Source of the DNA: Synergistales bacterium
GTDB lineage: Bacteria > Synergistota > Synergistia > Synergistales > Aminithiophilaceae
Length of the DNA: 64,000 bases
Assembly (NCBI GenBank): GCA_018433595.1
Contig: JAHDQY010000009.1
Span: 62,001-126,000 of the forward strand
Reading direction: 5' to 3'
This document shows, piece by piece, positions 1 through 64,000 of this stretch (position 1 is its first letter; each line of letters begins with the position of its first letter). The notes beneath the pieces were generated by a model, which saw only the letters and a list, made by a program, of their open reading frames with translations, was not told where the DNA came from and searched no databases. A program made the position numbers and the translations under genes.

Positions 1-1
1 C

Positions 2-238
2 CCCGGAAATGACGACGCCATCCGTGCCATCAAGCTGATGACGAAGCTCATGGCTGATGCCATCGTCGAGGGCCGCCAGGGTGCCGATGGCGATGTCGCC
101 TCTGATGCCGAGGGGGGCGAAGAGGAAGAGGGCGTTGAGATCGAGATTCGGGAGAAACTTCACGAAACCTACGGAGAGGTTGGCGAGAAGCTCGTCAAGG
201 AAGTCATCGAAGAGCACAAAGGCTGGAAGGAGGCCTAG
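2..238 (+). CDS. rpsB: 30S ribosomal protein S2, C-terminal part
   Basis: The window opens inside this gene. The visible 78 residues begin [12 protein letters not shown], the conserved end of the S2 core that binds the small ribosomal subunit, and continue into an acidic, Glu-rich tail that ends GWKEA. The tail is low-complexity and longer than in many S2 proteins. The gene is followed after 4 bases by tsf, the usual rpsB-tsf order, and a strong GGAAGGAGG ribosome binding site for tsf lies within its last codons. The start is outside the window, so full length cannot be judged. Confidence 0.93.
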
Positions 239-242
239 ATTT

Positions 243-836
243 ATGGCTGTCGACATGGAAGCGGTAAAAGAACTCAGATCGATGAGCGGCGCCGGCGTCC
301 TTGACTGCAAGAAGGCTCTTGCCGAGAGCAGTGGAGATGTACAGAAGGCCGCCGATCTTCTTCGCGAAAAGGGGCTTGCCAAGGCGGCGAAGAAGACGGA
401 GCGTACGGCTTCCCAGGGCATGATCTTCAGCTACATCCACACCAATGGCAAGATCGGAACCTTGGTCGAGCTCAATTGCGAGACCGACTTCGTCGCCCGC
501 ACCGACGAATTCCAGGCTCTGGGGCATGAGATCGCCATGCATGTCGCCGCTTCGGCTCCTCTGTTCCTCGTGCCCGAGGATGTCCCTGCCGACGTCATCG
601 AGAAAGAGAAAGAGATCTTCAAGGCTCAGGCCCTGGAAGAGGGCAAGCCGGCCCACATCATCGAGAAGATCGCCGAAGGCCGGGCCAAGAAGTACTACGA
701 AGAGAACTGCCTTCTTGAGCAGCCCTACATCCGTGACCAGGACAAGAAGATTCGCGACCTGGTCATGGAGGGAATCGCCAAGCTCGGAGAGAACCTCGTT
801 ATCCGACGTTTTTCCCGGTTTTCCATAGGAGAATAA
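243..836 (+). CDS. tsf: Elongation factor Ts
   Basis: EF-Ts recycles EF-Tu by exchanging GDP for GTP during translation in the cytoplasm. The 197-residue protein has the N-terminal UBA-like helix bundle with the R-x-x-S/T-GAG signature (about residues 12-18) and the core signature TDFVAR at residues 81-86. It is the short form of EF-Ts lacking the long coiled-coil insertion of E. coli, as in several deep-branching phyla. The ATG at 243 is preceded by GGAAGGAGG. An in-frame reading upstream to position 57 lies inside rpsB and is not used. A hairpin terminator follows directly. Confidence 0.96.
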   Translation: MAVDMEAVKELRSMSGAGVLDCKKALAESSGDVQKAADLLREKGLAKAAKKTERTASQGMIFSYIHTNGKIGTLVELNCETDFVARTDEFQALGHEIAMHVAASAPLFLVPEDVPADVIEKEKEIFKAQALEEGKPAHIIEKIAEGRAKKYYEENCLLEQPYIRDQDKKIRDLVMEGIAKLGENLVIRRFSRFSIGE

Positions 837-847
837 CCCTTTCCGAA

Positions 848-878
848 AGGGGCGAGGCGAAAGCCCCGCCCCTTTTTT
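848..878 (+). terminator. Rho-independent terminator after tsf
   Basis: A GC-rich stem (GGGGC...GCCCC with an inner GGC/GCC) closed by a GAAA loop is followed by a run of six T. It ends the rpsB-tsf transcript. Confidence 0.88.
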
Positions 879-928
879 AATCAGCTTTCCTGTTCGTGCC
901 TACCTTCTCTGCCAGGAGGTTTTATCTC

Positions 929-1642
929 ATGGGGCCTTATAAACGTGTACTTCTCAAACTCTCCGGTGAAATCCTCGCCGGCGAAGCCGGTTTCGGCCTC
1001 GATCTCGAGGCGGTGCAGAAGATTGCCCGTAACATTGCGGAGGTAGCCGGAGCCGGCCTCAAGATTGCCCTTGTCGTCGGCGGGGGCAACATCTTCCGAG
1101 GCATTCAGGCTGTGGATAAGGGATTCGACAGGGCTCAGGCCGATAATATGGGAATGCTGGCGACGGTCATCAATGCTCTGGCCCTTCAGGACGCCCTGGA
1201 GCGACTAGGCGTCGCTACGCGGGTTCAAACGGCCATCGAGATGCGGGAGCTTGCCGAGCCCTTCATTCGCCGCAAGGCTCTGAGTCACCTGGAAAAGGGA
1301 CGTGTCGTGATTTTTGCCGCGGGAACGGGTTCCCCCTACTTCTCGACCGATACGGCTGCGGCTCTTCGTGCGGCTGAAATCGGCGCCGACTGCGTCCTGA
1401 AGGGGACCAAGGTTGACGGTATCTACGACAAGGACCCCGTCAAGCACCCCGAGGCGAAGCGTTACGCGAACCTCACCTACCTCGATGCCCTCCAGCGGCA
1501 GCTCAAGGTGATGGATGCTGCGGCATTCTCTCTCTGCATGGAGAACGGAATCCCCATCGTCGTCTTCAATATCAACGGCGAGGGTAACCTGAAGAAACTC
1601 CTCGTCGATGGACAAAACGTCGGAACTCTCGTAACCTCTTAA
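929..1642 (+). CDS. pyrH: Uridylate kinase (UMP kinase)
   Basis: This amino-acid-kinase-fold enzyme phosphorylates UMP to UDP in pyrimidine nucleotide synthesis. The 237 residues begin [14 protein letters not shown] with the family's N-terminal K-x-SGE phosphate-binding segment, followed by the GGGN(I)FRG loop, the AxxMGM(L)AT(V)[10 protein letters not shown] stretch, and GT(G)NPYFSTD-like [12 protein letters not shown]. The start is ATG 929, seven bases after CAGGAGG; the reading frame is open further upstream but lacks a binding site. Order tsf-pyrH-frr matches the conserved translation gene cluster of bacteria. Confidence 0.96.
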
Positions 1643-1661
1643 GGGAAAGGAGTGAAGAGCG

Positions 1662-2219
1662 ATGCCGATGGATGAAATGGCCAAACTGAAGCAGCAGATG
1701 GAAAAGACCGTCGAACACCTCAAAAGCGAGTATCTTGGCATTCGCACCGGCCGGGCCCACCCTGCTCTGGTTGAGGAGATCAAAGTGGACTACTATGGCT
1801 CGCAGACTCCCATCAAACAGATGGGGAGCGTTACTGTCCCCGATCCTCGCCAGCTGCTGATAACCCCTTGGGATAAAACAGCCCTCAAGGCGATCGAAAA
1901 GGGGATTCTGGCCTCATCTCTCGGTGTTACGCCCGTTGTCGACGGCGAGGTGATCCGTCTGACCTTGCCGGAACTGACGCGGCAGCGTCGCATCGACCTG
2001 ACCAAGCTCGTCCGCAAGTACGGCGAGGAGGCCAAGGTGGCTCTTCGCAACGTCCGGAGGGATTGTCTCGAAACTCTGAAAAAGATGGAGAAAGACAGCG
2101 TCATCAGCGAGGACGAGTTGAGGCGCTATCAGAAAGAGATCCAGGATGCCACCGACGATTTCTCGAAGAAGGTCGAAGCGGTTCAGGCTCAGAAAGAGAA
2201 AGAGATCCTGGAAGATTAA
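1662..2219 (+). CDS. frr: Ribosome recycling factor
   Basis: RRF splits post-termination 70S ribosomes with EF-G. The 185-residue length is normal for the family. Visible signatures are RTGRAHPALVE (about residues 27-37), the YYGSQTPI(K)Q stretch, and a final three-helix-bundle segment ending in charged Lys/Glu residues. The gene starts 19 bases after pyrH with AAGGAG upstream of ATG 1662, so pyrH and frr are co-transcribed. A strong terminator follows. Confidence 0.97.
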   Translation: MPMDEMAKLKQQMEKTVEHLKSEYLGIRTGRAHPALVEEIKVDYYGSQTPIKQMGSVTVPDPRQLLITPWDKTALKAIEKGILASSLGVTPVVDGEVIRLTLPELTRQRRIDLTKLVRKYGEEAKVALRNVRRDCLETLKKMEKDSVISEDELRRYQKEIQDATDDFSKKVEAVQAQKEKEILED

Positions 2220-2244
2220 GAGCCTTTCGTTGCGTAACGCTTGA

Positions 2245-2280
2245 AGGTGGGGTCAGGGCAAATCCTGACCCCACCTTTTT
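2245..2280 (+). terminator. Rho-independent terminator after frr
   Basis: A perfect 13-bp stem (AGGTGGGGTCAGG paired with CCTGACCCCACCT) is followed by TTTTT. It ends the pyrH-frr transcript. Confidence 0.93.
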
Positions 2281-2356
2281 GGAGCAGAGGAGCGGTGCAT
2301 CTCCTAAATCGGATAAACGAAACAGGCAAAATGGTTTATTTTTAATTTGAATTTTA

Positions 2357-2385
2357 TTGAAAGCCTCGACTTCGGGGCGTATGAT
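2357..2385 (+). promoter_or_regulatory. Sigma-70 type promoter for arcC
   Basis: TTGAAA (2357-2362), 17 bases, then TATGAT (2380-2385), inside an AT-rich stretch that contrasts with the GC-rich genes. It lies 76 bases upstream of the arcC start. This is a match to the consensus only, without experimental support. Confidence 0.7.
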
Positions 2386-2461
2386 TTTATAGAAGGTAGA
2401 GAATTTTCCCGCTACATTTTCAGAATGTCGACCAATTTTCAGGATCCGGTGGTGATCACAG

Positions 2462-3409
2462 GTGGGGAAAAGAGTTCTTGTGGCTCTGGGAGGCAATGCC
2501 ATTCTTCAGGTCGGTCAGAAAGGGACGTTTCAGGAACAGATGGAGAACGTCGGTCTCACGGCGAAAAAGGTCGTGAGAATGCTTCAGCAGGGACTGGAAA
2601 TCGTCGTTACTCATGGCAACGGCCCTCAGGTCGGAGCCATCCTGATCCAGAACGAGCTGGCCGGCGCCAAGGTTCCCCCGATGCCGATGGATGTCTGCGG
2701 CGGCGAGAGTCAGGGGTTTATCGGCTATATGCTCTGCCAGAGCCTGCACAATGAAATGGTCCGGGCCGGTCTCGACGGCCACGATCCCGTTTGTGTCGTT
2801 ACCCAGGTCGAGGTCGATCCCGCCGATCCTGCCTTCGCCAGGCCGACGAAGCCCGTTGGTCCCTTCTACGGTGCGGAGCAGGCCAAAGCCCGGCAAGCCG
2901 CGACCGGAGAGCACTGGATCGAAGATGCCGGACGGGGTTGGCGAAGGGTGGTCCCTTCGCCGGATCCGAAGAGGATCATTGAAGCCGAAGCCGTCGTCAG
3001 GCTCGTTGAAGCGGGCTACGTCGTCATTGCTTCCGGCGGTGGGGGGATCCCCGTCACGCGCCTCGAAGACGGGCGGCTTCAGGGCGTCGAAGCCGTCATC
3101 GACAAGGATCTGGCCGGCGAGCGTCTGGCATGGGAGGTCGGGGCCGATATTTTCCTGATCCTTACCGACATTCCCCATGCGGTTTTGAATTTCCGCACCC
3201 CCGAGGAGCGGCCTCTCGGCAGGGTCACCGTCGAGGAGCTCGGGCGTTATCAGGAAGAAGGTCATTTCAGAACAGGCAGTATGGACCCCAAGGTTACCGC
3301 CGCCCTCCGTTTCGTCCGCGACGGAGGAGAGCGGGCCGTCATCGCCCGTCTCGACGATGCGCTGGACGCCCTCGCGGGCAGGGCTGGAACGCAGGTCGTC
3401 CGCAGCTGA
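2462..3409 (+). CDS. arcC: Carbamate kinase
   Basis: Carbamate kinase makes ATP from carbamoyl phosphate and ADP, the last step of arginine deiminase or similar fermentations. The 315-residue length is typical. Residues 1-13 carry the LVALGGNA motif; THGNGPQVG (about residues 55-63) and the SGGGGIPV stretch are also family signatures, as is VDPADPAF. The start is GTG 2462; the binding site upstream is poor, which leaves the exact start uncertain. It has its own promoter and is flanked by hairpins, so it is probably transcribed alone. The arginine deiminase and ornithine carbamoyltransferase genes are not nearby. Confidence 0.95.
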   Translation: MGKRVLVALGGNAILQVGQKGTFQEQMENVGLTAKKVVRMLQQGLEIVVTHGNGPQVGAILIQNELAGAKVPPMPMDVCGGESQGFIGYMLCQSLHNEMVRAGLDGHDPVCVVTQVEVDPADPAFARPTKPVGPFYGAEQAKARQAATGEHWIEDAGRGWRRVVPSPDPKRIIEAEAVVRLVEAGYVVIASGGGGIPVTRLEDGRLQGVEAVIDKDLAGERLAWEVGADIFLILTDIPHAVLNFRTPEERPLGRVTVEELGRYQEEGHFRTGSMDPKVTAALRFVRDGGERAVIARLDDALDALAGRAGTQVVRS

Positions 3410-3430
3410 CCGAGTCAGTCCGGGCAGATG

Positions 3431-3470
3431 CCGCAAAGGGCCGTCACTTCGAAGTGACGGCCCTTTGCGG
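3431..3470. terminator. Perfect 40-base palindrome, probable terminator of arcC
   Basis: Two 20-base arms (starting CCGCAAAGGG and ending CCCTTTGCGG) are exactly complementary with no spacer. It lies 21 bases past the arcC stop. There is no clean T-run downstream, so termination strength is uncertain. The right end also supplies the -35 region of the next promoter. Confidence 0.6.
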
Positions 3471-3493
3471 TGCTCTTTGGAAGAATCTATACT
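3465..3493 (+). promoter_or_regulatory. Putative promoter for the CGGC-domain gene
   Basis: TTGCGG (3465-3470), 17 bases, then TATACT (3488-3493). The -10 is good and the -35 only partial, and the -35 sits within the palindrome. The gene start is 21 bases downstream of the -10. Confidence 0.5.
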
Positions 3494-3513
3494 TAATTTC
3501 AGGAGGTGTTCAC

Positions 3514-3942
3514 ATGCCTGATCTTGTCGTCATCATTCAGTGTCAGCTTGCTCATAACCGATGCAGCGGTTTTGCCTGTACTCACTCTTTCTATGAGAAA
3601 ACGGGAAAGTTCCAGGAGTACGGAGAGGGGACCCGCTACCTCTCCTTCACCTGCGGCGGCTGCTGCGGCAAGGGTGTGGCCGCCAAGCTCGAGCACCTGG
3701 CCGGCAAGCTTAAGGAGAAGACGGAGCTGACGCCGGACAATGTCGTCATCCATCTCGCCTCGTGCATGACCACCGATAATCACCATTCCGATCGCTGTCC
3801 TCATGTGGACTACATCAGATCCATCGTAGCCAAGAAGGGCTTCGCCCGCGTCGTCGAGGGGTCGTTCGTCAGCGCCAAAGCCACTGAACGCCGACGCCAG
3901 GGACTCTATAAGGATTACGATCAGTGCCCGGTATGCGATTGA
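3514..3942 (+). CDS. CGGC-domain protein
   Basis: This 142-residue protein is rich in Cys and His. The motif TCGGCCGK (around residues 48-55) matches the CGGC domain, a small family with proposed metal binding and unknown function, found mainly in anaerobes. Further Cys residues lie near the N-terminus (QCQLAHNRCSGFAC), in LASCMTT, in RCPHVDY, and in a C-terminal CPVC. The start ATG 3514 follows AGGAGG at good spacing. It has its own promoter and no operon partner. A role in metal handling is inference from the cysteine pattern only. Confidence 0.85.
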   Translation: MPDLVVIIQCQLAHNRCSGFACTHSFYEKTGKFQEYGEGTRYLSFTCGGCCGKGVAAKLEHLAGKLKEKTELTPDNVVIHLASCMTTDNHHSDRCPHVDYIRSIVAKKGFARVVEGSFVSAKATERRRQGLYKDYDQCPVCD

Positions 3943-3976
3943 GACAACGACATGGAAGCGTGGTTCTCCCCGCTCT

Positions 3977-4004
3977 TTGAGGGAGTTCCTGAAAGTGTTA
4001 CAAT
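3977..4004 (+). promoter_or_regulatory. Putative promoter for hpf
   Basis: TTGAGG (3977-3982), 16 bases, then TACAAT (3999-4004), 40 bases upstream of the hpf start. Confidence 0.55.
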
Positions 4005-4044
4005 ACGGGTGTCACGTCACGATACAACGATTGGAGGAATGCCC

Positions 4045-4593
4045 ATGGACATCCGGTACGTTAGCCGTAACGCCGAGCTCAGCGATGTCGTCAAGGATCA
4101 TATGGAGAAAAAGCTGGGTAAGCTCGAGAAGTTTTTCGAGCGAATCCTCAACTCCCAGGTCGAGACGAGCTTCAGCCGTGGAATGTTCGTGGTGGAGATC
4201 ACTTCCAATGTCAACGGTGTCATCATGCGTGGGGAGGAGTACGCTCCGGATATCCGCAAGGCTTTCGACAAGGCCCTCAAGAACATTGAGCGCCAGATCA
4301 AGCGGCACAAGGGATATCTGACCGATCGGGCCCAGATGAAGACCCACGACGTCTCCTTCGATATCGAAGGGCTGAAGGAGGAGTTGCAGCAGGCCGAGGC
4401 GGAGGGGCCCGACGAGATCGTCAAGGTCAAGCGTTTCCCCATGCGCCCCATGTCTGCCCAGGAAGCGACGATGCAGATGGATCTTCTAGGGCACTCCTTT
4501 TTCGTCTTCCGCAACTCCGACGAGGGTGACGATGTCAATGTCGTCTATCGCCGCCGTTCCGGCGGGTATGGGCTCATTGCGCCGGGAGTCTGA
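4045..4593 (+). CDS. hpf: Ribosome hibernation promoting factor, long form
   Basis: HPF dimerises and silences 70S ribosomes in stationary phase. The 182-residue protein has the N-terminal S30AE/YfiA domain (residues 1 to about 100, starting MDIRYVSRNAEL) and a C-terminal dimerisation domain (about 125-182) with the conserved MQMDLLGHSFFVFRNS segment. That makes it the long form. ATG 4045 is chosen because TTGGAGG sits seven bases upstream; the ATG at 4039 is too close to it. The gene has its own promoter and terminator. Confidence 0.95.
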   Translation: MDIRYVSRNAELSDVVKDHMEKKLGKLEKFFERILNSQVETSFSRGMFVVEITSNVNGVIMRGEEYAPDIRKAFDKALKNIERQIKRHKGYLTDRAQMKTHDVSFDIEGLKEELQQAEAEGPDEIVKVKRFPMRPMSAQEATMQMDLLGHSFFVFRNSDEGDDVNVVYRRRSGGYGLIAPGV

Positions 4594-4649
4594 TGACGCT
4601 TTAGGTCGCAACGGCGTTCAACCGATTGTGGAAGCCAAGGAATGACAGC

Positions 4650-4680
4650 GAAGGCGCCGGTATCTCGGCGCCTTCCATTT
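4650..4680 (+). terminator. Terminator after hpf
   Basis: The stem GAAGGCGCCG / CGGCGCCTTC has a short loop and is followed by an A/T-rich CATTTTC tract. Confidence 0.72.
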
Positions 4681-4980
4681 TCACTTCTTCTCTGGCAGTG
4701 CTTCCGATCAAAGCTCCGTTGCCGCTGCGAGCGGGGGCTCGGTCTGGCCTCCATTTGCCCCGCCTCCGGAATCCCAGCGGTTGAGGCGGTGAGGGACAGG
4801 AATATGGAGACCGCATCTGTGGAGGTGGAAGAAGTCGATGGCGAAGCTCGTTGAAATCCGAAGGACTGTCATGCCCACCGAGGAGTGCCATGTCTGGATG
4901 ATCCGGCAGAACTCCGTCGGTTCTCCCGGTTCCGGGAAGAGGCTTTTTCCCGAGGGTCGGCGCCCCGGCAGGGGGGGGAG
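4681..4980. other. Intergenic stretch before the helicase gene
   Basis: These 300 bases hold no gene I can support. A weak promoter-like pair, TTGAGG (4781-4786) and TATGGA (4803-4808) with 16-base spacing, is the only candidate signal for the following run of genes. The helicase frame remains open back to a GTG at 4885, so part of this stretch could be coding if that start is used. Confidence 0.4.
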
Positions 4981-6954
4981 ATGGTGAGGGATCTCCTGAA
5001 GGGCCTCAATGGGCGCCAGAAGGAGGCCGTCTCCTACTGTGGTGGCCCCCTTCTCGTTCTTGCCGGAGCAGGGAGCGGCAAGACGAGCGTTCTGACGCGG
5101 AAGTTGGCCTATCTTGTAGAAGAGCGGAGCATCGCTCCTCATCGTCTCCTGGCCGTGACCTTCACCAACAAGGCGTCCCGGGAGATGGCCTCCCGCGTCA
5201 CCGAACTGCTTCAGGGCGATCTCGGCGGGATGGAGGTCCTCACCTTTCATGCCTGGGGGCTTCGGTGGCTGATCCGGCAGGGCGCTCTCCTGGAGTCGCG
5301 GGGACTGCCCCGCTCCTTCGTCGTCTTCGACAGAGGAGACAGCCGCAGCCTCGTCAAGCGCCTTCGTCAGGAGTTCAACCTCGATGAAAAGCGTTATGAC
5401 ACCTCGTGGATTCTGGCGGAGATGTCCCGCGGCAAGACCGAGTGTGATCTGGCGACGCTCAAGCCGCTGACGCTGGCGGCACCCTGGGGAGACTTTTACG
5501 GGCGCTATCAGGAGGAGCTGCGCCGTCAGGGGGCCCTCGATTTCGACGACCTGCTCGTCCTGCCCCTTCACCTCATGCTCACCGACCCCGAAGCGCTTCA
5601 TGCGGCGCGAGGGCGCTACGACTGGATCCTCGTCGACGAGTATCAGGATGTCAACCGCCTTCAGTATCAACTTTTAAAGCTGCTTACCGGAGGGGGAACG
5701 CCTCTGATGGTCGTCGGAGATCCCGACCAGTCCATCTACGGCTGGCGCGGCGCCGACATGGAGATGATCCTGCGCTTTGAGAAGGATTTTCCCGGATCGA
5801 AGACGGTCGTCCTCGATCAGAACTACCGCTCGACGGGGATCATCCTCGACGCCGCCAACGAAGTGATCCGCAACAACGCTGAACGGCGGCCCAAGGAGCT
5901 CTGGACGGCCCGGGACCGAGGCGAGGCGATCTATTCCCTCATGGCCCGCAATCAGGAAGAAGAGGCCCGCTTCGTTGCCGATGAGATCGAGCGCCTCCGC
6001 ACCCTGGGTTTCCGTTACGGCGATATGGCCCTTCTCTACCGGATCAACGCTCTAAGCCGTCTCTACGAACAGCGCCTTGTCGAATGGGGAATTCCCTATC
6101 GCATCGTCAGGGGAACGAGTTTCTACGAGCGCCGGGAGGTTAAGGACGCTCTCGCCTTCCTGCGGTTGGCCGTCAACCCCCGCGACAGGGCGTCGCTGGA
6201 GCGCATCGGCAATGTCCCGACGCGAGGGCTCGGCGCCAAGAGCCTGGAGCGGCTCGCTGATCATCTGGCCGTTCTCGATTTCATCGAGCCCGAGGCCGCC
6301 TGGACCGAGATCGGCTCGACGGGGGCCGGCCTCAAGGGTAAGGCGGGACAGGGGGTGAAGGAGCTCGCCGGCTGCATGCGGGATCTCTTGGCCCGAGGCG
6401 AGGCCTTTCCCGAAGCGCTCCACTACATCCTGGGAGAGGTGGGGTACGGGGCCTTCCTGGCCCAGTACGACCGGGAGGGGTGGGAGGACCGCGTCGAGAA
6501 TGTCCTGGAGCTTCTCTCCGTCGTTCCCCAGGGACTTCCCCTGGCCGAGACCCTGGCCGAGATCTCCCTTTTCACCGACCAGGAGATCGTCGAGGACGAC
6601 GAGGACCGGGTTAACCTCCTGACGCTCCATGCCGCCAAGGGACTGGAGTTTCCCGTTGTTTTCATGGTCGCCATGGAGGAGGGAATCTTTCCCCACTCGC
6701 GCTGCCTCGACGACAACCGGGAGGGGCTTGAGGAAGAGCGCCGCCTCTGCTATGTGGGCATGACCCGTGCCGAGGATCGGCTCTACCTGACGGGAGCACG
6801 AAGCCGCCTTCTTTTCGGCTCCGTCCAGGCCAACGGCTTCTCACGTTTCCTCTGGGAGATCCCCGACCGCTACAAGACCGTGGACGATCGAGGACGGGAG
6901 GAGGTTTCGTCCCATGTGGGTCATCGGTCTTACCGGGGATATCGGCGCTGGTAA
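4981..6954 (+). CDS. pcrA: UvrD/PcrA-type ATP-dependent DNA helicase
   Basis: This SF1A helicase unwinds DNA in a 3'-5' direction in repair and replication. In 657 residues it has the Walker A loop GAGSGKT (residues 29-35), motif Ia (FTNKASREM), the Walker B LVDEYQDVN (near residue 218), motif III GDPDQSIYGWRGA, motif IV QNYRST, motif V LTLHAAKGLEF and motif VI VGMTRAEDRLYLT. It is slightly shorter than typical PcrA and ends without the long C-terminal Tudor-like extension. ATG 4981 follows GGGGGGAG; GTG 4885 is an alternative. Its last 41 bases overlap coaE. The exact subtype (PcrA, UvrD or Rep) cannot be fixed from motifs alone. Confidence 0.92.
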   Translation: MVRDLLKGLNGRQKEAVSYCGGPLLVLAGAGSGKTSVLTRKLAYLVEERSIAPHRLLAVTFTNKASREMASRVTELLQGDLGGMEVLTFHAWGLRWLIRQGALLESRGLPRSFVVFDRGDSRSLVKRLRQEFNLDEKRYDTSWILAEMSRGKTECDLATLKPLTLAAPWGDFYGRYQEELRRQGALDFDDLLVLPLHLMLTDPEALHAARGRYDWILVDEYQDVNRLQYQLLKLLTGGGTPLMVVGDPDQSIYGWRGADMEMILRFEKDFPGSKTVVLDQNYRSTGIILDAANEVIRNNAERRPKELWTARDRGEAIYSLMARNQEEEARFVADEIERLRTLGFRYGDMALLYRINALSRLYEQRLVEWGIPYRIVRGTSFYERREVKDALAFLRLAVNPRDRASLERIGNVPTRGLGAKSLERLADHLAVLDFIEPEAAWTEIGSTGAGLKGKAGQGVKELAGCMRDLLARGEAFPEALHYILGEVGYGAFLAQYDREGWEDRVENVLELLSVVPQGLPLAETLAEISLFTDQEIVEDDEDRVNLLTLHAAKGLEFPVVFMVAMEEGIFPHSRCLDDNREGLEEERRLCYVGMTRAEDRLYLTGARSRLLFGSVQANGFSRFLWEIPDRYKTVDDRGREEVSSHVGHRSYRGYRRW

Positions 6955-7768
6955 GTCAACGGCAGCCCGGATTTTCGACGCCATGGGGGCTGCCGTTATC
7001 GACGCCGACGCCGTCGTTCGCGAACTCTGGCGCTCTCCCGAAATGATCGAGGCTGCCCGCAGCCGTTGGGGCGGGGACGTTACCGACGGTAAGGGGCGTT
7101 TCGTCGCCGCCGCTGCCGCTGCGAAGGCCTTCTCTTCCGAAGAGGAGTATCGCTGGCTTTGCAGTCTCCTTCACCCTCCGGTCTTTCGCGAGATCGGACG
7201 GCACCTTGCCGCCCTCTCGGGCTGGATCGTCGTCGAAATCCCCCTGCTCTTCGAAGCCGGAATCCCCTCTTGGGTCGACGAGACCCTATACGTCACGGCG
7301 GGAGCCGAGGCGCGAGGGAGGCGAAACGCCGGCCGGGGACTCGACGGGAAAGCCATCGGAGAGCGGGAGCGGTGGCTTCTCCCTTCTGAGGAGAAGCGCT
7401 GTCTCTCCCATTTCGTCGTCGACAACGAGGGCTCCGTTGAGAGTTTCTCCGAAGCGATCTCGGCACTGGGCCGGGATTTTGCCGACCTGGGGGGGATGGG
7501 GCGCTTCGAGGCCGTCTCCGAGGCCCCCGAAGCTTTGAAAGAAGCCCTTCTTGACCGGAGGCTGGCGGCGCTGCCCGAGATCCGTCCCCTCTCCGGAGAG
7601 GAAGGAGCGGTGTCGCGGAGTGAACTTCGCTTTTTCGGGCTGGCCCGGCGCTTCCCCGATGTGGAACGTCTCTGTCGCTCCTTCGGGGTGGTGTCTCTCC
7701 TTTTCGAGGAGCCTCGAAGATTCTCTCGCTGCCTGGCCAGGCGGGCTCTGAAGGCGCTGGCGCGATGA
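6914..7768 (+). CDS. coaE: Dephospho-CoA kinase with an extra C-terminal domain
   Basis: The N-terminal ~195 residues are a CoaE kinase, which phosphorylates dephospho-CoA in the last step of coenzyme A synthesis. The P-loop GDIGAGKST is at residues 8-16, followed by IDADAVVRELW and VVEIPLLFEAG. The protein is 284 residues, about 85 longer than normal. Residues ~197-284 form a separate unit with RLAALPEIRPLSG and ELRFFGLARRFPDVERL, a pattern resembling a divergent CutA1-like domain (inference). The ATG is preceded by GGGAGGAGG. The gene overlaps the helicase gene upstream and the next gene by ATGA. Confidence 0.9.
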   Translation: MWVIGLTGDIGAGKSTAARIFDAMGAAVIDADAVVRELWRSPEMIEAARSRWGGDVTDGKGRFVAAAAAAKAFSSEEEYRWLCSLLHPPVFREIGRHLAALSGWIVVEIPLLFEAGIPSWVDETLYVTAGAEARGRRNAGRGLDGKAIGERERWLLPSEEKRCLSHFVVDNEGSVESFSEAISALGRDFADLGGMGRFEAVSEAPEALKEALLDRRLAALPEIRPLSGEEGAVSRSELRFFGLARRFPDVERLCRSFGVVSLLFEEPRRFSRCLARRALKALAR

Positions 7769-10389
7769 TTCTCGTCACGAGCCATATCGGATCCGATTTC
7801 GATTCCCTGGCCTCGATGGTCGCCGCCTCCAAGCTCTATGACGGGGCCGTCCTGAGCTTTTCCGGATCGGCGGGAAGGACGGTGCGGGAGTTCCTCAAGC
7901 GCTTTCCCGGCCGCTGGGAGGTCCTGACGCCCCGCAAGATCACCCTGGGCGACGTGGAGCTCCTCGTCGTCGTCGATGCCAGGTCCCGATCGCGCATCGG
8001 TGCCTTCGCCCCCCTCCTTGACCGGCCGGGACTGAAGGTCCATCTCTATGACCATCACCCTCCCGCCCAGGATGAGATCGAGGCCGAAAAGAAGGTCATC
8101 GAACCCGTCGGGGCCGTGACGACGCTGCTCGTCGAGATCCTGCTCCGAGAGGGGATTCCCATCTCCCCTCAAGAGGCGACGCTCTTCGTCATGGGGATCT
8201 ACGAGGATACGGGGGCTCTGACCTTCGGCTCCACCTGCCGTCGGGATTTCGAAGCCGTTGCCCGACTCCGGGAGCTCGGCGCCGACATGACCCTTGTCCC
8301 TCTCCATGTGGAGCTGGCCCTGTCGGCCCCGGAGCGCCGTCTCCAGGATCTCCTCGTCGATCATGCCTGGGAGCGCTACATCAACGGTGCCCGCGTCGTC
8401 CTGTCGACGCTCACCCTCGACCGTTACGTCGAGGGGCTCTCCCTCTTCGTCCATCGCCTCAGGGATTATTTCGATGCGGACGTGGCTCTTGTCGCCGTCT
8501 CCATGGAGAAGCGGACCTACGTTGTGGCCAGAAGCCGGGAGGGCGTCCTCGACGTGGCCTCCTTTCTGACCCCCCTTGGCGGCGGAGGCCATTCCCAGGC
8601 GGCTTCGGTGACGCTGACGGGAGTCGATCCCGCCGAAGTCCTTTCCGATCTGGAAAAGGCCCTCGAGGCAGCCATCGGCCCCTCCCTTCTGGTGCGGGAT
8701 ATCATGACGCGGCCCGTCATGGCCGTAGAGGCTCAGATCTCCCTCGACGAGGCCTACCGCGTCATGATCCGCTACGGTCACGCCGCTCTTCCCGTCACCT
8801 TCGACGGCCGTCTCCGGGGCATCATCACCCGGAAGGACCTGGACAAGGCCAAGCTTCACGGCCTGGGACAGGTCTCCGTCGCCGAATACATGACCGAGGG
8901 GGTCATCTCCGTTCGTCCCGAGGCTTCCGTGGCCGAGGCCCACCGGATGATGGTGGCCCACAATATCGGCCGCCTTCCCGTGATCGTGGGGGGGGAGCTT
9001 CAGGGGATCGTCACCCGGACCGACATGCTGCGGGCCCTCTATCCGGCCTCACTTCCCATGGAAGAGCGTCATTTCGGCAACGACTTCCCCTGGCGGGAGG
9101 ACCTGACCGACCTTATGGCGCGGCGCCTTCCGACGGAGACGAATCTGCTGCTCCGGAGACTGGGCAGAATGGCGGAATCTCTCGGCATGAGAGCCTATGT
9201 CGTCGGAGGCTTCGTCCGCGACCTCCTTCTCGGCAAGGCCAACTTGGATCTCGATGTCGTCATCGAAGGCGACGGCGTGGCCTTCATCAAGGCCTGGGAG
9301 CGGGAGGGATGCCGCATTTCCGTTCACGAGCGCTTCCGCACCGGGACGATCGTCTTTCCGGGACCCTGGAAGGTCGATATCGCCACGGCGCGGCGGGAGT
9401 TCTACGAATATCCCGTGGCCCAGCCCACCGTCGCCAGCGACTCGCTGAAACACGATCTCTACCGGAGGGACTTCACCGTCAATGCCATGGCCATCGCCCT
9501 CAGCGGGAAGGAGTGGGGGATCCTCATCGATTACTTCGGGGGGCGACGTGACCTGAGACGGGGTTTCCTGAAGGTCCTCCACAACCTGAGCTTCGTCGAG
9601 GACCCGACGAGGGTCTTTCGCGGTGTCCGCCTTGAGCAGCGCCTGAATCTCCAACTTGAGGGCAATACGGCGCGATTGCTGAAAAGCTGCGTCAAAGGCG
9701 GGCTTCTCTCCCTTCTTTCGGGGCTTCGCGTCAAGAGCGAGATGGAGATTCTTTTCAAAGAGGCCAGTCCTCTTCCGGCGCTCCGGCGCCTTCGGGAGTT
9801 CGGCGCCTGGGAGATTCTTTTTCCCGGGATCAGTGTCGACCTGCCTACGGATCGTATCGTCCGGCGGCTGGCCGTCTTCTTCCGGCGCCTCGATCATGAT
9901 CTGCCCTCCTTCGAGGGGCTGCTCTGGCTCGTCTACCTGGCCGCCCTTCTCTACGGCAGTGACGAGTCGATTCAACGGAGCGTCATGGATCGCCTCCACC
10001 TCGCTCCGAGAGAGCGTCGGATCATCGAGACCTCCCTTTTCAGCCAAAGGGCCGCCGAAAACATCCTCGGCGGCAGGGCCGAGAAGAAGGTCTCCGAGAT
10101 CTTCGGCTACCTCGACGGGATTCCCTTTGTCGCCTGCCTCTTCTGGGCCGCGGCCACCGATCGCCCTCGCGTCCGGAGGAGGATTCTCCTCTTTTTGACG
10201 AGCTGGCACAAGGTTCGCCCCATGCTCAGCGGACAGGATGTGCTGGAACTGGGCTACCGTCAGAGCCCCCTTGTCGGCTCGATCCTCTCCGGCCTCCGTT
10301 CGGCCCGTCTCGACGGTGCTGTGGAAACCCGGGAAGAAGAGATACAATGGGTTCTCGACAACTTCTCCAAAAGGATGGAAAGGAAGTGA
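7765..10389 (+). CDS. DHH-CBS-tRNA nucleotidyltransferase (poly(A)/CCA polymerase) fusion
   Basis: This 874-residue protein joins three modules. Residues 1-~300 form a DHH/DHHA1 phosphoesterase unit with SDFDS at 10-14, VVVDARS, and YDHHPP at 95-100. Residues ~312-430 form two CBS domains (DIMTRPVMAVE and a second EYMTEGVISVR), which usually sense adenine nucleotides. Residues ~470-874 form a class II nucleotidyltransferase with GGFVRDLLLGK near 481 and the catalytic LDLDVVIEGDG near 496, followed by the RRDFTVNAMA motif and RNA-binding helices. Such fusions are known in several anaerobes as A- or CCA-adding enzymes for tRNA 3' ends. The gene overlaps coaE by four bases. Whether it adds A only or CCA cannot be told. 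Confidence 0.92.
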   Translation: MILVTSHIGSDFDSLASMVAASKLYDGAVLSFSGSAGRTVREFLKRFPGRWEVLTPRKITLGDVELLVVVDARSRSRIGAFAPLLDRPGLKVHLYDHHPPAQDEIEAEKKVIEPVGAVTTLLVEILLREGIPISPQEATLFVMGIYEDTGALTFGSTCRRDFEAVARLRELGADMTLVPLHVELALSAPERRLQDLLVDHAWERYINGARVVLSTLTLDRYVEGLSLFVHRLRDYFDADVALVAVSMEKRTYVVARSREGVLDVASFLTPLGGGGHSQAASVTLTGVDPAEVLSDLEKALEAAIGPSLLVRDIMTRPVMAVEAQISLDEAYRVMIRYGHAALPVTFDGRLRGIITRKDLDKAKLHGLGQVSVAEYMTEGVISVRPEASVAEAHRMMVAHNIGRLPVIVGGELQGIVTRTDMLRALYPASLPMEERHFGNDFPWREDLTDLMARRLPTETNLLLRRLGRMAESLGMRAYVVGGFVRDLLLGKANLDLDVVIEGDGVAFIKAWEREGCRISVHERFRTGTIVFPGPWKVDIATARREFYEYPVAQPTVASDSLKHDLYRRDFTVNAMAIALSGKEWGILIDYFGGRRDLRRGFLKVLHNLSFVEDPTRVFRGVRLEQRLNLQLEGNTARLLKSCVKGGLLSLLSGLRVKSEMEILFKEASPLPALRRLREFGAWEILFPGISVDLPTDRIVRRLAVFFRRLDHDLPSFEGLLWLVYLAALLYGSDESIQRSVMDRLHLAPRERRIIETSLFSQRAAENILGGRAEKKVSEIFGYLDGIPFVACLFWAAATDRPRVRRRILLFLTSWHKVRPMLSGQDVLELGYRQSPLVGSILSGLRSARLDGAVETREEEIQWVLDNFSKRMERK

Positions 10390-10404
10390 TGGGCCCTGTT
10401 TCGC

Positions 10405-11001
10405 ATGCCTGATATCACGCAGCTTCTTCTGAGTCTTCCGGCCGTTCTCTGGGCCATTACCTTTCACGAGTTCTGTCACGGCTACGTGGCGTACCGGCTC
10501 GGCGATCCAACGCCCCGCCTTCGGGGCCGTCTTACCCTGAACCCTCTGGCTCATCTCGACCCCATCGGAGCCCTGATGCTGCTCCTCTTCCGGTTCGGCT
10601 GGGCCAAACCTGTGCCCATCGATACGCGCTATTTCCGCAAACCCAAAAGGGATCTCGTCCTCGTTTCCCTTGCCGGTGCCGGGGGCAATCTCGCTACGGC
10701 GATTCTCTGCGGCCTCGTCGTCCGCCTCGTCCCCTATCCTTTCGTCAACAACTACGCTCTGGGGCTCTTCATCCAGCTCATGATCCTCATCAACATCGGG
10801 CTGGCCGTCTTCAACCTCCTCCCGATCCCCCCCCTGGACGGCTCCAAACTCCTCTACGTCTTCCTGCCGGGACGATGGCTTCAGGGTTTTTTCTGGCTCG
10901 AACGGTACGGCATGTTCGTCCTCATGGCGCTTCTGGCGCTGGGCGTTCTTCCGGCTCTCATGAGCCCCATCGTCATCTTCCTCTACCGGCTGATCCTTTA
11001 G
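10405..11001 (+). CDS. Site-2 protease family (M50) membrane protein
   Basis: This is a 198-residue polytopic membrane metalloprotease of the M50 family. The zinc motif HEFCH is at residues 21-25, within the first membrane segment. The second catalytic motif, in NLLPIPPLDGSKLLY (around residue 140), supplies the third zinc ligand. Four to five hydrophobic segments are visible, and there is no PDZ or CBS domain, so it is the small YwhC/Rv-like branch. The ATG at 10405 has no strong binding site and may be translationally coupled to the gene 16 bases upstream. The substrate is unknown. Confidence 0.88.
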   Translation: MPDITQLLLSLPAVLWAITFHEFCHGYVAYRLGDPTPRLRGRLTLNPLAHLDPIGALMLLLFRFGWAKPVPIDTRYFRKPKRDLVLVSLAGAGGNLATAILCGLVVRLVPYPFVNNYALGLFIQLMILINIGLAVFNLLPIPPLDGSKLLYVFLPGRWLQGFFWLERYGMFVLMALLALGVLPALMSPIVIFLYRLIL

Positions 11002-11013
11002 GAGGTGAAATCC

Positions 11014-11802
11014 TTGCGGGTTCTTGTCACCAACGACGATGGCATCTACGCGCCGGGAATCGCCATCCTCGCCGTTTCTCTCGCAGAGGCGGGCCACGAG
11101 CCCGTCGTTGTCGCCCCCGACAGGGAGCGGAGCAGCGTCGGGCACGCCATCACCCTGACCCGCCCCCTTAAGCTCCAGAAGATCGGCAGCGGTCCCTATC
11201 CCGAATCCGTCACGGCCTACGCCTGCGACGGCACCCCTTCCGACTGCGTCGTCCTGGGGCTGGAGGAGATCGCCCCGGATATCGAGGTCGTCTTTTCGGG
11301 CATCAACCGCGGGCCGAACGTCGGTGACGACCTGACCTATTCAGGAACCGTCTCGGCGGCCATGGAGGGGCTCGTCTTCGGCCGGACCTCCGCCGCCTTC
11401 TCCCTCAACGTTCACGGTGACGGAGAGGAGCCCCATTACGAGACGGCCGGGGCCTTCGCCGTCCACCTCCTCGAATGGCTGGAACGCCATCCCCTTTCGA
11501 AGGGCGTCCTTCTCAACGTCAACGTCCCCAACCTCCCTCTCTCCCTCATCAAGGGGGTCCAGGTGACCCGCAAGGGCGTGAGGACCTACGAGGGGAAGAT
11601 CAACCGCCTTCAGGACCCCCACGGCCGCACCTACTACTGGGTCGCCGGTCGCCCCGAAGATGAGATGGTTGAGGGGACCGACGTCTGGGCTGTTGCTCAC
11701 GGCTACATCTCCGTCACTCCCGTCCACCTCGACATGACCCATTACCCCTCGATGGAGGCGCTCTCCGGCCAGGGGCTGGCCGAGATCGACCTGGAAGGCT
11801 GA
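11014..11802 (+). CDS. surE: 5'/3'-nucleotidase SurE
   Basis: SurE is a metal-dependent nucleoside monophosphate phosphatase. The 262 residues begin MRVLVTNDDGIYAPG with the metal ligands of the TNDDG motif at residues 6-10; SGINRGPNVGDDLTYSGTV and VAHGYISVTPV are further signatures. The start is decided by AGGAGG at 11000-11005: TTG 11014 lies at ideal distance, whereas the in-frame GTG 11005 overlaps that site. The gene lies two bases before archease, in a run with rtcB. Confidence 0.94.
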   Translation: MRVLVTNDDGIYAPGIAILAVSLAEAGHEPVVVAPDRERSSVGHAITLTRPLKLQKIGSGPYPESVTAYACDGTPSDCVVLGLEEIAPDIEVVFSGINRGPNVGDDLTYSGTVSAAMEGLVFGRTSAAFSLNVHGDGEEPHYETAGAFAVHLLEWLERHPLSKGVLLNVNVPNLPLSLIKGVQVTRKGVRTYEGKINRLQDPHGRTYYWVAGRPEDEMVEGTDVWAVAHGYISVTPVHLDMTHYPSMEALSGQGLAEIDLEG

Positions 11803-11803
11803 T

Positions 11804-12208
11804 ATGTGGCGGGAGCTCGATCGCAGCGGTGACCTGGGGCTCCTCGTGGAGGCCCCCGACGGGGAATCCTTCTTCGAGGAGTGCCGCCGGGCTCTCTATT
11901 CCCTTCTTTTCGGTTCCGTTCCCCCCTGCGGGGAGGGGAGCCCCTTCTCTCTGACTCTTGATGGCATCGATAACAGTGATCTCGCCGTCTGCTGGTTCAA
12001 CGAGCTTCTCTATCTCCTTGAGACCGGCCGGGGATGTCTCGTCCCTAACCGCTATCGTCATGATGCCGGTCTCTTCCGCCTGGAGGCGGAGGGAACGCTC
12101 GTTTTTCCCCCTTCGATGCCGCGGTTGGCCGTTAAGGCCGCTACCTACGGAAGGCTACGCTTCGACGAGGGACCGCCCCTCCGCCTGGAAATTACCCTCG
12201 ATCTTTGA
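11804..12208 (+). CDS. Archease
   Basis: Archease (134 residues) is the protein cofactor that speeds guanylylation and turnover of the RNA ligase RtcB. The sequence shows the family's acidic N-terminal metal-binding strand (DRSGDLGL), the central WFNELLYLLETG helix and the C-terminal VKAATYGRLRF strand. The family position usually holding His in VKAATYH is Gly here. It lies one base after surE, with ATG 11804, and is directly upstream of rtcB, which supports the assignment. Confidence 0.88.
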   Translation: MWRELDRSGDLGLLVEAPDGESFFEECRRALYSLLFGSVPPCGEGSPFSLTLDGIDNSDLAVCWFNELLYLLETGRGCLVPNRYRHDAGLFRLEAEGTLVFPPSMPRLAVKAATYGRLRFDEGPPLRLEITLDL

Positions 12209-12252
12209 CCTCTTCTGCGGCGTTCCTTTCGTCACGGAAAGGAGGCATTCCC

Positions 12253-13683
12253 ATGGCAGTTCTGCTCGAGAGGATCGACGATGTCCGGTGGCTGCTTCCT
12301 CGCAGTTACAAGGCTTCGATGCGCGTCCCCGGACGGATTTACGGTGACGAGACGATTGTGGCGGCCCTCAGGGAAGACCTTTCCCTGGAGCAGGTGGCGA
12401 ACGTGGCCTCCTTGCCGGGCATCGTCGGCTACAGCCTGGCCATGCCCGACGTCCATCAGGGTTACGGTTTCCCCATAGGAGCCGTCGCTGCCTTCGACAC
12501 CGAAGAGGGTATCGTTTCCCCAGGAGGCGTCGGCTACGATATCTCCTGCGGCGTTCGCCTCATGGTCTCCACCCTCGAAGTCGACGACCTTAAGGGGAGA
12601 TGCGAGGATCTGGCCCGGGCCCTCTTTCGCGCCGTACCCTCAGGCGTCGGTTCCCGAAGCTCTCTTCGCCTTTCCGGAGAGGAGCTTTGCCGCGTCCTCG
12701 AAAAGGGGGCCCGATGGGCCGTCGACAGGGGGTTGGGCGAGGCCGCCGACCTCGCCCGGATCGAGGAGGGCGGCACCTTCGGCGGGGCCGACGGAGGGGC
12801 TCTCTCTCATCGGGCCCTCGAAAGGGGGCTGGATCAGCTCGGAACCCTCGGAAGCGGCAACCACTTCATCGAGGTCCAGGTCGTCGACGCCGTCTACGAC
12901 GTCGACCGAGCCGCGGCCTTCGGACTTTCTCCGGGGCGGGTTGCCGTCATGATCCACTGCGGCAGCCGGGGGCTGGGGCACCAGGTCTGCGACGACGGCA
13001 TCCGGCTCATGGCGCGCATGAAGGGAAGCCGGGCCGTAGCCGTCCCCGACAGGCAGCTCTGCTGCGCTCTCCTCGGTTCGGCCGAGGCCGAGGCCTATCT
13101 GGCGGCGATGCGGTCGGCCGCCAACTACGCCCTGGCCAATAGGGAAGTCATCGGCCATCAGGTCCGCAGCGTCTTCTGCGCCTTCGGTTCCCGGGGGCTG
13201 AACCTGCTCTACGACGTGAGTCACAACATCGCTCACGTCGAAAGACACCGCGTCGACGGCGTCCTGCGCCGCCTCTGCGTCCATCGCAAGGGAGCGACGA
13301 GGGCCCTGCCACCGGGTCACGGCTCCCTTTCGCCGGAGCTGCGCCCCCTGGGACAGCCGGTCCTCGTTCCGGGAAGCATGGGGACGGCCAGCTACGTTCT
13401 CGTGGGGACGGAAAGCGGAGCCGAGGAGGCCTTCGCCTCCACCTGCCACGGGGCGGGAAGGCAGCTGAGCCGTCAGGCGGCGAAAAAGGCGACGATTGGC
13501 CAGAATCTGACGCGGCGCCTTGCCGGCGAGGGGATTGTCGTCTGCGCCGAGAGAGAGGGAACGTTGAGAGAGGAGGCGCCCGAGGCCTACAAGGACATCG
13601 ACGCCGTCGTTGACGTCGTCGAGCGATCGGGAATCAGCGCCAAGGTCGCCCGCCTTCGCCCTCTCGCCGTCATCAAGGGTTGA
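12253..13683 (+). CDS. rtcB: RNA-splicing ligase RtcB
   Basis: RtcB joins RNA 2',3'-cyclic phosphate ends to 5'-OH ends with GTP and Mn2+. The 476-residue protein carries MPDVHQGYGFPIG, GGVGYDISCGVR, LGTLGSGNHFIEVQ, the HCGSRGLGHQ motif, VSHNIAH and the guanylylation-region CHGAGRQLSR near the C-terminus. ATG 12253 is preceded by AAAGGAGG; an in-frame TTG at 12205 lacks a site. Archease lies immediately upstream. The argG promoter overlaps its stop codon. Confidence 0.95.
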   Translation: MAVLLERIDDVRWLLPRSYKASMRVPGRIYGDETIVAALREDLSLEQVANVASLPGIVGYSLAMPDVHQGYGFPIGAVAAFDTEEGIVSPGGVGYDISCGVRLMVSTLEVDDLKGRCEDLARALFRAVPSGVGSRSSLRLSGEELCRVLEKGARWAVDRGLGEAADLARIEEGGTFGGADGGALSHRALERGLDQLGTLGSGNHFIEVQVVDAVYDVDRAAAFGLSPGRVAVMIHCGSRGLGHQVCDDGIRLMARMKGSRAVAVPDRQLCCALLGSAEAEAYLAAMRSAANYALANREVIGHQVRSVFCAFGSRGLNLLYDVSHNIAHVERHRVDGVLRRLCVHRKGATRALPPGHGSLSPELRPLGQPVLVPGSMGTASYVLVGTESGAEEAFASTCHGAGRQLSRQAAKKATIGQNLTRRLAGEGIVVCAEREGTLREEAPEAYKDIDAVVDVVERSGISAKVARLRPLAVIKG

Positions 13684-13708
13684 CAAGGTTTCTTCAGGCG
13701 GCTATACT
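13680..13708 (+). promoter_or_regulatory. Promoter of the argG T-box leader
   Basis: TTGACA (13680-13685), 17 bases, then TATACT (13703-13708), a near-consensus promoter overlapping the rtcB stop codon. Transcription would start near 13715 and give a ~390-base leader. Confidence 0.82.
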
Positions 13709-13751
13709 CTTCGCCAATGAATGGAAATCCTTTTAGGAGGACTGCTTTCCG

Positions 13752-13877
13752 ATGAAGGCCTTTGCCCGATTGAGACGAGTCCGATGCGAAAGACCTACCT
13801 CTGCGTTCACGCCCAATATGGGGGCGGAGACGGGGAAGAGTAGGCCTGTGGCTCGTCGACAGAGAGGGATTGCCTAG
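13752..13877 (+). CDS. Possible Arg-rich leader peptide overlapping the T-box
   Basis: A 41-codon frame starts at ATG 13752, 11 bases after AGGAGG (13736-13741), and stops at TAG 13875-13877. Nine of 41 residues are Arg (positions 6, 8, 9, 11, 14, 31, 35, 36, 38), and it lies in the leader of an arginine-synthesis gene. It runs into the 5' half of T-box stem I. It resembles no protein family. It could be a true attenuator peptide or a chance frame, and the long spacing to the binding site weakens it. Confidence 0.35.
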   Translation: MKAFARLRRVRCERPTSAFTPNMGAETGKSRPVARRQRGIA

Positions 13878-14068
13878 GCTGAAAGCGATCCTCGACGGCA
13901 AGGCCGAATAGAGCCCCCGAGCCTCTTTCCGAAGAAAGGCCTTGCCAAGTAGGAAAACGCCTGGTTCCCGTTAAAGAACCGTAAGAGGCCGCAGAGATGT
14001 CTGCGGCAATCAGGGTGGTACCGCGGGCTAAAAGCTCGTCCCTTTCCGGGACGGGCTTTTTTTGTTTG
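13832..14068 (+). promoter_or_regulatory. T-box riboswitch upstream of argG, specifier AGA (Arg)
   Basis: A tRNA-sensing leader. Stem I is closed by 13833-13840 pairing with 13923-13930 and carries the AGTA box at 13839-13842 and an AGAGAG distal element at 13861. The specifier position in GAA-T-AGA-G reads AGA (13910-13912), an Arg codon. Two short hairpins follow, then the invariant antiterminator box AGGGTGGTACCGCG (14012-14025) and a terminator (AGCTCGTCCC / GGGACGGGCT plus seven T). Uncharged tRNA-Arg would stabilise the antiterminator and turn argG on. The T-box call is firm; the specifier is read by pattern. Confidence 0.92.
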
Positions 14069-14109
14069 AGATGGAACTTTCATCGGATGCAGAAAGGGAG
14101 GAAACAATA

Positions 14110-15345
14110 ATGACTTACAAAGGCAAAGTGGTTCTGGCTTACAGTGGTGGACTCGACACCTGCGTCGCCGTCAAATGGCTCGCCGATCAGGGCTACGACG
14201 TGGTGACCTTCACGGCCGACGTCGGCCAGGTCGTCGATCTGGAGGCCGTCAAGGACAAGGCCCTCAAGACGGGAGCCGTCAACGCCTACGTGATGGACCT
14301 CCGGGAAGAGTTCGTCCGGGACTTCGTCTGGCCGGCCCTCAAGGCCAACGCCCTCTATCAGGGGACCTATCCCCTCAACTCGGCCCTCTCGCGTCCCCTT
14401 ATCGCCAAGTACCTCGTCTGGGTCGCCCAGATCGAGGGAGCCGTCGCCGTCGCCCACGGCTGCACCGGCAAGGGGCAGGATCAGGTCCGTTTCGAGGTCT
14501 GTGTCGGCGCCATCGATCCCAAGCTCCAGGTTCTGGCTCCCGTGCGGGACTGGCACTTCAGCCGCGAGACGGAGATCGAGTATGCCAAGGAGCACGGCAT
14601 TCCCGTGCCGACGACGATCAAGTCACCCTACAGCATCGACGAGAACATGTGGGGGCGGGCCATCGAGTGCGGAATCCTCGAGGATCCCTGGAACGAGCCT
14701 CCCGCCGACTGCTTCGCTCTGACGGCCGATCCCTGGAACACGCCCGACGAACCGCTCTCCATGGAGATCGGCTTCGAAAAGGGTCTCCCCGTCTCCCTTG
14801 ACGGAGTCTCCATGAGCGGGACGGCCCTCATCGCCAAGTTGAACGAGGTCGCCGGATCCTACGGCGTCGGCCGCATCGACATGATCGAGGACCGCCTCGT
14901 GGGCTTCAAGAGCCGCGAGGTCTACGAATGCCCCGCCGCCGTCGTGCTCATGCAGGCCCACAAGGCCCTGGAGAAGCTGACCCTGGCCAAGGAGGTCCAC
15001 GCCGCCAAGGCCGAGATGGAAAACAAGTACGGCGAGCTGGCCTACGTTGGCTACTGGTTCTCCCCCCTCAAGGAGGCCTATGACGCCTTCTTCGAAAAGG
15101 CCCAGGAGGTTGTTTCCGGCGTCGCCAGGGTGCGCCTCTACAAGGGACAGGCCGTTGTCGTCGGGCTCAAGTCCGATCAGTCCCTCTATCAGGAGAACCT
15201 GGCCACCTATACCGATTCCGACACTTTCGACCACGCCTCAGCCAAGGGCTTCATCAACGTCTGGGGTCTGGCTGTCAAAACCTGGCGCCAGGTTCATCCC
15301 GCCGAACCGATGAAGGTCCCCAGTCTCAAGGTCGTCGGTCAGTAG
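14110..15345 (+). CDS. argG: Argininosuccinate synthase
   Basis: ArgG condenses citrulline and aspartate with ATP to argininosuccinate in arginine synthesis. The 411-residue protein has the ATP pyrophosphatase P-loop AYSGGLDTCVAV near residue 11-22, and family signatures in HGCTGKGQDQVRFE and SPYSIDENMWGRA. ATG 14110 follows GGGAGG; in-frame upstream codons lie within the T-box terminator region and are not used. It is a single gene between its T-box leader and a terminator. argH is not adjacent, which is unusual. Confidence 0.96.
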   Translation: MTYKGKVVLAYSGGLDTCVAVKWLADQGYDVVTFTADVGQVVDLEAVKDKALKTGAVNAYVMDLREEFVRDFVWPALKANALYQGTYPLNSALSRPLIAKYLVWVAQIEGAVAVAHGCTGKGQDQVRFEVCVGAIDPKLQVLAPVRDWHFSRETEIEYAKEHGIPVPTTIKSPYSIDENMWGRAIECGILEDPWNEPPADCFALTADPWNTPDEPLSMEIGFEKGLPVSLDGVSMSGTALIAKLNEVAGSYGVGRIDMIEDRLVGFKSREVYECPAAVVLMQAHKALEKLTLAKEVHAAKAEMENKYGELAYVGYWFSPLKEAYDAFFEKAQEVVSGVARVRLYKGQAVVVGLKSDQSLYQENLATYTDSDTFDHASAKGFINVWGLAVKTWRQVHPAEPMKVPSLKVVGQ

Positions 15346-15378
15346 CCTCTCGGCAAAACACGACATTTATTGAGCGAA

Positions 15379-15414
15379 AGAAGGTCTCTCGTCGCGAGGG
15401 ACCTTCTTTTTTTT
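15379..15414 (+). terminator. Terminator after argG
   Basis: The stem AGAAGGTCTCTCG / CGAGGGACCTTCT has a minimal loop and is followed by eight T. Confidence 0.92.
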
Positions 15415-15456
15415 GAAACGCCGGCGGGATCTCCTATGCGTTGATGCAAAAGCGGG

Positions 15457-15480
15457 AGGAGAGCCTAGGCTCTCCTTTTA
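15457..15480. terminator. Palindromic hairpin between convergent argG and lemA
   Basis: AGGAGAGCCTAGGCTCTCCT (15457-15476) is a perfect palindrome with TTTTA to the right and lies at the lemA stop codon. It probably stops read-through from argG and may end lemA mRNA. Confidence 0.55.
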
Positions 15481-16029
15481 AAAGGTGACCTTCGGTGTCG
15501 CTCGCTCTCCTTCGTCGGCCTCGAAGTAGTCGGCCTTTTTGTGGCCGAAATTGTTGGCGATGATGACGGCGGGGAAGGTGGCGATGGCGATGTTGTAGTC
15601 TCTGGCCGCTCCGTTGTAGTAGCGGCGGGACATCTGAATGTCGTTTTCCAAAGATGAAAGCTGCTCTTGGAGCTGAAGGAAGTTGGTGTCGGCCTTGAGT
15701 TCCGGGTAGTTCTCGGCGACGGCGAAGAGGGTTCTGAGGGCGCCGGTGAGCAGGTTCTCCGACTCGGCCCGTTCTCCGACAGACTGGGCTTTGGTCACGC
15801 CGGCGCGGGCCTCGGTGACCTTCTGAAAGACTTCTCTCTCATGGGTCGCGTAGCCCTTGACGGTCTCCACGAGATTGGGAATGAGGTCGAATCGCCTCTT
15901 GAGCTGGACGTCGACGCCGCTCCAGGCCTCGTCTTTCATGTTCAAAAGGCGGATCAGCCGGTTGTAGACGGAGATGGCCCAGAGGATGGCAAGGGTGACA
16001 ACGACCGGGACAGCGATCCAGATCAGCAT
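15478..16029 (-). CDS. lemA: LemA family protein
   Basis: LemA proteins are membrane-anchored, mostly helical proteins of unclear role. The 183 residues begin with one membrane segment (about residues 3-24), followed by the conserved YNRLIRLLN, DVQLKRRFDLIPNLVETVKGY and the C-terminal RRYYNGAARDYN(I) with FPAVIIAN. The start at 16029 is preceded by AGGAGGAA; a longer reading to 16098 lacks a site. LemA genes are often paired with a TPM-domain or HtpX gene, but this one stands alone. Its promoter lies just upstream. Confidence 0.93.
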   Translation of the reverse strand: MLIWIAVPVVVTLAILWAISVYNRLIRLLNMKDEAWSGVDVQLKRRFDLIPNLVETVKGYATHEREVFQKVTEARAGVTKAQSVGERAESENLLTGALRTLFAVAENYPELKADTNFLQLQEQLSSLENDIQMSRRYYNGAARDYNIAIATFPAVIIANNFGHKKADYFEADEGERATPKVTF

Positions 16030-16069
16030 GGGAACTTCCTCCTTTAGGGGCATTTTACCGTTTCCACTC

Positions 16070-16098
16070 ATTTTACACGAGTCGGTTCCCCGTCCCAA
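16070..16098 (-). promoter_or_regulatory. Putative promoter for lemA
   Basis: On the minus strand TTGGGA (16098-16093), 17 bases, then TAAAAT (16075-16070), 41 bases upstream of the lemA start. Confidence 0.6.
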
Positions 16099-16236
16099 GG
16101 CTCTCTTTGTCTAGTTGATCGGCCCCGCTCCACTGCCTCTTTTTATCGGGAACGGTTAAAATAGGGCCGTCGAAATATCAGCCGCGCCCTGAAGCCCTTT
16201 CCGGTGGACAGGGCGGCTTTCGAAAGGAGCCTTTGC

Positions 16237-17622
16237 ATGACCTTTCCGGCCTTCGTCGTCGCCGCCGCAACGAGCGGATCGGGAAAGACGACCGTCACTA
16301 CGGGGATTCTCCGCGCCCTTTCCCTCAAAGGCCACCGGGTCCAACCCTTCAAGGTTGGCCCCGATTTCATCGACCCCTCCTATCTGACGGCGGCGGCCGG
16401 GAGGCCCTGCCGCAACCTCGACGGCCACCTCCTTCCCGGCCCCACGATCCAGGGCCTTTTCGAAAAGGGATGCGGGGGAGCCGACGTCGCCGTCGTCGAA
16501 GGCGTCATGGGCCTCTACGACGGACTCGGGGCCGAAGGGCTCTATTCGACGGCCTGGACGGCCCGCCGCCTCGGACTGCCCGTCGTCCTCCTCGTCGACG
16601 CCGCTGCCGGGGCGACCAGTGTCGCCGCCGTCATTCACGGCTTCGCCACCCTGCCGGGACTGGCACCATCCCTCATCGGTGTCATCCTCAACCGCGTCGG
16701 CGGCGAAGCTCACGGCGAGACGGTGACCGAAGCCGTCCGCAGTCTCACGGGCCTTCCCGTCCTGGGCTGGCTCCCCAAGATGGCCGACGTCGCCTTTCCC
16801 TCTCGCCATCTGGGCCTCGTTCCCGCCGTGGAGCGGGCTGAACTGGCCCTTCAGATCGACCGGCTCGGTCGGGAGGTGCTGGAGCGGATCGATCTCGAGA
16901 GACTCCTGGCTCTGGCGGCGGACCGGAAATCTCCTCCTGGTGCTCCCCTGGAAGAGATTTTCCCCCTTGCCGATCGCCCCGTGCGCGTCGCCTATGCCTG
17001 GGACCGGGCCTTCAGCTTCTACTACCGCGATGCCCTGGACCTGTTGGAGGCCTTCGGAGCCGAACTGGTTCCGACGAGTCCTCTCGAAGACGAATCCCTG
17101 CCCGAGGCGACCGAGGCTCTTCTCGTAGGCGGCGGCTATCCGGAAGTCTTTCTCGATGAGCTGGCCGACAACGCCCCCTATCTGGCCTCGCTCCGGTCGG
17201 CTCATGCTGCGGGACTCCCCGTTTACGCCGAATGCGGCGGCATGATGTACCTGGGGCGGAGTCTCACTGACGGCAGGGGACATCGGCGCGACCTGGCTGG
17301 ACTCCTTGTCCTGGAGACGGCCATGACGGGCCGGCTCCAGCGTTTCGGGTACGTCCACGTCGATGTCCTGGAGGAGACGATCCTCCAGAAAAGGGGAGAA
17401 CGCCTGCCCGGCCACGAGTTTCACTACTCCGTCGCCTCCGGCGCCGTCCCCGACGCCTATCGCGTCAGCCGGGCCCGGAAAGAGATCCTCTCCTGGCCGG
17501 AGGGCTACCGATCAGGGTCTCTCCTGGCCAGCTATGTCCACCTCCACCTCTGGAGCGATCCCGCCATGGTGGTGCGCTTCCTCGGCCGGGCCCTCGAGAG
17601 GAGGGGCGGCGATGTCTGTTAA
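16237..17622 (+). CDS. cbiA: Cobyrinate a,c-diamide synthase
   Basis: CbiA amidates the a and c side chains of cobyrinate using glutamine and ATP. The 461 residues have the N-terminal ATP-binding (dethiobiotin-synthetase-like) domain with ATSGSGKTT at 11-19, and a C-terminal class I glutamine amidotransferase domain with nucleophile C333 in YAECGGMMYLG and a late HEFHYS motif. ATG 16237 follows AAAGGAG. It overlaps cbiB by 11 bases and starts the plus-strand cobalamin operon cbiA-cbiB-cobD. No clear promoter or riboswitch was seen in the 200 bases shared with lemA. Confidence 0.95.
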   Translation: MTFPAFVVAAATSGSGKTTVTTGILRALSLKGHRVQPFKVGPDFIDPSYLTAAAGRPCRNLDGHLLPGPTIQGLFEKGCGGADVAVVEGVMGLYDGLGAEGLYSTAWTARRLGLPVVLLVDAAAGATSVAAVIHGFATLPGLAPSLIGVILNRVGGEAHGETVTEAVRSLTGLPVLGWLPKMADVAFPSRHLGLVPAVERAELALQIDRLGREVLERIDLERLLALAADRKSPPGAPLEEIFPLADRPVRVAYAWDRAFSFYYRDALDLLEAFGAELVPTSPLEDESLPEATEALLVGGGYPEVFLDELADNAPYLASLRSAHAAGLPVYAECGGMMYLGRSLTDGRGHRRDLAGLLVLETAMTGRLQRFGYVHVDVLEETILQKRGERLPGHEFHYSVASGAVPDAYRVSRARKEILSWPEGYRSGSLLASYVHLHLWSDPAMVVRFLGRALERRGGDVC

Positions 17623-18544
17623 GGCACTTGTCCTGGCCCTGGCTCTGGACGCCCTCTTCGGAGATCCCCAGTGGCCGTTCCATCCCGTCCGTCTCCTTGG
17701 AAGGGTCGCTTCGGCCCTGGAGACGCTCTGCCGGCGTCTCCCCCTGCCAGAGCGCCTTCAGGGAGCGGTTTTCCTCGCTGCTGTCGAGGCGGCGGTCCTG
17801 CTCTCTCTCGGGACGGTTCTGCTTTTGAACTCCCTTCTTCCCTTTCCCTGGCTCTTTGAGGGGGGAGCCCTCTACTTCGCCCTCGGAGGAAGCTCCTTGG
17901 GGAGGGAGGTGCGTCGCGTCGCCGAGAGCTTCCGGGCAGAGGGTCTCGAGGCGGCCCGCAGGACTCTCTCCTTCCTGGTGAGCCGCGATACGGAAGCCCT
18001 GGGGGAGGAGGCCGTCATCTCGTCGACACTGGAGACGCTTTCGGAAAACTTCAGCGATGCCTTCGCGGCGACGCTTTTCTATGCCCTCCTCGGCGGGCCC
18101 CTTTTCGCCTGGCTTCACCGGACGGCCAACACCCTGGATGCCATGGTCGGCTACAGGACGGAGCGGTACCGCCATTTCGGCTGGGCTTCGGCCCGTTTCG
18201 ATGACCTTCTCGGCTGGATACCGGCCCGGTTTTCGGCGGCGGTGATCGCCCTCGCCGCCCCCCTCGTCGGCGGCAGGACTGGGAAAACCTGGACCACGGC
18301 CTTCCGCGACGGCCCCCTCCTGGAGAGCCCCAACTCGGGCCTCCCCATGGCGGCCTTCGCCGGAGCCCTTGAGCGGCGTCTCTGTGGCCCCGTCTCCTAC
18401 TTTGGCGTCGTCAAGGAGAAACCCTTTGTCGGTTCCGGGCCCCGCCCCGATCTGATGGACCTTGAGCGGGGACTGGCTCTCTACTGGGGGGCCTCCTTTC
18501 TGCTGGCCCTCCTGGTCATCCTGGCGGAGGCCCTGCTCTCATGA
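17612..18544 (+). CDS. cbiB: Adenosylcobinamide-phosphate synthase
   Basis: CbiB is an integral membrane protein that joins adenosylcobyric acid to aminopropanol phosphate. The 310 residues begin with LALDALFGDPQWPFHPVRL, the family signature, and continue with several hydrophobic segments and the conserved YRTERYRHFGWASARFDD and ESPNSGLPMAA motifs. ATG 17612 follows GGAGGGG and lies inside the end of cbiA. The gene overlaps cobD by four bases (ATGA). Confidence 0.95.
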   Translation: MSVKALVLALALDALFGDPQWPFHPVRLLGRVASALETLCRRLPLPERLQGAVFLAAVEAAVLLSLGTVLLLNSLLPFPWLFEGGALYFALGGSSLGREVRRVAESFRAEGLEAARRTLSFLVSRDTEALGEEAVISSTLETLSENFSDAFAATLFYALLGGPLFAWLHRTANTLDAMVGYRTERYRHFGWASARFDDLLGWIPARFSAAVIALAAPLVGGRTGKTWTTAFRDGPLLESPNSGLPMAAFAGALERRLCGPVSYFGVVKEKPFVGSGPRPDLMDLERGLALYWGASFLLALLVILAEALLS

Positions 18545-19593
18545 GCCTCCATGGTGGTCGGATCTGGGAGCGCGACGATCCCCGATCGTGGCTCGACTTT
18601 TCGGCCAACATCAATCCCTGGGGGCCGCCGGCCTTCGCCGTGGAAGCGGCCCGGGAAGCCCTTCAGTGGGCCGACCGCTATCCCGACGGCGAAAGCCGGG
18701 CCCTCCGCTCGGCCCTGATGGAGGCCACAGGCCATGACTTCCGAGGCATTGTCGTCGGTAACGGCGCCGGCGATCTTATCAGGGCCCTTTTCGCCTCGCT
18801 CCGTCCCCGGCGTTTCCTCACCGTCGAGCCGACCTTCGCCGAATACGGCGACGTGGCCCGCTCTCTGGAGATTCCCGTCGTCTCCTTCCGTCTGAAGGCC
18901 GAGGATGCCTTCGCCTTTCCCGTCGATGCCCTCTGCGGCGCCGTCGGCGAGGGCGATCTCGTTCTGGCCTGCCAGCCAAACAACCCCACAGGCCGTGCCT
19001 GGGCGCTGGCGGAGCTTGAAAGCCTCCTGGCGGCGACGATAGCCCGGGGAGCTTCCCTCGTCGTCGACGAATGCTTCTTCAACCTCACCGTTCCCCATCC
19101 GGGCTCCCTTCCCAAGGGGCCCTGGCCGGAGGGGCTTTTCCTCCTCCGGGCCTTCACGAAGGATTTCTCCCTGCCGGGGCTTCGTGTCGGCTACCTCCTG
19201 ACCTCGTCTCGAGGGGCGGCAATAGTCCGGGCCTTTCTTCAGCCCTGGCCGATCAACTGCGTCGGTGAGGCGGCGGCCCTGGCCTGTGCCGAAAGGGGAG
19301 TGCCCTTCATCGAGGCCTGCCGGCTCAGGCTGGCCGAGGCGCGGCGCCGGTTGACGGAGGGGCTTGCCGCAAGGGGATTTCATGTCTTCCCCGGCGCGGC
19401 CAACTACCTTCTCTGCCGCAGCCCTCTCGAAGGGGAGAGCCTCGAAAAGAAGCTGGCCCCTTTTCGGATCCTGATCCGGCGCTGTCACACCTTCCCCGGT
19501 CTCGACGACGGTTTCATCCGCCTTGCCGTCCGATCAGAGGAGGAAAACGGCCGCCTCCTGGCGGCCCTCGACGGGCTGAATCTGCCGGGGTGA
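18541..19593 (+). CDS. cobD: Threonine-phosphate decarboxylase (PLP-dependent)
   Basis: CobD decarboxylates L-threonine phosphate to the aminopropanol phosphate arm of cobalamin. It belongs to the aminotransferase fold I family and is 350 residues long. FSANINPWGPP at the N-terminus is a CobD signature, CQPNNPTGRAW follows, and the PLP lysine is probably K207 in AFTKDFSLPGLRVGY. Position after cbiB separates it from histidinol-phosphate aminotransferase, the closest look-alike. The start overlaps the cbiB stop (ATGA). Confidence 0.93.
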   Translation: MSLHGGRIWERDDPRSWLDFSANINPWGPPAFAVEAAREALQWADRYPDGESRALRSALMEATGHDFRGIVVGNGAGDLIRALFASLRPRRFLTVEPTFAEYGDVARSLEIPVVSFRLKAEDAFAFPVDALCGAVGEGDLVLACQPNNPTGRAWALAELESLLAATIARGASLVVDECFFNLTVPHPGSLPKGPWPEGLFLLRAFTKDFSLPGLRVGYLLTSSRGAAIVRAFLQPWPINCVGEAAALACAERGVPFIEACRLRLAEARRRLTEGLAARGFHVFPGAANYLLCRSPLEGESLEKKLAPFRILIRRCHTFPGLDDGFIRLAVRSEEENGRLLAALDGLNLPG

Positions 19594-19733
19594 CGGAGAA
19601 AGATTCCTGACGGCACAAAGGGCCGCTGTTTTTCGGAATGTGCGGCCGGAGCAGACAAGGGGGATGACGGGAAGAGGCTGACAGCCGGGAAACCGGTCTC
19701 AAAGGGACGAAACAGGATAAGGGAGGGATTCTC
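19594..19733 (+). other. Leader with RNA-like structure upstream of the EFR1-type gene
   Basis: This gap holds a hairpin (GGCCGC 19621-19626 with GCGGCC 19642-19647) and a compact element at 19674-19700. There GAG/CTC would close two small hairpins (GGCT-gac-AGCC and CCGG-gaaa-CCGG). It may be an unlinked terminator plus leader structure; no known riboswitch motif is recognisable. Confidence 0.4.
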
Positions 19734-20516
19734 ATGAACCGCATCTACGTCTATTCCTCGACAGGCAACAGCCTGGCTCTTGCCGAGGGGATGGCCCGCC
19801 GGCTCGGAGACTGCGAACTGGTCAACATGGCCCGCTGCCTGGAAAGGGACGAGGAAGCGTCGGGCGAGACGGTGGGCCTCGTCTTTCCCGTCCATGCCTT
19901 CGGTCTCCCCGCCGTGGTCCGGCGCTTCTTCGACCGCCTCTCCGTCGACGGGGGAAGCTGGGTCTACCTGCTTCTGGACAGCGCCGGCATGCCTCTGGGC
20001 GCTCCGGCCCTGGCCGCAAAGATCCTTGCCGGGCGAAGTGTCGCCGTCCGTGCCGGTTTTCACGTCGCCATGGCCGGCAACTATCCGCCCCTGTACAACC
20101 CCCCATCGGGGGAGAAGCGTCAGGCTCTCGCCGAAAGGGGAGAGGGTGCCCTCGATGCGATCGCCGAATCCGTCATCGGTCGTCGCGGCGTTGCCGTTCC
20201 TGGGCGTCATCTCCGCTTCCTGTCGGAGTTCCTCAATGCCAAGGCCTTCGAAAAGACGGCCGAAGGGGATCGGCGCTTCTTCGTCGACGACGGCTGCGAC
20301 GGCTGCGGCCTCTGCGCCGAGCTCTGCCCTGCGGGGGACATTGTCATCGAAGCGGGGCGGCCCCGATGGCGGCATCGCTGCACGGGCTGCTTCACCTGCT
20401 TCCACTGGTGTCCGCACGAGGCCATCCAGTACAATCGCAGCTCGTCGGCGGGGCGCAACCGCTACCGTCATCCTTCGATCTCTCCCGAGCGATACCGCCG
20501 GTGGTGCCGCTCGTGA
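19734..20516 (+). CDS. EFR1-type flavodoxin-ferredoxin fusion
   Basis: The 260-residue protein joins an N-terminal flavodoxin-like domain (YSSTGNSLALAEGMARR, FMN phosphate loop near residues 8-14) to a C-terminal two-[4Fe-4S] ferredoxin domain. Cysteine clusters are C188-x2-C191-x2-C194-x3-C198-P and C216-x2-C219-x2-C222-x3-C226-P. The protein is cytoplasmic and probably a low-potential electron carrier. ATG 19734 follows AAGGGAGGG. It lies directly before a radical SAM gene, and supplying electrons to that enzyme is plausible (inference). Confidence 0.87.
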   Translation: MNRIYVYSSTGNSLALAEGMARRLGDCELVNMARCLERDEEASGETVGLVFPVHAFGLPAVVRRFFDRLSVDGGSWVYLLLDSAGMPLGAPALAAKILAGRSVAVRAGFHVAMAGNYPPLYNPPSGEKRQALAERGEGALDAIAESVIGRRGVAVPGRHLRFLSEFLNAKAFEKTAEGDRRFFVDDGCDGCGLCAELCPAGDIVIEAGRPRWRHRCTGCFTCFHWCPHEAIQYNRSSSAGRNRYRHPSISPERYRRWCRS

Positions 20517-20523
20517 AACGCCG

Positions 20524-21822
20524 TTGAGGCCAGCTCTGACGGGCGACTTTTCCGGCGATCTGCTGGCCCTTCGGGGAGCGGCGATCCTCGGCGTCAATCC
20601 GCCCGTCTTCGACTTTGCCTTTTTCGACCTCTGGGCCAAGCCGCTGGGCCTTCTCTACCTTCTCGAGGCTCTTCGGGAGCGGGGCAACGCCGTTGCGCTT
20701 CTGGACTGCCTCTACGAGGCCCCTCTCCGAGAGAGGAGCTTCGGCCGCCGCATCCCCCAGAGCCGGATCGTGGCCAAACCGGCTCCCTATGCTGCTGTGC
20801 CCCGTCATTATCGTCACTTCGGCCTTTCCGACGAGGCTTTTGCCGGCCACCTTCGCTCGATGAGGCGGCCCGACGTGATTCTTGTCACCTCGGCCATGAC
20901 CTACTGGTATCCCGGCGTCTTCTGGGCCATTGAGCGTCTCCGCGTCCGTTTCCCCGGCGTTCCGATCTATCTGGGAGGCATCTATGCCCGTCTCTGCCCC
21001 GATCATGCTGCCCGCTGCGGGGCCCATTTCATCCAGACGGAGTTTTTCCCCGTTCCGGCCAGCCGCCCCGCCCTGGATCTCTACGACAGCCCCCGCTACG
21101 GCCTGGCGATGACCTCCTTCGGCTGCCCCTTTCACTGCTCCTACTGCGCCTCGTCGCGCCTCTGGCCCCGCTGGCGGCGGCGCCCCGTCGGGGAGGTCGT
21201 CGACGAGATCGCCTTTCAGCTCGCCCTCCCCGGCGTCGAGTCCGTCGCCTTTTACGACGATGCCCTTCTGATGGACAAAGAGGAGCATTTCTACCCTCTC
21301 TGCCGGGCCCTGGAGCGCTTCCCCGCAGTGACGTTCCACACCCCCAACGGCCTTCACGTCAGGGAGATCGACGGTCCCTGCGCCGCCGTCCTCCGGCGGG
21401 CAGGCTTCCGGACCCTCAGGCTCAGCTTCGAGGGGCTTGACGCCGTTGTCGACCGGGCCGGGTCGGCCAAGGTCTCGACGGACGATTTCGAGGCGGCTCT
21501 GGCCCATCTGCGCCGCGCCGGATACGGCGGCGACGAGCTGGAGACCTACCTCCTCCTGGGGCTGCCGGGGCAGGAGGTCGAGGCGGTCCGACGGTCGATC
21601 GGTTACGTCCGCTCCCTGGGGGCGAAGGTGAAACTGGCCGAGTTCTCGCCCATCCCCGGCACGCCTCTTTTCGATGAGGCCTGCCGTCTCGTGCCCGAGC
21701 TGGCAGTGGAGCCGCTCCTTCAGAACAACAGCGTCTATGCCCCCTACGTGGCCGCGTCGATCTCTCCCGAGGAGCTTCAGTCGCTTAAGGATCTCGCCCG
21801 AGGGCGGTCCTCCTGCAGATAA
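20524..21822 (+). CDS. Radical SAM protein with a B12-binding-like N-terminal domain
   Basis: About 432 residues. The N-terminal ~185 residues look like the Rossmann-type B12-binding domain of class B radical SAM proteins (LGLLYLLEALRERG, VILVTSAMTYWYPGV, YLGGIYARLCPDHA), but I see no DxHxxG cobalamin motif. The radical SAM core has C201-x3-C205-x2-C208 in GCPFHCSYC, then FYDDALLM and a late YLLLGLPGQE. The start is uncertain: the frame has no ATG or GTG near the upstream stop, so TTG 20524, eight bases past it, is chosen. The product is unknown. Confidence 0.82.
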   Translation: MRPALTGDFSGDLLALRGAAILGVNPPVFDFAFFDLWAKPLGLLYLLEALRERGNAVALLDCLYEAPLRERSFGRRIPQSRIVAKPAPYAAVPRHYRHFGLSDEAFAGHLRSMRRPDVILVTSAMTYWYPGVFWAIERLRVRFPGVPIYLGGIYARLCPDHAARCGAHFIQTEFFPVPASRPALDLYDSPRYGLAMTSFGCPFHCSYCASSRLWPRWRRRPVGEVVDEIAFQLALPGVESVAFYDDALLMDKEEHFYPLCRALERFPAVTFHTPNGLHVREIDGPCAAVLRRAGFRTLRLSFEGLDAVVDRAGSAKVSTDDFEAALAHLRRAGYGGDELETYLLLGLPGQEVEAVRRSIGYVRSLGAKVKLAEFSPIPGTPLFDEACRLVPELAVEPLLQNNSVYAPYVAASISPEELQSLKDLARGRSSCR

Positions 21823-21865
21823 CACCAGGAGGGGCCTCTTTCGGGGCCCCTCCTGGTGTTATCTG
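21816..21865. terminator. Bidirectional terminator between the convergent cobalamin operons
   Basis: A 22-bp near-perfect stem (CAGATAACACCAGGAGGGGCC with its complement) is closed by TCTTTCG. The stop codon of the radical SAM gene lies inside the left arm. It serves both the plus-strand cbiA operon and the minus-strand operon ending in the cyclophilin gene. Confidence 0.85.
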
Positions 21866-21874
21866 CTGTTTCCT

Positions 21875-22501
21875 CTACTCGACGACGGAGGCCTTGACGA
21901 TGACGACGGGTTCGAGGGGGACGTCCTGATAGTAGCCGACGTTGCCCGTGGCGACGGTCTTGATGGTGTCGACGATCTCTCTGCCCTCGACGACCTTCCC
22001 GAAGACGGCATATCCCCAGCCCCGGACGTTGGGCGCCGTGTGGTTCAGGAAGGCGTTGTCCTTGACGTTGATGAAGAACTGGGCCGTCGCCGAATGAGGG
22101 TCCTGGGTGCGGGCCATGGCGATGGTGTAGGCGTCGTTCTTGAGGCCGTTGTCGGCCTCGTTTTCGATGGGATCGTGGGTCCCCTTCTGGTTCATGGCTT
22201 CGTCGAAACCGCCGCCCTGAATCATGAAGTTGTCGATGACGCGGTGGAAGATGGTGCCGTCGTAGAAACCCTCACGGACGTAGGCGAGGAAGTTCTCCGT
22301 CGTTTTGGGCGCCTTTTCTCCGTCCAGTTCCACCAGGATGTCGCCTTTGTTCGTCTCCAGTCTGACCATGATCGTGCCTCCTTGGCCGGTTGTCCCCTCT
22401 CCTTCGGCGGCCGCCGGGGCGATGGGCCCCAAGACGGCGACGACAAGAGCCGTGACGAGAGCCAGAAGAGAGACAGCCGCTGTTTTGTCGATGCGTTTCA
22501 C
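21875..22501 (-). CDS. Cyclophilin-type peptidyl-prolyl isomerase, exported form with internal cytosolic start
   Basis: This enzyme catalyses cis-trans isomerisation of proline bonds. From GTG 22501 (after AAGGAG) the protein is 208 residues with a Sec-type signal: MKRIDK, a hydrophobic core, and a likely cut after APAAA near residue 35. The cyclophilin domain follows with [20 protein letters not shown] and [11 protein letters not shown]. An in-frame ATG at 22369 has its own strong binding site and would give a 164-residue cytosolic cyclophilin. It is the last gene before the shared terminator and lies 77 bases after hemB, so it may share that operon. Confidence 0.93.
22369..22383 (-). promoter_or_regulatory. 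Internal ribosome binding site and ATG in the cyclophilin gene
   Basis: On the minus strand AAGGAGG (22383-22377) is followed after seven bases by ATG (22369-22367), in frame with the cyclophilin domain and directly after the signal peptide region. Few coding regions contain so good a site at the exact domain boundary. Confidence 0.65.
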
Positions 22502-22578
22502 CGATGTCAGGCTCCTTTCGATGTAGAGGTGCGAAGGGTATTGTGCCTCAAAACGGCGGTGCCGTCCAGTTTCGGAAC

Positions 22579-23559
22579 TCACTCGATCCAGTCGGCCAGG
22601 TCGAGGGCATCGTAGGTGATGATCAGGTCCGCACCGGCCCGCCGGCAGGCGAGATGGGCTTCCATGATGCCCCTCCGGAGATCAAGAAGACCCGCCCTTG
22701 CCGCGCTACGGAGCATCATTCGTTCGCCGCTGACGAGGTAGGTCGCCAGGGGGAGAAGGGTTTTTCCCCGGAGCCGGGCCAGAATGTCGAGACAGGTCAG
22801 GGCCGGTTTGACCATGAGGATGTCGGCGCCTTCCTCCTCGTCGGCCAGGGCCTCCCGCAGCGCCTCCCGGCCGTTGGCGGGAGCCATCTGGTAGGTCCGG
22901 CGGTCGCCGAAGCCGGGGGCGCTGTCTGCGGCGTCGCGAAAAGGGCCGTAGAAGGCCGAAGCCATCTTGGCGGCGTAGCTCATGATGGAGACATTGCTGA
23001 ATCCGCCGTCGTCGAGGGCCGATCGCAGGGCCCCCACACGGCCGTCCATCATGTCCGAGGGGGCCACCATGTGGGCCCCCGCCTCGGCGTGGCTCAGCGC
23101 GACGGCGGCGAGCTGCTGCAGCGTGCTGTCGTTGTCGATGATGCCGTCGTTGGTGACGAGGCCGCAGTGGCCGTGGTCGGTGTACTGGCAGAGGCAGACG
23201 TCGGTGATGAGCAACGCCTCGGGGAAGCGCTTCGCCAGCTCCCGGAGAGCTCTCTGGACCGGCCCCTGAGGATCCTTGCCCGAATCGCCGCGGGGGTCCT
23301 TCGTCTCGGGAAGACCGAAGAGGATGAAGGCGCCGATGCCCTTGTCGAGAGACTTTTCGACGAAGGGGAGCAGCCGGTCGACGCTGAAGTGGTTCACTCC
23401 CTCCAGAGAGGGGATGGGCTCTTCCACGTTATGTCCGGGGATTGCGAAGAGGGGAAGGATGAGATGACGCCTCTCAAGGGAGGTCTCAGCCATCATGGTC
23501 CGGAGGCGGTCGTGGCTGCGGAGGCGTCGGAGCCGCATCCGGGGGAACTGGGCGGCCAT
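22579..23559 (-). CDS. hemB: Porphobilinogen synthase (delta-aminolevulinic acid dehydratase)
   Basis: HemB condenses two 5-aminolevulinate molecules to porphobilinogen. The 326-residue protein has a zinc-type Cys site (C122, C124, C132 in [11 protein letters not shown]) and the two Schiff-base lysines K198 ([15 protein letters not shown]) and K251 (MVKPAL). The start lies two bases after the hemL stop, so translation is coupled. It is the last biosynthetic gene of the long minus-strand hem/cob operon. Confidence 0.96.
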
Positions 23560-23561
23560 GG

Positions 23562-24851
23562 TCAGGCCCTCCTCTCTGCCAGGGAGGAGAAAACCTCCCG
23601 GGCGGCGTCGAGGGTGCCCGTGAGGATCGCCTCGTCGTGGGCCAGCGAGACGAAGGTGGATTCGAAGGCGGAGGGGGCGAAGAGATGGCCCCGTTCGGCC
23701 ATGCCGTGGAAGAAGGCGGGGAAGAGATCTTTCTCGGTGGCGCGGACCTCGTCGAGGTTGCGGGGGGTGGAGGGCGAGAAGAAGAGCCCCAGGATACTGC
23801 CGAGTCGCGTCACCGAGAGGGGGAGGCCGCAGGATCGGGCCGCCTCGATGAGCCCCTTCTCGAAGAAAGCGGCCTGATGCTCCAGTTGACGGCGAACCTC
23901 GGGCCGGGAGAGGACTTCCAGCGTGGCCAGTCCCGAGGCCATGGCGACGGGGTTGCCCGCCAGCGTCCCCGCCTGGTAGACGGGCCCCAGCGGGGCGAGA
24001 TGGTCCATGACCTCGGCCCTGCCGCCGACGGCTCCGACGGGAAGCCCCCCGCCGATGATCTTGCCCAGGCAGGTCAGATCAGGGGTGAGCCCCGTTTTCT
24101 GCTGGACGCCGCCCTCGGAAGGGCGGAAGCCGGTGATGACCTCGTCGAAGACGAGGAGAGTCCCCCGCCTGGATGTGATCTCCCGCAGCCCCTCCAGAAA
24201 GCCCGGCAGGGGAGGGACGAGCCCCATGTTCCCGGCCCAGGGCTCGACGATGACGGCGGCGATCCGGTCTCCCATCTCACAGAAGGTCTTATCGACGGCC
24301 TCGGTGTCGTTGTAGGGGAGGACGACGGTGCATCGGGCCACGTCGTCGGGGATGCCGGGGCTATCGGGGGCTCCCAGGGTGAGGGCGCCGCTTCCGGCGG
24401 CGACGAGCATGCCGTCGTGATGGCCGTGGTAGCAGCCGGCGAACTTGACGACGAGAGGTCTTCCCGTGACACCCCGGGCGAGGCGCAGGGCCGTCATCGT
24501 CGCCTCCGTTCCGGAGGTGACGAATCGGACCTTCTCCAACGAGGGGAAGATGTCGCGGATTTTTTCGGCCAGCTCCGTCTCCAGCGGCGACGGGGCACCG
24601 AAGGAAAGGGCCCGTCGTGCCACCCCGCAGACGGCCTCGACGACCTCAGGCCGGCTGTGGCCGAGGATGAGAGGTCCCCAGCTGCAGATGTAGTCGACGT
24701 AACGTCTCCCTTCGACGTCTTCCAGGTAGGCGCCTTCGCCGCGGGTGAAAAAGCGGGGGATGCCTCCGACGGCTTTCCAGGCCCGCACCGGGCTGTCGAC
24801 GCCGCCGACGAGAACGGCCGAGGCGCGTTCAAAGGCTTCAGCGTTGTTCAT
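23562..24851 (-). CDS. hemL: Glutamate-1-semialdehyde 2,1-aminomutase
   Basis: HemL converts glutamate-1-semialdehyde to 5-aminolevulinate with PLP. The 429-residue length is normal. Signatures are the N-terminal VGGVDSPVRAWKAVGG, FVTSGTEATMTALRLAR, FAGCYHGHHDGMLV and the PLP lysine K264 in CLGKIIGGGLPVGA. The start is ATG 24851 with GGAGAGGAG upstream. It lies 81 bases downstream of cobQ and just before hemB, so HemA, HemL and HemB are all encoded in the same operon. Confidence 0.96.
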   Translation of the reverse strand: MNNAEAFERASAVLVGGVDSPVRAWKAVGGIPRFFTRGEGAYLEDVEGRRYVDYICSWGPLILGHSRPEVVEAVCGVARRALSFGAPSPLETELAEKIRDIFPSLEKVRFVTSGTEATMTALRLARGVTGRPLVVKFAGCYHGHHDGMLVAAGSGALTLGAPDSPGIPDDVARCTVVLPYNDTEAVDKTFCEMGDRIAAVIVEPWAGNMGLVPPLPGFLEGLREITSRRGTLLVFDEVITGFRPSEGGVQQKTGLTPDLTCLGKIIGGGLPVGAVGGRAEVMDHLAPLGPVYQAGTLAGNPVAMASGLATLEVLSRPEVRRQLEHQAAFFEKGLIEAARSCGLPLSVTRLGSILGLFFSPSTPRNLDEVRATEKDLFPAFFHGMAERGHLFAPSAFESTFVSLAHDEAILTGTLDAAREVFSSLAERRA

Positions 24852-24932
24852 GGCGATGATCTCCTCTCCGAAGATTGAAACCTGAGGCTCAGGGCTTCCG
24901 TTTCTGTCTGAACCGAAGTTCCTGTTGCGCTT

Positions 24933-26438
24933 TCAAATACCTTTTTCGATGATCTCGTCGAGACGACGGAGGTCGAGATGGCGTTCCAGATGGTCGGCCA
25001 GCCGGTCGTAGCTTGCGCCGCGCATCTCCCGTCCTGTTCGACCCGGACCTGTCCGGAGAGGCAGTCCCTTGCGCTCCCGGATCCAGTTGACGAAGGCCCT
25101 TCGGAAGAGAGGGTCGTCGCAGAGGCCGTGGAGGTAGCTGCCGAAGACGGCCCCTCCCCGGGCCGCCGTCCCGTCGGCGATCGAACATGCCCTGTCCCCG
25201 CGACGGACCAGGTGCAGGAGGACGGGACCTTCGGTGACGGTCGTGCCCGCATGGATTTCGTAGCCCTTGAGGCGTTTGCCCCTCAGGGCCGTGAAGGGAC
25301 CCTGTGCCTTTTCGTCGACGATGGCTTCGACGGGGAAGGCGACCTTTTGGGGAGAGAAGGTGGTCGTCGCCTCCAGAAGTCCCAACCCCTCGGCATCTCC
25401 CTCCTCTTCCAGGCCGTCGCCGACGAGACGGCGGCCAAGCATCTGGTAGCCGCCGCAGATGCCCCAGACGGGACGTCCCTTGCGGGCGGCTTCGACGAGG
25501 ACCCGATCGAAGCCTTTGGTGCGGAGATAGTGCAGGTCGGCCAGGGTCGTCTTCGTCCCGGGAAGGATGATGGCGTCGGCCCCCTCCAGGTCGGAGGGTT
25601 CTCGAGCGAAGAGGACGCGGCACTCCTCGTCGGCGAGGGCGTCGAAATCGTTGAAGTTGGCCATGTGGGGGAGGGCGACGACGGCGATGCGCACCGGTCC
25701 CGAGCCGAAGTCGCGGATTCCCAGAGAATCCTCGGCGGGGACGGCCAGGTCTTCGGCATAGGGGACGACGCCGAGGCAGGGGAGCCCCGTGCGGCTTTCG
25801 AGGAAGGTCCGGCCTTCATCGAAGAGAGAGGCGTCGCCTCGGAACTTGTTGACGACGACCCCCCTGATGAGTGGTCTGTCTTCAGAGGGGAGGACCTCCA
25901 GCGTGCCGACGAGGGAGGCGATGACGCCGCCCCTCTCGATGTCGCCGACGAGAAGGACCGGCGCTCCGGCCGCCCGGGCGGCGCGGAGGTTGGCGATGTC
26001 GCGGTGGTAGATGTTCATTTCCGCCGGACTCCCGGCGCCTTCGAGGAGGATCAGTTCGAACTCCTCTTGAAGGCTCCGCAGGGCGGCCCGTGCGGCTTCC
26101 CAGGCCCTTTCGCAGTAGTCGAGGTGATAGCTGCGGGCTCCCAGGACGGCCACGGGGCAACCCATAACGATGACCTGGCTCTTGCTGTCGCCCAGAGGTT
26201 TGAGGAGAACGGGATTGAAACGCAGATCCGGTTCGAGGCCGCAGGCCTCGGCCTGGAGGGCCTGAGCCAGGCCGATCTCGCCGCCCTGGAGCGTGGTGTA
26301 GGCGTTGAGAGCCATGTTTTGCGACTTGAAGGGAGCCACCTTGACGCCTCGGCGGGCAAAGAGACGACAGAGGCCGGTGACGAGGAGGCTCTTGCCGGCG
26401 TCGCTGGTGGTTCCGCAGATCATGAGGGCCCTAGACAT
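24933..26438 (-). CDS. cobQ: Cobyric acid synthase (adenosylcobyrate synthase)
   Basis: CobQ/CbiP amidates four side chains of adenosylcobyrinate diamide. The 501 residues show the ATP domain start GTTSDAGKS (residues 9-17), FKSQNMALNAY, the class I glutamine amidotransferase nucleophile in VWGICGGYQMLG (about residue 335) and the late GSYLHGLCDD histidine. The start overlaps the end of cobA-hemD by eight bases. CbiA, the preceding amidase, is encoded on the other strand about 7 kb away. Confidence 0.95.
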   Translation of the reverse strand: MSRALMICGTTSDAGKSLLVTGLCRLFARRGVKVAPFKSQNMALNAYTTLQGGEIGLAQALQAEACGLEPDLRFNPVLLKPLGDSKSQVIVMGCPVAVLGARSYHLDYCERAWEAARAALRSLQEEFELILLEGAGSPAEMNIYHRDIANLRAARAAGAPVLLVGDIERGGVIASLVGTLEVLPSEDRPLIRGVVVNKFRGDASLFDEGRTFLESRTGLPCLGVVPYAEDLAVPAEDSLGIRDFGSGPVRIAVVALPHMANFNDFDALADEECRVLFAREPSDLEGADAIILPGTKTTLADLHYLRTKGFDRVLVEAARKGRPVWGICGGYQMLGRRLVGDGLEEEGDAEGLGLLEATTTFSPQKVAFPVEAIVDEKAQGPFTALRGKRLKGYEIHAGTTVTEGPVLLHLVRRGDRACSIADGTAARGGAVFGSYLHGLCDDPLFRRAFVNWIRERKGLPLRTGPGRTGREMRGASYDRLADHLERHLDLRRLDEIIEKGI

Positions 26439-27891
26439 GAGGCCAGACCTCCTTCAGTGTTTTCACGAGGGATCGACTGTCGGGACGCTCCATGACGAGG
26501 GGGTCGACGCCGAAAAGCTCCCTGACGGCAACTCCGCAGTGGGACCCCCAGGCGACAGCGCGACATCCTTCAGGGAGAGGGCCGAAACGGTCCAGCCAGC
26601 TTTCGGCCAGGGCGGCGCTTCCGAAGACGGCGGCGTCGAGGGGTACCTCGCTCCAGTGTTCCCGGTAGAGCTCTTCGGCCGGAAGCAGCGAGGTGATCAT
26701 CCGGTAGGCGGCCAGTTCGTCGACGACGGCCCCTCGCGATCGGGCCGCCTCGACGGGAAGCCCGGAGCCTCGCTCGTTGCGGAAAAAGAGAACCCGCTCA
26801 CCCTCGCCGAGCTCTTCCGCCAGGAGGCGGGCCAGCCCTTCGGAGGTTTCCGGCGAGGCGACGGCGTCGGCGACGAGCCCTTCCCGTTTCAGGGCTCTGG
26901 CTGTCCCGTCGCCGATGACGGCCAGCCGGGCCTTGACGCGGCGCAGGTCACCGGCGAGATCGGTCAGAAGCGGGCAGCTTCGGGGGCTGGTGAGGACGAT
27001 CCAGTCGGCCTTGGCGATCCTTTCCGCCGCTTCCGGAGGGACCAGAGATTCCGGTTTCAGGAGGGGGAGGCTGTAGGCGTCGGCACCGAACGATTCAAGC
27101 AGCCGCGCCGTCTCCCAGGATTCGGGGGCGGGGCGGCAGCAGGCGACCTGCATCCCCTGCAGGGCCTTCCGTGCCGGTTTCAGAGGAAGGTCGGTCACGG
27201 CGCCAAGATAGAGGATGGAGGGGCTTTTCACGTCGCCCCCCCGGGCCGCCTCGGCCAGATCTGCCAAGGTGCCCCGGCGAATCCGGGCCCGTCCCCATCC
27301 GGCCCAAGTGACGGCGGCGGCGGGGGTTTCAGGAGGGATTCCTCCCTCTTCAAGGAGGGAGGCGATCTCCGGAAAGAGGGAGACCCCCATGTAGAGGGCC
27401 AGTGTCCCCGGAACGGCGGCCAGGGCCGACCAAAAAGGGCCGTCAAGGGAGCCGTCCTCGGTCTGTCCCGTGGCCAAAGTCAGGCTCCGGGCCAGGCCCC
27501 GGTGGGTCGGCGTCACGCCCATGGCGCCGCCGACGAGGGCTGCCGAAAGTCCCGGCAGGGCCTCCCAGGCGAGATCGGCCTCCTGGAGGGCCAGGACCTC
27601 CTCGCCGCCGCGGCCGAAAAGGAAGGGATCTCCTCCCTTCAGGCGGACGACGGTTCCTCCCTCGCGGCCGAGCCGGACGAGAAGGGTGTTGATCTCCTTT
27701 TGGGAGAGATAGTGATCGCCGCGCCGTTTCCCCACAGGGTGGAAGGAGCAGCCTACGGGGCAGAGCTGAAGCAGGTCGGGATGGATGAGCCGGTCGTAGA
27801 CGACGTGGTCAGCCCGATTCAGAAGGTTGCCGGCGGCGAAAGTCAGGTGAGCCGGCGTTCCGCAGCCGGCGCCGACGAGATGGACCGTCAT
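26431..27891 (-). CDS. Uroporphyrinogen-III C-methyltransferase / uroporphyrinogen-III synthase fusion
   Basis: The 486-residue protein joins CobA-type SUMT (residues 1-~245) and HemD (about 250-486). SUMT makes precorrin-2 by two SAM-dependent methylations; HemD closes hydroxymethylbilane to uroporphyrinogen III. SUMT motifs include VVRLKGGDPFLFGRGGEE and a SAM loop that reads VGAGCGTP at about residues 6-13, where the family usually has GPGD. The HemD half has VLTSPRS and AVIGDGTARAL. ATG 27891 overlaps the hemC stop (ATGA). Such fusions are known in clostridia and relatives. Confidence 0.93.
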   Translation of the reverse strand: MTVHLVGAGCGTPAHLTFAAGNLLNRADHVVYDRLIHPDLLQLCPVGCSFHPVGKRRGDHYLSQKEINTLLVRLGREGGTVVRLKGGDPFLFGRGGEEVLALQEADLAWEALPGLSAALVGGAMGVTPTHRGLARSLTLATGQTEDGSLDGPFWSALAAVPGTLALYMGVSLFPEIASLLEEGGIPPETPAAAVTWAGWGRARIRRGTLADLAEAARGGDVKSPSILYLGAVTDLPLKPARKALQGMQVACCRPAPESWETARLLESFGADAYSLPLLKPESLVPPEAAERIAKADWIVLTSPRSCPLLTDLAGDLRRVKARLAVIGDGTARALKREGLVADAVASPETSEGLARLLAEELGEGERVLFFRNERGSGLPVEAARSRGAVVDELAAYRMITSLLPAEELYREHWSEVPLDAAVFGSAALAESWLDRFGPLPEGCRAVAWGSHCGVAVRELFGVDPLVMERPDSRSLVKTLKEVWPHV

Positions 27892-28832
27892 GGTTGGACA
27901 CCGATTCCTTCGAGAGGGAGACGGCAGAACCGTAGGAGCTCTCCCAGCTTGGGACGGGACGCCAGGCTGCTCCAAAGCCGTCGCCCCAGCTCGACGGCGC
28001 CGTCGTCATCACAGACGGCCTCGCCGAGGCTTTCCCGCTCCGTCCAGGCCCCGTTGAGAGAGAGAATCTCCGCTGTTACCGTAAGCGTTCCTTCGTTCCA
28101 GAAGGCGCTCACCGCCAGGGGGAGATGGCAGCCGAGACCGACCGCTTCGAGAACAGTCCGTTCCGCCAGGGCCTGGAGGCGCGTCGGCTTGTGGTCGAGG
28201 CTTCTGAAAAGGTCGAACCAGCCTGAGCGGGGGGAGGCCTCGACGACGATGATCCCTTGACCCGGAGCGGTGATGAAGGGAAGAGGACAAGCCCCGTCGT
28301 GATCGATGGAAAGGCGTCTCAATCCGGCTTCGGCGATGACGATGGCGTCAAAATGTCCCTCATCGACGCGGTGGAGACGGGTCTCGACGTTGCCTCTCAG
28401 ATCCTGAACGTCCAGGTCGGGCCGGGCCCGGAGGAGCTGGGCCTTCCGTCGGAGGCTCGACGAGCCGACGCGGGCGCCTTGGGGCAGTTCCTCCAGGGTG
28501 AGCCCCTCCCGGGAGACGAGAAGGTCCCGGGCCGAGTCGCGCGGCAGATGGCAGGCCAGTTCAAGCCCCGGGGCGAGGCGGCATGGGACGTCCTTGAGAC
28601 TGTGAACGGCCCCGTCTCCCTCTCCGTCCAGGAGGGCCTCTTCAAGAGCCTTGACGAAGACGCCGAAGCCCCCGAAGGAAGGAAGGGGGGTCGTCCTGTC
28701 CCGATCGCCGCAGCTCTGGACGATGCGCAAACTCCCGTCGTGGCCGACGGAGCGGAGGGTGCCGAGGACCAGCTCCGTCTGGCGCTGGGCCAGCGGACTG
28801 CCTCGGGTGAGAAGCGTCGGTTTATCTGTCAT
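27888..28832 (-). CDS. hemC: Hydroxymethylbilane synthase (porphobilinogen deaminase)
   Basis: HemC polymerises four porphobilinogens to hydroxymethylbilane. The 314-residue protein shows the N-terminal TRGSPLAQRQTELV, the catalytic Asp81 in HSLKDVP, SSLRRKAQL, and the dipyrromethane-cofactor Cys235 in GLGCHLPLAVSAF. The start overlaps the sirC stop by four bases (ATGA). It is part of the unbroken hemA-sirC-hemC-cobA/hemD run. Confidence 0.96.
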   Translation of the reverse strand: MTDKPTLLTRGSPLAQRQTELVLGTLRSVGHDGSLRIVQSCGDRDRTTPLPSFGGFGVFVKALEEALLDGEGDGAVHSLKDVPCRLAPGLELACHLPRDSARDLLVSREGLTLEELPQGARVGSSSLRRKAQLLRARPDLDVQDLRGNVETRLHRVDEGHFDAIVIAEAGLRRLSIDHDGACPLPFITAPGQGIIVVEASPRSGWFDLFRSLDHKPTRLQALAERTVLEAVGLGCHLPLAVSAFWNEGTLTVTAEILSLNGAWTERESLGEAVCDDDGAVELGRRLWSSLASRPKLGELLRFCRLPLEGIGVQP

Positions 28833-29296
28833 GATTTCACCTCGCGGTCCGTCAGATGACGGAAGATGATTTTTTTAAGTCGGGCGGCCCGGGCCGGGTC
28901 GGCGCCTCCAGAACCGACGCCGATCCGGCATCGGTTGTGGCCGAACTGGGCCACCAACGCCCAATCCCCCTCTTCCGAGAGGGAGGCGGCATTGACGAGG
29001 CAGCCCGCCTCCCGGGTCCAGGGAAGAAGGCGGCGTGTCTCCTCCGGCGGCAGAGCCAGGAGGACGAAACGGCGGCCGTCGAAATCTTCCCGGCGGGTTT
29101 TCCGGGGTTCCCAGTCGAAGGAGCCCCGGCGGTGTGCCCTCAGGAGCGGCTCCGTCAGCGTCGGAGCGATGACGAAGGGGCGGCAGCCGGCTTCGAGAAG
29201 GGTGGTGACTTTCCTCTCCGCCAGAGCTCCACCGCCGACGACGAGGATGGGTTCGTCGCTTCTCAGGCCGACGAGGAGGCTGTAGGGGGCCTTCAT
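28829..29296 (-). CDS. Precorrin-2 dehydrogenase (siroheme synthase N-terminal domain)
   Basis: This 155-residue enzyme oxidises precorrin-2 to sirohydrochlorin with NAD+. It contains only the Rossmann domain (LVVGGGALAERKV, about residues 18-30) plus a short helical tail (GSGGADPARAARLKKII), like SirC and unlike Met8 or CysG, so metal insertion is left to CbiK. The start at 29296 overlaps the hemA stop (ATGA); longer readings upstream lie inside hemA. Confidence 0.92.
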   Translation of the reverse strand: MKAPYSLLVGLRSDEPILVVGGGALAERKVTTLLEAGCRPFVIAPTLTEPLLRAHRRGSFDWEPRKTRREDFDGRRFVLLALPPEETRRLLPWTREAGCLVNAASLSEEGDWALVAQFGHNRCRIGVGSGGADPARAARLKKIIFRHLTDREVKS

Positions 29297-30417
29297 GACT
29301 CTTCCTCCCGTGCCAGGAGCTTCCAGGCCCTTTGGGCGTGGGCGCCCTTTTCCTCCAGAAGGGGATGAAGGACGCCCTTGACGACGCTCCAGGCCATTTC
29401 GTCGAGAGCCTTCTCGTCCCACCCCATCCGGCGGGCTGTCTTTCGGGCCCTGTCGAGAGCGACGTTCCGGGCCCGCCCCATGGCGAGGCGACGGTAAACG
29501 TCGCTCCATCGCTTTTCCATCTGGAGCCAGAGCCCTTCAGCCGCCGAGCCGGCCTCCTGTTTCAGCCGAAGGAGGCTGCGGCGGTAATCCCCCAGCAGGC
29601 GGTCCCGTTCGGAGGCGATGCTGTCGAGGGTCACCAGGTCCAGGCCGGCTCGGAACTCGACCTGAGGGGAGCCGCCGAGGTCGAAGAGGGTCCCCCTGAA
29701 ACCTTCGGGCGGCAGTCCTTCGAGAGGACGGGGCGAGGCGGTGCAGAGGAAAAAAGCGTCCGCTGCTGCGGCTCTGTCGGGCCAGTCCTCCCAGGGGAGG
29801 AAGGAAAGCCCAAGAGTCGAGGCGGCCTGGCGCCCTCTCGATTCGGTCCGGTTGACAAGGGTGACGGCATGGCCGCGCCTCTTTAGGATGCGGGCCGTCT
29901 CGAGGCCGATTTCGCCGCAGCCGACGACGACGGTCCGATGAGGGCCGGAACCCCGTCCCTCCTCGAAACGGTTTACCATGAGCGAGGCCGTCGAAGGGGC
30001 CCTTCCGGGATGATAGCGGCTCCGCAGGGTCGAGGCCAGGGAGAGGGCGTGCTGGAAGAGGTAATGGAGGATAGGCCCGCAGTTTTCTGACGCCTCGCCG
30101 TAGGAGCGGCGGACCTGGCCGACGATCTGCTCCTCGCCGAGGGCCAGGCTTTCCAGTCCAAGGAGGAGCCGCAAAAGATGGGTGACGACGTCGCTGTCCT
30201 CCAGAAGGCGCCCGTCGGGAGAGGAGGAGCGGAGTCGCTTTTCGCCCTCCCGGCTTGGGACGGCGAAGAGCTCGAAGCGGTTACAGGTGAAGAGGGTGAG
30301 GCATTCGAAGAAGGTCTCGCCGTCGGGAGCGGCTCCGCTCCATCGGGCGGCCTCTTCGGAGCGGAAAGCCGAGTTGGAGCTTCGATGGTCGAAGGAGAGA
30401 CAGAAAATCCGGGACAT
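29293..30417 (-). CDS. hemA: Glutamyl-tRNA reductase
   Basis: HemA reduces Glu-tRNA to glutamate-1-semialdehyde with NADPH, the entry step of C5 tetrapyrrole synthesis. The 374-residue protein is somewhat short. The catalytic Cys45 lies in TLFTCNRFEL; GLESLALGEEQIVGQVR and the NADPH loop VVVGCGEIGLETA follow. The family's second stretch is usually GLdSmVlGE, so this is a variant form. The start follows GGGAGGTGATCTC. It lies four bases after the membrane protein gene. Confidence 0.95.
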   Translation of the reverse strand: MSRIFCLSFDHRSSNSAFRSEEAARWSGAAPDGETFFECLTLFTCNRFELFAVPSREGEKRLRSSSPDGRLLEDSDVVTHLLRLLLGLESLALGEEQIVGQVRRSYGEASENCGPILHYLFQHALSLASTLRSRYHPGRAPSTASLMVNRFEEGRGSGPHRTVVVGCGEIGLETARILKRRGHAVTLVNRTESRGRQAASTLGLSFLPWEDWPDRAAAADAFFLCTASPRPLEGLPPEGFRGTLFDLGGSPQVEFRAGLDLVTLDSIASERDRLLGDYRRSLLRLKQEAGSAAEGLWLQMEKRWSDVYRRLAMGRARNVALDRARKTARRMGWDEKALDEMAWSVVKGVLHPLLEEKGAHAQRAWKLLAREEES

Positions 30418-30421
30418 GAGA

Positions 30422-31318
30422 TCACCTCCCTATCAGCAGGGGTAGGGCGGCGGCGGCGAGAGTGAGCAGGGACAGCGGCGTTGTCGTCGCAAAATGACAG
30501 AAAAGGATCCGCTGGGCCAGCTCTCTCGGGAAGAGGCCGAACCAGAAGGCGGCGTTCTGACGCAAGGCCCGTGTGAAAAGGCCCAGGGCATTGCCCAGAA
30601 GAAGGGCGAAAAAAGCTTCCCACCGGGTCAGATCGCCCAGGGAGAGGCTTGCTCCCGCCGCCGCAAGTGAGGCCGACAGGTGGCCGAACCCCGCCGCGGC
30701 GACGGCCCAGCCGGCAGGCGGCAGGAGAAAACCGCCGCCCAGCAGTCCCGTCAGCAGTTGTTCCAGGCGCGGAACGAAGGCGAAGGCCAGTGCGTAGAAA
30801 CTCCAGGCCCAGGGCAGGGTGACGAGGACTCGACGGTAGAGCCCGCCGGCGGGGCTGTCGAGGGAGACCGCTTCAAAAGAGGCCTCGTCGTCGGTTCGGC
30901 CCATGAAGACCAGAGTGAGGACGAAGCGGAGGAAGCTCCGAAAGAGGATGACTGCAGCAAAGAGAGTGCCTGTTGCCCCGGCCAGGCTCGCCGAGAGGGT
31001 AACCGTCGTGATCCAGCGTCTCAGGTAGCCCGGAAAGGCCAGAGAGAGAGTTCCCCAGAGAGCCTTCTCATCGGAGATGCGTCCCTCGCGGTGAGCCGCG
31101 GCCAGCAGGGAGGCGCCGGCCCGGGAAGAGCCGAGGCTGGTTGCCAGGGCCGTGGCCACGACGGGTCCGATGCCGAGTCGCTGCAAGGCGGGCAGAAACC
31201 GCCGGAGCAGCCTTTCGGCCAGACGCAACCGCAGCAGGGCCTCTCCCAGGATGAGCCCGAAGAGGACGTTGGCCGTGAGGAGAAGTTCCCCTCTCAGGAG
31301 GGTCTTCCAGCCGTCCAT
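30422..31318 (-). CDS. Polytopic membrane protein within the hem/cob operon
   Basis: The 298 residues hold about seven to eight hydrophobic segments and few charges outside loops. Parts (ATALATSLGSSRAGASLLAAA, and a long loop with RTDDEASFEAV) resemble integral membrane proteins of the nucleoside-recognition/Gate type, but I do not recognise the family with certainty. It overlaps cbiL by 25 bases and precedes hemA by four, so it is firmly in the operon. It might move a tetrapyrrole precursor, a corrinoid or cobalt; none of these is shown by the sequence. Confidence 0.8.
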   Translation of the reverse strand: MDGWKTLLRGELLLTANVLFGLILGEALLRLRLAERLLRRFLPALQRLGIGPVVATALATSLGSSRAGASLLAAAHREGRISDEKALWGTLSLAFPGYLRRWITTVTLSASLAGATGTLFAAVILFRSFLRFVLTLVFMGRTDDEASFEAVSLDSPAGGLYRRVLVTLPWAWSFYALAFAFVPRLEQLLTGLLGGGFLLPPAGWAVAAAGFGHLSASLAAAGASLSLGDLTRWEAFFALLLGNALGLFTRALRQNAAFWFGLFPRELAQRILFCHFATTTPLSLLTLAAAALPLLIGR

Positions 31319-32001
31319 CGCCAGAGCAGGAGCATCGAGAGGTATTCGTCGGCTGCCTCGACGGCATCACGCCCCTCGAGGATTTTTTCGTCTTTCAGCC
31401 CGGCCCGATCGATTCGGATCATTCGGGACCAGGGCCCCGTCTTTTCGACGATTGTCGCGAGCTTTTCGCCCAGGGCCGAGGGCTTGTAGAGAGCTGCGGC
31501 ATCGCAGGCGCAAAGAGCCTCCGTCAAAGCGTTCACATCGTCCGTTCCCGGAAGGATGACGAGCCGCTCCGTTCCGAGAGCGAGAAAGGATCGGGCCCGG
31601 GATGAGGCCAGGGAGTGGGCCGAGACGCCGGGGACCAGTTCCAGGTCGAGGTCGGGGACGATGCTCTTCCAGGCGTCGTAGAGATAGGCTGCCGTGGCGT
31701 AAAGGGCGGCGTCGCCGATGACGGGGAGAGCTACTGTTCCCCGTCCCTCCCAGAGAGGACGGATCTTCTCGACCTGCTCCAGAATGGCTTCGTTCCTGAC
31801 AGCCTCGTCCTTCACCATGGGAAAGACGAAGGGTTTCATCTCGATGTTGAGATGAGCCGAGACGATTTCCCGGGCGACGCTGGGTCTCCCCTTGCGGGAG
31901 AGGGGGACGAGGACCAGATCGGCCTCGGCCAGACGCCTCAGAGCCTTGAGGGTGATCAGTTCCGGGTCACCGGGACCGACGCCGACGGCGACGAGTTTCA
32001 T
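31294..32001 (-). CDS. cbiL: Precorrin-2 / cobalt-precorrin-2 C20-methyltransferase
   Basis: CbiL adds a methyl group at C20 of cobalt-precorrin-2 using SAM. The 235-residue protein has the tetrapyrrole methylase signature VGVGPGDPELITLKALR at residues 4-20, PVIGDAALYATAAYL and the VPGVSAHSLASS loop. ATG 32001 follows GGGAGG and overlaps the cbiJ stop (ATGA). The longer reading to 32052 has no binding site. Confidence 0.93.
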   Translation of the reverse strand: MKLVAVGVGPGDPELITLKALRRLAEADLVLVPLSRKGRPSVAREIVSAHLNIEMKPFVFPMVKDEAVRNEAILEQVEKIRPLWEGRGTVALPVIGDAALYATAAYLYDAWKSIVPDLDLELVPGVSAHSLASSRARSFLALGTERLVILPGTDDVNALTEALCACDAAALYKPSALGEKLATIVEKTGPWSRMIRIDRAGLKDEKILEGRDAVEAADEYLSMLLLWRWTAGRPS

Positions 32002-32798
32002 GGTTGTTCCTCCCTTTCCTGGCGGCGCCCTTTTAGGGTTTCCGCCTTCCATTGTTGAAGTTTCCCGAGAAGTTCCCTTTCGTCAAGGGCTTCGGAGTCC
32101 TCTTCCTGGCGGCCGATGACGACGAGGGGGATGGACAGGGCCTCTGTCGCCTCGGCCTTGGCCTCCATACCCCCCTCACGTCCCGAATCTTTGCAGAGGA
32201 GGCAGGCCGCTCCGCTTTCGGCCAGAAGGGTGCGCTCCAGTTCCCGCCCCGGTGCTCCCCAGAGGGCGATGATCTCCCGGCCGTCCAGACCTGCAGCAAG
32301 GGCTTTTTCGAGGCTTTCCTGCGTCGGCAGGATGCGTGCCCGGATCCGCCGGTTCTCCCTGCGAAAAAAAGGGACCAGCGTGTCGAGGAGTTTGACGCCG
32401 ACGGCGAGGAAGACAAGGTCGCCCTCTTGTGTCAGGGCGACCGCCGTTGCGGCGGCTTTTTCGGCGTCGGCTGCCCGATGGGCTCCCGGAGGGATCAGAC
32501 TGGGGCGTTTGAGCGAAAGAAAGGGGAGATCGACCTCTGTCGCCGCCTCACGAAACTGTTTTCTGGCCTCGACGGCGAAGGGATGAGCCCCATCGACGGC
32601 GACATCGAAGCGGTGTCCTTTCAGCGTTTCGACCCAGAGGGGAACGTTGCGGCGGCCGACGAGGGCCTTCGCCCCCGACGGAACGGTGGTCAGTCCCTGA
32701 GGGGAGGCGACGGAAAGAGTGACGTCGAAGCCCTCTCGAAGGAGATCTTCAGCCAGTTTCCTGGCCGAGGCGTTGCCGCCGAGAAGAATGATCTTCAA
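31998..32798 (-). CDS. cbiJ: Cobalt-precorrin-6A reductase
   Basis: CbiJ reduces cobalt-precorrin-6A with NADPH. The 266 residues begin with the nucleotide-binding KIILLGGNASARKLAEDL, followed by VDGAHPFAVEA, and carry the late REIIALWGAPG stretch. The start is TTG 32798: GGGGAG lies seven bases upstream and the codon overlaps the cbiGH stop as TTGA. Readings further upstream run inside cbiGH and are not used. Confidence 0.91.
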   Translation of the reverse strand: MKIILLGGNASARKLAEDLLREGFDVTLSVASPQGLTTVPSGAKALVGRRNVPLWVETLKGHRFDVAVDGAHPFAVEARKQFREAATEVDLPFLSLKRPSLIPPGAHRAADAEKAAATAVALTQEGDLVFLAVGVKLLDTLVPFFRRENRRIRARILPTQESLEKALAAGLDGREIIALWGAPGRELERTLLAESGAACLLCKDSGREGGMEAKAEATEALSIPLVVIGRQEEDSEALDERELLGKLQQWKAETLKGRRQEREEQP

Positions 32799-34501
32799 GG
32801 CTTTTCTCCCCTTTCGGAGCGATAACCCCGGCTGTCGATGAGACGGTCGCCCTCGTGGAAAGCGCCGAGGGGCGGAAGGAAAAGAAGCGTCGTCATGTCC
32901 ACGCCCTCGCATCGGAGCTCTCCCAGGGGCAAGCACCGCGCCGATTCGTCGTCCCGACCGGCGTTGTGGACGAGGAAGACGAAGCCTCTTTCAGCGAAAA
33001 TACGCCGAACTTCGGCCAGCTTCTCTTCAAGGCCCCGGCGGACCGGGTTGTAGAGGGCCACGGCCAGTCCCCCCGAGGCGGCTCCCTCGAGAGCGCGCAC
33101 CACATCGGGCCAGGGTTGGAGATAGTCCGAAAGAGAGATGCAGCTCAGACCGTTCGTGTAGGGAGCCCCCAGCAGGGTCGAGGCGGCCTGGAAGGCCGAG
33201 AGGCCGGGGACGAGCTTCACCGGAATCTCCCCGGCGAGGTTCAGGGCCAGACCGGCCATGCCGAAGAGGACGGGATCGCCGCCGGAGACGAGGGCGACGT
33301 CGTAGCCTTTGCGGGCAAGGTCGAGAGCGAGGCGGACGCGGCGCTCCTCCTCTCTCATGGTGAAGCCGTGTATGATTTTGCCTTCCTTGAGGCGGCGGGG
33401 AAGGCGCTCCAGATAGGGGCCGTAACCGACGAGGGCTCCTGCCTCTCCGAGGACCTTTTCGGCTTCGCCGGTGAGGAAGCGGGAATCACCGGGGCCCGTG
33501 CCGACGATGGCCAGTCTCCCGCGGAAGGCCGGCTTTTCCGCGGCGAAGGCGACGGTGACTCCATAGCCGCTGAAACGGGGCGCCAGAAGGCGGCCGAAGC
33601 GGGCGGCACAGGGCTCGGCGACGCCGGGCAGGTTGAGGTGGCGGGTGGCGGCGCTGGGTGAGAAGTCTCCCTCGACGGAGGAGACCTCCTCCCGTGAGAG
33701 AGGATGGAGGGGGAGGTTCAGCGCCGAGGCCGCCCCGTCGAACTCCGAATCCTCTGCCCTTTCGCGGAGGGTGGCGATACGGCGGAGTCCCTCTTTGCGA
33801 AGATCGAGGAGTTCCAGCCCCCGTTCAAGGGCCGTCAGAAGAGTTTCCCTTGATGCCCCGGGACGACAGCCCAGCCCCGCCGTCAAAAGAGGGGGGACGA
33901 GCTGGCACTGACCGGGGAGGAGGGGGAGTCGGTGCCAGGAGATGACGATGTCAGCTTCGTCGATGTCGAAGAGGCGGTTGTAGCCCCAGGGGAGGGGGAT
34001 ATCGCTCTCCAGGGCGGGGTCGATGAAGCAGGATAAAGCCCCTCCGTCGGCGAGACGTCCGTTGAGGCGAGGCAGCTCTTCCCGACCGACAAGAATCCAG
34101 CCCAGACGACGGGCGAGCAGGTCCGGCGCGATCAGTCCCTTACGGTCCGTCGCCGTCGTGGAAAGACATGGAACGGCAAGGATGGCAGCGCATCGCTGTG
34201 CCAGGGCGAGTCCCCCGGCGAGGTGGCTGCCGACAAGGGGGAGAACGAAGGCGCCGTCTTCGGGAATGACGATCAGGGCCGGGTCGTCGCTTTTGTCCTT
34301 CAGCAGAGGGGCGGCGAGGCGGATGAGGATGGCGGCGGCCCCGACGGCGATGAAGGCCTGAGCCTCGCCCCAGCGTTCCCTTATCGATTCGGCGGCACTC
34401 CCCCCAGGGAGGAAGACAGCACCAAGCTCTGCGGCGAGGCCTGATGCCAGCGCCTCACCTCGGTCGCTGAAGGCGATGACGAAAAGGGGTTTTTCACTCA
34501 T
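32795..34501 (-). CDS. Cobalt-precorrin-5A hydrolase / precorrin-3B C17-methyltransferase fusion (CbiG-CbiH)
   Basis: The 568-residue protein joins CbiG (residues 1-~335), which opens the delta-lactone of cobalt-precorrin-5A, and CbiH (about 340-568), which methylates C17 and contracts the ring. CbiG motifs include FIAVGAAAILIRLAAPLL(K) and GSHLAGGLALAQR; the C-terminal CbiG part has LTAGLGCRPGAS. CbiH shows AIVGTGPGDSRFLT, LVSGGDPVLFGMAGL and VPGLSAFQAASTLLGAP. ATG 34501 overlaps the cbiF end by eight bases. Both activities are needed on either side of CbiF. Confidence 0.93.
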   Translation of the reverse strand: MSEKPLFVIAFSDRGEALASGLAAELGAVFLPGGSAAESIRERWGEAQAFIAVGAAAILIRLAAPLLKDKSDDPALIVIPEDGAFVLPLVGSHLAGGLALAQRCAAILAVPCLSTTATDRKGLIAPDLLARRLGWILVGREELPRLNGRLADGGALSCFIDPALESDIPLPWGYNRLFDIDEADIVISWHRLPLLPGQCQLVPPLLTAGLGCRPGASRETLLTALERGLELLDLRKEGLRRIATLRERAEDSEFDGAASALNLPLHPLSREEVSSVEGDFSPSAATRHLNLPGVAEPCAARFGRLLAPRFSGYGVTVAFAAEKPAFRGRLAIVGTGPGDSRFLTGEAEKVLGEAGALVGYGPYLERLPRRLKEGKIIHGFTMREEERRVRLALDLARKGYDVALVSGGDPVLFGMAGLALNLAGEIPVKLVPGLSAFQAASTLLGAPYTNGLSCISLSDYLQPWPDVVRALEGAASGGLAVALYNPVRRGLEEKLAEVRRIFAERGFVFLVHNAGRDDESARCLPLGELRCEGVDMTTLLFLPPLGAFHEGDRLIDSRGYRSERGEKP

Positions 34502-35270
34502 GGCCAGGACGTGCCGGCCTGAAGCCGTGAGAGAAGGCCCCGTCGTAGAGGCGGCTTCTTCCTTCGGGGGGAAGAAGGCATTCGCCAACGATGAGGAGCG
34601 CGTGGTTTTCAATGGCGGCCTCTTCCATGGCGCGGGGGAGGTCGGCCAGAGAGGTGCGGATGATCCGCTCGTCAGGCCAGGTGGCCCGGTAGACGCAGGC
34701 GGCGGGCGTTGCCCCGTCCCGTCCCCCGGCGAGAAGGTCGTCGACGACGGCCTGGGCCTGACCGGAGCTGAGGAAGAGAACCAGCGTCGAGCCGTGGGCG
34801 GCGAGGCGATCGAGCGATTCGCCGTCGGGGACGGGGGTCCTGCCCTTGCGGCGGGAGCAGATCACCGTCTGAGTGCCGCCGGGGATGGTGTACTCGATGG
34901 AAAGGCGGGCCGCTGCGGCCTGGAAGCTGCTGACGCCGGGGACGACGGAGACGGCGACGCCCCGTCGGCGCAGGAGGGCGATCTGCTCTGCGATGGCCCC
35001 GTAAAGGCTGGGATCGCCGGTATGAAGGCGGACCACCCGCTGTCCTGCCTCTGCGGCCTCGACCATGAGGTCGATCTGGGTGTCCAGATCGAGAGAGGCC
35101 GAATCGACGCGGCGGCAGCCGTCGCCGCACCAGTCCAGAAGAGCCGGTGAGACGAGGCTCCCGGCGTAGAGGACGAGGTCGGCCCTCTCCAGCATTTCTT
35201 TGCCCCGGACGGTGATGAGACGGGGATCGCCAGGGCCGGCCCCGACAAAGACGACGGAACGTTCCGTCAT
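34494..35270 (-). CDS. cbiF: Cobalt-precorrin-4 C11-methyltransferase
   Basis: CbiF methylates C11 of cobalt-precorrin-4. The 258-residue protein has VFVGAGPGDPRLITVRG near the N-terminus, LHTGDPSLYGAIAEQ and VPGVSSFQAAAARL, all typical tetrapyrrole methylase loops, and YTIPGGTQTVI, which is typical of CbiF/CobM. ATG 35270 overlaps the cbiT stop (ATGA). Confidence 0.95.
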   Translation of the reverse strand: MTERSVVFVGAGPGDPRLITVRGKEMLERADLVLYAGSLVSPALLDWCGDGCRRVDSASLDLDTQIDLMVEAAEAGQRVVRLHTGDPSLYGAIAEQIALLRRRGVAVSVVPGVSSFQAAAARLSIEYTIPGGTQTVICSRRKGRTPVPDGESLDRLAAHGSTLVLFLSSGQAQAVVDDLLAGGRDGATPAACVYRATWPDERIIRTSLADLPRAMEEAAIENHALLIVGECLLPPEGRSRLYDGAFSHGFRPARPGHE

Positions 35271-35866
35271 GGTTTTTCCTCCTTTTTCGATTCCTTGTCG
35301 CACCAGACGAGGTAGGCCGGGTTGCCGCCCTGGAACATCCACGACGGTCCCAGCTTTTTCCCCTGGGCGGGGAAGACGTTCCAGGCCCCCGTCGGACCGA
35401 GACGTTCCAGGAACGCCAGAGCCGTCAGGGCCGTTTCGGGAAGGACGGCGGAGAGGACGAGCCGCCCGCCGTCGATGAGTTTCTCCCAGAGAGCGGCGAT
35501 GACGGCTTCCAGGTGGGGACCGTGGCCGCCGATGAAGGCCCGGGAGACTTCCGGCAGGGAGGCCAGGCCCTGAGGGGCGGCCTCGCCGACGAGGCAGACC
35601 CGTTCGGCGAGGCTGAAGCGGCGGAGGTTTTCCTCCGTCACCTTCAGTGCCGCCGGCGAAGGCTCCAGAGTCCAGATCCTTCCTCGTGGCCCGACGGCTT
35701 CGGCCAGAGTGGCGGTGATGCCCCCCGAACCGCTGCCGACTTCGATCACTTGCCGCCCCTCCAGAGGAGCCAGAAGACCGAAAACGAGGGCGCGGACGGG
35801 AGCCTTCGTGAGGGGGACGCCGTCGATGCGGTGAAAGAGGGCGTCGTCGCGCAAAACGGCGCTCAT
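35267..35866 (-). CDS. cbiT: Cobalt-precorrin-6B C15-methyltransferase (decarboxylating)
   Basis: CbiT methylates C15 and decarboxylates the C12 acetate side chain. The 199-residue protein is a class I SAM methyltransferase with VPLTKAPVRAL, VIEVGSGSGGITATLA (the SAM loop, about residues 41-56) and a GGHGPHLE stretch. ATG 35866 overlaps the cbiE stop (ATGA). A longer reading to 36184 lies inside cbiE. Confidence 0.94.
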   Translation of the reverse strand: MSAVLRDDALFHRIDGVPLTKAPVRALVFGLLAPLEGRQVIEVGSGSGGITATLAEAVGPRGRIWTLEPSPAALKVTEENLRRFSLAERVCLVGEAAPQGLASLPEVSRAFIGGHGPHLEAVIAALWEKLIDGGRLVLSAVLPETALTALAFLERLGPTGAWNVFPAQGKKLGPSWMFQGGNPAYLVWCDKESKKEEKP

Positions 35867-36480
35867 CGTTGGGTCACCCAGAGCAGGGCCAGGCGCCCCG
35901 TCGGCTCCAGAGAGGCGAGATGATCCAGGGTCCCCTCGAGAAGCCTCTCCGAAGGGAGGCCCAGGTCCCAGCCGAGAACGGCGTGACAGTGTCTCCCCAG
36001 GCGTCCGGCGATTTCGGCGATCTGGGCCGGGACCGATGGGGCCTCGCCGAGAAGGAAGACCACCTCCCCTTCGGGAAGCTCCTTGCCGAGAGGACGCCCG
36101 TGGATGGAGACAGTCGGCACCGAGGCCCAGCTCCTCCTGAGGCGGGAGGCGAGGATCTGGAGGCTCGAGATGCCGGGGATCCACCGGACCCTTTCGCCGA
36201 AATGACGGGCCAGGGAGGAGGCGAGGCTGAAAAAACCGGCATCTCCGCTGACGAGAACGGCCACGTCGCCCCTTTCAGCCAGGGCCTCGACGCGACGATA
36301 AAGGTCGGCCTGAGAAGGGAGCGGCTCCAGCGCCGCTCCCGGCGGGAGCAGAGGAGCGAAGCGCCCGTCCCCGATGAAGAGGTCGAGTTCTTTAAGCACC
36401 TTGCGGGCCAGAGGTGTCACATACTCCTCCGTCCCCGGCCCCATGGCGACGCACCAGATGATGCCTCTGCCTTCGATCAT
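35863..36480 (-). CDS. cbiE: Cobalt-precorrin-7 C5-methyltransferase
   Basis: CbiE methylates C5 in the last ring methylation. The 205-residue protein shows the tetrapyrrole methylase fold with CVAMGPGTEEYVTPLA at the N-terminus, VLVSGDAGFFSLASSLA and IPGISSLQILASRL. The start overlaps the cbiD stop (ATGA) and the end overlaps cbiT. CbiE and CbiT together match the single CobL of aerobic pathways. Confidence 0.93.
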   Translation of the reverse strand: MIEGRGIIWCVAMGPGTEEYVTPLARKVLKELDLFIGDGRFAPLLPPGAALEPLPSQADLYRRVEALAERGDVAVLVSGDAGFFSLASSLARHFGERVRWIPGISSLQILASRLRRSWASVPTVSIHGRPLGKELPEGEVVFLLGEAPSVPAQIAEIAGRLGRHCHAVLGWDLGLPSERLLEGTLDHLASLEPTGRLALLWVTQR

Positions 36481-37571
36481 GGCCGGGCCTCCAGCCGTCG
36501 GAGCAATTCCTCCACACCCTTCGAGGCGGCGACGATGCGGTCGGGGAGGGTGAAGAGGACGGCACCGACCTTATCGAGTGCCGGTGCGGCCAGGGCGGCT
36601 CTCTTGGCGGCACGCTCGGCCCCCGCCTTCAGAGCCGCATCGCGCCAGGGCCGGCCCTGGGAGATGGTGACGGCTTCGTCGAGCGTGTTCGCCTCCAGGA
36701 TGGAGGCGACATCGGAGGGGCCGGCCCCCTCCCGGGCGGCCAAGGCGGCGAAGGTCTCCCGCCTGCCGTCGCTGTAGCGGCTGTGGGTGTGGAGGGAGCC
36801 TCCGGCCACCTTCATCAGCTTGCCCACCTGGCCGACGAGAAGGATTCCCTTCAGGGGGAGCTCGGCGATCTTTTCCAGGGCGAAGCCGACATAATTGCTC
36901 ATCGTGACGATCCTTCCTTCGGCTATTCCGAGGTTCCGCGCGACGGCCCGGCCATAGTTGCCGGGAACAAGGCAGAGATCCCGGACTCCTTCGGCGGCCC
37001 GGACGGAAAGCTCACTGTGAATCGTCGCCACCAGGGCTTCGTCGCTCATGGGGACGACCAGGCCCCGCGTTCCCAGAATGGAAAGGCCCCCTTCGATTCC
37101 GAGACGGGGATTGTAGGTCTTTTTGGCCGCCTCTTCGCCGCCGGGGATGGAGAGGGTCACCTCAAGACCACCTTGGGCGGGAAGAAGAGGGAGAAGATGG
37201 CTGATCAGCAGCTCTCTCGGGCCGGGGTTGATGGCCGGTTCGCCGACGGCGACGGGAAGCCCCGGCCGGGTGACCCGGCCCACGCCGGGGCCGGCCAGGA
37301 GAGTCACTCCCTTTTTGTCCGTATGTCGCAGCGAGGCGACGACGGCAAGGCCCGAGGTGACATCGGGGTCGTCGCCGCCGTCCTTGACGACCCAGGCCTC
37401 GGTTCCTTCCTCGGTTCGTCGGACTCCGGCGAGCGGGACGGGAAGCCTTCTTCCCTCGGGGAGGGTGACCTCGACGGTGTCACGTCCCTCGCCGCGGAGC
37501 CAGAGCAGGGCACCCAGGGCTGCCGCTGTCGCTGCCGTTCCGGTGGTGAAGCCGTATCGGAGGGCTTTCAT
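36477..37571 (-). CDS. cbiD: Cobalt-precorrin-5B C1-methyltransferase
   Basis: CbiD adds the C1 methyl group, specific to the anaerobic pathway. The 364 residues begin MKALRYGFTTGTAATAAALGAL, with the YGFTTG(T/S)AA signature, and contain DDPDVT, GPGVGRVT and a KLMKVAGGSLHTHSR segment near the C-terminal third. The ATG at 37571 overlaps the cbiC stop by one base (TGATG); GTG 37574 is an alternative. Confidence 0.94.
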   Translation of the reverse strand: MKALRYGFTTGTAATAAALGALLWLRGEGRDTVEVTLPEGRRLPVPLAGVRRTEEGTEAWVVKDGGDDPDVTSGLAVVASLRHTDKKGVTLLAGPGVGRVTRPGLPVAVGEPAINPGPRELLISHLLPLLPAQGGLEVTLSIPGGEEAAKKTYNPRLGIEGGLSILGTRGLVVPMSDEALVATIHSELSVRAAEGVRDLCLVPGNYGRAVARNLGIAEGRIVTMSNYVGFALEKIAELPLKGILLVGQVGKLMKVAGGSLHTHSRYSDGRRETFAALAAREGAGPSDVASILEANTLDEAVTISQGRPWRDAALKAGAERAAKRAALAAPALDKVGAVLFTLPDRIVAASKGVEELLRRLEARP

Positions 37572-38197
37572 CACGGCTTGCCGAGGGCCAGGCGCAGCAG
37601 GGCGTTGACGGCGGCGGCGCAGAGGTTGGAGCCGCCTCGGGGGCCGCGGAGGGCGACCGCGGGAAGGCCCGAGGCGAGAAGACGCTCCTTGCTTGCTGCT
37701 GCGCCGACAAAGCCGACGGGCATGGCGACGATGGCCCTGACGGGAGCGCCATCGGCGGCCCTCTCCAACAGACGGGAAAGAGCCGTCGGAGCGTTGCCGA
37801 AAGCGAAGAGAGAGATCCCTTCGTCGATGGCGAGGTCCACGGCAGCCATGGCCCGGGTCTGCCCCGATGCGGCGGCTAGGCGGGCCACCTTTCCATCGTG
37901 GATGAGAGCCACCGGCTCCAAATTCGCCTCGCGCCGCAGGCCCGGAGAGATTCCCGAGGCGACCATGGAGACGTCACAGAAGACCGGGCCTCCTTCGGCA
38001 AAGGGGCGGGCCAATTCAGTCAGAGGACGGGTGGCGGCGATGAGATTGGCCAGGGAGAAATCGGCCGAAGCGTGGACGACGCGCCGCACCAGAGGGAGCA
38101 GGTCGGTGTCGATGCCGTAGGAGGAGAGAACGGAGTCGATGAGACCCAGGCTCGTTCTCTCTATCGTTTCGGGGTGATCCACATAAACGTCATTCAC
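37571..38197 (-). CDS. cbiC: Cobalt-precorrin-8 methylmutase
   Basis: CbiC moves the C11 methyl to C12, giving cobyrinate. The 208-residue protein has the catalytic His in RRVVHASADFSLA (residue 42 area), the CDVSMVASGI stretch, GNAPTAL and MPVGFVGAAASKE, all conserved. The start overlaps the btuF stop (ATGA). Confidence 0.95.
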   Translation of the reverse strand: MNDVYVDHPETIERTSLGLIDSVLSSYGIDTDLLPLVRRVVHASADFSLANLIAATRPLTELARPFAEGGPVFCDVSMVASGISPGLRREANLEPVALIHDGKVARLAAASGQTRAMAAVDLAIDEGISLFAFGNAPTALSRLLERAADGAPVRAIVAMPVGFVGAAASKERLLASGLPAVALRGPRGGSNLCAAAVNALLRLALGKP

Positions 38198-39069
38198 GGC
38201 AGGAAACCCTCCTTGGGGGGATAGAAAATGTCGAGCAGTCTTCGACCGCCCCGTTCCAGGCCCAGAAGAGAGGGGCGGCTCAGAAGCCCCTCCTCGATGG
38301 TTTCGACTCGCACATTCTTCAGGACCTTCATCCAGGGGCGGCGAAGAACGTCGTCGACAGTGGAACGGTTCATCGTCCCCTGCTGGAGAAGGTAGACATC
38401 CAGGCCTGATCGGGCGCTTTCAAGGAGGCGCTCGACTCCCCAGCTCATGACCGTTTGCGTCGGGCTCTCCTCTTCGGAGGCGATGTTCTCTCCGCCGGCG
38501 AGGGCGATCAGATGGGCTGCCCAGGAGCCTGGGGCGCAGGTGTGAAGCCGGTCCGCCGTGGCTTCGAGGAAGACCCGGGGGCGGGGGCCGTCGCCCCTTC
38601 GTCGAGCTGCTTCGCAGGCCAGCTCTTTGCGGATTGTCCCGGCACGTTTCAGGGCGCCGTCGGCATCGACGGCGAGAGTCTCGGCCAGGGTGCGGAGGTA
38701 GCTATCGAATTCCCCCCAGAGAGGTGGGTCGAGACAGAGAAGGGGAATGCCCGCCTCGCCGAGAATTCTTTCCAGGGCGGGGTTGAGGCGGAGGACGAGA
38801 GTTCTGACGACGACGAGGTCCGGTGCCAGCGAGAGGAGCTGTTCTCCGTTCACCTTGGGGGTCAGACGGGGGAGATGGGGGAGGAGGTCCCTGTCGTCAC
38901 TGCGGGAAAGGGCTACAAGACGATCTCCGGCTCCGAGGGCGACGATGTTCTCGCTGTGGCCGGGATAGAGAGAGACGATGCGTCGAGGCCCCTCGGCGGA
39001 GTTCTGTTGCGCCTGGAGAGGAAAGGCAAAGGTCAGGGCGATCATGACGGCAGCGATAAGGCACGCCAC
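38194..39069 (-). CDS. ABC transporter substrate-binding protein, BtuF/FecB type
   Basis: A 291-residue periplasmic-type binding protein for cobalamin or another metal chelate. It starts with a short hydrophobic export signal (MACLIAAVMIALTFAF, likely cut after LQA near residue 20) that is unusually poor in positive charge. RIVSLYPGHSENIVALGAGDRLVAL is the family N-lobe signature, and LAPDLVVVRT follows. GTG 39069 has AAGGAGGG upstream and lies 28 bases inside the ATPase gene. Cobalamin specificity is inferred from the operon. Confidence 0.87.
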   Translation of the reverse strand: MACLIAAVMIALTFAFPLQAQQNSAEGPRRIVSLYPGHSENIVALGAGDRLVALSRSDDRDLLPHLPRLTPKVNGEQLLSLAPDLVVVRTLVLRLNPALERILGEAGIPLLCLDPPLWGEFDSYLRTLAETLAVDADGALKRAGTIRKELACEAARRRGDGPRPRVFLEATADRLHTCAPGSWAAHLIALAGGENIASEEESPTQTVMSWGVERLLESARSGLDVYLLQQGTMNRSTVDDVLRRPWMKVLKNVRVETIEEGLLSRPSLLGLERGGRRLLDIFYPPKEGFLP

Positions 39070-39818
39070 AGAGTTTTCCCTCCTTCCGAGCGGTAGGCCT
39101 CGAAGGGGGTATCGTAAACCTCTTCGAGGATTGAGCCGTCCAGATCGGACGGCGTTCCGTGAAAAAGAAGTCTTCCGTCTTTGAGGGCGGCGATGGAGTC
39201 GGCCCAGCCCAGGGCGCTGTTGACGTCGTGGACGGTGATGGCGACGGCTTTCCCCTCCCGGGCGAGGTGGCGGAGGAGGCCCAGGACCCGAACGGCCTGA
39301 CAGGGGTCGAGGGCCGAGGTCGGCTCATCGAGAAGGAAGACGGCGGGGTCCTGGACGAGGAGCATGGCGATCATGACCCTCTGACTTTCGCCACCGGAAA
39401 GTTCCGTGACGGGGCGGAAAAGCAGTGCTTCGACTCCGACGGCACGAGCCGCCTCGACGATGCGGTCATCGTCTCGGCGGCGTCTCCTTTCGAAGCTTTG
39501 GCGGTGAGGAAGACGGCCCAGGTCGATGAGATCGCAGACGGCGAAGGGAAAGGAGACGATCGTTCTCTGCGGAAGGAGCCCCACCTTGAGTCCGAGGTCC
39601 CGCCGTTTCCAGCGTCGGAGTTCTCTGCCTTCCAAGGTCAGGCTTCCTTCGTAAGGGAGAAGCCCCGCCATGGTTCGTAGAAGAGTGCTCTTGCCGCTGC
39701 CGTTGGGGCCGATGACGGCTGTCAGATGTCCCTCGGGCAGGGAGGTTGAGATCTCTTGCAGCACCGTCGCCTCTTTGTAGGCGACGGTAAGCGCTTGGAG
39801 GCTCACGGCGGCTGTCAC
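39042..39818 (-). CDS. ABC transporter ATP-binding protein, BtuD/FecE type
   Basis: The 258-residue ATPase powers the importer with the adjacent permease. It has Walker A GPNGSGKST (about 38-46), Q-loop LLPQRT, the signature LSGGESQR, Walker B FLLDEPTSALD and the switch His in TVHDVNSAL. GTG 39818 overlaps the permease stop (GTGA). Longer readings upstream lie inside the permease gene. Confidence 0.9.
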   Translation of the reverse strand: MTAAVSLQALTVAYKEATVLQEISTSLPEGHLTAVIGPNGSGKSTLLRTMAGLLPYEGSLTLEGRELRRWKRRDLGLKVGLLPQRTIVSFPFAVCDLIDLGRLPHRQSFERRRRRDDDRIVEAARAVGVEALLFRPVTELSGGESQRVMIAMLLVQDPAVFLLDEPTSALDPCQAVRVLGLLRHLAREGKAVAITVHDVNSALGWADSIAALKDGRLLFHGTPSDLDGSILEEVYDTPFEAYRSEGGKTLWRALSLPS

Positions 39819-40816
39819 CGCCTGGTCCCCCGGAGCAGGATCCAGCAGAAGACGGGGCCGCCCAATAACGCCGTGACGACGCCTACGGGAAGCTCCCCCA
39901 GCCTCTGAGCCACACCGTCGGCGGCCGCCAGCAACGATCCTCCGCCGATGAAAGAGGCCAGCAGAAGAGGACGATGGCGGGGGCCGAGAAGGAGCCGCAA
40001 CAGGTGAGGGGCCACGAGACCGACAAAGCCGATGATGCCGAAGCGGGAGACGGTCAGAGATGTGGCGAAGGCTGCCGATGCGAGGAGAGACAGGCGGAGT
40101 CGTCGCTCCTCGATCCCCAGAAGAGTCCCTCGCTCCTCGCCGAGAGAGAGGGCGTCCAGTTCCTGCGCCAGGATGAGAGCCGGAACGAGAACGACCGCTC
40201 CGCCGATCCAGACGGCGACGGCGCCGGTCTTCGTCGCTCCGGCGAAGCCGCCCATGAGCCAAAGGACGATGGCTCCCAGACGGTCATCGGCCAGGGCTTT
40301 CAGAAGGGTGACCCCCGCCGAGAGGAAGGCGTTGACGATGATGCCCGCCAGAACCAGATAGGCCGTCGCGCCGCCTCCGGCTCGGGAGGCCAAAAACCAG
40401 GAGAGGCAGAGGGCGCCGAAGGCCCCGATGAAGGAGGCGGGAGTGACCCAGGCACCGCCCAAGAAGAAGCCGATGGCGGCACCGAAAGCTGCTCCTGAGG
40501 CGATTCCCAGGGTGTAGGGTTCGGCCAGGGGATTGGAGAGAAGCCCCTGAAGGACGACTCCCGAGACGCTCAGCGCTCCTCCGGCCCCGACGGCAGAAAG
40601 AAGGCGGGGCAGCCGGAGAGACCTCACGACAAGGAGTTCCGGGGAGCCGCCCTCGTCGGCGAGACCGAAAAGGAGCGCCAGAGCTCGGAGGGGGGCGATA
40701 TTCCAGTCGCCGCAGGTGATGCGGAAGAAAGAGACGAGAAGGAGAAGAGCCGTCAGGGCCGATAGCAGAAAGATGAGCCGCCGTGTCCTGCTGCGGCGAT
40801 GGTTCGTCAGTTCCAT
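39815..40816 (-). CDS. ABC transporter permease, BtuC/FecCD type
   Basis: The 333-residue protein has about nine to ten membrane segments. RLPRLLSAVGAGGALSVSGVVLQGLLSNPLAEPYTLGIASGA is the FecCD/BtuC signature region in parts, and FIGFVGLVAPHLLRLLLG is the family's C-terminal ATPase-contact motif. It is the second gene of the riboswitch-led operon and overlaps the ATPase gene. Cobalamin, cobinamide or another chelate could be the cargo. Confidence 0.9.
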   Translation of the reverse strand: MELTNHRRSRTRRLIFLLSALTALLLLVSFFRITCGDWNIAPLRALALLFGLADEGGSPELLVVRSLRLPRLLSAVGAGGALSVSGVVLQGLLSNPLAEPYTLGIASGAAFGAAIGFFLGGAWVTPASFIGAFGALCLSWFLASRAGGGATAYLVLAGIIVNAFLSAGVTLLKALADDRLGAIVLWLMGGFAGATKTGAVAVWIGGAVVLVPALILAQELDALSLGEERGTLLGIEERRLRLSLLASAAFATSLTVSRFGIIGFVGLVAPHLLRLLLGPRHRPLLLASFIGGGSLLAAADGVAQRLGELPVGVVTALLGGPVFCWILLRGTRR

Positions 40817-40855
40817 TGCGGTGTCATCGGCTCCTCTCCGTCGTCTTGGGGTCGC

Positions 40856-41737
40856 CTAGTCGAAAAGGGCCTTCAGGTGCTGCAGGAAAAGAGCGCGCAC
40901 TTCGCCGTTCTCCCCAAGGCCAGTGATGTCGGCGTCGACGCGGTAGCCGTGCTCTTTCAGCATGGAAAGCCACGACTGGGGGTCTTCCGCGTCGGCCATG
41001 TCGTTGCGGGCGTGGTCGCCGGCGACGATCATGAGGGGAACGAGGGTGACGCGGCGGGCGCCGCTTTTCTCAAGGCGGCGGGCCATGTCGTCGAAGGAGG
41101 GGAAACCTTCGACGGTCCCCACGAAGAAGCGGTCCGATACCTTTTCAAGGGCGAGCTGCATCTGACTGTAGAAGGCGTTGGCGCTGTGAGGCGAGCCGTG
41201 TCCCATGAAGACGACGGCCTGGTCGCCGCCGAGTTTGTCCTGATAGGTCCGATAAAGGATTGCGGCGAGATCGGCGCAGTCGTCGGAATCGGTCAGAAGG
41301 GGATTGCCGAGAGCGATTCTTTCGAAACCGTACTTACCGTCGATCGAGGCCAGGGCGGTGACGACGCGGGCGATATCGTCGAACTCCTCGCCGGGAATGA
41401 TATGGGTCGGCTGGACGTAGACATGGGTGAATCCGTCATCCTGCAGTTTCGCCAGCGCTTCCATGGGAGTGGGGATGTACAGGCCTTCCTCTTTCACGAT
41501 TTTGTGCCTGATGATATTGGAGGTGTAGGCCAGCCGCACCTCCGTATCGGGAAAGGCTTTGCGGGCTTCATCGACGAGGGCGTCGATGGCATGGCGGGCT
41601 TCCGGCATGGATGTGCCGAAGGAAACGACGAGAATCGCCTTTCGGGGCTCTTGTTCCGCGCCGTGGCCATGGGCGAAGGCGATGCCGCTGAAGGCGAAGA
41701 GGGCGGCCAGGGGGAGCAGGATCAGCAATTTTTTCAC
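40856..41737 (-). CDS. cbiK: Sirohydrochlorin cobaltochelatase, predicted exported
   Basis: CbiK inserts Co2+ into sirohydrochlorin. The 293-residue protein begins with a clear Sec signal (MKKLL, hydrophobic core, likely cut after SGIAFA at residue 22) followed by HGHG. The chelatase domain has VVSFGTSMPEAR, the metal-site motif PTHIIPGEE with H112, and MGHGSPHSANAFY with H180 and H184. Periplasmic CbiK is known from Desulfovibrio vulgaris. GTG 41737 follows AAGGAGG. It is the first gene after the cobalamin riboswitch and the only chelatase gene in the window. Confidence 0.92.
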   Translation of the reverse strand: MKKLLILLPLAALFAFSGIAFAHGHGAEQEPRKAILVVSFGTSMPEARHAIDALVDEARKAFPDTEVRLAYTSNIIRHKIVKEEGLYIPTPMEALAKLQDDGFTHVYVQPTHIIPGEEFDDIARVVTALASIDGKYGFERIALGNPLLTDSDDCADLAAILYRTYQDKLGGDQAVVFMGHGSPHSANAFYSQMQLALEKVSDRFFVGTVEGFPSFDDMARRLEKSGARRVTLVPLMIVAGDHARNDMADAEDPQSWLSMLKEHGYRVDADITGLGENGEVRALFLQHLKALFD

Positions 41738-41801
41738 GAAAAGAACCTCCTTATAAAGTCAGGGAACAAAAAACGAGAGCTCCAAAGGGGTTGCCGCACC
41801 G

Positions 41802-41835
41802 AAAAGGGGGCCGCAGCATTCGCCACGGCCCCCTC
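41802..41835 (-). terminator. Terminator of the cobalamin riboswitch expression platform
   Basis: On the minus strand GGGGGCCG and CGGCCCCC pair around a ~12-base loop, followed by TTTT. It lies between the riboswitch and cbiK. Flanking GTTGCC/GGCAAC could extend or compete with the stem. Confidence 0.65.
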
Positions 41836-41885
41836 AAGAAGGCAACTTGTGGCGTCCGCCCACGCAGACATCACCTCCGATCACC

Positions 41886-42028
41886 TCCACGGCCGGTCTC
41901 CTGGCTTCCGGTCTTCCTCTTCCGCACCTTCCCGAAGGAGCTTGCCCTTCAGTGGCTTTTTGCGGATTCGTCGCGGTTACAGTGGCGGGGCCACACGGGT
42001 CTTTCACCCGTTTCCCGTCGCCGTGGCG
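41886..42028 (-). promoter_or_regulatory. Cobalamin (B12) riboswitch
   Basis: On the minus strand the element starts with the closing strand CCACGGC (near 42026), then GACGGGAA and GGTG, the core GCCCCGCCACTGTAA, GCCACTGAAGGG-like text, and the B12 box AAGCCAGGAGACC (near 41904-41892). It ends with GGCCGTGG, which pairs with the start. Adenosylcobalamin binding would shut off the downstream hem/cob operon through the terminator at 41802-41835. This is the only cobalamin riboswitch seen. Confidence 0.93.
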
Positions 42029-42169
42029 GTCTCTTTATAGGGTGTTTACGGCGCCTCGCAGGGCGTCATCGCTTATTGTGTCACAGGAAGGCTCCCGGGT
42101 CCATAGCGGGGGACCTGAAAAATTAAATCAATTTCCTCAAGAGAGCCTTTTGTACATGGCCGGGTCCTT

Positions 42170-44041
42170 TCAGGAGGCCTGGGAGAGCTTTTTCGCTGCC
42201 TTGCGCCGCTGCTCGGCGTCGAGGATGGCCTTTCGGACACGGATGGACCGGGGCGTGACCTCGACAAGCTCGTCTTCGTCGATCCATTCCAGAGCCGCCT
42301 CGAGGGTCAAAGTCCGGGGAACGTTGAGGACGACGGTGCTGTCCTTCGTCGACGAGCGGTGGTTCGTCAGGGCCTTCTGCTTTGTCGGGTTGCAGGGAAG
42401 ATCGTTGGGACGACAGTGTTCGCCGACGATCATTCCTTCATAGACCCGGTCGAGAGGGCGGACGAAGAGGACACCGCGGACCTGAAGGTTCTCGAGCTGG
42501 TAGCTGGTGCACTCGCCCCGGTCCATGCTGACCAGGGAACCTCGCGTCCGAGAGGCAATCTCTCCCTTCCAGGAGGTGTAGCCGGTGAATCTCGAGTTGA
42601 GGATTCCCAGTCCTCTCGTGTCGGTCAGAAATTCGTTGCGGTAGCCGATGAGCCCTCTCGAGGGGATTTCGAGCTCGAGGCGGACGACGTTGATCCCCGT
42701 CGGCTCCATCGAGATCAGTTCGGCCTTGCGTCGGGAGAGCTTTTCGATGACCGGTCCCTGGTAATCGATGGGGACGTCGATGAAAACCTGCTCCAGCGGT
42801 TCCTGAAGACGGCCGTTCCCGTCAAGGCGAGTGATGACCTCGGGGCGGGAGACGCAGAATTCCATCCCTTCGCGGCGCATCTCCTCGATGAGGATGGCCA
42901 GGTGGAAGTCGCCTCGCCCCGAGACTTTGATGCCGTCGGCACGGTCCAGATCCTCCATGCGGAGGGCGACATCGGTTCGGAGCTCCCGCTCGATCCGTTC
43001 CCGAAGCTGGCGGATCGTGACGGCCCGTCCCTCCCTGCCGGCGAAGGGGCCGCTGTTGACGAGGAAGAACATGGAGACCGTCGGCTCTTCGATGTCGAGG
43101 GGAGGCAGAGCAGGACGTTCCAGCTCCGGAGAGGCGAAGGTGTCGCCGATGGAAATCTCAGCGGGGCCGCTGATCCAGACGATATCTCCGGCGCCGATGG
43201 AATCGACCTCCTCTCTATCCAGACCGTCGGTGACCCAGAGGTGAACGGCCTCTTCCCGGCTTTCTTCGACAATGGCGAAGTCCTTGCCGTCGGTTTTCGT
43301 CCAGGCCGTGCGCAGGCGTTGAAAAGATTCTCCCCGGCGGAGGCTGCCCTGGAGAACGCGGCCGCAGCCGATGCGCCCCAGATAGTCGCTCCAGGCCAGC
43401 GTGGAGACCTGCATCAAAAAGGGGGCTTCCTTGACGACGTCCGGTGCCGGCACGTAATCGACGATGGTCTCGAAGAGATCTTCGATCCCCTCCGGCCTGG
43501 GGGCGTCGAGATTCCGGGTCATCCATCCTTCCAGTCCCGATCCGTAGAGGACGGGGAAGTCGGCCTGGGCATCGGAGGCTCCCAGCTCGAGGAAGAGGTC
43601 GAAGGTCTGGTTCAGGGCCCGGTCGGGATCGGCACCCTTGCGATCGGCCTTGTTGATGATGACGATAGGGCGCAGCCCCAGTCGAAGGGCTCTCATGAGG
43701 ACATAGCGGGTCTGGGGCATGGGCCCCTCGGCGGCGTCGACGAGGAGGAGGACGGAGTCGACCATGGAGAGAACCCGTTCCACTTCGCCGGAGAAATCGG
43801 CGTGGCCCGGGGTATCGACGATGTTGATGCGATAGCCCCTCCAATCGACGCTGCAGTGTTTCGCTTTAATGGTGATGCCCCGCTCTCTTTCGAGGGCGTT
43901 GCTATCCATGACCCGCTCCTCAACGGAAGCGCTGTCGCGGAAGACCTTGCCGCTGCGTAGGATCGCATCGATCAGCGTCGTCTTGCCGTGATCGATATGA
44001 GCGATGATGGCCACGTTCCGAATACGGTCTGATGTCGTCAT
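42170..44041 (-). CDS. typA: Ribosome-associated GTPase TypA/BipA
   Basis: BipA is a translational GTPase acting in 50S assembly and stress. The 623-residue protein has the G1 loop AHIDHGKTT at 14-22, RGITIKAKH (switch I end), [14 protein letters not shown] and [10 protein letters not shown], then domains II, III, V and the BipA-specific C-terminal part with [21 protein letters not shown] 44041 follows GGAAGGAAC. It has its own promoter and lies upstream of the riboswitch on the same strand. Confidence 0.95.
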
Positions 44042-44094
44042 GTCACTGTTCCTTCCCTGTTTCCTGAATAGCGGCAGAGAAGCCGCAACCAAAA

Positions 44095-44124
44095 ATTATA
44101 CCCTATCGAAGGCAAAATGGGCAA
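44095..44124 (-). promoter_or_regulatory. Promoter for typA
   Basis: On the minus strand TTGCCC (44124-44119), 18 bases, then a perfect TATAAT (44100-44095), 54 bases upstream of the start. Confidence 0.65.
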
Positions 44125-44218
44125 AAACATCCCGCCGCTCTCTGATGAGGCGGAAGAAAAAGCCGAGAACAAGGCCGTGAAAGGGGTCGTTTGGGATTAG
44201 GGGGGAAACCAAGGAGGG

Positions 44219-44250
44219 CCGGCGGGACGGAGCTCCTTCGATCCCGCCGG
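44219..44250 (-). terminator. Hairpin after the UspA-like gene
   Basis: CCGGCGGGA pairs with TCCCGCCGG around a 14-base loop, 22 bases past the stop. There is no T-run, so termination may be weak or factor-dependent. Confidence 0.5.
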
Positions 44251-44272
44251 TCGTTAAGAATCCTCGGAAAAG

Positions 44273-44740
44273 CTAGAACCAGTTCAGACCGCGGCGGTAG
44301 ATCAGGACCGAACAGGGGGCGAAACGGACAACGGAGGCGGCTGTGCTTCCGATGACGATTTCAACGAGAGTGTTGTCGGCCTTATCCTTATAGCCGACAA
44401 TGATCATTGTGTAGTTCCCCTTTTTGGCTCTCTCGATGATTTCTTCGGAGGCGTTGCCCTGTTCGACAAAAACGGCGTGGGAGGTCTCTGAAGCCTTATC
44501 GGTGCCCTTGCCGACGGCTTCGGCGACGAGTCCGCTCAACTTGTCCTTCGCTTCTTTCTTTGCCTCGGCGATGGTCTCCGGAGGGATCCAGGATTTATAC
44601 CCCATCCAAGGCTCGATAGGGGGAAGAACGTGAAGAAAATCGACTTGGGCGTCGAGACAGTCGGCCATGGAGCAGCCGAAGGAGACCAGATCAAGGGCGT
44701 TCTTGCCCAATCCGACGGCGACGAGAATCTTTTTCTTCAA
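44273..44740 (-). CDS. Universal stress protein family protein
   Basis: A single UspA domain of 155 residues, starting MKKKILVAVGLGKNALDLVSFG and ending SVLIYRRGLNWF. The ATP-binding motif of UspA proteins, G-x2-G-x9-G-S, here reads G-x2-D at its second glycine (GYKDKADN...IGSTA), so nucleotide binding may be altered. The start is TTG 44740, seven bases after AAGGAGGG. It stands alone, divergent from livK. Confidence 0.88.
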   Translation of the reverse strand: MKKKILVAVGLGKNALDLVSFGCSMADCLDAQVDFLHVLPPIEPWMGYKSWIPPETIAEAKKEAKDKLSGLVAEAVGKGTDKASETSHAVFVEQGNASEEIIERAKKGNYTMIIVGYKDKADNTLVEIVIGSTAASVVRFAPCSVLIYRRGLNWF

Positions 44741-44837
44741 CGGTGAACCCTCCTTATTCTGTTCTCTGGTTGTTAAGACTATAACATGAGCTGTAAATTG
44801 CGGCTTTTGTCTGAATTAAGAAGTCTTTTTTTCAGAC

Positions 44838-44866
44838 TTGACGTAATGATATGCTATCCCTAAAAT
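44838..44866 (+). promoter_or_regulatory. Promoter of the liv operon
   Basis: TTGACG (44838-44843), 17 bases, then TAAAAT (44861-44866), 85 bases upstream of livK. A small inverted repeat (AAGTC...GACTT, 44821-44839) touches the -35. Confidence 0.75.
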
Positions 44867-44950
44867 TAAATCGGGAAGCGATGTGGGGTTATTGTCACGA
44901 TCTATTGTCAGCCTGTTTCGCGAAGGTACTAGAGAGGAGGAAGAACAGCA

Positions 44951-46222
44951 ATGAAGCGGCGTTTCTTTGGAAAGGGCCTGCTCCTGGTTCTGGTATCTCT
45001 TCTGATGGTGGGTGTCCTTGCGGGGACTTCCTTGGCGGACGAAAAAGTGATCAAGATCGGGACTCTTTTCCCGCTGACGGGCTCCTGTGCCCTGGCGGGA
45101 CAGCGTTGCCGGGCCGCTGTTGATACGGCGGTCGAGGTGGTTAACAATGCCCATCCGGAGCTGCAGGTGCCTCTGGCAGCCCAGGAAGGCATCATGGGCG
45201 GCTACAAGATCGTTCTCATTCATGCGGACCATCAGGGCAAGCCTGATGTCGCCAAATCCGAGGCCGAGCGTCTTTTCGACCAGGAAAAGGTCTGGGCCGT
45301 CATCGGCAGCTACAACAGTGCCGCCACAAAGCCGGCCAGTTTTGTCGCCGAGCTGAAAAAGCAGATCTTCATGTGCGGCTGCTCCAGCTCCGGAGCCCTG
45401 ACGGAGCGGAATTTCAAGTACTTCTTCCGTATGGCTCCCACGGATAAGACGGAGTCCCTTGAATTCGTCGAGTTCATCGAGTGGATCAACGAGACCAAGA
45501 ATGCCGACATCAAGACCGTCGGTCTTATCTACGAGAACACCGAGTTCGGGAAGCATGCTGCAGAAGAAGGGCGTAAGGCGGCCGAAGCCGCAGGGTTCAA
45601 GGTCGTCGCCGATGTCGCCTACAACCCCGGTGCCACGAACCTCAACAGCGAAGTTCAGACCCTTAAGGCCGCTGACCCCGGAGCCGTTTTCGGTGCCTGC
45701 CTGGGCGGCGACTACACCCTCTGGGTCCGGACAATGAAGCAGATGGACTGGCTTCCCAAGGTGTCGCTCAACTACTGCACGGGTTACCAGGATCCCATCA
45801 TCGCCGGCCAGCTCGGCGAGGACGCCAATTATTTCATGGGCGGCACCGGCTACGCTCCGGAATTTGCCGGTCTGATGCCCGCCGTCGCCGCCGTCGAAGA
45901 GATCTACAAGAGCAAGACCGATCCCAGCGTTCCCTTCGACAGTGACTCCATCCAGGAGGCCGTTGCTCTCTTCATCCTGGCCCAGGCCATCGACAAGGCC
46001 GGAAGCCTCGATCCGACGGTTGTCGCCGAGACGCTCTATGCCAACGAGTGGGAGTCGCCCCTGTCCATGGGCGGCAAGGTCGCCTTTGCTCCCGGCGGCC
46101 AGAACATCAAGGCCATGAGCATGCTCACCCAGCTCCAGGGCGGAGAGTACAAGCGGGTTTACCCCGCCGATCTCGCCGACACGGAGCCGGTCGTTCCCAT
46201 GGTTCCCTGGAGCAAACGCTGA
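44951..46222 (+). CDS. livK: Branched-chain amino acid ABC transporter, substrate-binding protein
   Basis: This 423-residue periplasmic binding protein captures leucine, isoleucine, valine or a related amino acid. It begins with a Sec signal (MKRRFFGKG, hydrophobic core, likely cut near LADEK at residue 29) and then the type I binding fold with KIGTLFPLTGSCALAGQ, IGSYNSAATKPAS and YENTEFGKHAAEEGRKAAEAAG. ATG 44951 follows AGAGAGGAGG. It is the first gene of livKHMGF and is followed by a terminator. Two Cys (in MCGCSSS) are unusual for this family. Confidence 0.94.
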   Translation: MKRRFFGKGLLLVLVSLLMVGVLAGTSLADEKVIKIGTLFPLTGSCALAGQRCRAAVDTAVEVVNNAHPELQVPLAAQEGIMGGYKIVLIHADHQGKPDVAKSEAERLFDQEKVWAVIGSYNSAATKPASFVAELKKQIFMCGCSSSGALTERNFKYFFRMAPTDKTESLEFVEFIEWINETKNADIKTVGLIYENTEFGKHAAEEGRKAAEAAGFKVVADVAYNPGATNLNSEVQTLKAADPGAVFGACLGGDYTLWVRTMKQMDWLPKVSLNYCTGYQDPIIAGQLGEDANYFMGGTGYAPEFAGLMPAVAAVEEIYKSKTDPSVPFDSDSIQEAVALFILAQAIDKAGSLDPTVVAETLYANEWESPLSMGGKVAFAPGGQNIKAMSMLTQLQGGEYKRVYPADLADTEPVVPMVPWSKR

Positions 46223-46307
46223 TCTGACCTTATCCTGGCTTGACCTTCGATCCCGCATCGCGGCCCTTTACGCCTGGCCTTTTTTCGCCTTTGAACAGGA
46301 CGAGCGA

Positions 46308-46339
46308 GGCAGCAGGGGGAATTCCTCTGCTGCCTTTTT
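46308..46339 (+). terminator. Terminator or read-through attenuator between livK and livH
   Basis: GGCAGCAG and CTGCTGCC pair around ~10 bases, followed by TTTTT. It would let livK be expressed above the membrane and ATPase genes, as is usual for binding proteins. Confidence 0.82.
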
Positions 46340-46394
46340 CCCCTAGCGTCGACTTAGCGATTTTCTCTCTCAAACAGCTGGGAGGTGCAGGTTA

Positions 46395-47255
46395 ATGGGA
46401 CTCTTCTTCCAAGTCGCCCTGGACGGCCTCTTCAACGGCCTTCTCTATGCCGTTGTGGCTGCAGGACTGAGCCTGATCTGGGGTGTCATGGATGTGATCA
46501 ATTTCGCCCATGGTGAATTTCTTATGATCGCCATGTACCTGAGTTACTGGCTGGGCTTTATCTGGAAAATCGATCCGCTAGTTTCGTCTCTGGCGGGGGG
46601 GCTCTTCGTCTTCCTCGTCGGGGCTTTGACCTACAAGCTGATCATCAGCCACACCATCGGCAAGTCGGCCATGTCGGCCCTGCTGGCGACTTTCGGACTT
46701 TCCATGCTTCTGAAAAATATCTGTCTCAACCGGTTTTCACCGAATTTCCGTCTCCTTCAGGAGACGGCATTGGGAGGCAAGACCTTCAACGTCGGTGGGA
46801 TCATCGTCCCCTTGCCGCAACTTGTGATCGGTATTGTCGCGCTGGCTCTCCTTTATGTCGTTTACCACCTTGTCAAGAAAACACGCCTTGGCTGGGCCAT
46901 CCAGGCGACGGCGATGGACAAGGAGGCCGCAGAGTTGATGGGAATCGACACGGAGAAGATCTATCTTCTCGTCTTCGGCCTGGGCGGGGCCTGCGTCGGC
47001 ATTGCCGGCGGCCTCCTGCCCTCCTACCTGGCCGTTCACCCTGAAGTGGGGGGGCTCTTCAGCCTGATTGCCTTTGTCTGCGTTGCCATGGGCGGCTTCG
47101 GGAGCATTCCCGGAGCTCTGCTGGCCTCGCTGCTGATCGGTCTTGTCGAGGCTTTCGCCGGTTTCTACATCGCTCCCGTCTTTAAATATGTCGCCGTCTT
47201 CGGCCTCTATCTCGTCGTCGTTATGGTGAGGCCGCGGGGCCTCTTCGGGTGGTGA
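46395..47255 (+). CDS. livH: Branched-chain amino acid ABC transporter, permease LivH
   Basis: The 286-residue permease has about eight membrane segments, starting MGLFFQVALDGLFNGLLYAVV and continuing GLSLIWGVMDVINFAHGEFLM, the LivH signature in two parts. The conserved ATPase-contact region is RLGWAIQATAMDKEAAELMGID. ATG 46395 follows GGGAGGTGCAGG. It overlaps livM by up to a few bases. Confidence 0.94.
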   Translation: MGLFFQVALDGLFNGLLYAVVAAGLSLIWGVMDVINFAHGEFLMIAMYLSYWLGFIWKIDPLVSSLAGGLFVFLVGALTYKLIISHTIGKSAMSALLATFGLSMLLKNICLNRFSPNFRLLQETALGGKTFNVGGIIVPLPQLVIGIVALALLYVVYHLVKKTRLGWAIQATAMDKEAAELMGIDTEKIYLLVFGLGGACVGIAGGLLPSYLAVHPEVGGLFSLIAFVCVAMGGFGSIPGALLASLLIGLVEAFAGFYIAPVFKYVAVFGLYLVVVMVRPRGLFGW

Positions 47256-48262
47256 TCCTGATGAAGGCGAGAGGAAAGACAGAGGGCAAGGACCTGCTCT
47301 GGTTCGGTCTTTTGGGAGTTCTCGCGGTGATGCCTCTTATCCCGGGGCCGCTTCAGGGTTCCTTTACCCAGCACGTCATGATCCAGATTCTGCTTTATGC
47401 CTGCATGGCTCAAGCCTGGAACATTCTCGGAGGCTACTGTGGCCAGGTCTCTTTCGGCCACTCCGTCTTTTTCGGCATCGGCGCCTATGGGGCCGGCATG
47501 GCTGTCGTGAAATACGGCATGATTCCCTGGCCCGGAGCCATTGCAGGAGCTCTTATCGCCGCAGCTGTCGCCGTGGCCATCAGCTACCCCTGCTTCAAGC
47601 TCAAGGGGCATTACTTCGCCATCGCCACTTTCGCCATCGTCGAGATCTGCAACAGGCTCTTCATGGTCTGGTACTGGGTCGGCGGAGCTCTTGGGCTCGA
47701 CTACAGCTTCAGCGAGCCCGGCTGGACCCACTTTGTCTGGTATGAATCGAAGCGGGGCTATTTCTACGGTGCCCTCCTCCTCTTCATTCTCGTCTTCGGA
47801 GTCGTCCGATGGATCGAGAAAAACCGGTTGGGCTTCTATCTCCGGGCTGTAAGGGAGGGGCAGGAAACGGCCGAATCGCTCGGCGTCAACAGCACCAAGG
47901 TCAAACTGATGGCCATGGCCGTTTCGGCTTTCATGGCCGCTCTCTGCGGCGCCTTCTTCGCCCAGTACAACTACCGGGTCGATCCCCCCATGGTGATGTC
48001 CCTCGACATGTCGATGAAGTTCGTTCTCATCACGATCCTCGGCGGGCTCGGCACCTTTTACGGTCCCCTTCTCGGGGCGGCCCTGCTCATCCCTCTCCAG
48101 GAGTATAGCCGAGCCCTTCTGGGCGGCATGGGCGGCGGCGTCGACCTGATCATTTTCGGACTTCTCATCATCGTCGTCGTCGTCTACCAGCCCAAGGGAA
48201 TCATGGGAATCATCGACGGGATCGCATCGAAGATGAAACGATCCGAGGAAGGGGGCAAGTAG
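47252..48262 (+). CDS. livM: Branched-chain amino acid ABC transporter, permease LivM
   Basis: The ~336-residue permease has about nine to ten membrane segments with YCGQVSFGHSVFFGIGAYGAG, the LivM signature, and LGVNSTKVKLMAMAVSAF as the ATPase-contact loop. The start is ambiguous: GTG 47252 overlaps the livH stop (GTGA), and GTG 47249 and ATG 47261 are alternatives; none has a clear binding site. livG follows after one base. Confidence 0.93.
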   Translation: MILMKARGKTEGKDLLWFGLLGVLAVMPLIPGPLQGSFTQHVMIQILLYACMAQAWNILGGYCGQVSFGHSVFFGIGAYGAGMAVVKYGMIPWPGAIAGALIAAAVAVAISYPCFKLKGHYFAIATFAIVEICNRLFMVWYWVGGALGLDYSFSEPGWTHFVWYESKRGYFYGALLLFILVFGVVRWIEKNRLGFYLRAVREGQETAESLGVNSTKVKLMAMAVSAFMAALCGAFFAQYNYRVDPPMVMSLDMSMKFVLITILGGLGTFYGPLLGAALLIPLQEYSRALLGGMGGGVDLIIFGLLIIVVVVYQPKGIMGIIDGIASKMKRSEEGGK

Positions 48263-48263
48263 G

Positions 48264-49022
48264 ATGGCCCTTCTTGAAGTGCGTAACGTGACGATGAAGT
48301 TCGGCTCGCTCGTGGCCAATGACGATGTCTCCTTCGATGTCGAAAAGGGGAGCGTCGTCGGCCTCATCGGTCCTAACGGGGCGGGTAAGACGACGCTTTT
48401 CAACTGTATTTCAGGCTTTTATAAACCCACGTCGGGCAAGCTTTTCTTCCGCGGACAGGACGTGACGGACATGCCGGCCTACGCGGTGGCGCGTCTCGGT
48501 GCCGTCAGGACCTTTCAGGTCGTTCATCCGCTGAAGGAAATGACCGTGCTGGACAACGTCCTTGTCGGTGCCTTTCTCCGAGGAGCCAGTGCCGAAAAGG
48601 CCCATGAGGTGGCACGTGAATGCCTCTCTCTCTGTCAGCTTGAAGAGATCAGCGACCGGATGGCCGGCGGTCTGCCCATCGGCTACAAGAAACGCCTTGA
48701 AATGGCCCGCGCCCTAGCGACGGGGCCGGAGCTGCTGATGCTCGACGAGGGCATGGCGGGCCTGACGTCGACGGAGATCAAGGCCGCCGTCGAGATCATC
48801 AAGGGGCTGCAGAAAAGGGGCATCACCCTCCTCGTCGTTGAACACATCATGGAGGCCATCATGTCTGTCGCGGACAAGATCGTCGTCCTTGACGGCGGCG
48901 TCAAAATCGCGGAGGGCGCACCCCAAGAGGTCGTCAACGACGAACGGGTCATCACCGCCTATCTTGGAGCCAAGTTCAGCCAGCGACTTCAGGCATCGAG
49001 AGGAGGGGCGAACAATGGCTGA
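48264..49022 (+). CDS. livG: Branched-chain amino acid ABC transporter, ATPase LivG
   Basis: The 252-residue ATPase has Walker A GPNGAGKTT (about 36-44), Q-loop residues in AVRTFQVVHPL, and the Walker B LLMLDEGMAGLTSTE. The usual LSGGQ signature reads MAGGLPIGYKKRLEMARAL, a typical LivG variant. His of the switch region is in VVEHIMEAI. ATG 48264 follows GAAGGGGG. The end overlaps livF by eight bases. Confidence 0.94.
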   Translation: MALLEVRNVTMKFGSLVANDDVSFDVEKGSVVGLIGPNGAGKTTLFNCISGFYKPTSGKLFFRGQDVTDMPAYAVARLGAVRTFQVVHPLKEMTVLDNVLVGAFLRGASAEKAHEVARECLSLCQLEEISDRMAGGLPIGYKKRLEMARALATGPELLMLDEGMAGLTSTEIKAAVEIIKGLQKRGITLLVVEHIMEAIMSVADKIVVLDGGVKIAEGAPQEVVNDERVITAYLGAKFSQRLQASRGGANNG

Positions 49023-49731
49023 CGTCGTTCTGAAGGTCCAGGAGATCCAGTGCGGCTATGACGGCGTCCCCGTCATTCACGATGTCTCCCTGGAGATCGG
49101 AGAGGGCGAGATCGTCGCCATGGTCGGTGCCAACGGCGCCGGCAAGACGACGATGATGCGGACGATCGCCGGCCTGATGAATCCTTACAGGGGGAGTATT
49201 TCCTTCGAAGGACGAGACATCTCACGGATGGAGGCCCACGATACGATCAAATTGGGCATCAGCTACGTCCCTGAGGGCCGGAGACTCTTCCCCAAGCTGA
49301 CGATCATGGAAAACCTCGAACTCGGGGCCTTTATCTCGAAGGATCGAAAGGCGATCGATGAGAGGCTGGAGCGGGTTTTCGGACTTTTCCCCAAGCTTCA
49401 TGATCGCCGGAACCAGGTCGCGGAGACGTTGAGCGGCGGTGAGCAGCAGATGGTGGCCATCGCCAGGGGACTCATGTCGAACCCCCGTCTTCTCCTGCTC
49501 GACGAGCTGTCGCTGGGTTTGATGCCCTCCCTCGTCGAGAAGGTCATGGAAGCCGTCGTGGCCATCAACCGCTCCGGAGTCACCGTTCTCCTCGTCGAAC
49601 AGATGGTTCAGGAGGCTCTTGAAATCGCCCACAGGGGCTATGTCATTCAGACAGGCAGAATCGTTCAGCAGGGAACCGCCCGGGAGCTCCTCAATTCCCC
49701 CGAGGTGCGCAAGGCCTATATGGGGCTTTAG
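49015..49731 (+). CDS. livF: Branched-chain amino acid ABC transporter, ATPase LivF
   Basis: The 238-residue ATPase has Walker A GANGAGKTT, the LivF-type VPEGRRLFPKLTIMENLE, signature LSGGEQQM, Walker B LLLLDELSLGLMP and the switch region VLLVEQMVQEAL. ATG 49015 follows GAGGAGGGG and lies inside the end of livG. It is the last gene before the operon terminator. Confidence 0.95.
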   Translation: MADVVLKVQEIQCGYDGVPVIHDVSLEIGEGEIVAMVGANGAGKTTMMRTIAGLMNPYRGSISFEGRDISRMEAHDTIKLGISYVPEGRRLFPKLTIMENLELGAFISKDRKAIDERLERVFGLFPKLHDRRNQVAETLSGGEQQMVAIARGLMSNPRLLLLDELSLGLMPSLVEKVMEAVVAINRSGVTVLLVEQMVQEALEIAHRGYVIQTGRIVQQGTARELLNSPEVRKAYMGL

Positions 49732-49753
49732 TTCCCCTTCTTACGAGAAGCGA

Positions 49754-49796
49754 GGGAAGCCCGATGGGAAGTTTCCTTCCCATCGGGCTTCCCTTT
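49754..49796 (+). terminator. Terminator of the liv operon
   Basis: A perfect 18-bp stem (starting GGGAAGCCCGATGGG) has a TTTC loop and is followed by a short T tract. It lies 22 bases past livF and also faces the convergent radical SAM-GNAT gene. Confidence 0.85.
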
Positions 49797-49824
49797 GGGC
49801 CTCTTGCCAAAGAATCCTTCCTGA

Positions 49825-51189
49825 TCACCTGAATTCAAGCGTCATGGGAAAGAATCGGATGCCGTCGATCGTCTGTTCGTCGTTGCCGAGGAAGCCCTGG
49901 CGACGGTAGAAGGAGACGGCGTTCGGTGAGGCGTTGACGGTAAGGTGTCCGGCTGTCTTCGATGAGGAGAGGATTTCATCTTTGATCGCCTCAATGAGAG
50001 CTCGACCTGTGCCTTGGCCCCTTTCGTCGCCATCGACGAACAGCATGGCGAGGTGGGCCGGGGGGCGCAGTTCTGCCATGGCCCGGATCTGCCCCTTGCG
50101 GAGGGCGACCAGGAAGAGGGATCCGCCGTCGAAGCGTTGGGCGATGCGAGAAGGGGCGGCGAAGTGGGAGAAGCTTTCCCGCCCCTCTGCTTCGTAGAGG
50201 GGCGCGATGGAGTCGAAGAAGGAATGGAGAGCTACCTCACTCAGAGCCTGCGATTCCCCTTTGGCGGCGCGGCGGACAAGCGCGGGAACAGGTCGGCTGA
50301 GACGGTCCGTAAGGGCCTGGAGAACGCGAGGCTTGGCGGTGATCCATTGTGGGGCGATGAGGCGGGGCGGCCGGACATCGGCGGTAAGGCGCCGGATTTC
50401 CGCTTCAGGATTGAGGACCTCCAGAGCCAGGGCGACGGATTCGACGTAATGTTCCAGAGAAGGGGGATTGAACTCACCGCGGCGGAAGAGGGTTTCCAGT
50501 TCCGTGTCGGCTAGGACGTGAAGGGGGTGGAACTTGTATCCTCGGACTCCTTCCTGGGACAAGCGCTCCGCCGAGCGGGCCAGTTGGTCCTTACGTTCTC
50601 CGGGGATGCCTGAGATGAGGTGGGCGCAGAGTGCGATTCCCCTTCTTCTCGCCTTGGCGCAGGCGTCGAGAGAGCACCGGCTGTCGTGATCCCGGCGGAG
50701 GTAGCGGAGCCCTGCATCGTCGAGGGTCTGAATGTCCAGTTCCAGCCAGACTTCGAGGCCGGAGCCGCCCAGAGCGACGAGGTGATTAAGGACGTCTTCC
50801 ACGACGAGATCGGGCCTCGTGCCGACGGATAATCCGACGACGATGGCACCGGCCTCTTCGGCAATGACCAGGGCTTCGTCGATCCTATTTTTGAAAGCAT
50901 CGAAGGCGACGCAGGTCGTCGAATGGTTCTGGAGGTAAAGGATCACCCGGTCCGTATGGAACCTTCGTCGGGCCACGTCGAGACCGGAGAGGATTTGCCC
51001 TTTCAGGTTTCGTCCCTCAAGGAAGGCGCCGGTGTCTCCTCCGTGGCTATCGCAGAGAAGGCAGTCGCCACAGGCGAGTCCCTCCCGGTGAGGGCATTCC
51101 GCTTCCATGTCGAGGGTGATTTCGCATACCGGTCCTCCGTGGCGGGTTCGAAGCTGCTCCGACCAGGTGGGGCGCTGTCGAGAGGGCAT
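49825..51189 (-). CDS. Radical SAM protein fused to a GNAT acetyltransferase domain
   Basis: 454 residues in two parts. The N-terminal ~300 residues resemble the YhcC/TIGR01212 radical SAM family: the cluster cysteines are probably C32-x10-C43-x2-C46 (CPHREG...GDCLLC), followed by LYLQNHSTTC, VVGLSVGTRPDLV, LELDIQTLDDAGL and HLISGIPGE. Residues ~315-454 form a GNAT acetyltransferase with the acetyl-CoA loop RGQGTG at 390-395 and FYRRQGF. Elp3, a tRNA wobble modifier, has the same domain order. ATG 51189 follows GAGGTGATC. The substrate is unknown; an RNA target is inference. Confidence 0.85.
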   Translation of the reverse strand: MPSRQRPTWSEQLRTRHGGPVCEITLDMEAECPHREGLACGDCLLCDSHGGDTGAFLEGRNLKGQILSGLDVARRRFHTDRVILYLQNHSTTCVAFDAFKNRIDEALVIAEEAGAIVVGLSVGTRPDLVVEDVLNHLVALGGSGLEVWLELDIQTLDDAGLRYLRRDHDSRCSLDACAKARRRGIALCAHLISGIPGERKDQLARSAERLSQEGVRGYKFHPLHVLADTELETLFRRGEFNPPSLEHYVESVALALEVLNPEAEIRRLTADVRPPRLIAPQWITAKPRVLQALTDRLSRPVPALVRRAAKGESQALSEVALHSFFDSIAPLYEAEGRESFSHFAAPSRIAQRFDGGSLFLVALRKGQIRAMAELRPPAHLAMLFVDGDERGQGTGRALIEAIKDEILSSSKTAGHLTVNASPNAVSFYRRQGFLGNDEQTIDGIRFFPMTLEFR

Positions 51190-51203
51190 CGTCGATCACC
51201 TCG

Positions 51204-51244
51204 AAAAAAATGGACTGGGAAGCTCGAGCTTCCCAGTCCATTTT
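51204..51244 (-). terminator. Terminator of the purine operon
   Basis: A perfect 38-base palindrome (AAAATGGACTGGGAAGCTC and its complement) is followed on the minus strand by a T-run, 46 bases past purE. Confidence 0.9.
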
Positions 51245-51289
51245 ACTCTGTTTCCCGAGATCTCAGCATTGGTGCGGAAGAGACCGCGT

Positions 51290-51817
51290 TTAACGAAAGG
51301 CCTCTTCGGGAGCGAGAGGAAGCGTGTCGAGTTCCTTCCGTGAACTCCTCACCTTGTCAGCGGCCTGCCCCTGGAAGGCCCAGAGGGCTTCATGGAGGCC
51401 CTTGTCGGAAAGGGCCAGGATCCGGGCGGCCAGAAGGGCCGCGTTCTGCCCTGCATTGATGCCGACGGTTGCCGCCGGAACGCCCGGAGGCATTTGGGCG
51501 ATGGCCAGAAGGGCGTCCATCCCTCCCAGGGTACCGCCGCCGACGGGCAGGCCGATGACGGGGAGCGTCGTCTCCGCGGCGAGACAGCCGGGAAGGGCAG
51601 CAGCCAAGCCGGCGACGCCGATGAGGACCTTGAGCCCTCGGGACCGAGCGTTGCGGGCATAGGCCGTGACGTCTTCAGGAGTGCGGTGAGCCGAGGCGAC
51701 GGTTACCTCGAAGGGGATGGCGAGGGCATCGAAGGTCTCGGCGATCTTGACGGCCTGGGCAAGGTCCGACTTGGAGCCGAGGACGACACCGACGATGGGG
51801 TGCTTCCTGTCTTCCAT
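51290..51817 (-). CDS. purE: PurE, N5-carboxyaminoimidazole ribonucleotide mutase type (class I)
   Basis: PurE makes CAIR in purine synthesis. The 175 residues show GVVLGSKSDL, VASAHRTPEDV and AGLAAALPGCLAAET, which match class I enzymes that work with PurK; the region normally read as SSxLxGxDSLL is GGGTLGGMDALLAIAQMPPGVP. ATG 51817 follows AAGGAGG; TTG 51820 is in frame just before it. It is the last gene of the pur operon, 18 bases after purD. No purK is in the operon. Confidence 0.93.
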   Translation of the reverse strand: MEDRKHPIVGVVLGSKSDLAQAVKIAETFDALAIPFEVTVASAHRTPEDVTAYARNARSRGLKVLIGVAGLAAALPGCLAAETTLPVIGLPVGGGTLGGMDALLAIAQMPPGVPAATVGINAGQNAALLAARILALSDKGLHEALWAFQGQAADKVRSSRKELDTLPLAPEEAFR

Positions 51818-51835
51818 CAAGAGGACCTCCTTCAG

Positions 51836-53107
51836 TCAGATAAAGGCCTTGCGGCCGATGTCGCGGCGGAAATGGGCACCCTCGAAACGGATGAGACGGG
51901 CGGTTTCATAGGCTCGGTCCCTGGCGGCCAGGAGATCCTTGCCGAGGCCGACGACGGTCAGGACCCGTCCCCCCGCCGTAACGAGCTTCCCTGCGGAGTT
52001 GCGTGTCGTCCCGGCGTGAAAGACGAGGAAATCGTTGCCGGAAAGGGTGTCGATTCCTTCGATGGGGAAACCCTGGTTGTAGCTCCCGGGGTAGCCGCCA
52101 GAGGCTATGACGACGCCGACGGCGGCGCCGCGGGAGGAGGGCCAGACGATTTCACCGAGCCGGCCGCGGCAGCAGGCGTCGATAACGGCTGCCCAGTCGC
52201 CGTCGAATATGGGGAGAACGACCTGGGCCTCGGGATCTCCGAGGCGGACGTTATACTCGAGGACCCAGGGGTTCCTCTCGTTGTCGAGCATGATGCCGAC
52301 GTAGAGGATGCCTCGGAAGGGGATGCCGTCCTCTTTCAGGCCTTCGACGGTGGGGGTGAGGATCTCCCCTTCGATGCGGCGGAGAAGAGCCTTGTCCGCC
52401 CAGGGGACGGGGGCGTAGGCTCCCATTCCCCCCGTGTTGGGCCCCTTGTCGTCGTCGAAGACGCGCTTGTGGTCCTGGCTGACCGGGAGAAGACGGATCG
52501 TCTTCCCATCCGTTACGGCGAGGAGGGTGAGCTCCGTCCCGGCGATATGGTCTTCGATGACGACGGTGTCCCCGGCGTCGCCGAGAGCTCCCTTGACGAG
52601 GAGGTTTTCGCAGACGGAGAGGGCCTCGTCGAAGGAGTCAAGGATGAAGGCCCCCTTCCCGGCGGCGAGCCCGTCGGCCTTGACGACATAGGGGGGGCGG
52701 CGCTTTTCGAGGGCCGTCCTGGCTTCGGGGAGAGTGCGGCAGAGGTCGAAGGGGGCCGTGGCGATGCCGTGGCGGGCCATGAAGCTCTTCGAGAAGGCCT
52801 TGCTCCCCTCGAGGCGGGCTCCCGATTGACGGGGGCCGAAGACGGGGAAGCCGGCTTCCTCGAGGGCGTCGCCGACGCCGGCGACGAGTGGTGATTCCGG
52901 ACCCGGAACGACGATGTCGACGGCGAGGTTTCGGGCAAGGGCGACGACGGCGGCGGGGTCACAGGGGTCGATATCGTGACAGGTCGCCCACTGGGCGATG
53001 CCTGGGTTGCCCGGTGCGGCATGGAGTTCTCCGACGAGAGGGGAGCGGGAGAGAGACCAGGCAAGGGCATGCTCACGTCCGCCTTTGCCGAGAAGTAGCA
53101 TTTTCAA
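51836..53107 (-). CDS. purD: Phosphoribosylamine-glycine ligase
   Basis: PurD joins phosphoribosylamine and glycine with ATP. The ~423-residue protein has LLLGKGGREHALAW at the N-terminus, PGPESPLVAGV, the ATP-grasp loop KADGLAAGKG and the late NVRLGDPEAQV. The family normally starts M-K-x-L, so TTG 53107 fits best; GTG 53116 and ATG 53101 are alternatives. AGGGGGTGG lies upstream. It lies 12 bases after purH. Confidence 0.95.
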   Translation of the reverse strand: MKMLLLGKGGREHALAWSLSRSPLVGELHAAPGNPGIAQWATCHDIDPCDPAAVVALARNLAVDIVVPGPESPLVAGVGDALEEAGFPVFGPRQSGARLEGSKAFSKSFMARHGIATAPFDLCRTLPEARTALEKRRPPYVVKADGLAAGKGAFILDSFDEALSVCENLLVKGALGDAGDTVVIEDHIAGTELTLLAVTDGKTIRLLPVSQDHKRVFDDDKGPNTGGMGAYAPVPWADKALLRRIEGEILTPTVEGLKEDGIPFRGILYVGIMLDNERNPWVLEYNVRLGDPEAQVVLPIFDGDWAAVIDACCRGRLGEIVWPSSRGAAVGVVIASGGYPGSYNQGFPIEGIDTLSGNDFLVFHAGTTRNSAGKLVTAGGRVLTVVGLGKDLLAARDRAYETARLIRFEGAHFRRDIGRKAFI

Positions 53108-53119
53108 CGTTTCCACCCC

Positions 53120-54643
53120 CTAGTGCCGGAAAGTCCGCCAGCTGCTCAGGAAGATGCTGATGCCGGCGTCTCTGGCGGCATCGAAGACCTCTTCGTCTTT
53201 GACGGAGCCGCCGGGTTCGATGATCGCGGCGATTTGGGAGCTGGCCGCGGCTTTGATGCTGTCGGGGAAGGGGAAGAAGGCGTCGGAGGCGAGGACGGCT
53301 CCGCGAGATCTTTCTCCGGCCTGGGCCAGGGCCCAGTTGACGGCGTCGACGCGGCTCGTGAAGCCGCGCCCGATGCCGAGAGTCGCCCCTCCGGAGGCCA
53401 CGACGATGGCGTTGCTCTTGCTGAGGTAGGCGGCCTTCCAGGCCAGGATCATGTCATCCCAGAGATCGGGCCGCGGCGTGCCGATCCACTCTCCCTTGTC
53501 GAGGCGGGGGAGTGGGGCCGGCTGGTCTTCCTGGGCCAGGAATCCGCTCCAGGTCGAGGTGATCTGAAGGGGGACGACACGCCCTCCTTTCCATTTCAGG
53601 AGGCGGAGGCTCGGTTTCGTCTCCCGGAGGAAGGCCAGCGCCTCCTCGTCGAAGTCAGGTGCGGCAAGGACCTCCGTGAAGGTCCTGACGAGGCTCCGGG
53701 CCGTGGCGATATCGACGGTGCGAGTCAGGCCTACGATACCGCCGAAGGCCGACAGGGGGTCACAGGCCAGCGCCTTTTCGTAGGCTTCGATGGTACTCTT
53801 CCCGACGGCGAGGCCGCAGGGGGTCGTATGCTTGTTGATGACGCAGGCGCAATCGCCGCTGAAAAGAGCCATGCCTCTCAGGGCGCCGTCGAGGTCGAGG
53901 ATGTTGTTGTAGGAGAGCGGCTTTCCCGAGAGTTGTTCCCAGGGGAGATCGGCCAAGGGAGGGAGATAGAGCGTCGCCCTCTGGTGGGGGTTCTCTCCGT
54001 AGCGTAGCTCCTGAGCCTTCGTGAGAGAGAGGGAGAGAATCTCCGAGAGCTCCGGTTCCCTGCCGAAGGCCGACGCGATCCCCTTTCCGACGAGGCTGTC
54101 GTAGCGGGAGGTGTAGGCGAAGGCCTTGAGGGCCAGCGTCTGGCGACGTTCCATCGAGACGTCGCCGGTGGCTCTCATGTCTTCGACAAGAGACTCGTAG
54201 TCGTCGGGGTCGACGACTACGGCCACCTGGCGGTAGTTCTTCGCCGCAGCCCGGATGAGGGTGACGCCGCCGATGTCGATGTTCTCCACCAGTTCGTCCA
54301 GGTCGGCCCCCGCTCTCGCCGTTTCTTCGAAGGGATAAAGGTTGCAGACGACGAGATCGATGAGAGGGATCTCGTAGACTCTGACGTCCTCCATGTCCTG
54401 GCTGTTTTCCCGGCGTGCCAGGATGCCGCCCATGACGGCGGGATGGAGTGTCTTGACCCGCCCGCCGAGGAGGTGGGGAAAGCCCGTCAGATCGGAGACT
54501 TCCTTGACGTCGATCTGAGCGGACTCGAGAAAACGGGCCGTTCCGGAGCTGGAGATGATTTCGTAGCCCAGCTGGGCCAGCTCCCGGGCGAGATGATCGG
54601 CCTGACGCTTGTCGAAAACGGAGATAAGAGCTCGTTTACTCAA
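53120..54643 (-). CDS. purH: AICAR formyltransferase / IMP cyclohydrolase
   Basis: PurH performs the last two steps to IMP. The 507-residue protein has the N-terminal cyclohydrolase (MSKRALISVFDK, SSSGTARFLE, HLLGGRVKTLHP) and the C-terminal formyltransferase (RYGENPHQ, KHTTPCG, SDAFFPFPDSI). The start is TTG 54643, ten bases after AGGGAGG, matching the family's usual N-terminus; the longer frame to 54664 would place that site inside the gene. It overlaps the end of purN by eight bases. Confidence 0.96.
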   Translation of the reverse strand: MSKRALISVFDKRQADHLARELAQLGYEIISSSGTARFLESAQIDVKEVSDLTGFPHLLGGRVKTLHPAVMGGILARRENSQDMEDVRVYEIPLIDLVVCNLYPFEETARAGADLDELVENIDIGGVTLIRAAAKNYRQVAVVVDPDDYESLVEDMRATGDVSMERRQTLALKAFAYTSRYDSLVGKGIASAFGREPELSEILSLSLTKAQELRYGENPHQRATLYLPPLADLPWEQLSGKPLSYNNILDLDGALRGMALFSGDCACVINKHTTPCGLAVGKSTIEAYEKALACDPLSAFGGIVGLTRTVDIATARSLVRTFTEVLAAPDFDEEALAFLRETKPSLRLLKWKGGRVVPLQITSTWSGFLAQEDQPAPLPRLDKGEWIGTPRPDLWDDMILAWKAAYLSKSNAIVVASGGATLGIGRGFTSRVDAVNWALAQAGERSRGAVLASDAFFPFPDSIKAAASSQIAAIIEPGGSVKDEEVFDAARDAGISIFLSSWRTFRH

Positions 54644-55235
54644 AGACGATGCGCCTCCCTTCAACGGTCAGACGGCTCCTGAAGAGCCGTTTCAGCGTAT
54701 CGCCGTAAAGGCGATGTTCCAGAGCGTGGATGCGTTCTTCCAGGTCGTCGAGCCCCTCTCCCGCCTTGATGGTGAGGGCTTCCTGGGCCAGGATCGGGCC
54801 GTGGTCCATTTTTTCATCGACGAGATGGACAGTGACTCCCGTGACAGTGACGCCGTAATCCCACGCCTGGCCGATGGCGTTAACGCCGGGAAAGGCGGGG
54901 AGGAGCGAGGGATGGATGTTCACGATCCTGCCTCTCCGTCCGTTGACGAAGGCCGGTGAAAGAAGGCGCATGAAGCCCGCGAGGACGATCCAGTCGATGC
55001 CCTCGTCGTCCGCCATGTCGGAGAGAAGCGACTCGGCGGTCGCCTGCCCCTTCTCCCGGTAGGGGAGAACGACGGTTCGGAGCCCCAGATGCCGGGCGCG
55101 TTCCAGTCCCGGGGCATCGGTTTTGTCGGAGGCGACGAATGCGATCTCGGCGTCGATGTCACCGGAGGCGCAGCGGTCCGCCAGGGCGACCATGTTGCTC
55201 CCACGGCCGGAGAGGAGGATGGCGATGGAGGTCAT
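54636..55235 (-). CDS. purN: Phosphoribosylglycinamide formyltransferase (folate-dependent)
   Basis: PurN transfers a formyl group from 10-formyl-THF to GAR. The 199-residue length is normal. Signatures are LLSGRGSNM at 7-15, VLAGFMRLLSPAF, NIHPSLLPAFPG and the catalytic Asp in VDEKMDHGPILAQ. The start overlaps the purM stop by four bases. Confidence 0.95.
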   Translation of the reverse strand: MTSIAILLSGRGSNMVALADRCASGDIDAEIAFVASDKTDAPGLERARHLGLRTVVLPYREKGQATAESLLSDMADDEGIDWIVLAGFMRLLSPAFVNGRRGRIVNIHPSLLPAFPGVNAIGQAWDYGVTVTGVTVHLVDEKMDHGPILAQEALTIKAGEGLDDLEERIHALEHRLYGDTLKRLFRSRLTVEGRRIVFE

Positions 55236-56209
55236 CGGTGCACCTCGCCGACGATGAAGGGGTTTTCACCGCAGGAAAGGAGGCTTGATTCGACGGTGGA
55301 GAGGTCCTCGGGAGAGACGATGAAGACGAAGCCGACTCCGACGTTGAAGACCTGGCGCATCTCCATCTCGTCGATGCAGGAGGCGAGCAGGCCGTAGACG
55401 GAGGGGCGTTCCCAGTTCCCCCAGTCGACGGCAGGACGGAGTCGGCCCAGGACCCGGGAGACGTTCTCCTCGAGGCCGCCTCCGGTTATGTGAGCCATGG
55501 CCTTGACCTTGCCTGTCGCGGCGGCAGCCAAGGCCTGGTTGACGTAGAGCCGGGTCGGCATCAGAAGGAGATCGTCAAGACGGGTTGTCCCGTCGATGGT
55601 CGAGGCGAGGTCCGCCCCTTCCCCGAGGAGGGCCTTACGGACGAGGCTGAAGCCGTTGCTGTGAAGCCCCGAGCTGGGGAGGCCTAGGAGGAGGTCGCCT
55701 TCGGCCACGTGGGATCCGTCGATCAGGTCGTCCTCGTTGACGAGGCCGACGGCGAAGCCGGCAAGATCGAAGCCTTCCGGGGGATAGACGCCGGGCATTT
55801 CCGCCGTTTCTCCCCCCAGGAGGACGGCGCCGCATTCCCGACAGGCCTCGACGACGCCTTCGATGACAGGACTCAGCCGCGGGGCCTCTAGCTTGCCGCA
55901 GGCAAGATAGTCGAGGAAAAAGAGGGGCCGGGCTCCACAGGTGACGAGATCGTTGACGTTCATGGCGACCAGGTCCTGGCCGAGGCCTCGAACCTTGCCT
56001 GCGGCCCGGGCGATTTCCAGCTTCGTCCCGACGCCGTCGCAGCAGGCGGCGATGATGCCGCTCCGAGGGAGCCGATAAAGGCCGGCAAAGCCGCCGATGG
56101 AGGCGACGACGTTCTTCTGGGGAGCTTGGCCGACGATCTTCTTGATCGTTTCGACCCAGGCGTTTCCTTCCTTGATGCTGACTCCGGATTGCTCATAGGT
56201 CCAGGCCAT
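55232..56209 (-). CDS. purM: Phosphoribosylformylglycinamidine cyclo-ligase
   Basis: PurM closes FGAM to AIR with ATP. The 325-residue protein begins MAWTYEQSGVSIKEGNAWVE (the YxxaGVdidaG signature), followed by CCDGVGTKL, AMNVNDLVTCGARPLFFLDY and GGETAEMPGVY. ATG 56209 follows AAGGAGATGG and lies 17 bases inside purF. Longer frames upstream are within purF. Confidence 0.95.
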   Translation of the reverse strand: MAWTYEQSGVSIKEGNAWVETIKKIVGQAPQKNVVASIGGFAGLYRLPRSGIIAACCDGVGTKLEIARAAGKVRGLGQDLVAMNVNDLVTCGARPLFFLDYLACGKLEAPRLSPVIEGVVEACRECGAVLLGGETAEMPGVYPPEGFDLAGFAVGLVNEDDLIDGSHVAEGDLLLGLPSSGLHSNGFSLVRKALLGEGADLASTIDGTTRLDDLLLMPTRLYVNQALAAAATGKVKAMAHITGGGLEENVSRVLGRLRPAVDWGNWERPSVYGLLASCIDEMEMRQVFNVGVGFVFIVSPEDLSTVESSLLSCGENPFIVGEVHR

Positions 56210-57569
56210 GATCCATCTCCTTTTCCTTGAGGTAGCGTCCTGAGAAACAGGCCGTGCAGATCGACTGCCGATCTCGTCCGATAGCCGCGATGAGATCGTC
56301 CTCGTCAAGGTAGGCCAGGGAGCAGGCTCCCACCTGGCGCTCCAGACCTTCCACGTCGGTCCTGGCCGCAGCCAGTTCCTCGCTGCTGGGCGTGTCGATG
56401 CCGTAGTAGCAGGGGAAGCGGACCGGAGGCGAGGCGATGCGAAGGTGAACGTTCCGGGCGCCACAACTTCGCATGAGGTTGACGATGTGCTGAGCTGTTG
56501 TCCCACGGACGATGGAGTCGTCGACGACGACGACGTCACGGTCGTCGAGGAGGTGAGGAACGGGGTTGAGTTTGATCCGGACGCCCAGGTCGCGGACTCT
56601 CTGGGTCGGCTGGATGAAAGTGCGCCCCACGTAGCGGTTGCGGACGATGGCCTTCTCGTAGGCGATCCCCGACTCCTCGGCGTAGCCCATCGCCGCCAGG
56701 GTCCCGCTGTCGGGCATGCCCGTGACGAGAGAGGCCTCGGGGCAGGGCGATCTTTTGGCGAGAAGGCGCCCCAGCTCCTTGCGGACGGCGTAGACGGAGC
56801 GACCGTCGATGATGCTGTCGGGGCGGGCGAAGTAGACGTATTCGAAGGCGCAGCTGCAACGCCGTGTGGGTTCGACGGGGATGCGGAGGCTGCGGACTCC
56901 TCTTTCGTCGACGACGATGATCTCGCCGGGCTCGACATCGCGGATCAGTTCGGCTCCGACGATGTCGAGGGCGCAGCTTTCAGAGGCGATGTAGGTCACG
57001 TCCCCGCGCCGCCCTAAAACGAGCGGTCGGAAGCCCCAGGGGTCACGGGCCGCAACGAGGCGGTCCTTGAGGAGGACGGCTAGGCTGTAGGCGCCGTCGA
57101 GACGGCGCAGAGCGTCTATAAGGGCTTCCAGCGGCGGCTTGTGGGCCTGATGGGCCATCAGGTGGATGATCACTTCCGTATCCGTCGTTGACTGGAAGAT
57201 GGCGCCCCGGCTTTCGAGATAGTTGGCAATGGCTTCCCCATTGGTCAGGTTGCCGTTATGGGCGATGCCGATGGGGCCTCGAGCGTAGGAGGCCACGAGA
57301 GGCTGCGCATTGGCCGCGAGAGAGCTTCCCGTTGTCGAGTAGCGGACGTGGCCGATGGCCACATGGGTTCTTCGCATGGCCAGATCGTGCTGATCCAGGG
57401 CTTCGTGAACGAGTCCCATCCCTTTGATGGCTTTGGTTGTCCCGTCGCCGTTGATCCAGGCGACACCGGCCGACTCCTGACCTCGGTGCTGCAGAGAGTA
57501 GAGCCCGAGGTAGACATCCTCAAGAAGGGCTTCGTGGCGGGGAGAATAGGCTCCGAAGATGCCGCACAT
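56193..57569 (-). CDS. purF: Amidophosphoribosyltransferase
   Basis: PurF starts the purine pathway, using glutamine and PRPP. The 458-residue protein has the nucleophile Cys2 directly after the start Met (MCGIFGAY), so no propeptide is seen. PRPP-binding VVVVDDSIVRGTT and the Cys residues in CSCAFEYVYFARPDS, FPCYYGID and ICTACFSGRYL fit the [4Fe-4S] Bacillus-type enzyme. The start lies four bases after purL. Confidence 0.95.
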   Translation of the reverse strand: MCGIFGAYSPRHEALLEDVYLGLYSLQHRGQESAGVAWINGDGTTKAIKGMGLVHEALDQHDLAMRRTHVAIGHVRYSTTGSSLAANAQPLVASYARGPIGIAHNGNLTNGEAIANYLESRGAIFQSTTDTEVIIHLMAHQAHKPPLEALIDALRRLDGAYSLAVLLKDRLVAARDPWGFRPLVLGRRGDVTYIASESCALDIVGAELIRDVEPGEIIVVDERGVRSLRIPVEPTRRCSCAFEYVYFARPDSIIDGRSVYAVRKELGRLLAKRSPCPEASLVTGMPDSGTLAAMGYAEESGIAYEKAIVRNRYVGRTFIQPTQRVRDLGVRIKLNPVPHLLDDRDVVVVDDSIVRGTTAQHIVNLMRSCGARNVHLRIASPPVRFPCYYGIDTPSSEELAAARTDVEGLERQVGACSLAYLDEDDLIAAIGRDRQSICTACFSGRYLKEKEMDHGLDL

Positions 57570-57573
57570 GGAG

Positions 57574-59724
57574 CTATCTCCCCAGAGCTCGGTCGATTTC
57601 GCCCAGGGAGAGGCTGAAATGACCTTGGACGTGAAGGGCGATCCCTCCGGTGACGCCGATCTCGGTGAGGGGAAAGCCGTTCCATATTTCAAGAAAAGCT
57701 TCAACCCTCTCGAGCGGAACGCTGTAAAGGGCCCTGGGGCCACCTTCTCCGTAAAGGAGAATATCCGCACGCGTGGGAAGGGGAAGGCTCACGATGGCTC
57801 CCAGGTTCGAACGGGCGGCCTCTTTGGCTAGGGCTACGGCGAGCCCTCCTCCGGCGAGAGGGCGTCCGGAGTGGGCCAGTCCCGCCCGGGCCGTCGCCAG
57901 AGCTTTCTCGATGAACTCCCTTTCCGCTTCGAAGGAAAGATCGAGGGGGCGTCCCCGTCCCTGACCCAGCCGGAGGATCTGATACTGGCTTCCGGCGAGG
58001 GAGGCGGCGACGGTTCCCGTCAGGAACAAGCGGTCGCCCTTTTGCCAGCGCCCTGAAAGAAGGAGACCGGAAGGATCGTCGATGAGCCCGACGGCGACGA
58101 CCAGCGGCGTCGGCAGGATCCGGTTTCTTGACGTCTCGTTGTAGAGGCTGACATTTCCTGACACGACGGGGCAGGCAAGGGCACGACAGCTGTCGGCCAT
58201 TCCCCGCACGGACTGTTCCAGTTCCCAGAACTGCTCCGGTTTTTCCGGCGAGGGATAGTTGAGGCAGTCTGTCAATCCGAGGGGGCGGGCTCCTGAGACG
58301 GCCAGAGTCCGGAGGGCGCGGGCGACCGTTTCCGTCCCGCCCCGGTAGGGATCGAGAGCTGTTTTCCAGGGGTCGGTCTCCATGGCCAGGGAGAGAAGGT
58401 GTCCGTTTTCCCTGACTCGGATGACGCTTACGGGGCCTCCGGGACCTGCAATGGTGCCGAGTCGGACCATGGTGTCGTAGCTTTCGTGAATCCAGCTTTT
58501 GCCGGCCAGGTTGGGCGAGGCCAGGAGGCGTTTTGTCTCGGCGGCCCAATCCCGGGGCATCTCCATGTCTTCCGGTTCGAAAGACCATCGCCTTTCCAGG
58601 TCGCCAGGCTCCTTCGAGGGCCAGTGGATCTCGGGGCAGCCTTCGCCGATAAGGGAGGCCGGCAGGGAGGCGACGACGGTGCCGTTCTTGCGGGTCACCC
58701 AACGGTCACCTTCGACGACGTCGCCGATGACGGCGCATCCCAGCCCCCACCGAGCGGCGCGGCGGAGCACCTCTTCGACCTTTTCGGGCAGGACGATGAG
58801 CAGCATGCGCTCCTGGGACTCGGAGAGGAGAATCTCCCAAGCCTCCATATCGGCCTCCCTGAGAGGGACGGCGTCGAGGTCCAGTTCGATGGCGACGCCG
58901 CTTTTGGCGGCGATCTCGCTCGAAGAGGAGGTGATTCCCGCCGCTCCCATATCCTGCATGCTGACGATCAGTCCCGCTTCGTGAAGATCGAGGCAGGCCT
59001 CGATGAGGAGCTTCTCCTCGAAGGGGTCGCCGATCTGGATCTGAGGGCGGCTTGCCTTCTCATCGTCACCGAGCTCCGCCGAGGCGAAGGCCGCCCCGGC
59101 GATGCCGTCCCGGCCCGTGGCGGAGCCCAGAAGGAGGACCTTCTGTCCCGGTCGGGCGACGGCGGAGCTGGCCATCGCATCCAGCCTTACGAGGCCGAGA
59201 GAGAAGGCGTTGACGAGAGGGTTGCCGTTATAGGCTTCGTCGTAGAGGGTCTTCCCCCCGACGGTGGCGACGCCGACAGCGTTGCCGTAGCCCCCGATGC
59301 CGGCGACGATTCCCTGGGCCAGACGCTTCGTTTTGGCCTCCTCGGGAGCTCCGAAGCAGAGTCCGTCCATGGACGCCACGGGGCGGGCTCCCATGGCGAG
59401 AATATCGCGGATGATGCCACCCACGCCTGTTGCCGCTCCCTGGTAGGGGGCCACGGCGGAGGGGTGATTGTGACTTTCCACCTTGAAGGCTGCTCCCCAG
59501 CCGCCTCCGATATCGACAACGCCGGCATTTTCGCCGGGGCCTTGGGCGACGGCGTCTCCCTCGGTGGGGAAGAGGCGAAGGAGGGGCTTCGTCGACTTGT
59601 AGCAGCAGTGTTCGGACCACATGACGCCCATGACGCGAAGTTCGCAGTCGCTGGGTTCCCGTTCCAGGGCGGAACGGATTTTTTCGTACTCCTCGCGCCG
59701 AAGTCCAGCCTTGACGTAATCCAT
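57574..59724 (-). CDS. purL: Phosphoribosylformylglycinamidine synthase, small PurL
   Basis: The synthetase subunit converts FGAR to FGAM and works with PurQ and PurS. The 716-residue length is the small PurL form. Motifs include MWSEHCCYKST, FKVESHNHPSAVAPYQGAATGVGGI(I), a later MQDMGAAGITSSSSEIA, and PVVSGNVSLYNET. The start follows AGGAGGTAGAGG. It is followed by purF and preceded six bases after purQ. Confidence 0.96.
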   Translation of the reverse strand: MDYVKAGLRREEYEKIRSALEREPSDCELRVMGVMWSEHCCYKSTKPLLRLFPTEGDAVAQGPGENAGVVDIGGGWGAAFKVESHNHPSAVAPYQGAATGVGGIIRDILAMGARPVASMDGLCFGAPEEAKTKRLAQGIVAGIGGYGNAVGVATVGGKTLYDEAYNGNPLVNAFSLGLVRLDAMASSAVARPGQKVLLLGSATGRDGIAGAAFASAELGDDEKASRPQIQIGDPFEEKLLIEACLDLHEAGLIVSMQDMGAAGITSSSSEIAAKSGVAIELDLDAVPLREADMEAWEILLSESQERMLLIVLPEKVEEVLRRAARWGLGCAVIGDVVEGDRWVTRKNGTVVASLPASLIGEGCPEIHWPSKEPGDLERRWSFEPEDMEMPRDWAAETKRLLASPNLAGKSWIHESYDTMVRLGTIAGPGGPVSVIRVRENGHLLSLAMETDPWKTALDPYRGGTETVARALRTLAVSGARPLGLTDCLNYPSPEKPEQFWELEQSVRGMADSCRALACPVVSGNVSLYNETSRNRILPTPLVVAVGLIDDPSGLLLSGRWQKGDRLFLTGTVAASLAGSQYQILRLGQGRGRPLDLSFEAEREFIEKALATARAGLAHSGRPLAGGGLAVALAKEAARSNLGAIVSLPLPTRADILLYGEGGPRALYSVPLERVEAFLEIWNGFPLTEIGVTGGIALHVQGHFSLSLGEIDRALGR

Positions 59725-59730
59725 GGTCCT

Positions 59731-60426
59731 CTACCTCCTTTCGACCCAGGATCGGATGGATTTCCAGAAAAGCGCCCCGTCGTCGCAGCCGAGGATCGCC
59801 TCGGAAGTCCGCTCGGGATGGGGCATGAGACCGAGAATGTTCCTTTCTTTCGAAAGGAGTCCCGCGATATGGTGGGCCGCTCCGTTGGGGTTGAATTCAT
59901 CCCCTGTGGTGCCTGAGAAGCTGCAATAGCGGAAGAGGACTCGCCCTTCCGATTCGATGACATCCAGATCGGAGGAGGGAAGGTAGTAGCGTCCTTCGCT
60001 GTGGGCGATGGGAAAGTTGACGACCTGTCCTTCCGTGAAGGCACCGGTGAAGGGGGTATCGGTTCGCTCGACGCGGATTGTGCAGGGACGGCAGATGAAG
60101 CCGGGCCGGCGGTTGGCCAGAAGGACACCGGGGAGCAGACCCGCCTCGGTGAGGACCTGAAACCCGTTGCAGATACCCAACAGGAGTCCTCCCTTCCGGA
60201 CATGCTCGCGGACTTCTTTCATGATGGGAGAACGGGCCGCCATGGCACCGCTGCGAAGATAATCGCCGTAGGAAAATCCCCCCGGGAGAACGATAAGGTC
60301 CTTCCGTTCCCCTAGGCTGTCGAGGTGCCAGATCTTGGCGACGTCGCACTCAAGAACGGCCGTTACCGCGTGAACGACGTCGTCGTCGCAATTGCTGCCG
60401 GGGAAGGTGATGACAGCAACCTTCAT
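59731..60426 (-). CDS. purQ: Phosphoribosylformylglycinamidine synthase, glutaminase PurQ
   Basis: PurQ supplies ammonia from glutamine to PurL. The 231-residue protein has FPGSNCDDD at the N-terminus, LPGGFSYGDYLR, the nucleophile C86 in GICNGFQVL and the catalytic triad end in MPHPERTSE. The start overlaps the purS stop by four bases. Confidence 0.96.
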   Translation of the reverse strand: MKVAVITFPGSNCDDDVVHAVTAVLECDVAKIWHLDSLGERKDLIVLPGGFSYGDYLRSGAMAARSPIMKEVREHVRKGGLLLGICNGFQVLTEAGLLPGVLLANRRPGFICRPCTIRVERTDTPFTGAFTEGQVVNFPIAHSEGRYYLPSSDLDVIESEGRVLFRYCSFSGTTGDEFNPNGAAHHIAGLLSKERNILGLMPHPERTSEAILGCDDGALFWKSIRSWVERR

Positions 60427-60680
60427 CGGATTTCCACCACCTCGATGGACCTTTCTTCGATGAGATCGTTGACAAGAAGGTCGTCACACATGCCCTCAGC
60501 CAGGGTCAGGACCGTGCCCCGATCCTTCGCGGAGAGCCGAAGCTCCAGAAAGCGGCCGACCCGCACTTCCTGGAGAGCCTCGTAGCCTCCCATGCCGTGA
60601 AGCGAAGCCGTCACGGCCTTCCCCTGGGTGTCGAGAACCCCCTGTTTCAGGGTGATCGTGATCTTGACGAGATATTCCAT
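60423..60680 (-). CDS. purS: Phosphoribosylformylglycinamidine synthase, PurS subunit
   Basis: PurS (85 residues) bridges PurL and PurQ. It shows KITITLKQGVLDTQGKAV at residues 6-23 and the VRVGRFLELRL segment. ATG 60680 follows GGAGGAATAACG, two bases after the purC stop. Its presence confirms the PurLQS form of the enzyme. Confidence 0.95.
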   Translation of the reverse strand: MEYLVKITITLKQGVLDTQGKAVTASLHGMGGYEALQEVRVGRFLELRLSAKDRGTVLTLAEGMCDDLLVNDLIEERSIEVVEIR

Positions 60681-60682
60681 CG

Positions 60683-61405
60683 TTATTCCTCCTTGGCCGA
60701 CAGGCGGCGCCAGATCTCCCGGTAGGCACCGAGAACGTCCCCCAGATCCTTGCGGAAGCGGTCCTTGTCGAGGCGGTTGCCCGTCGAGCTGTCCCAAAAG
60801 CGGCACGTGTCTGGGGATATTTCGTCGGCCAGAACCAGCCTGCCCTCGCCGGTTCTGCCGAACTCGAGCTTGAAATCGACGAGGACGATAGAGCGCTTGC
60901 GGAAGAGCTCCTTCAGCAGTTCGTTAACCTTAAAGGAAATGGCCCTGATGATCTTCAGGTCCTCTTCGGAAGCCCATCCGAAGAGAAGGGCGTGATCTTC
61001 CGTTACGAGAGGATCGTCCAGGGCGTCGTTCTTGAGGTAGAGCTCCAGGAGAGGACGGGGAAACTCGAGCCCTTCCTTGATGCCGAGGCGCTTGCAGAGG
61101 GAACCCGTGGCGATGTTGCGTACGACCACTTCGAGGGGGATGATGGAAACGGCCTTGACGGCCTGCTTCCTCTCATCGATGCGTTCGACGAAATGCGTCT
61201 CGATGTTCCGAGACGCCAGATAAGCCAGAAGGTGGGCGCTGATCTCGTTGTTCAGCTGTCCCTTACCCTCCATGGTGGCCTTTTTCTGAGCGTTGAAGGC
61301 GGTCAGGTCATCTTTGTACTCGATGACGTAGAAGCCGTCTCTCTCCGTCGACCAGACTTTCTTGGCCTTGCCCTCATAAAGGAACTCCTTTTTCTCCCAG
61401 CTCAC
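60683..61405 (-). CDS. purC: SAICAR synthase
   Basis: PurC joins CAIR and aspartate. The 240-residue protein has FLYEGKAKKVW near the N-terminus, VEVVVRNIATGSL(C)KR-like PLEVVVRNIATGS, and the LADEISPDTCRFWD stretch. The start is GTG 61405, with GGGAGGGT upstream; the frame continues to 61468 without a site. It is the first gene of the pur operon, ~36 bases below the promoter. Confidence 0.95.
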   Translation of the reverse strand: MSWEKKEFLYEGKAKKVWSTERDGFYVIEYKDDLTAFNAQKKATMEGKGQLNNEISAHLLAYLASRNIETHFVERIDERKQAVKAVSIIPLEVVVRNIATGSLCKRLGIKEGLEFPRPLLELYLKNDALDDPLVTEDHALLFGWASEEDLKIIRAISFKVNELLKELFRKRSIVLVDFKLEFGRTGEGRLVLADEISPDTCRFWDSSTGNRLDKDRFRKDLGDVLGAYREIWRRLSAKEE

Positions 61406-61440
61406 GATAAACCCTCCCCGAAGTTGGAAAAGACGCTTAC

Positions 61441-61468
61441 ATTGTCTAGGTTTTTTTGTAAATGTCAA
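61441..61468 (-). promoter_or_regulatory. Promoter of the pur operon
   Basis: On the minus strand a perfect TTGACA (61468-61463), 16 bases with an A-tract, then GACAAT (61446-61441). The leader is only about 30 bases, so no purine riboswitch fits. Confidence 0.75.
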
Positions 61469-61884
61469 GGGATGCGACGCTCTTCTTCCGTAATAAATAG
61501 GGGGTATTTCCCTATAATGTCAGGTTCACGCCCTCTCCTCCACGCTTAAAGTCACGATTTAACTCTTATCCGCTTACTCTTCCTGTAGAGATTGCCCGGC
61601 AGGCCGGGGTCGCCCGAGTCATGTTTTCCCAAGGTGTCTGAGAACACGCAAAATTCCGTGCAGGTTTCAGGATCTAAAATTTCAAATCAATGTTATTGTA
61701 ACATTCCGGAGGGCCCACGCTTTTGGCAAAGAGGAGGATTCAATCCGTCTGACCGATGGCCGACCGGTAGCGAGTCGATCGGAGCAGATCTGCTTCGATC
61801 GGATCCGTCAGTGAGCTGACAGTTCCGGGGCCTGTCAGCTACAATAAAAAACAGCCCAACGAAAAAGATAAAAAGGAGTTTTTT
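61469..61884. other. Long intergenic region between purC and lepA
   Basis: About 415 bases without a gene I can support. It is AT-richer than its surroundings. It holds a TATAAT near 61520, a 26-base near-palindrome around 61775-61800 (TCGATCGGAGCAG with one mismatch), and the inverted repeat at 61815-61840 within the lepA promoter. No tRNA fold or known riboswitch was recognised. Confidence 0.5.
61816..61845 (+). promoter_or_regulatory. Promoter of lepA with an embedded inverted repeat
   Basis: CTGACA (61816-61821), 18 bases, then TACAAT (61840-61845). AGCTGACAG and CTGTCAGCT form 9-bp arms around 8 bases across the spacer, an arrangement that could serve as an operator. Confidence 0.6.
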
Positions 61885-63693
61885 ATGGACATCCGGAAGA
61901 TCCGAAATTTCAGCATCATCGCCCATGTGGATCATGGCAAATCGACTCTTGCCGATCGCCTGCTTGAGGTGACTCATACCGTTGAGGACCGGAAGATGCG
62001 CCAGCAGCTTCTGGACCATCTGGAACTGGAGCGGGAGCGGGGCATCACGATCAAACTTGTCCCCGTGAGGATGCATTACAGGGCTAAAGATGGTGTCGAT
62101 TATCTCCTGAACCTGATCGACACGCCGGGACATGTGGATTTTACCTATGAGGTTTCCCGTTCCCTGGCGGCCTCGGAAGGGGCCGTTCTCGTCGTTGACG
62201 CCGCCCAGGGGGTGGAGGCGCAGACCGTTGCCAACGCCTATCTCGCCGTCGATCAGGGTCTGGAGATCATCCCTGTCGTGAACAAGATTGATCTCCCGTC
62301 GGCACAGCCCGAGAGAGCGAAGCAGGAGCTGGAGGATGTCGTCGGCATCGACGCCTCCGGAGCGATTCTCGCCAGCGCCAAAGAGGGGCGCGGCATCGAC
62401 GAGATCCTTGAGGCGATCGTCGCCTCTGTCCCGCCTCCTGCCGGCAGCGCGGAAGCGCCTCTGCAGGCCCTCATTTTCGATTCGGTCTATGACAATTACC
62501 GCGGTGTCATCTGTTACGTTCGCATCGTCAACGGATCGGTTCGAGCGGGGCAGGAGGTGACCTTCATGGCGACGGGACTGGTCTACCAGATCGAAGAGGT
62601 CGGCGTCTTCCGCCCGCAGATGGCGCCCGTCGACGAGCTCGGCGCTGGAGAGGTGGGCTACATCGTTGCCAATATCAAAAGCCTCACCGAAGCTCACGTC
62701 GGGGATACGGTGACCGATGCCAGAAGGCCGGCTTCGGCTCCCCTTCCGGGATACCGCAAGGTGAAGCCCGTCGTCTTTTGCGGCTTCTACCCCATCGAAA
62801 GGGAGAATTACCCCCAGCTTCGAGAGGCGCTCGAGAAGCTTCAGCTGAACGATTCAGCCATCTTTTTTGAACCGGAGACGTCGACGGCCCTAGGGTTCGG
62901 CTTCCGTTGCGGCTTCCTGGGGCTTTTGCACATGGATATCGCCAGGGAACGTCTCCAGAGGGAATTCAACGTCGACCTTGTCGCCACGGCGCCGAACGTC
63001 GTCTATCACGTTCTGCTCACCGACGGCGAGGTCCGGGAGATTCACAGCCCGGCCGGATTGCCCGAGATCACACGAGTCGAGGAGATCCGGGAGCCGATCA
63101 TCCGGATCACTGCCTTCATCCCTTCCGACTATGTCGGTAAAACGATGCAGCTCTGCCAGGATCGACGGGGTGTCTTCGTCTCCATGGATTACATCACTCC
63201 CGAACGGGTCCGTCTCGTCTACGACCTCCCTCTGGCGGAGTTCATCATCGATTTCCATGACCGCCTCAAGTCGGCGACGCGAGGCTACGCCTCTCTCGAT
63301 TACGAGCAGCGGGGTTTCCAGGCTGCCGACCTCGTCAAGGTCGACGTCCTCATCAACGAGGAGCCTGTTGACGCCTTCTCCTTCATCTGCCATCAGGAGG
63401 CGGCTTTCCATCGTGGTCAGGCTGTCGTCCGCAAGCTGAAGGAACTCATTCCACGACAGCTCTTCGAGGTGCCTCTGCAGGCTGCCGTCGGCAAGAGAGT
63501 CATCGTCCGCCAAAACGTCAAACCCCTGCGGAAGGATGTCCTGGCCAAGTGCTACGGGGGCGATATCACCCGCAAACGCAAGCTTCTGGAGAAGCAGAAA
63601 GAAGGGAAGAAACGGATGAAGCAGATCGGTCGTGTCTCCGTCCCCCAGGAGGCTTTCCTTGCCTTCCTGGATGTCGACAGCGATGACGACTGA
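61885..63693 (+). CDS. lepA: Elongation factor 4 (LepA)
   Basis: LepA is a GTPase that acts on stalled or initiating ribosomes. The 602-residue length is typical. G1 AHVDHGKST is at 13-21, followed by [24 protein letters not shown] and NKIDLPSA, and the LepA C-terminal domain with [23 protein letters not shown] 61885 follows AAAAGGAG. The end overlaps hemW by 11 bases. Confidence 0.97.
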
Positions 63694-64000
63694 GGGAGGG
63701 CGCGATTGCTCTCTCCGCTGCGACAGGGAGCCTCTGTCCCTTTACGTTCATATCCCCTTCTGCCGGAGCAAGTGTCCCTATTGCGCCTTTTACAGCGTTG
63801 TCCCCGGCGAGGGGGAACTCGACGCCTACCTGGAGGGGCTTGAAGGGGAGATCCTTCTCAGGCGGGAACGGATCGGCACCCCGGTCCCTCTCCGCTCCGT
63901 CTATTTCGGCGGAGGGACGCCGACAATCCTCGATGCGAGGCGGTGGGAGCGTCTTGTGGAGATGATGGAGTCGGCCTTCTCCTTCCGGGCGACGACGGAG
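63683..64000 (+). CDS. hemW: Coproporphyrinogen III oxidase-like radical SAM protein HemW, 5' part
   Basis: The window cuts the gene after ~106 residues. SLYVHIPFC with cluster cysteines C27-x3-C31-x2-C34 (FCRSKCPYC) and [11 protein letters not shown] match HemW, a heme-binding relative of HemN. Its place after lepA is the usual lepA-hemW pair. ATG 63683 lies inside the end of lepA. Real coproporphyrinogen oxidase activity is unlikely for HemW; the full length would be needed to rule out HemN. Confidence 0.92.

What the first reader, a model, noticed from the sequence alone, without database searches (positions are those of the whole stretch)
13715..13877. Arg-rich short ORF overlapping the arginine T-box of argG
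A 41-codon frame with nine Arg codons and an upstream AGGAGG lies between the argG promoter and the T-box and runs through the 5' strand of stem I. Ribosome stalling at Arg codons would change stem I folding, so charged-tRNA sensing by the T-box and classical peptide attenuation could act on the same leader. That pairing would be unusual. The seen parts are the frame, Arg content and overlap; the mechanism is inference.
Basis: partly seen in the sequence, partly recalled or inferred. Interest (0 to 1): 0.55.

Follow-up and report, generated by a model that had tools for sequence, protein, structure and literature searches.

The report
Arginine leader peptide gating a T-box
In Synergistota bacteria the arginine-synthesis gene argG is preceded by a tiny arginine-rich gene whose RNA can pair with, and probably lock shut, the tRNA-sensing switch behind it, so that a ribosome stalling for lack of arginine would unlock the switch; having the two sensors in this order looks new.

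Summary
In detail: promoter, AGGAGG, a 41-codon frame with nine Arg codons (13752-13877), then an Arg T-box (106 bits, AGA specifier) and argG. It is not chance: 0 of 20,000 shuffles match, and an Arg-cluster uORF stands at the same place in 60 of the 85 argG T-box leaders found among 107 examined (26 genera, 7 families). In 19 of the 22 intact leaders without it, stem I starts 19-33 nt after the -10 box instead of about 110. The cluster's codons are mainly rare AGA/CGA; AGA/AGG makes up 38-60% in AGA-specifier genera and 0-33% in CGC/CGU-specifier genera (only two independent switches).

Folding predicts that the untranslated leader traps stem I and that a ribosome stalled on a late Arg codon frees it (window: 0.0 pairs free, 15.1 of 16.5 when stalled at AGA codon 14); in most f8 genera this model works poorly. 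Best reading: a peptide attenuator gating a T-box, both sensing arginyl-tRNA. Translation and regulation are untested. Closest precedent: B. subtilis rtpA, whose leader peptide lies behind its T-box (recalled).

The parts
13680..13708 (+). sigma-70-type promoter, TTGACA-17-TATACT; predicted transcript start about 13715
   Evidence: 11 of 12 matches; 55 of 60 uORF leaders have a match of 9 or more of 12 upstream, at a median of 110 nt from the -10 box to stem I
13735..13740 (+). Shine-Dalgarno AGGAGG of the uORF, 11 nt before the ATG
   Evidence: SD match of 5 or more nt in 52 of 60 uORF leaders
13752..13877 (+). Arg leader peptide uORF, 41 codons, stop TAG in the apical part of stem I
13767..13793 (+). 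Arg control codons: CGA 6, AGA 8, CGA 9, CGA 11, AGA 14 (AGA and CGA are the two least used Arg codons in the window's long ORFs)
13765..13814 (+). region 1: 5' arm of the predicted anti-stem-I hairpin (overlaps the Arg codons)
   Evidence: predicted pairs 13765-13814 with 13822-13868
13822..13868 (+). region 2: 5' strand of T-box stem I, shared by the anti-stem-I hairpin and stem I
13880..13922 (+). region 3: 3' strand of stem I, with the specifier AGA (Arg) at 13910-13912
13818..14046 (+). T-box leader RF00230; antiterminator bulge motif GGTGGTACCGCG at 14014-14025
14030..14060 (+). intrinsic terminator of the T-box
14110..15345 (+). argG, argininosuccinate synthase
   Evidence: NF001770, 577.7 bits, cut-off 334

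Best explanation
A two-sensor leader: a translated Arg leader peptide gates an Arg T-box. Region 1 (the uORF's Arg codons) and region 3 (the 3' strand of stem I) compete for region 2 (the 5' strand of stem I). With arginine plentiful, ribosomes pass the Arg cluster and run to the stop inside stem I, and when no ribosome is there region 1 pairs with region 2; either way stem I cannot form, the tRNA is not read and the terminator before argG forms. When charged tRNA-Arg is short, the ribosome stalls on the AGA/CGA cluster upstream of stem I, region 1 is masked, stem I folds, uncharged tRNA-Arg binds the AGA specifier and the antiterminator bulge, and argG is transcribed. Shown by sequence and comparison: promoter, SD, frame, Arg cluster, T-box, terminator, complementarity of regions 1 and 2. 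Inferred: translation, stalling, the order of folding and the effect on argG.
For: Frame: SD-led Arg cluster in 60 of 85 argG T-box leaders, 26 genera, 7 families; SD match of 5 or more in 52 of 60; per genus 5.23 Arg in 16 codons against 0.38 and 1.23 in the other frames, with stops in 0, 21 and 14 of 26 genera (the frame had been picked partly by its Arg number). The 58 uORFs outside f9 stop at +6 to +52 from the CAGAGA motif, within or just past the stem I apex; the two f9 uORFs stop at -33, at its base. Codon choice: AGA+CGA are 251 of 322 cluster Arg codons in the 60 leaders, against 18% of Arg codons in 35 long ORFs of the window. Own genome has tRNA-Arg UCU, CCU, CCG, ACG among the 43 of 46 tRNA hits typed, so AGA codon and AGA specifier use tRNA-Arg(UCU). 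Anti-stem-I: interaction energy z below -1.64 in 20 of 26 genera against dinucleotide shuffles (mean -2.91) and 19 of 26 against codon-order shuffles (mean -2.72). Free leaders have 27.6 region 1:2 pairs and 2.6 stem I pairs; without region 1, 19.2 stem I pairs; best Arg stall 11.8; ribosome at the stop 0.8. With region 1 shuffled, 13.1. Window: free 0.0, stalled at codon 14 15.1 of 16.5. Leaders without the uORF: 19 of 22 start stem I 19-33 nt after the -10 box.
Against: No expression, ribosome or probing data. Outside the Arg codons there is no purifying selection on the peptide: synonymous-fraction permutations gave p from 0.105 to 0.898 in ten groups, none significant. Region 1:2 pairs show little compensatory change: 1 of 16 pairs with a change on both sides, as expected by shuffling (422 of 500 as high), although 89.3% of cells pair against 31.8-47.5% when slid. 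Arm swaps: own arm the best of all foreign arms in 9 of 26, own strand the best in 10 of 26. Six genera fail the complementarity test (g6, g40, g41, g42, g44, g51), and only 15 of 26 trap stem I more than 57 of 60 shuffles. The stalled-ribosome model frees stem I well in f1, f2, f10 and a few others but poorly in most f8 genera and g6 (for example best 3.3 of 20.6 in g50, 6.1 of 24.9 in g35, 2.9 of 18.4 in g6). Control leaders without uORF fold stem I only on average (14.4 pairs; 5 of 19 at 4.2 or less). Folding ignores tRNA, tertiary contacts and helicase action.
Confidence: 0.68

Rival explanations
1. The uORF is translated, but it works through its nascent chain: an Arg-rich arrest peptide binds arginine, ornithine or a similar ligand in the tunnel, and the arrest (not lack of charged tRNA) sets the leader's fold.
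For: In AGA-specifier leaders the motif RRARRIRP is kept beyond Arg alone (Pro codons at the tenth position in 21 of 28, with CCT/CCG changes). Salmonella orf34 before speF senses arginine through two consecutive Arg codons (passages).
Against: Residues between the Arg codons drift between families and no purifying selection was found; AGA/CGA are preferred over common Arg codons, which a peptide-sequence mechanism does not need.
Confidence: 0.12
2. The conserved thing is an RNA hairpin (anti-stem-I) that tunes the T-box without translation; the Arg codons are a by-product of complementarity to CUCGUC in stem I.
For: Region 1:2 complementarity in 20 of 26 genera; GACGAGC pairs with GCUCGUC in AGA-specifier leaders.
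Against: SD of 5 or more nt in 52 of 60, an open frame with stops only in the other two frames, Arg clusters kept in g40, g41, g42, g44 and g51 where the complementarity is not significant, AGA changed to CGA in step with the specifier.
Confidence: 0.1
3. The uORF is translated only to load ribosomes that unwind or shield the leader in general (a translation-rate or Rho sensor); Arg specificity lies in the T-box alone.
For: The stop is inside stem I in 58 of 60 leaders or at its base in 2, so every passing ribosome would open region 2.
Against: About five Arg codons in 16, mainly the rare AGA/CGA, in 26 genera.
Confidence: 0.06
4. Chance frame in a GC-rich leader; the T-box works alone.
For: GC-rich sequence holds many Arg-rich spurious frames; no test of translation.
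Against: 0 of 20,000 shuffles; the frame is at one place in 60 leaders of 26 genera.
Confidence: 0.04

Closest known systems
T-box leader (Rfam RF00230), Arg type
   Same: stem I with AGA specifier, antiterminator bulge, terminator, in front of an amino-acid biosynthesis gene
   Different: the 5' strand of stem I is covered by an upstream reading frame and has a second, upstream pairing partner
B. subtilis rtpA (anti-TRAP) leader: T-box plus Trp leader peptide (Chen and Yanofsky 2003, 2004; seen only as citations and a passage on tRNA-dependent translation in PMC11255114)
   Same: one leader reads the charging of one amino acid's tRNA twice, by a T-box and by a leader peptide with cognate codons
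   Different: there the leader peptide lies behind the T-box terminator and controls translation of rtpA (recalled); here it lies in front, overlaps stem I and would control whether the T-box can fold
Peptide-coding attenuators of the trp/his/leu type
   Same: short SD-led frame with a cluster of cognate, rare codons as arm 1 of a 1:2 / 2:3 choice; stop near the second arm
   Different: the structure freed by stalling is the tRNA-binding stem of a T-box rather than an antiterminator hairpin itself
Salmonella orf34 (speF leader), PMC6386406
   Same: consecutive rare Arg codons in a short uORF sense arginine by ribosome pausing (passages)
   Different: no T-box; controls Rho termination, RNase G decay and translation of a decarboxylase

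Membership tests
T-box leader (RF00230) | covariance model match over the gathering score | tested here: met
   106 bits, cut-off 93; of 7 loci rescanned, 4 T-boxes over the cut-off, L003, L104 and L055 not
T-box leader (RF00230) | specifier codon cognate to the amino acid of the regulated gene | tested here: met
   AGA (window) or CGC/CGU in relatives, read by eye; one leader (G139) ambiguous
T-box leader (RF00230) | terminator/antiterminator pair with UGGN bulge | tested here: met
   GGTGGTACCGCG at 14014-14025, terminator 14030-14060
Peptide-coding attenuator | SD-led short frame with clustered cognate codons, kept in relatives | tested here: met
   60 leaders, 26 genera
Peptide-coding attenuator | mutually exclusive pairings with the control codons in the first arm | tested here: inconclusive
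   complementarity beyond shuffles in 20 of 26 genera, but only 1 of 16 pairs with changes on both sides and weak stall model in most f8 genera
Peptide-coding attenuator | translated; ribosome stalls when the amino acid is short | not testable with these tools
   needs ribosome profiling, toeprinting or reporters
rtpA-type tandem tRNA sensing | leader peptide between the T-box terminator and the gene | tested here: not met
   the frame ends at 13877, before the T-box terminator at 14030-14060
Arginine/ornithine arrest peptide | ligand-dependent arrest by a conserved nascent chain | not testable with these tools
   sequence between Arg codons drifts

The most novel reading that the evidence does not exclude
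A ribosome-gated T-box: a two-key switch in which the T-box can fold only while a ribosome is stalled on Arg codons upstream, so that two sensors of the same tRNA pool must agree, and in which the leader's Arg codons follow the T-box specifier (AGA to CGN) when the sensed isoacceptor changes.
Probability: 0.5. Interest if true: 0.86.

Novelty: new variant of a known kind. Interest (0 to 1): 0.78.

Why it matters
Peptide attenuators and T-boxes are usually treated as alternative ways to sense amino-acid starvation. Here they would act in series on one RNA, with the ribosome deciding whether the RNA may read the tRNA at all. It would make testable why a cell would sense one tRNA twice, how T-box folding competes with translation of the leader, and whether both sensors change isoacceptor together. 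The contrast with argG T-boxes of the same phylum that lack the uORF gives natural controls.

Tried and rejected
Codon-substitution test for selection on the whole peptide: ten groups, none significant; so the claim rests on SD, open frame, Arg codons and position, not on dN/dS. Compensatory covariation of the region 1:2 helix: weak. For CGY leaders RNAalifold found no good consensus 1:2 helix on alignment A2 (-8.92 against -26.42 for A1), so complementarity there rests on single-sequence folds. Codon-specifier association: complete separation by genus, but only two independent contrasts on the ArgG tree, both concordant, sign test p 0.5 (the cut of 0.36 was set after seeing the values). Other T-boxes: 21 loci with T-boxes not at argG (thrC, AMP-ligase-like, carA, a LysX-like gene and others) were read by eye; I saw no such SD-led cognate-codon uORF in them, but no formal test was made. 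Spread beyond Synergistota: a pattern of the AGA-type cluster in GTDB genomes gave 29 stretches, 13 Synergistota (all 13 before a T-box) and 16 others, none with a T-box core within 500 nt; CGN-type clusters were not sought there. The alternative ATG frame 13721-13843 is not kept: its ATG is absent in two of the three other genomes of the genus by eye.

Selection of rows: ArgG was found in 164 of 185 Synergistota genomes; leaders of 107 were read, mostly the best ArgG matches plus families f8 and f9, so many f5 genomes are missing. Of the 107, 85 show a T-box, 60 carry the uORF, 3 are cut at the contig end (G131, G152, G153), 22 have a T-box without the uORF (the set without uORF was fixed by eye). 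Leaders G119, G139 and G164 have 82-95 nt before stem I and yet no clear uORF. Papers: nine searches of the open-access library; I saw listings, plus passages of PMC11255114, PMC6386406 and PMC8346122. That no such arrangement is in print is claimed only for these searches.

Full report
What is there. The window carries, in order, a promoter (13680-13708), AGGAGG (13735-13740), a 41-codon frame (13752-13877) with nine Arg codons, a T-box with an AGA specifier (13818-14046; specifier 13910-13912), a terminator (14030-14060) and argG from 14110. The frame runs through the 5' strand of stem I and stops in its apical part. Shuffling the leader up to stem I gave the full set of features in 0 of 20,000 trials.

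Relatives. ArgG was found in 164 of 185 Synergistota genomes; I read the leaders of 107. Eighty-five have a T-box at argG, and 60 of these, in 26 genera and 7 families, have a short frame with a cluster of Arg codons at the same place. The SD match is 5 nt or longer in 52 of 60, start codons are ATG 32, GTG 21, TTG 7. In the window's own genus the frame is intact in all 4 genomes, with the AGGAGG, start and stop kept and synonymous changes at Arg-neighbouring codons; one genome has Cys changed to Arg. The distance from the -10 box to stem I is about 110 nt in leaders with the uORF (median of 55 with a clear promoter; one value of 0 is a mis-called promoter) and 19-33 nt in 19 of the 22 uncut leaders without it; the other three (G119, G139, G164) have 82-95 nt and no clear uORF. 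The uORF is therefore an inserted or lost block, changing at least 6 times on the ArgG tree, and argG T-boxes exist without it.

What is kept. The peptide as a whole is not under visible purifying selection. What is kept is the open frame, the Arg cluster and its place: per genus 5.23 Arg in the first 16 codons against 0.38 and 1.23 in the other frames, stops in 0, 21 and 14 of 26 genera (the frame had been chosen partly for Arg). AGA and CGA make up 251 of the 322 Arg codons upstream of stem I, while they are 7.5% and 10.5% of Arg codons in 35 long ORFs of the window, picked mechanically. The window's genome has tRNA-Arg with anticodons UCU, CCU, CCG and ACG among the 43 of 46 tRNA hits typed. 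AGA codons are thus read by the tRNA that the AGA specifier addresses.

Codons and specifier. The T-box specifier is AGA in f1, f2, f3, f9, f10 and two genera of f4, and CGC or CGU in f8 and one genus of f4 (read by eye). Counting Arg codons upstream of stem I, the AGA/AGG share is 0.38-0.60 in 11 genera with an AGA specifier and 0-0.33 in 15 genera with CGC/CGU. On the tree this is two independent contrasts, both in the expected direction; two cannot be significant.

The competing hairpin. Folding the uORF together with the stem I 5' strand shows long complementarity: in the window GACGAGUC (13774-13781) pairs with GGCUCGUC (13850-13857), and pairs run on to 13814/13822. Against dinucleotide shuffles of the uORF part, 20 of 26 genera have z below -1.64 (mean -2.91), against codon-order shuffles 19 of 26 (mean -2.72). 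Genera g6, g40, g41, g42, g44 and g51 do not pass. On the alignment of 27 AGA-specifier leaders the 16 consensus pairs hold in 89.3% of cells against 31.8-47.5% when slid, but only one pair changes on both sides, while stem I itself shows 10 such pairs of 28. So complementarity is kept but compensatory evolution is weak, as expected where one strand serves two partners and a frame, or where the pairing is not selected.

The folding model. In single-sequence folds the free leader has on average 27.6 pairs between regions 1 and 2 and only 2.6 in stem I; leaving region 1 out gives 19.2 stem I pairs; shuffling it gives 13.1. A ribosome masked over an Arg codon raises stem I to 6.7 on average and 11.8 at the best codon; a ribosome at the stop leaves 0.8. 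In the window the values are 0.0 free, 4.8 to 15.1 from the first to the last upstream Arg codon, 16.5 without region 1. The five f10 genera reach 18.4-19.3 of 19.5-22.3. Most f8 genera and g6 respond poorly. Argentine controls, that is T-box leaders without the uORF, fold stem I with 14.4 pairs on average, five of 19 at 4.2 or less, so single-sequence folding is a rough tool here.

How it most likely works. Taken together: an attenuator of the trp kind placed in front of a T-box, with region 1 (Arg codons), region 2 (stem I 5' strand) and region 3 (stem I 3' strand). Lack of charged tRNA-Arg stalls the ribosome on region 1, region 2 is left to region 3, stem I forms and the T-box can then bind uncharged tRNA-Arg. 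With arginine, the ribosome proceeds into region 2 or region 1 pairs with it, and stem I is blocked. The parts and their conservation are shown; translation, stalling and regulation are inferred.

Known relatives. The nearest known system is the B. subtilis rtpA leader, which reads tRNA-Trp twice, by a T-box and by a leader peptide (title citations and a passage in PMC11255114); there the peptide lies behind the terminator and controls translation (recalled). Salmonella orf34 senses arginine by pausing at consecutive Arg codons but has no T-box (PMC6386406, passages). Nine searches of the open-access library found no paper on a leader peptide upstream of, or overlapping, stem I of a T-box; subscription papers are mostly not held.

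Verdict. Observation confirmed, interpretation partly supported and extended. A new variant of a known kind; interest 0.78. (In the folding paragraph, 'Argentine controls' is a slip for 'arginine controls', the argG T-box leaders without uORF.)

Noticed in passing
window 41874-42040 (-): Cobalamin riboswitch, 94.7 bits, upstream of ORF 40856-41737 (-), CbiK-like by eye, and ORF 39815-40816 (-), permease-like by eye.
   Followed up: no
window 12205-13683 (+): RtcB-family gene directly upstream of the argG promoter; its best NCBIfam match is the intein-containing RtcB model, positions 579-961 of 961 for the best stretch, under that model's cut-off; the gene looks intein-free.
   Followed up: no
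L003:1501-1731: T-box of the window's genome (53.6 bits) with a Lys-like AAG specifier by eye before an ORF that looks like LysX; the family search for it failed.
   Followed up: partly
L022, L026, L112-L114: In family f11 both a carA-like gene and argG have Arg T-boxes with a CGG specifier by eye, without the uORF.
   Followed up: partly
L104, L055 and other f8 leaders: CGC/CGU-specifier T-boxes lack the usual AGUA/GAA letters of the specifier loop; L104 and L055 fall below Rfam's gathering score.
   Followed up: partly
L159, L160 (G152, G153): An insert of roughly 100 nt lies in stem I between the apical part and the specifier.
   Followed up: no
L068, L070, L075 (G024, G028, G025): argG T-boxes with an AGG-like specifier and no standard core motif, perhaps decaying.
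   Followed up: no
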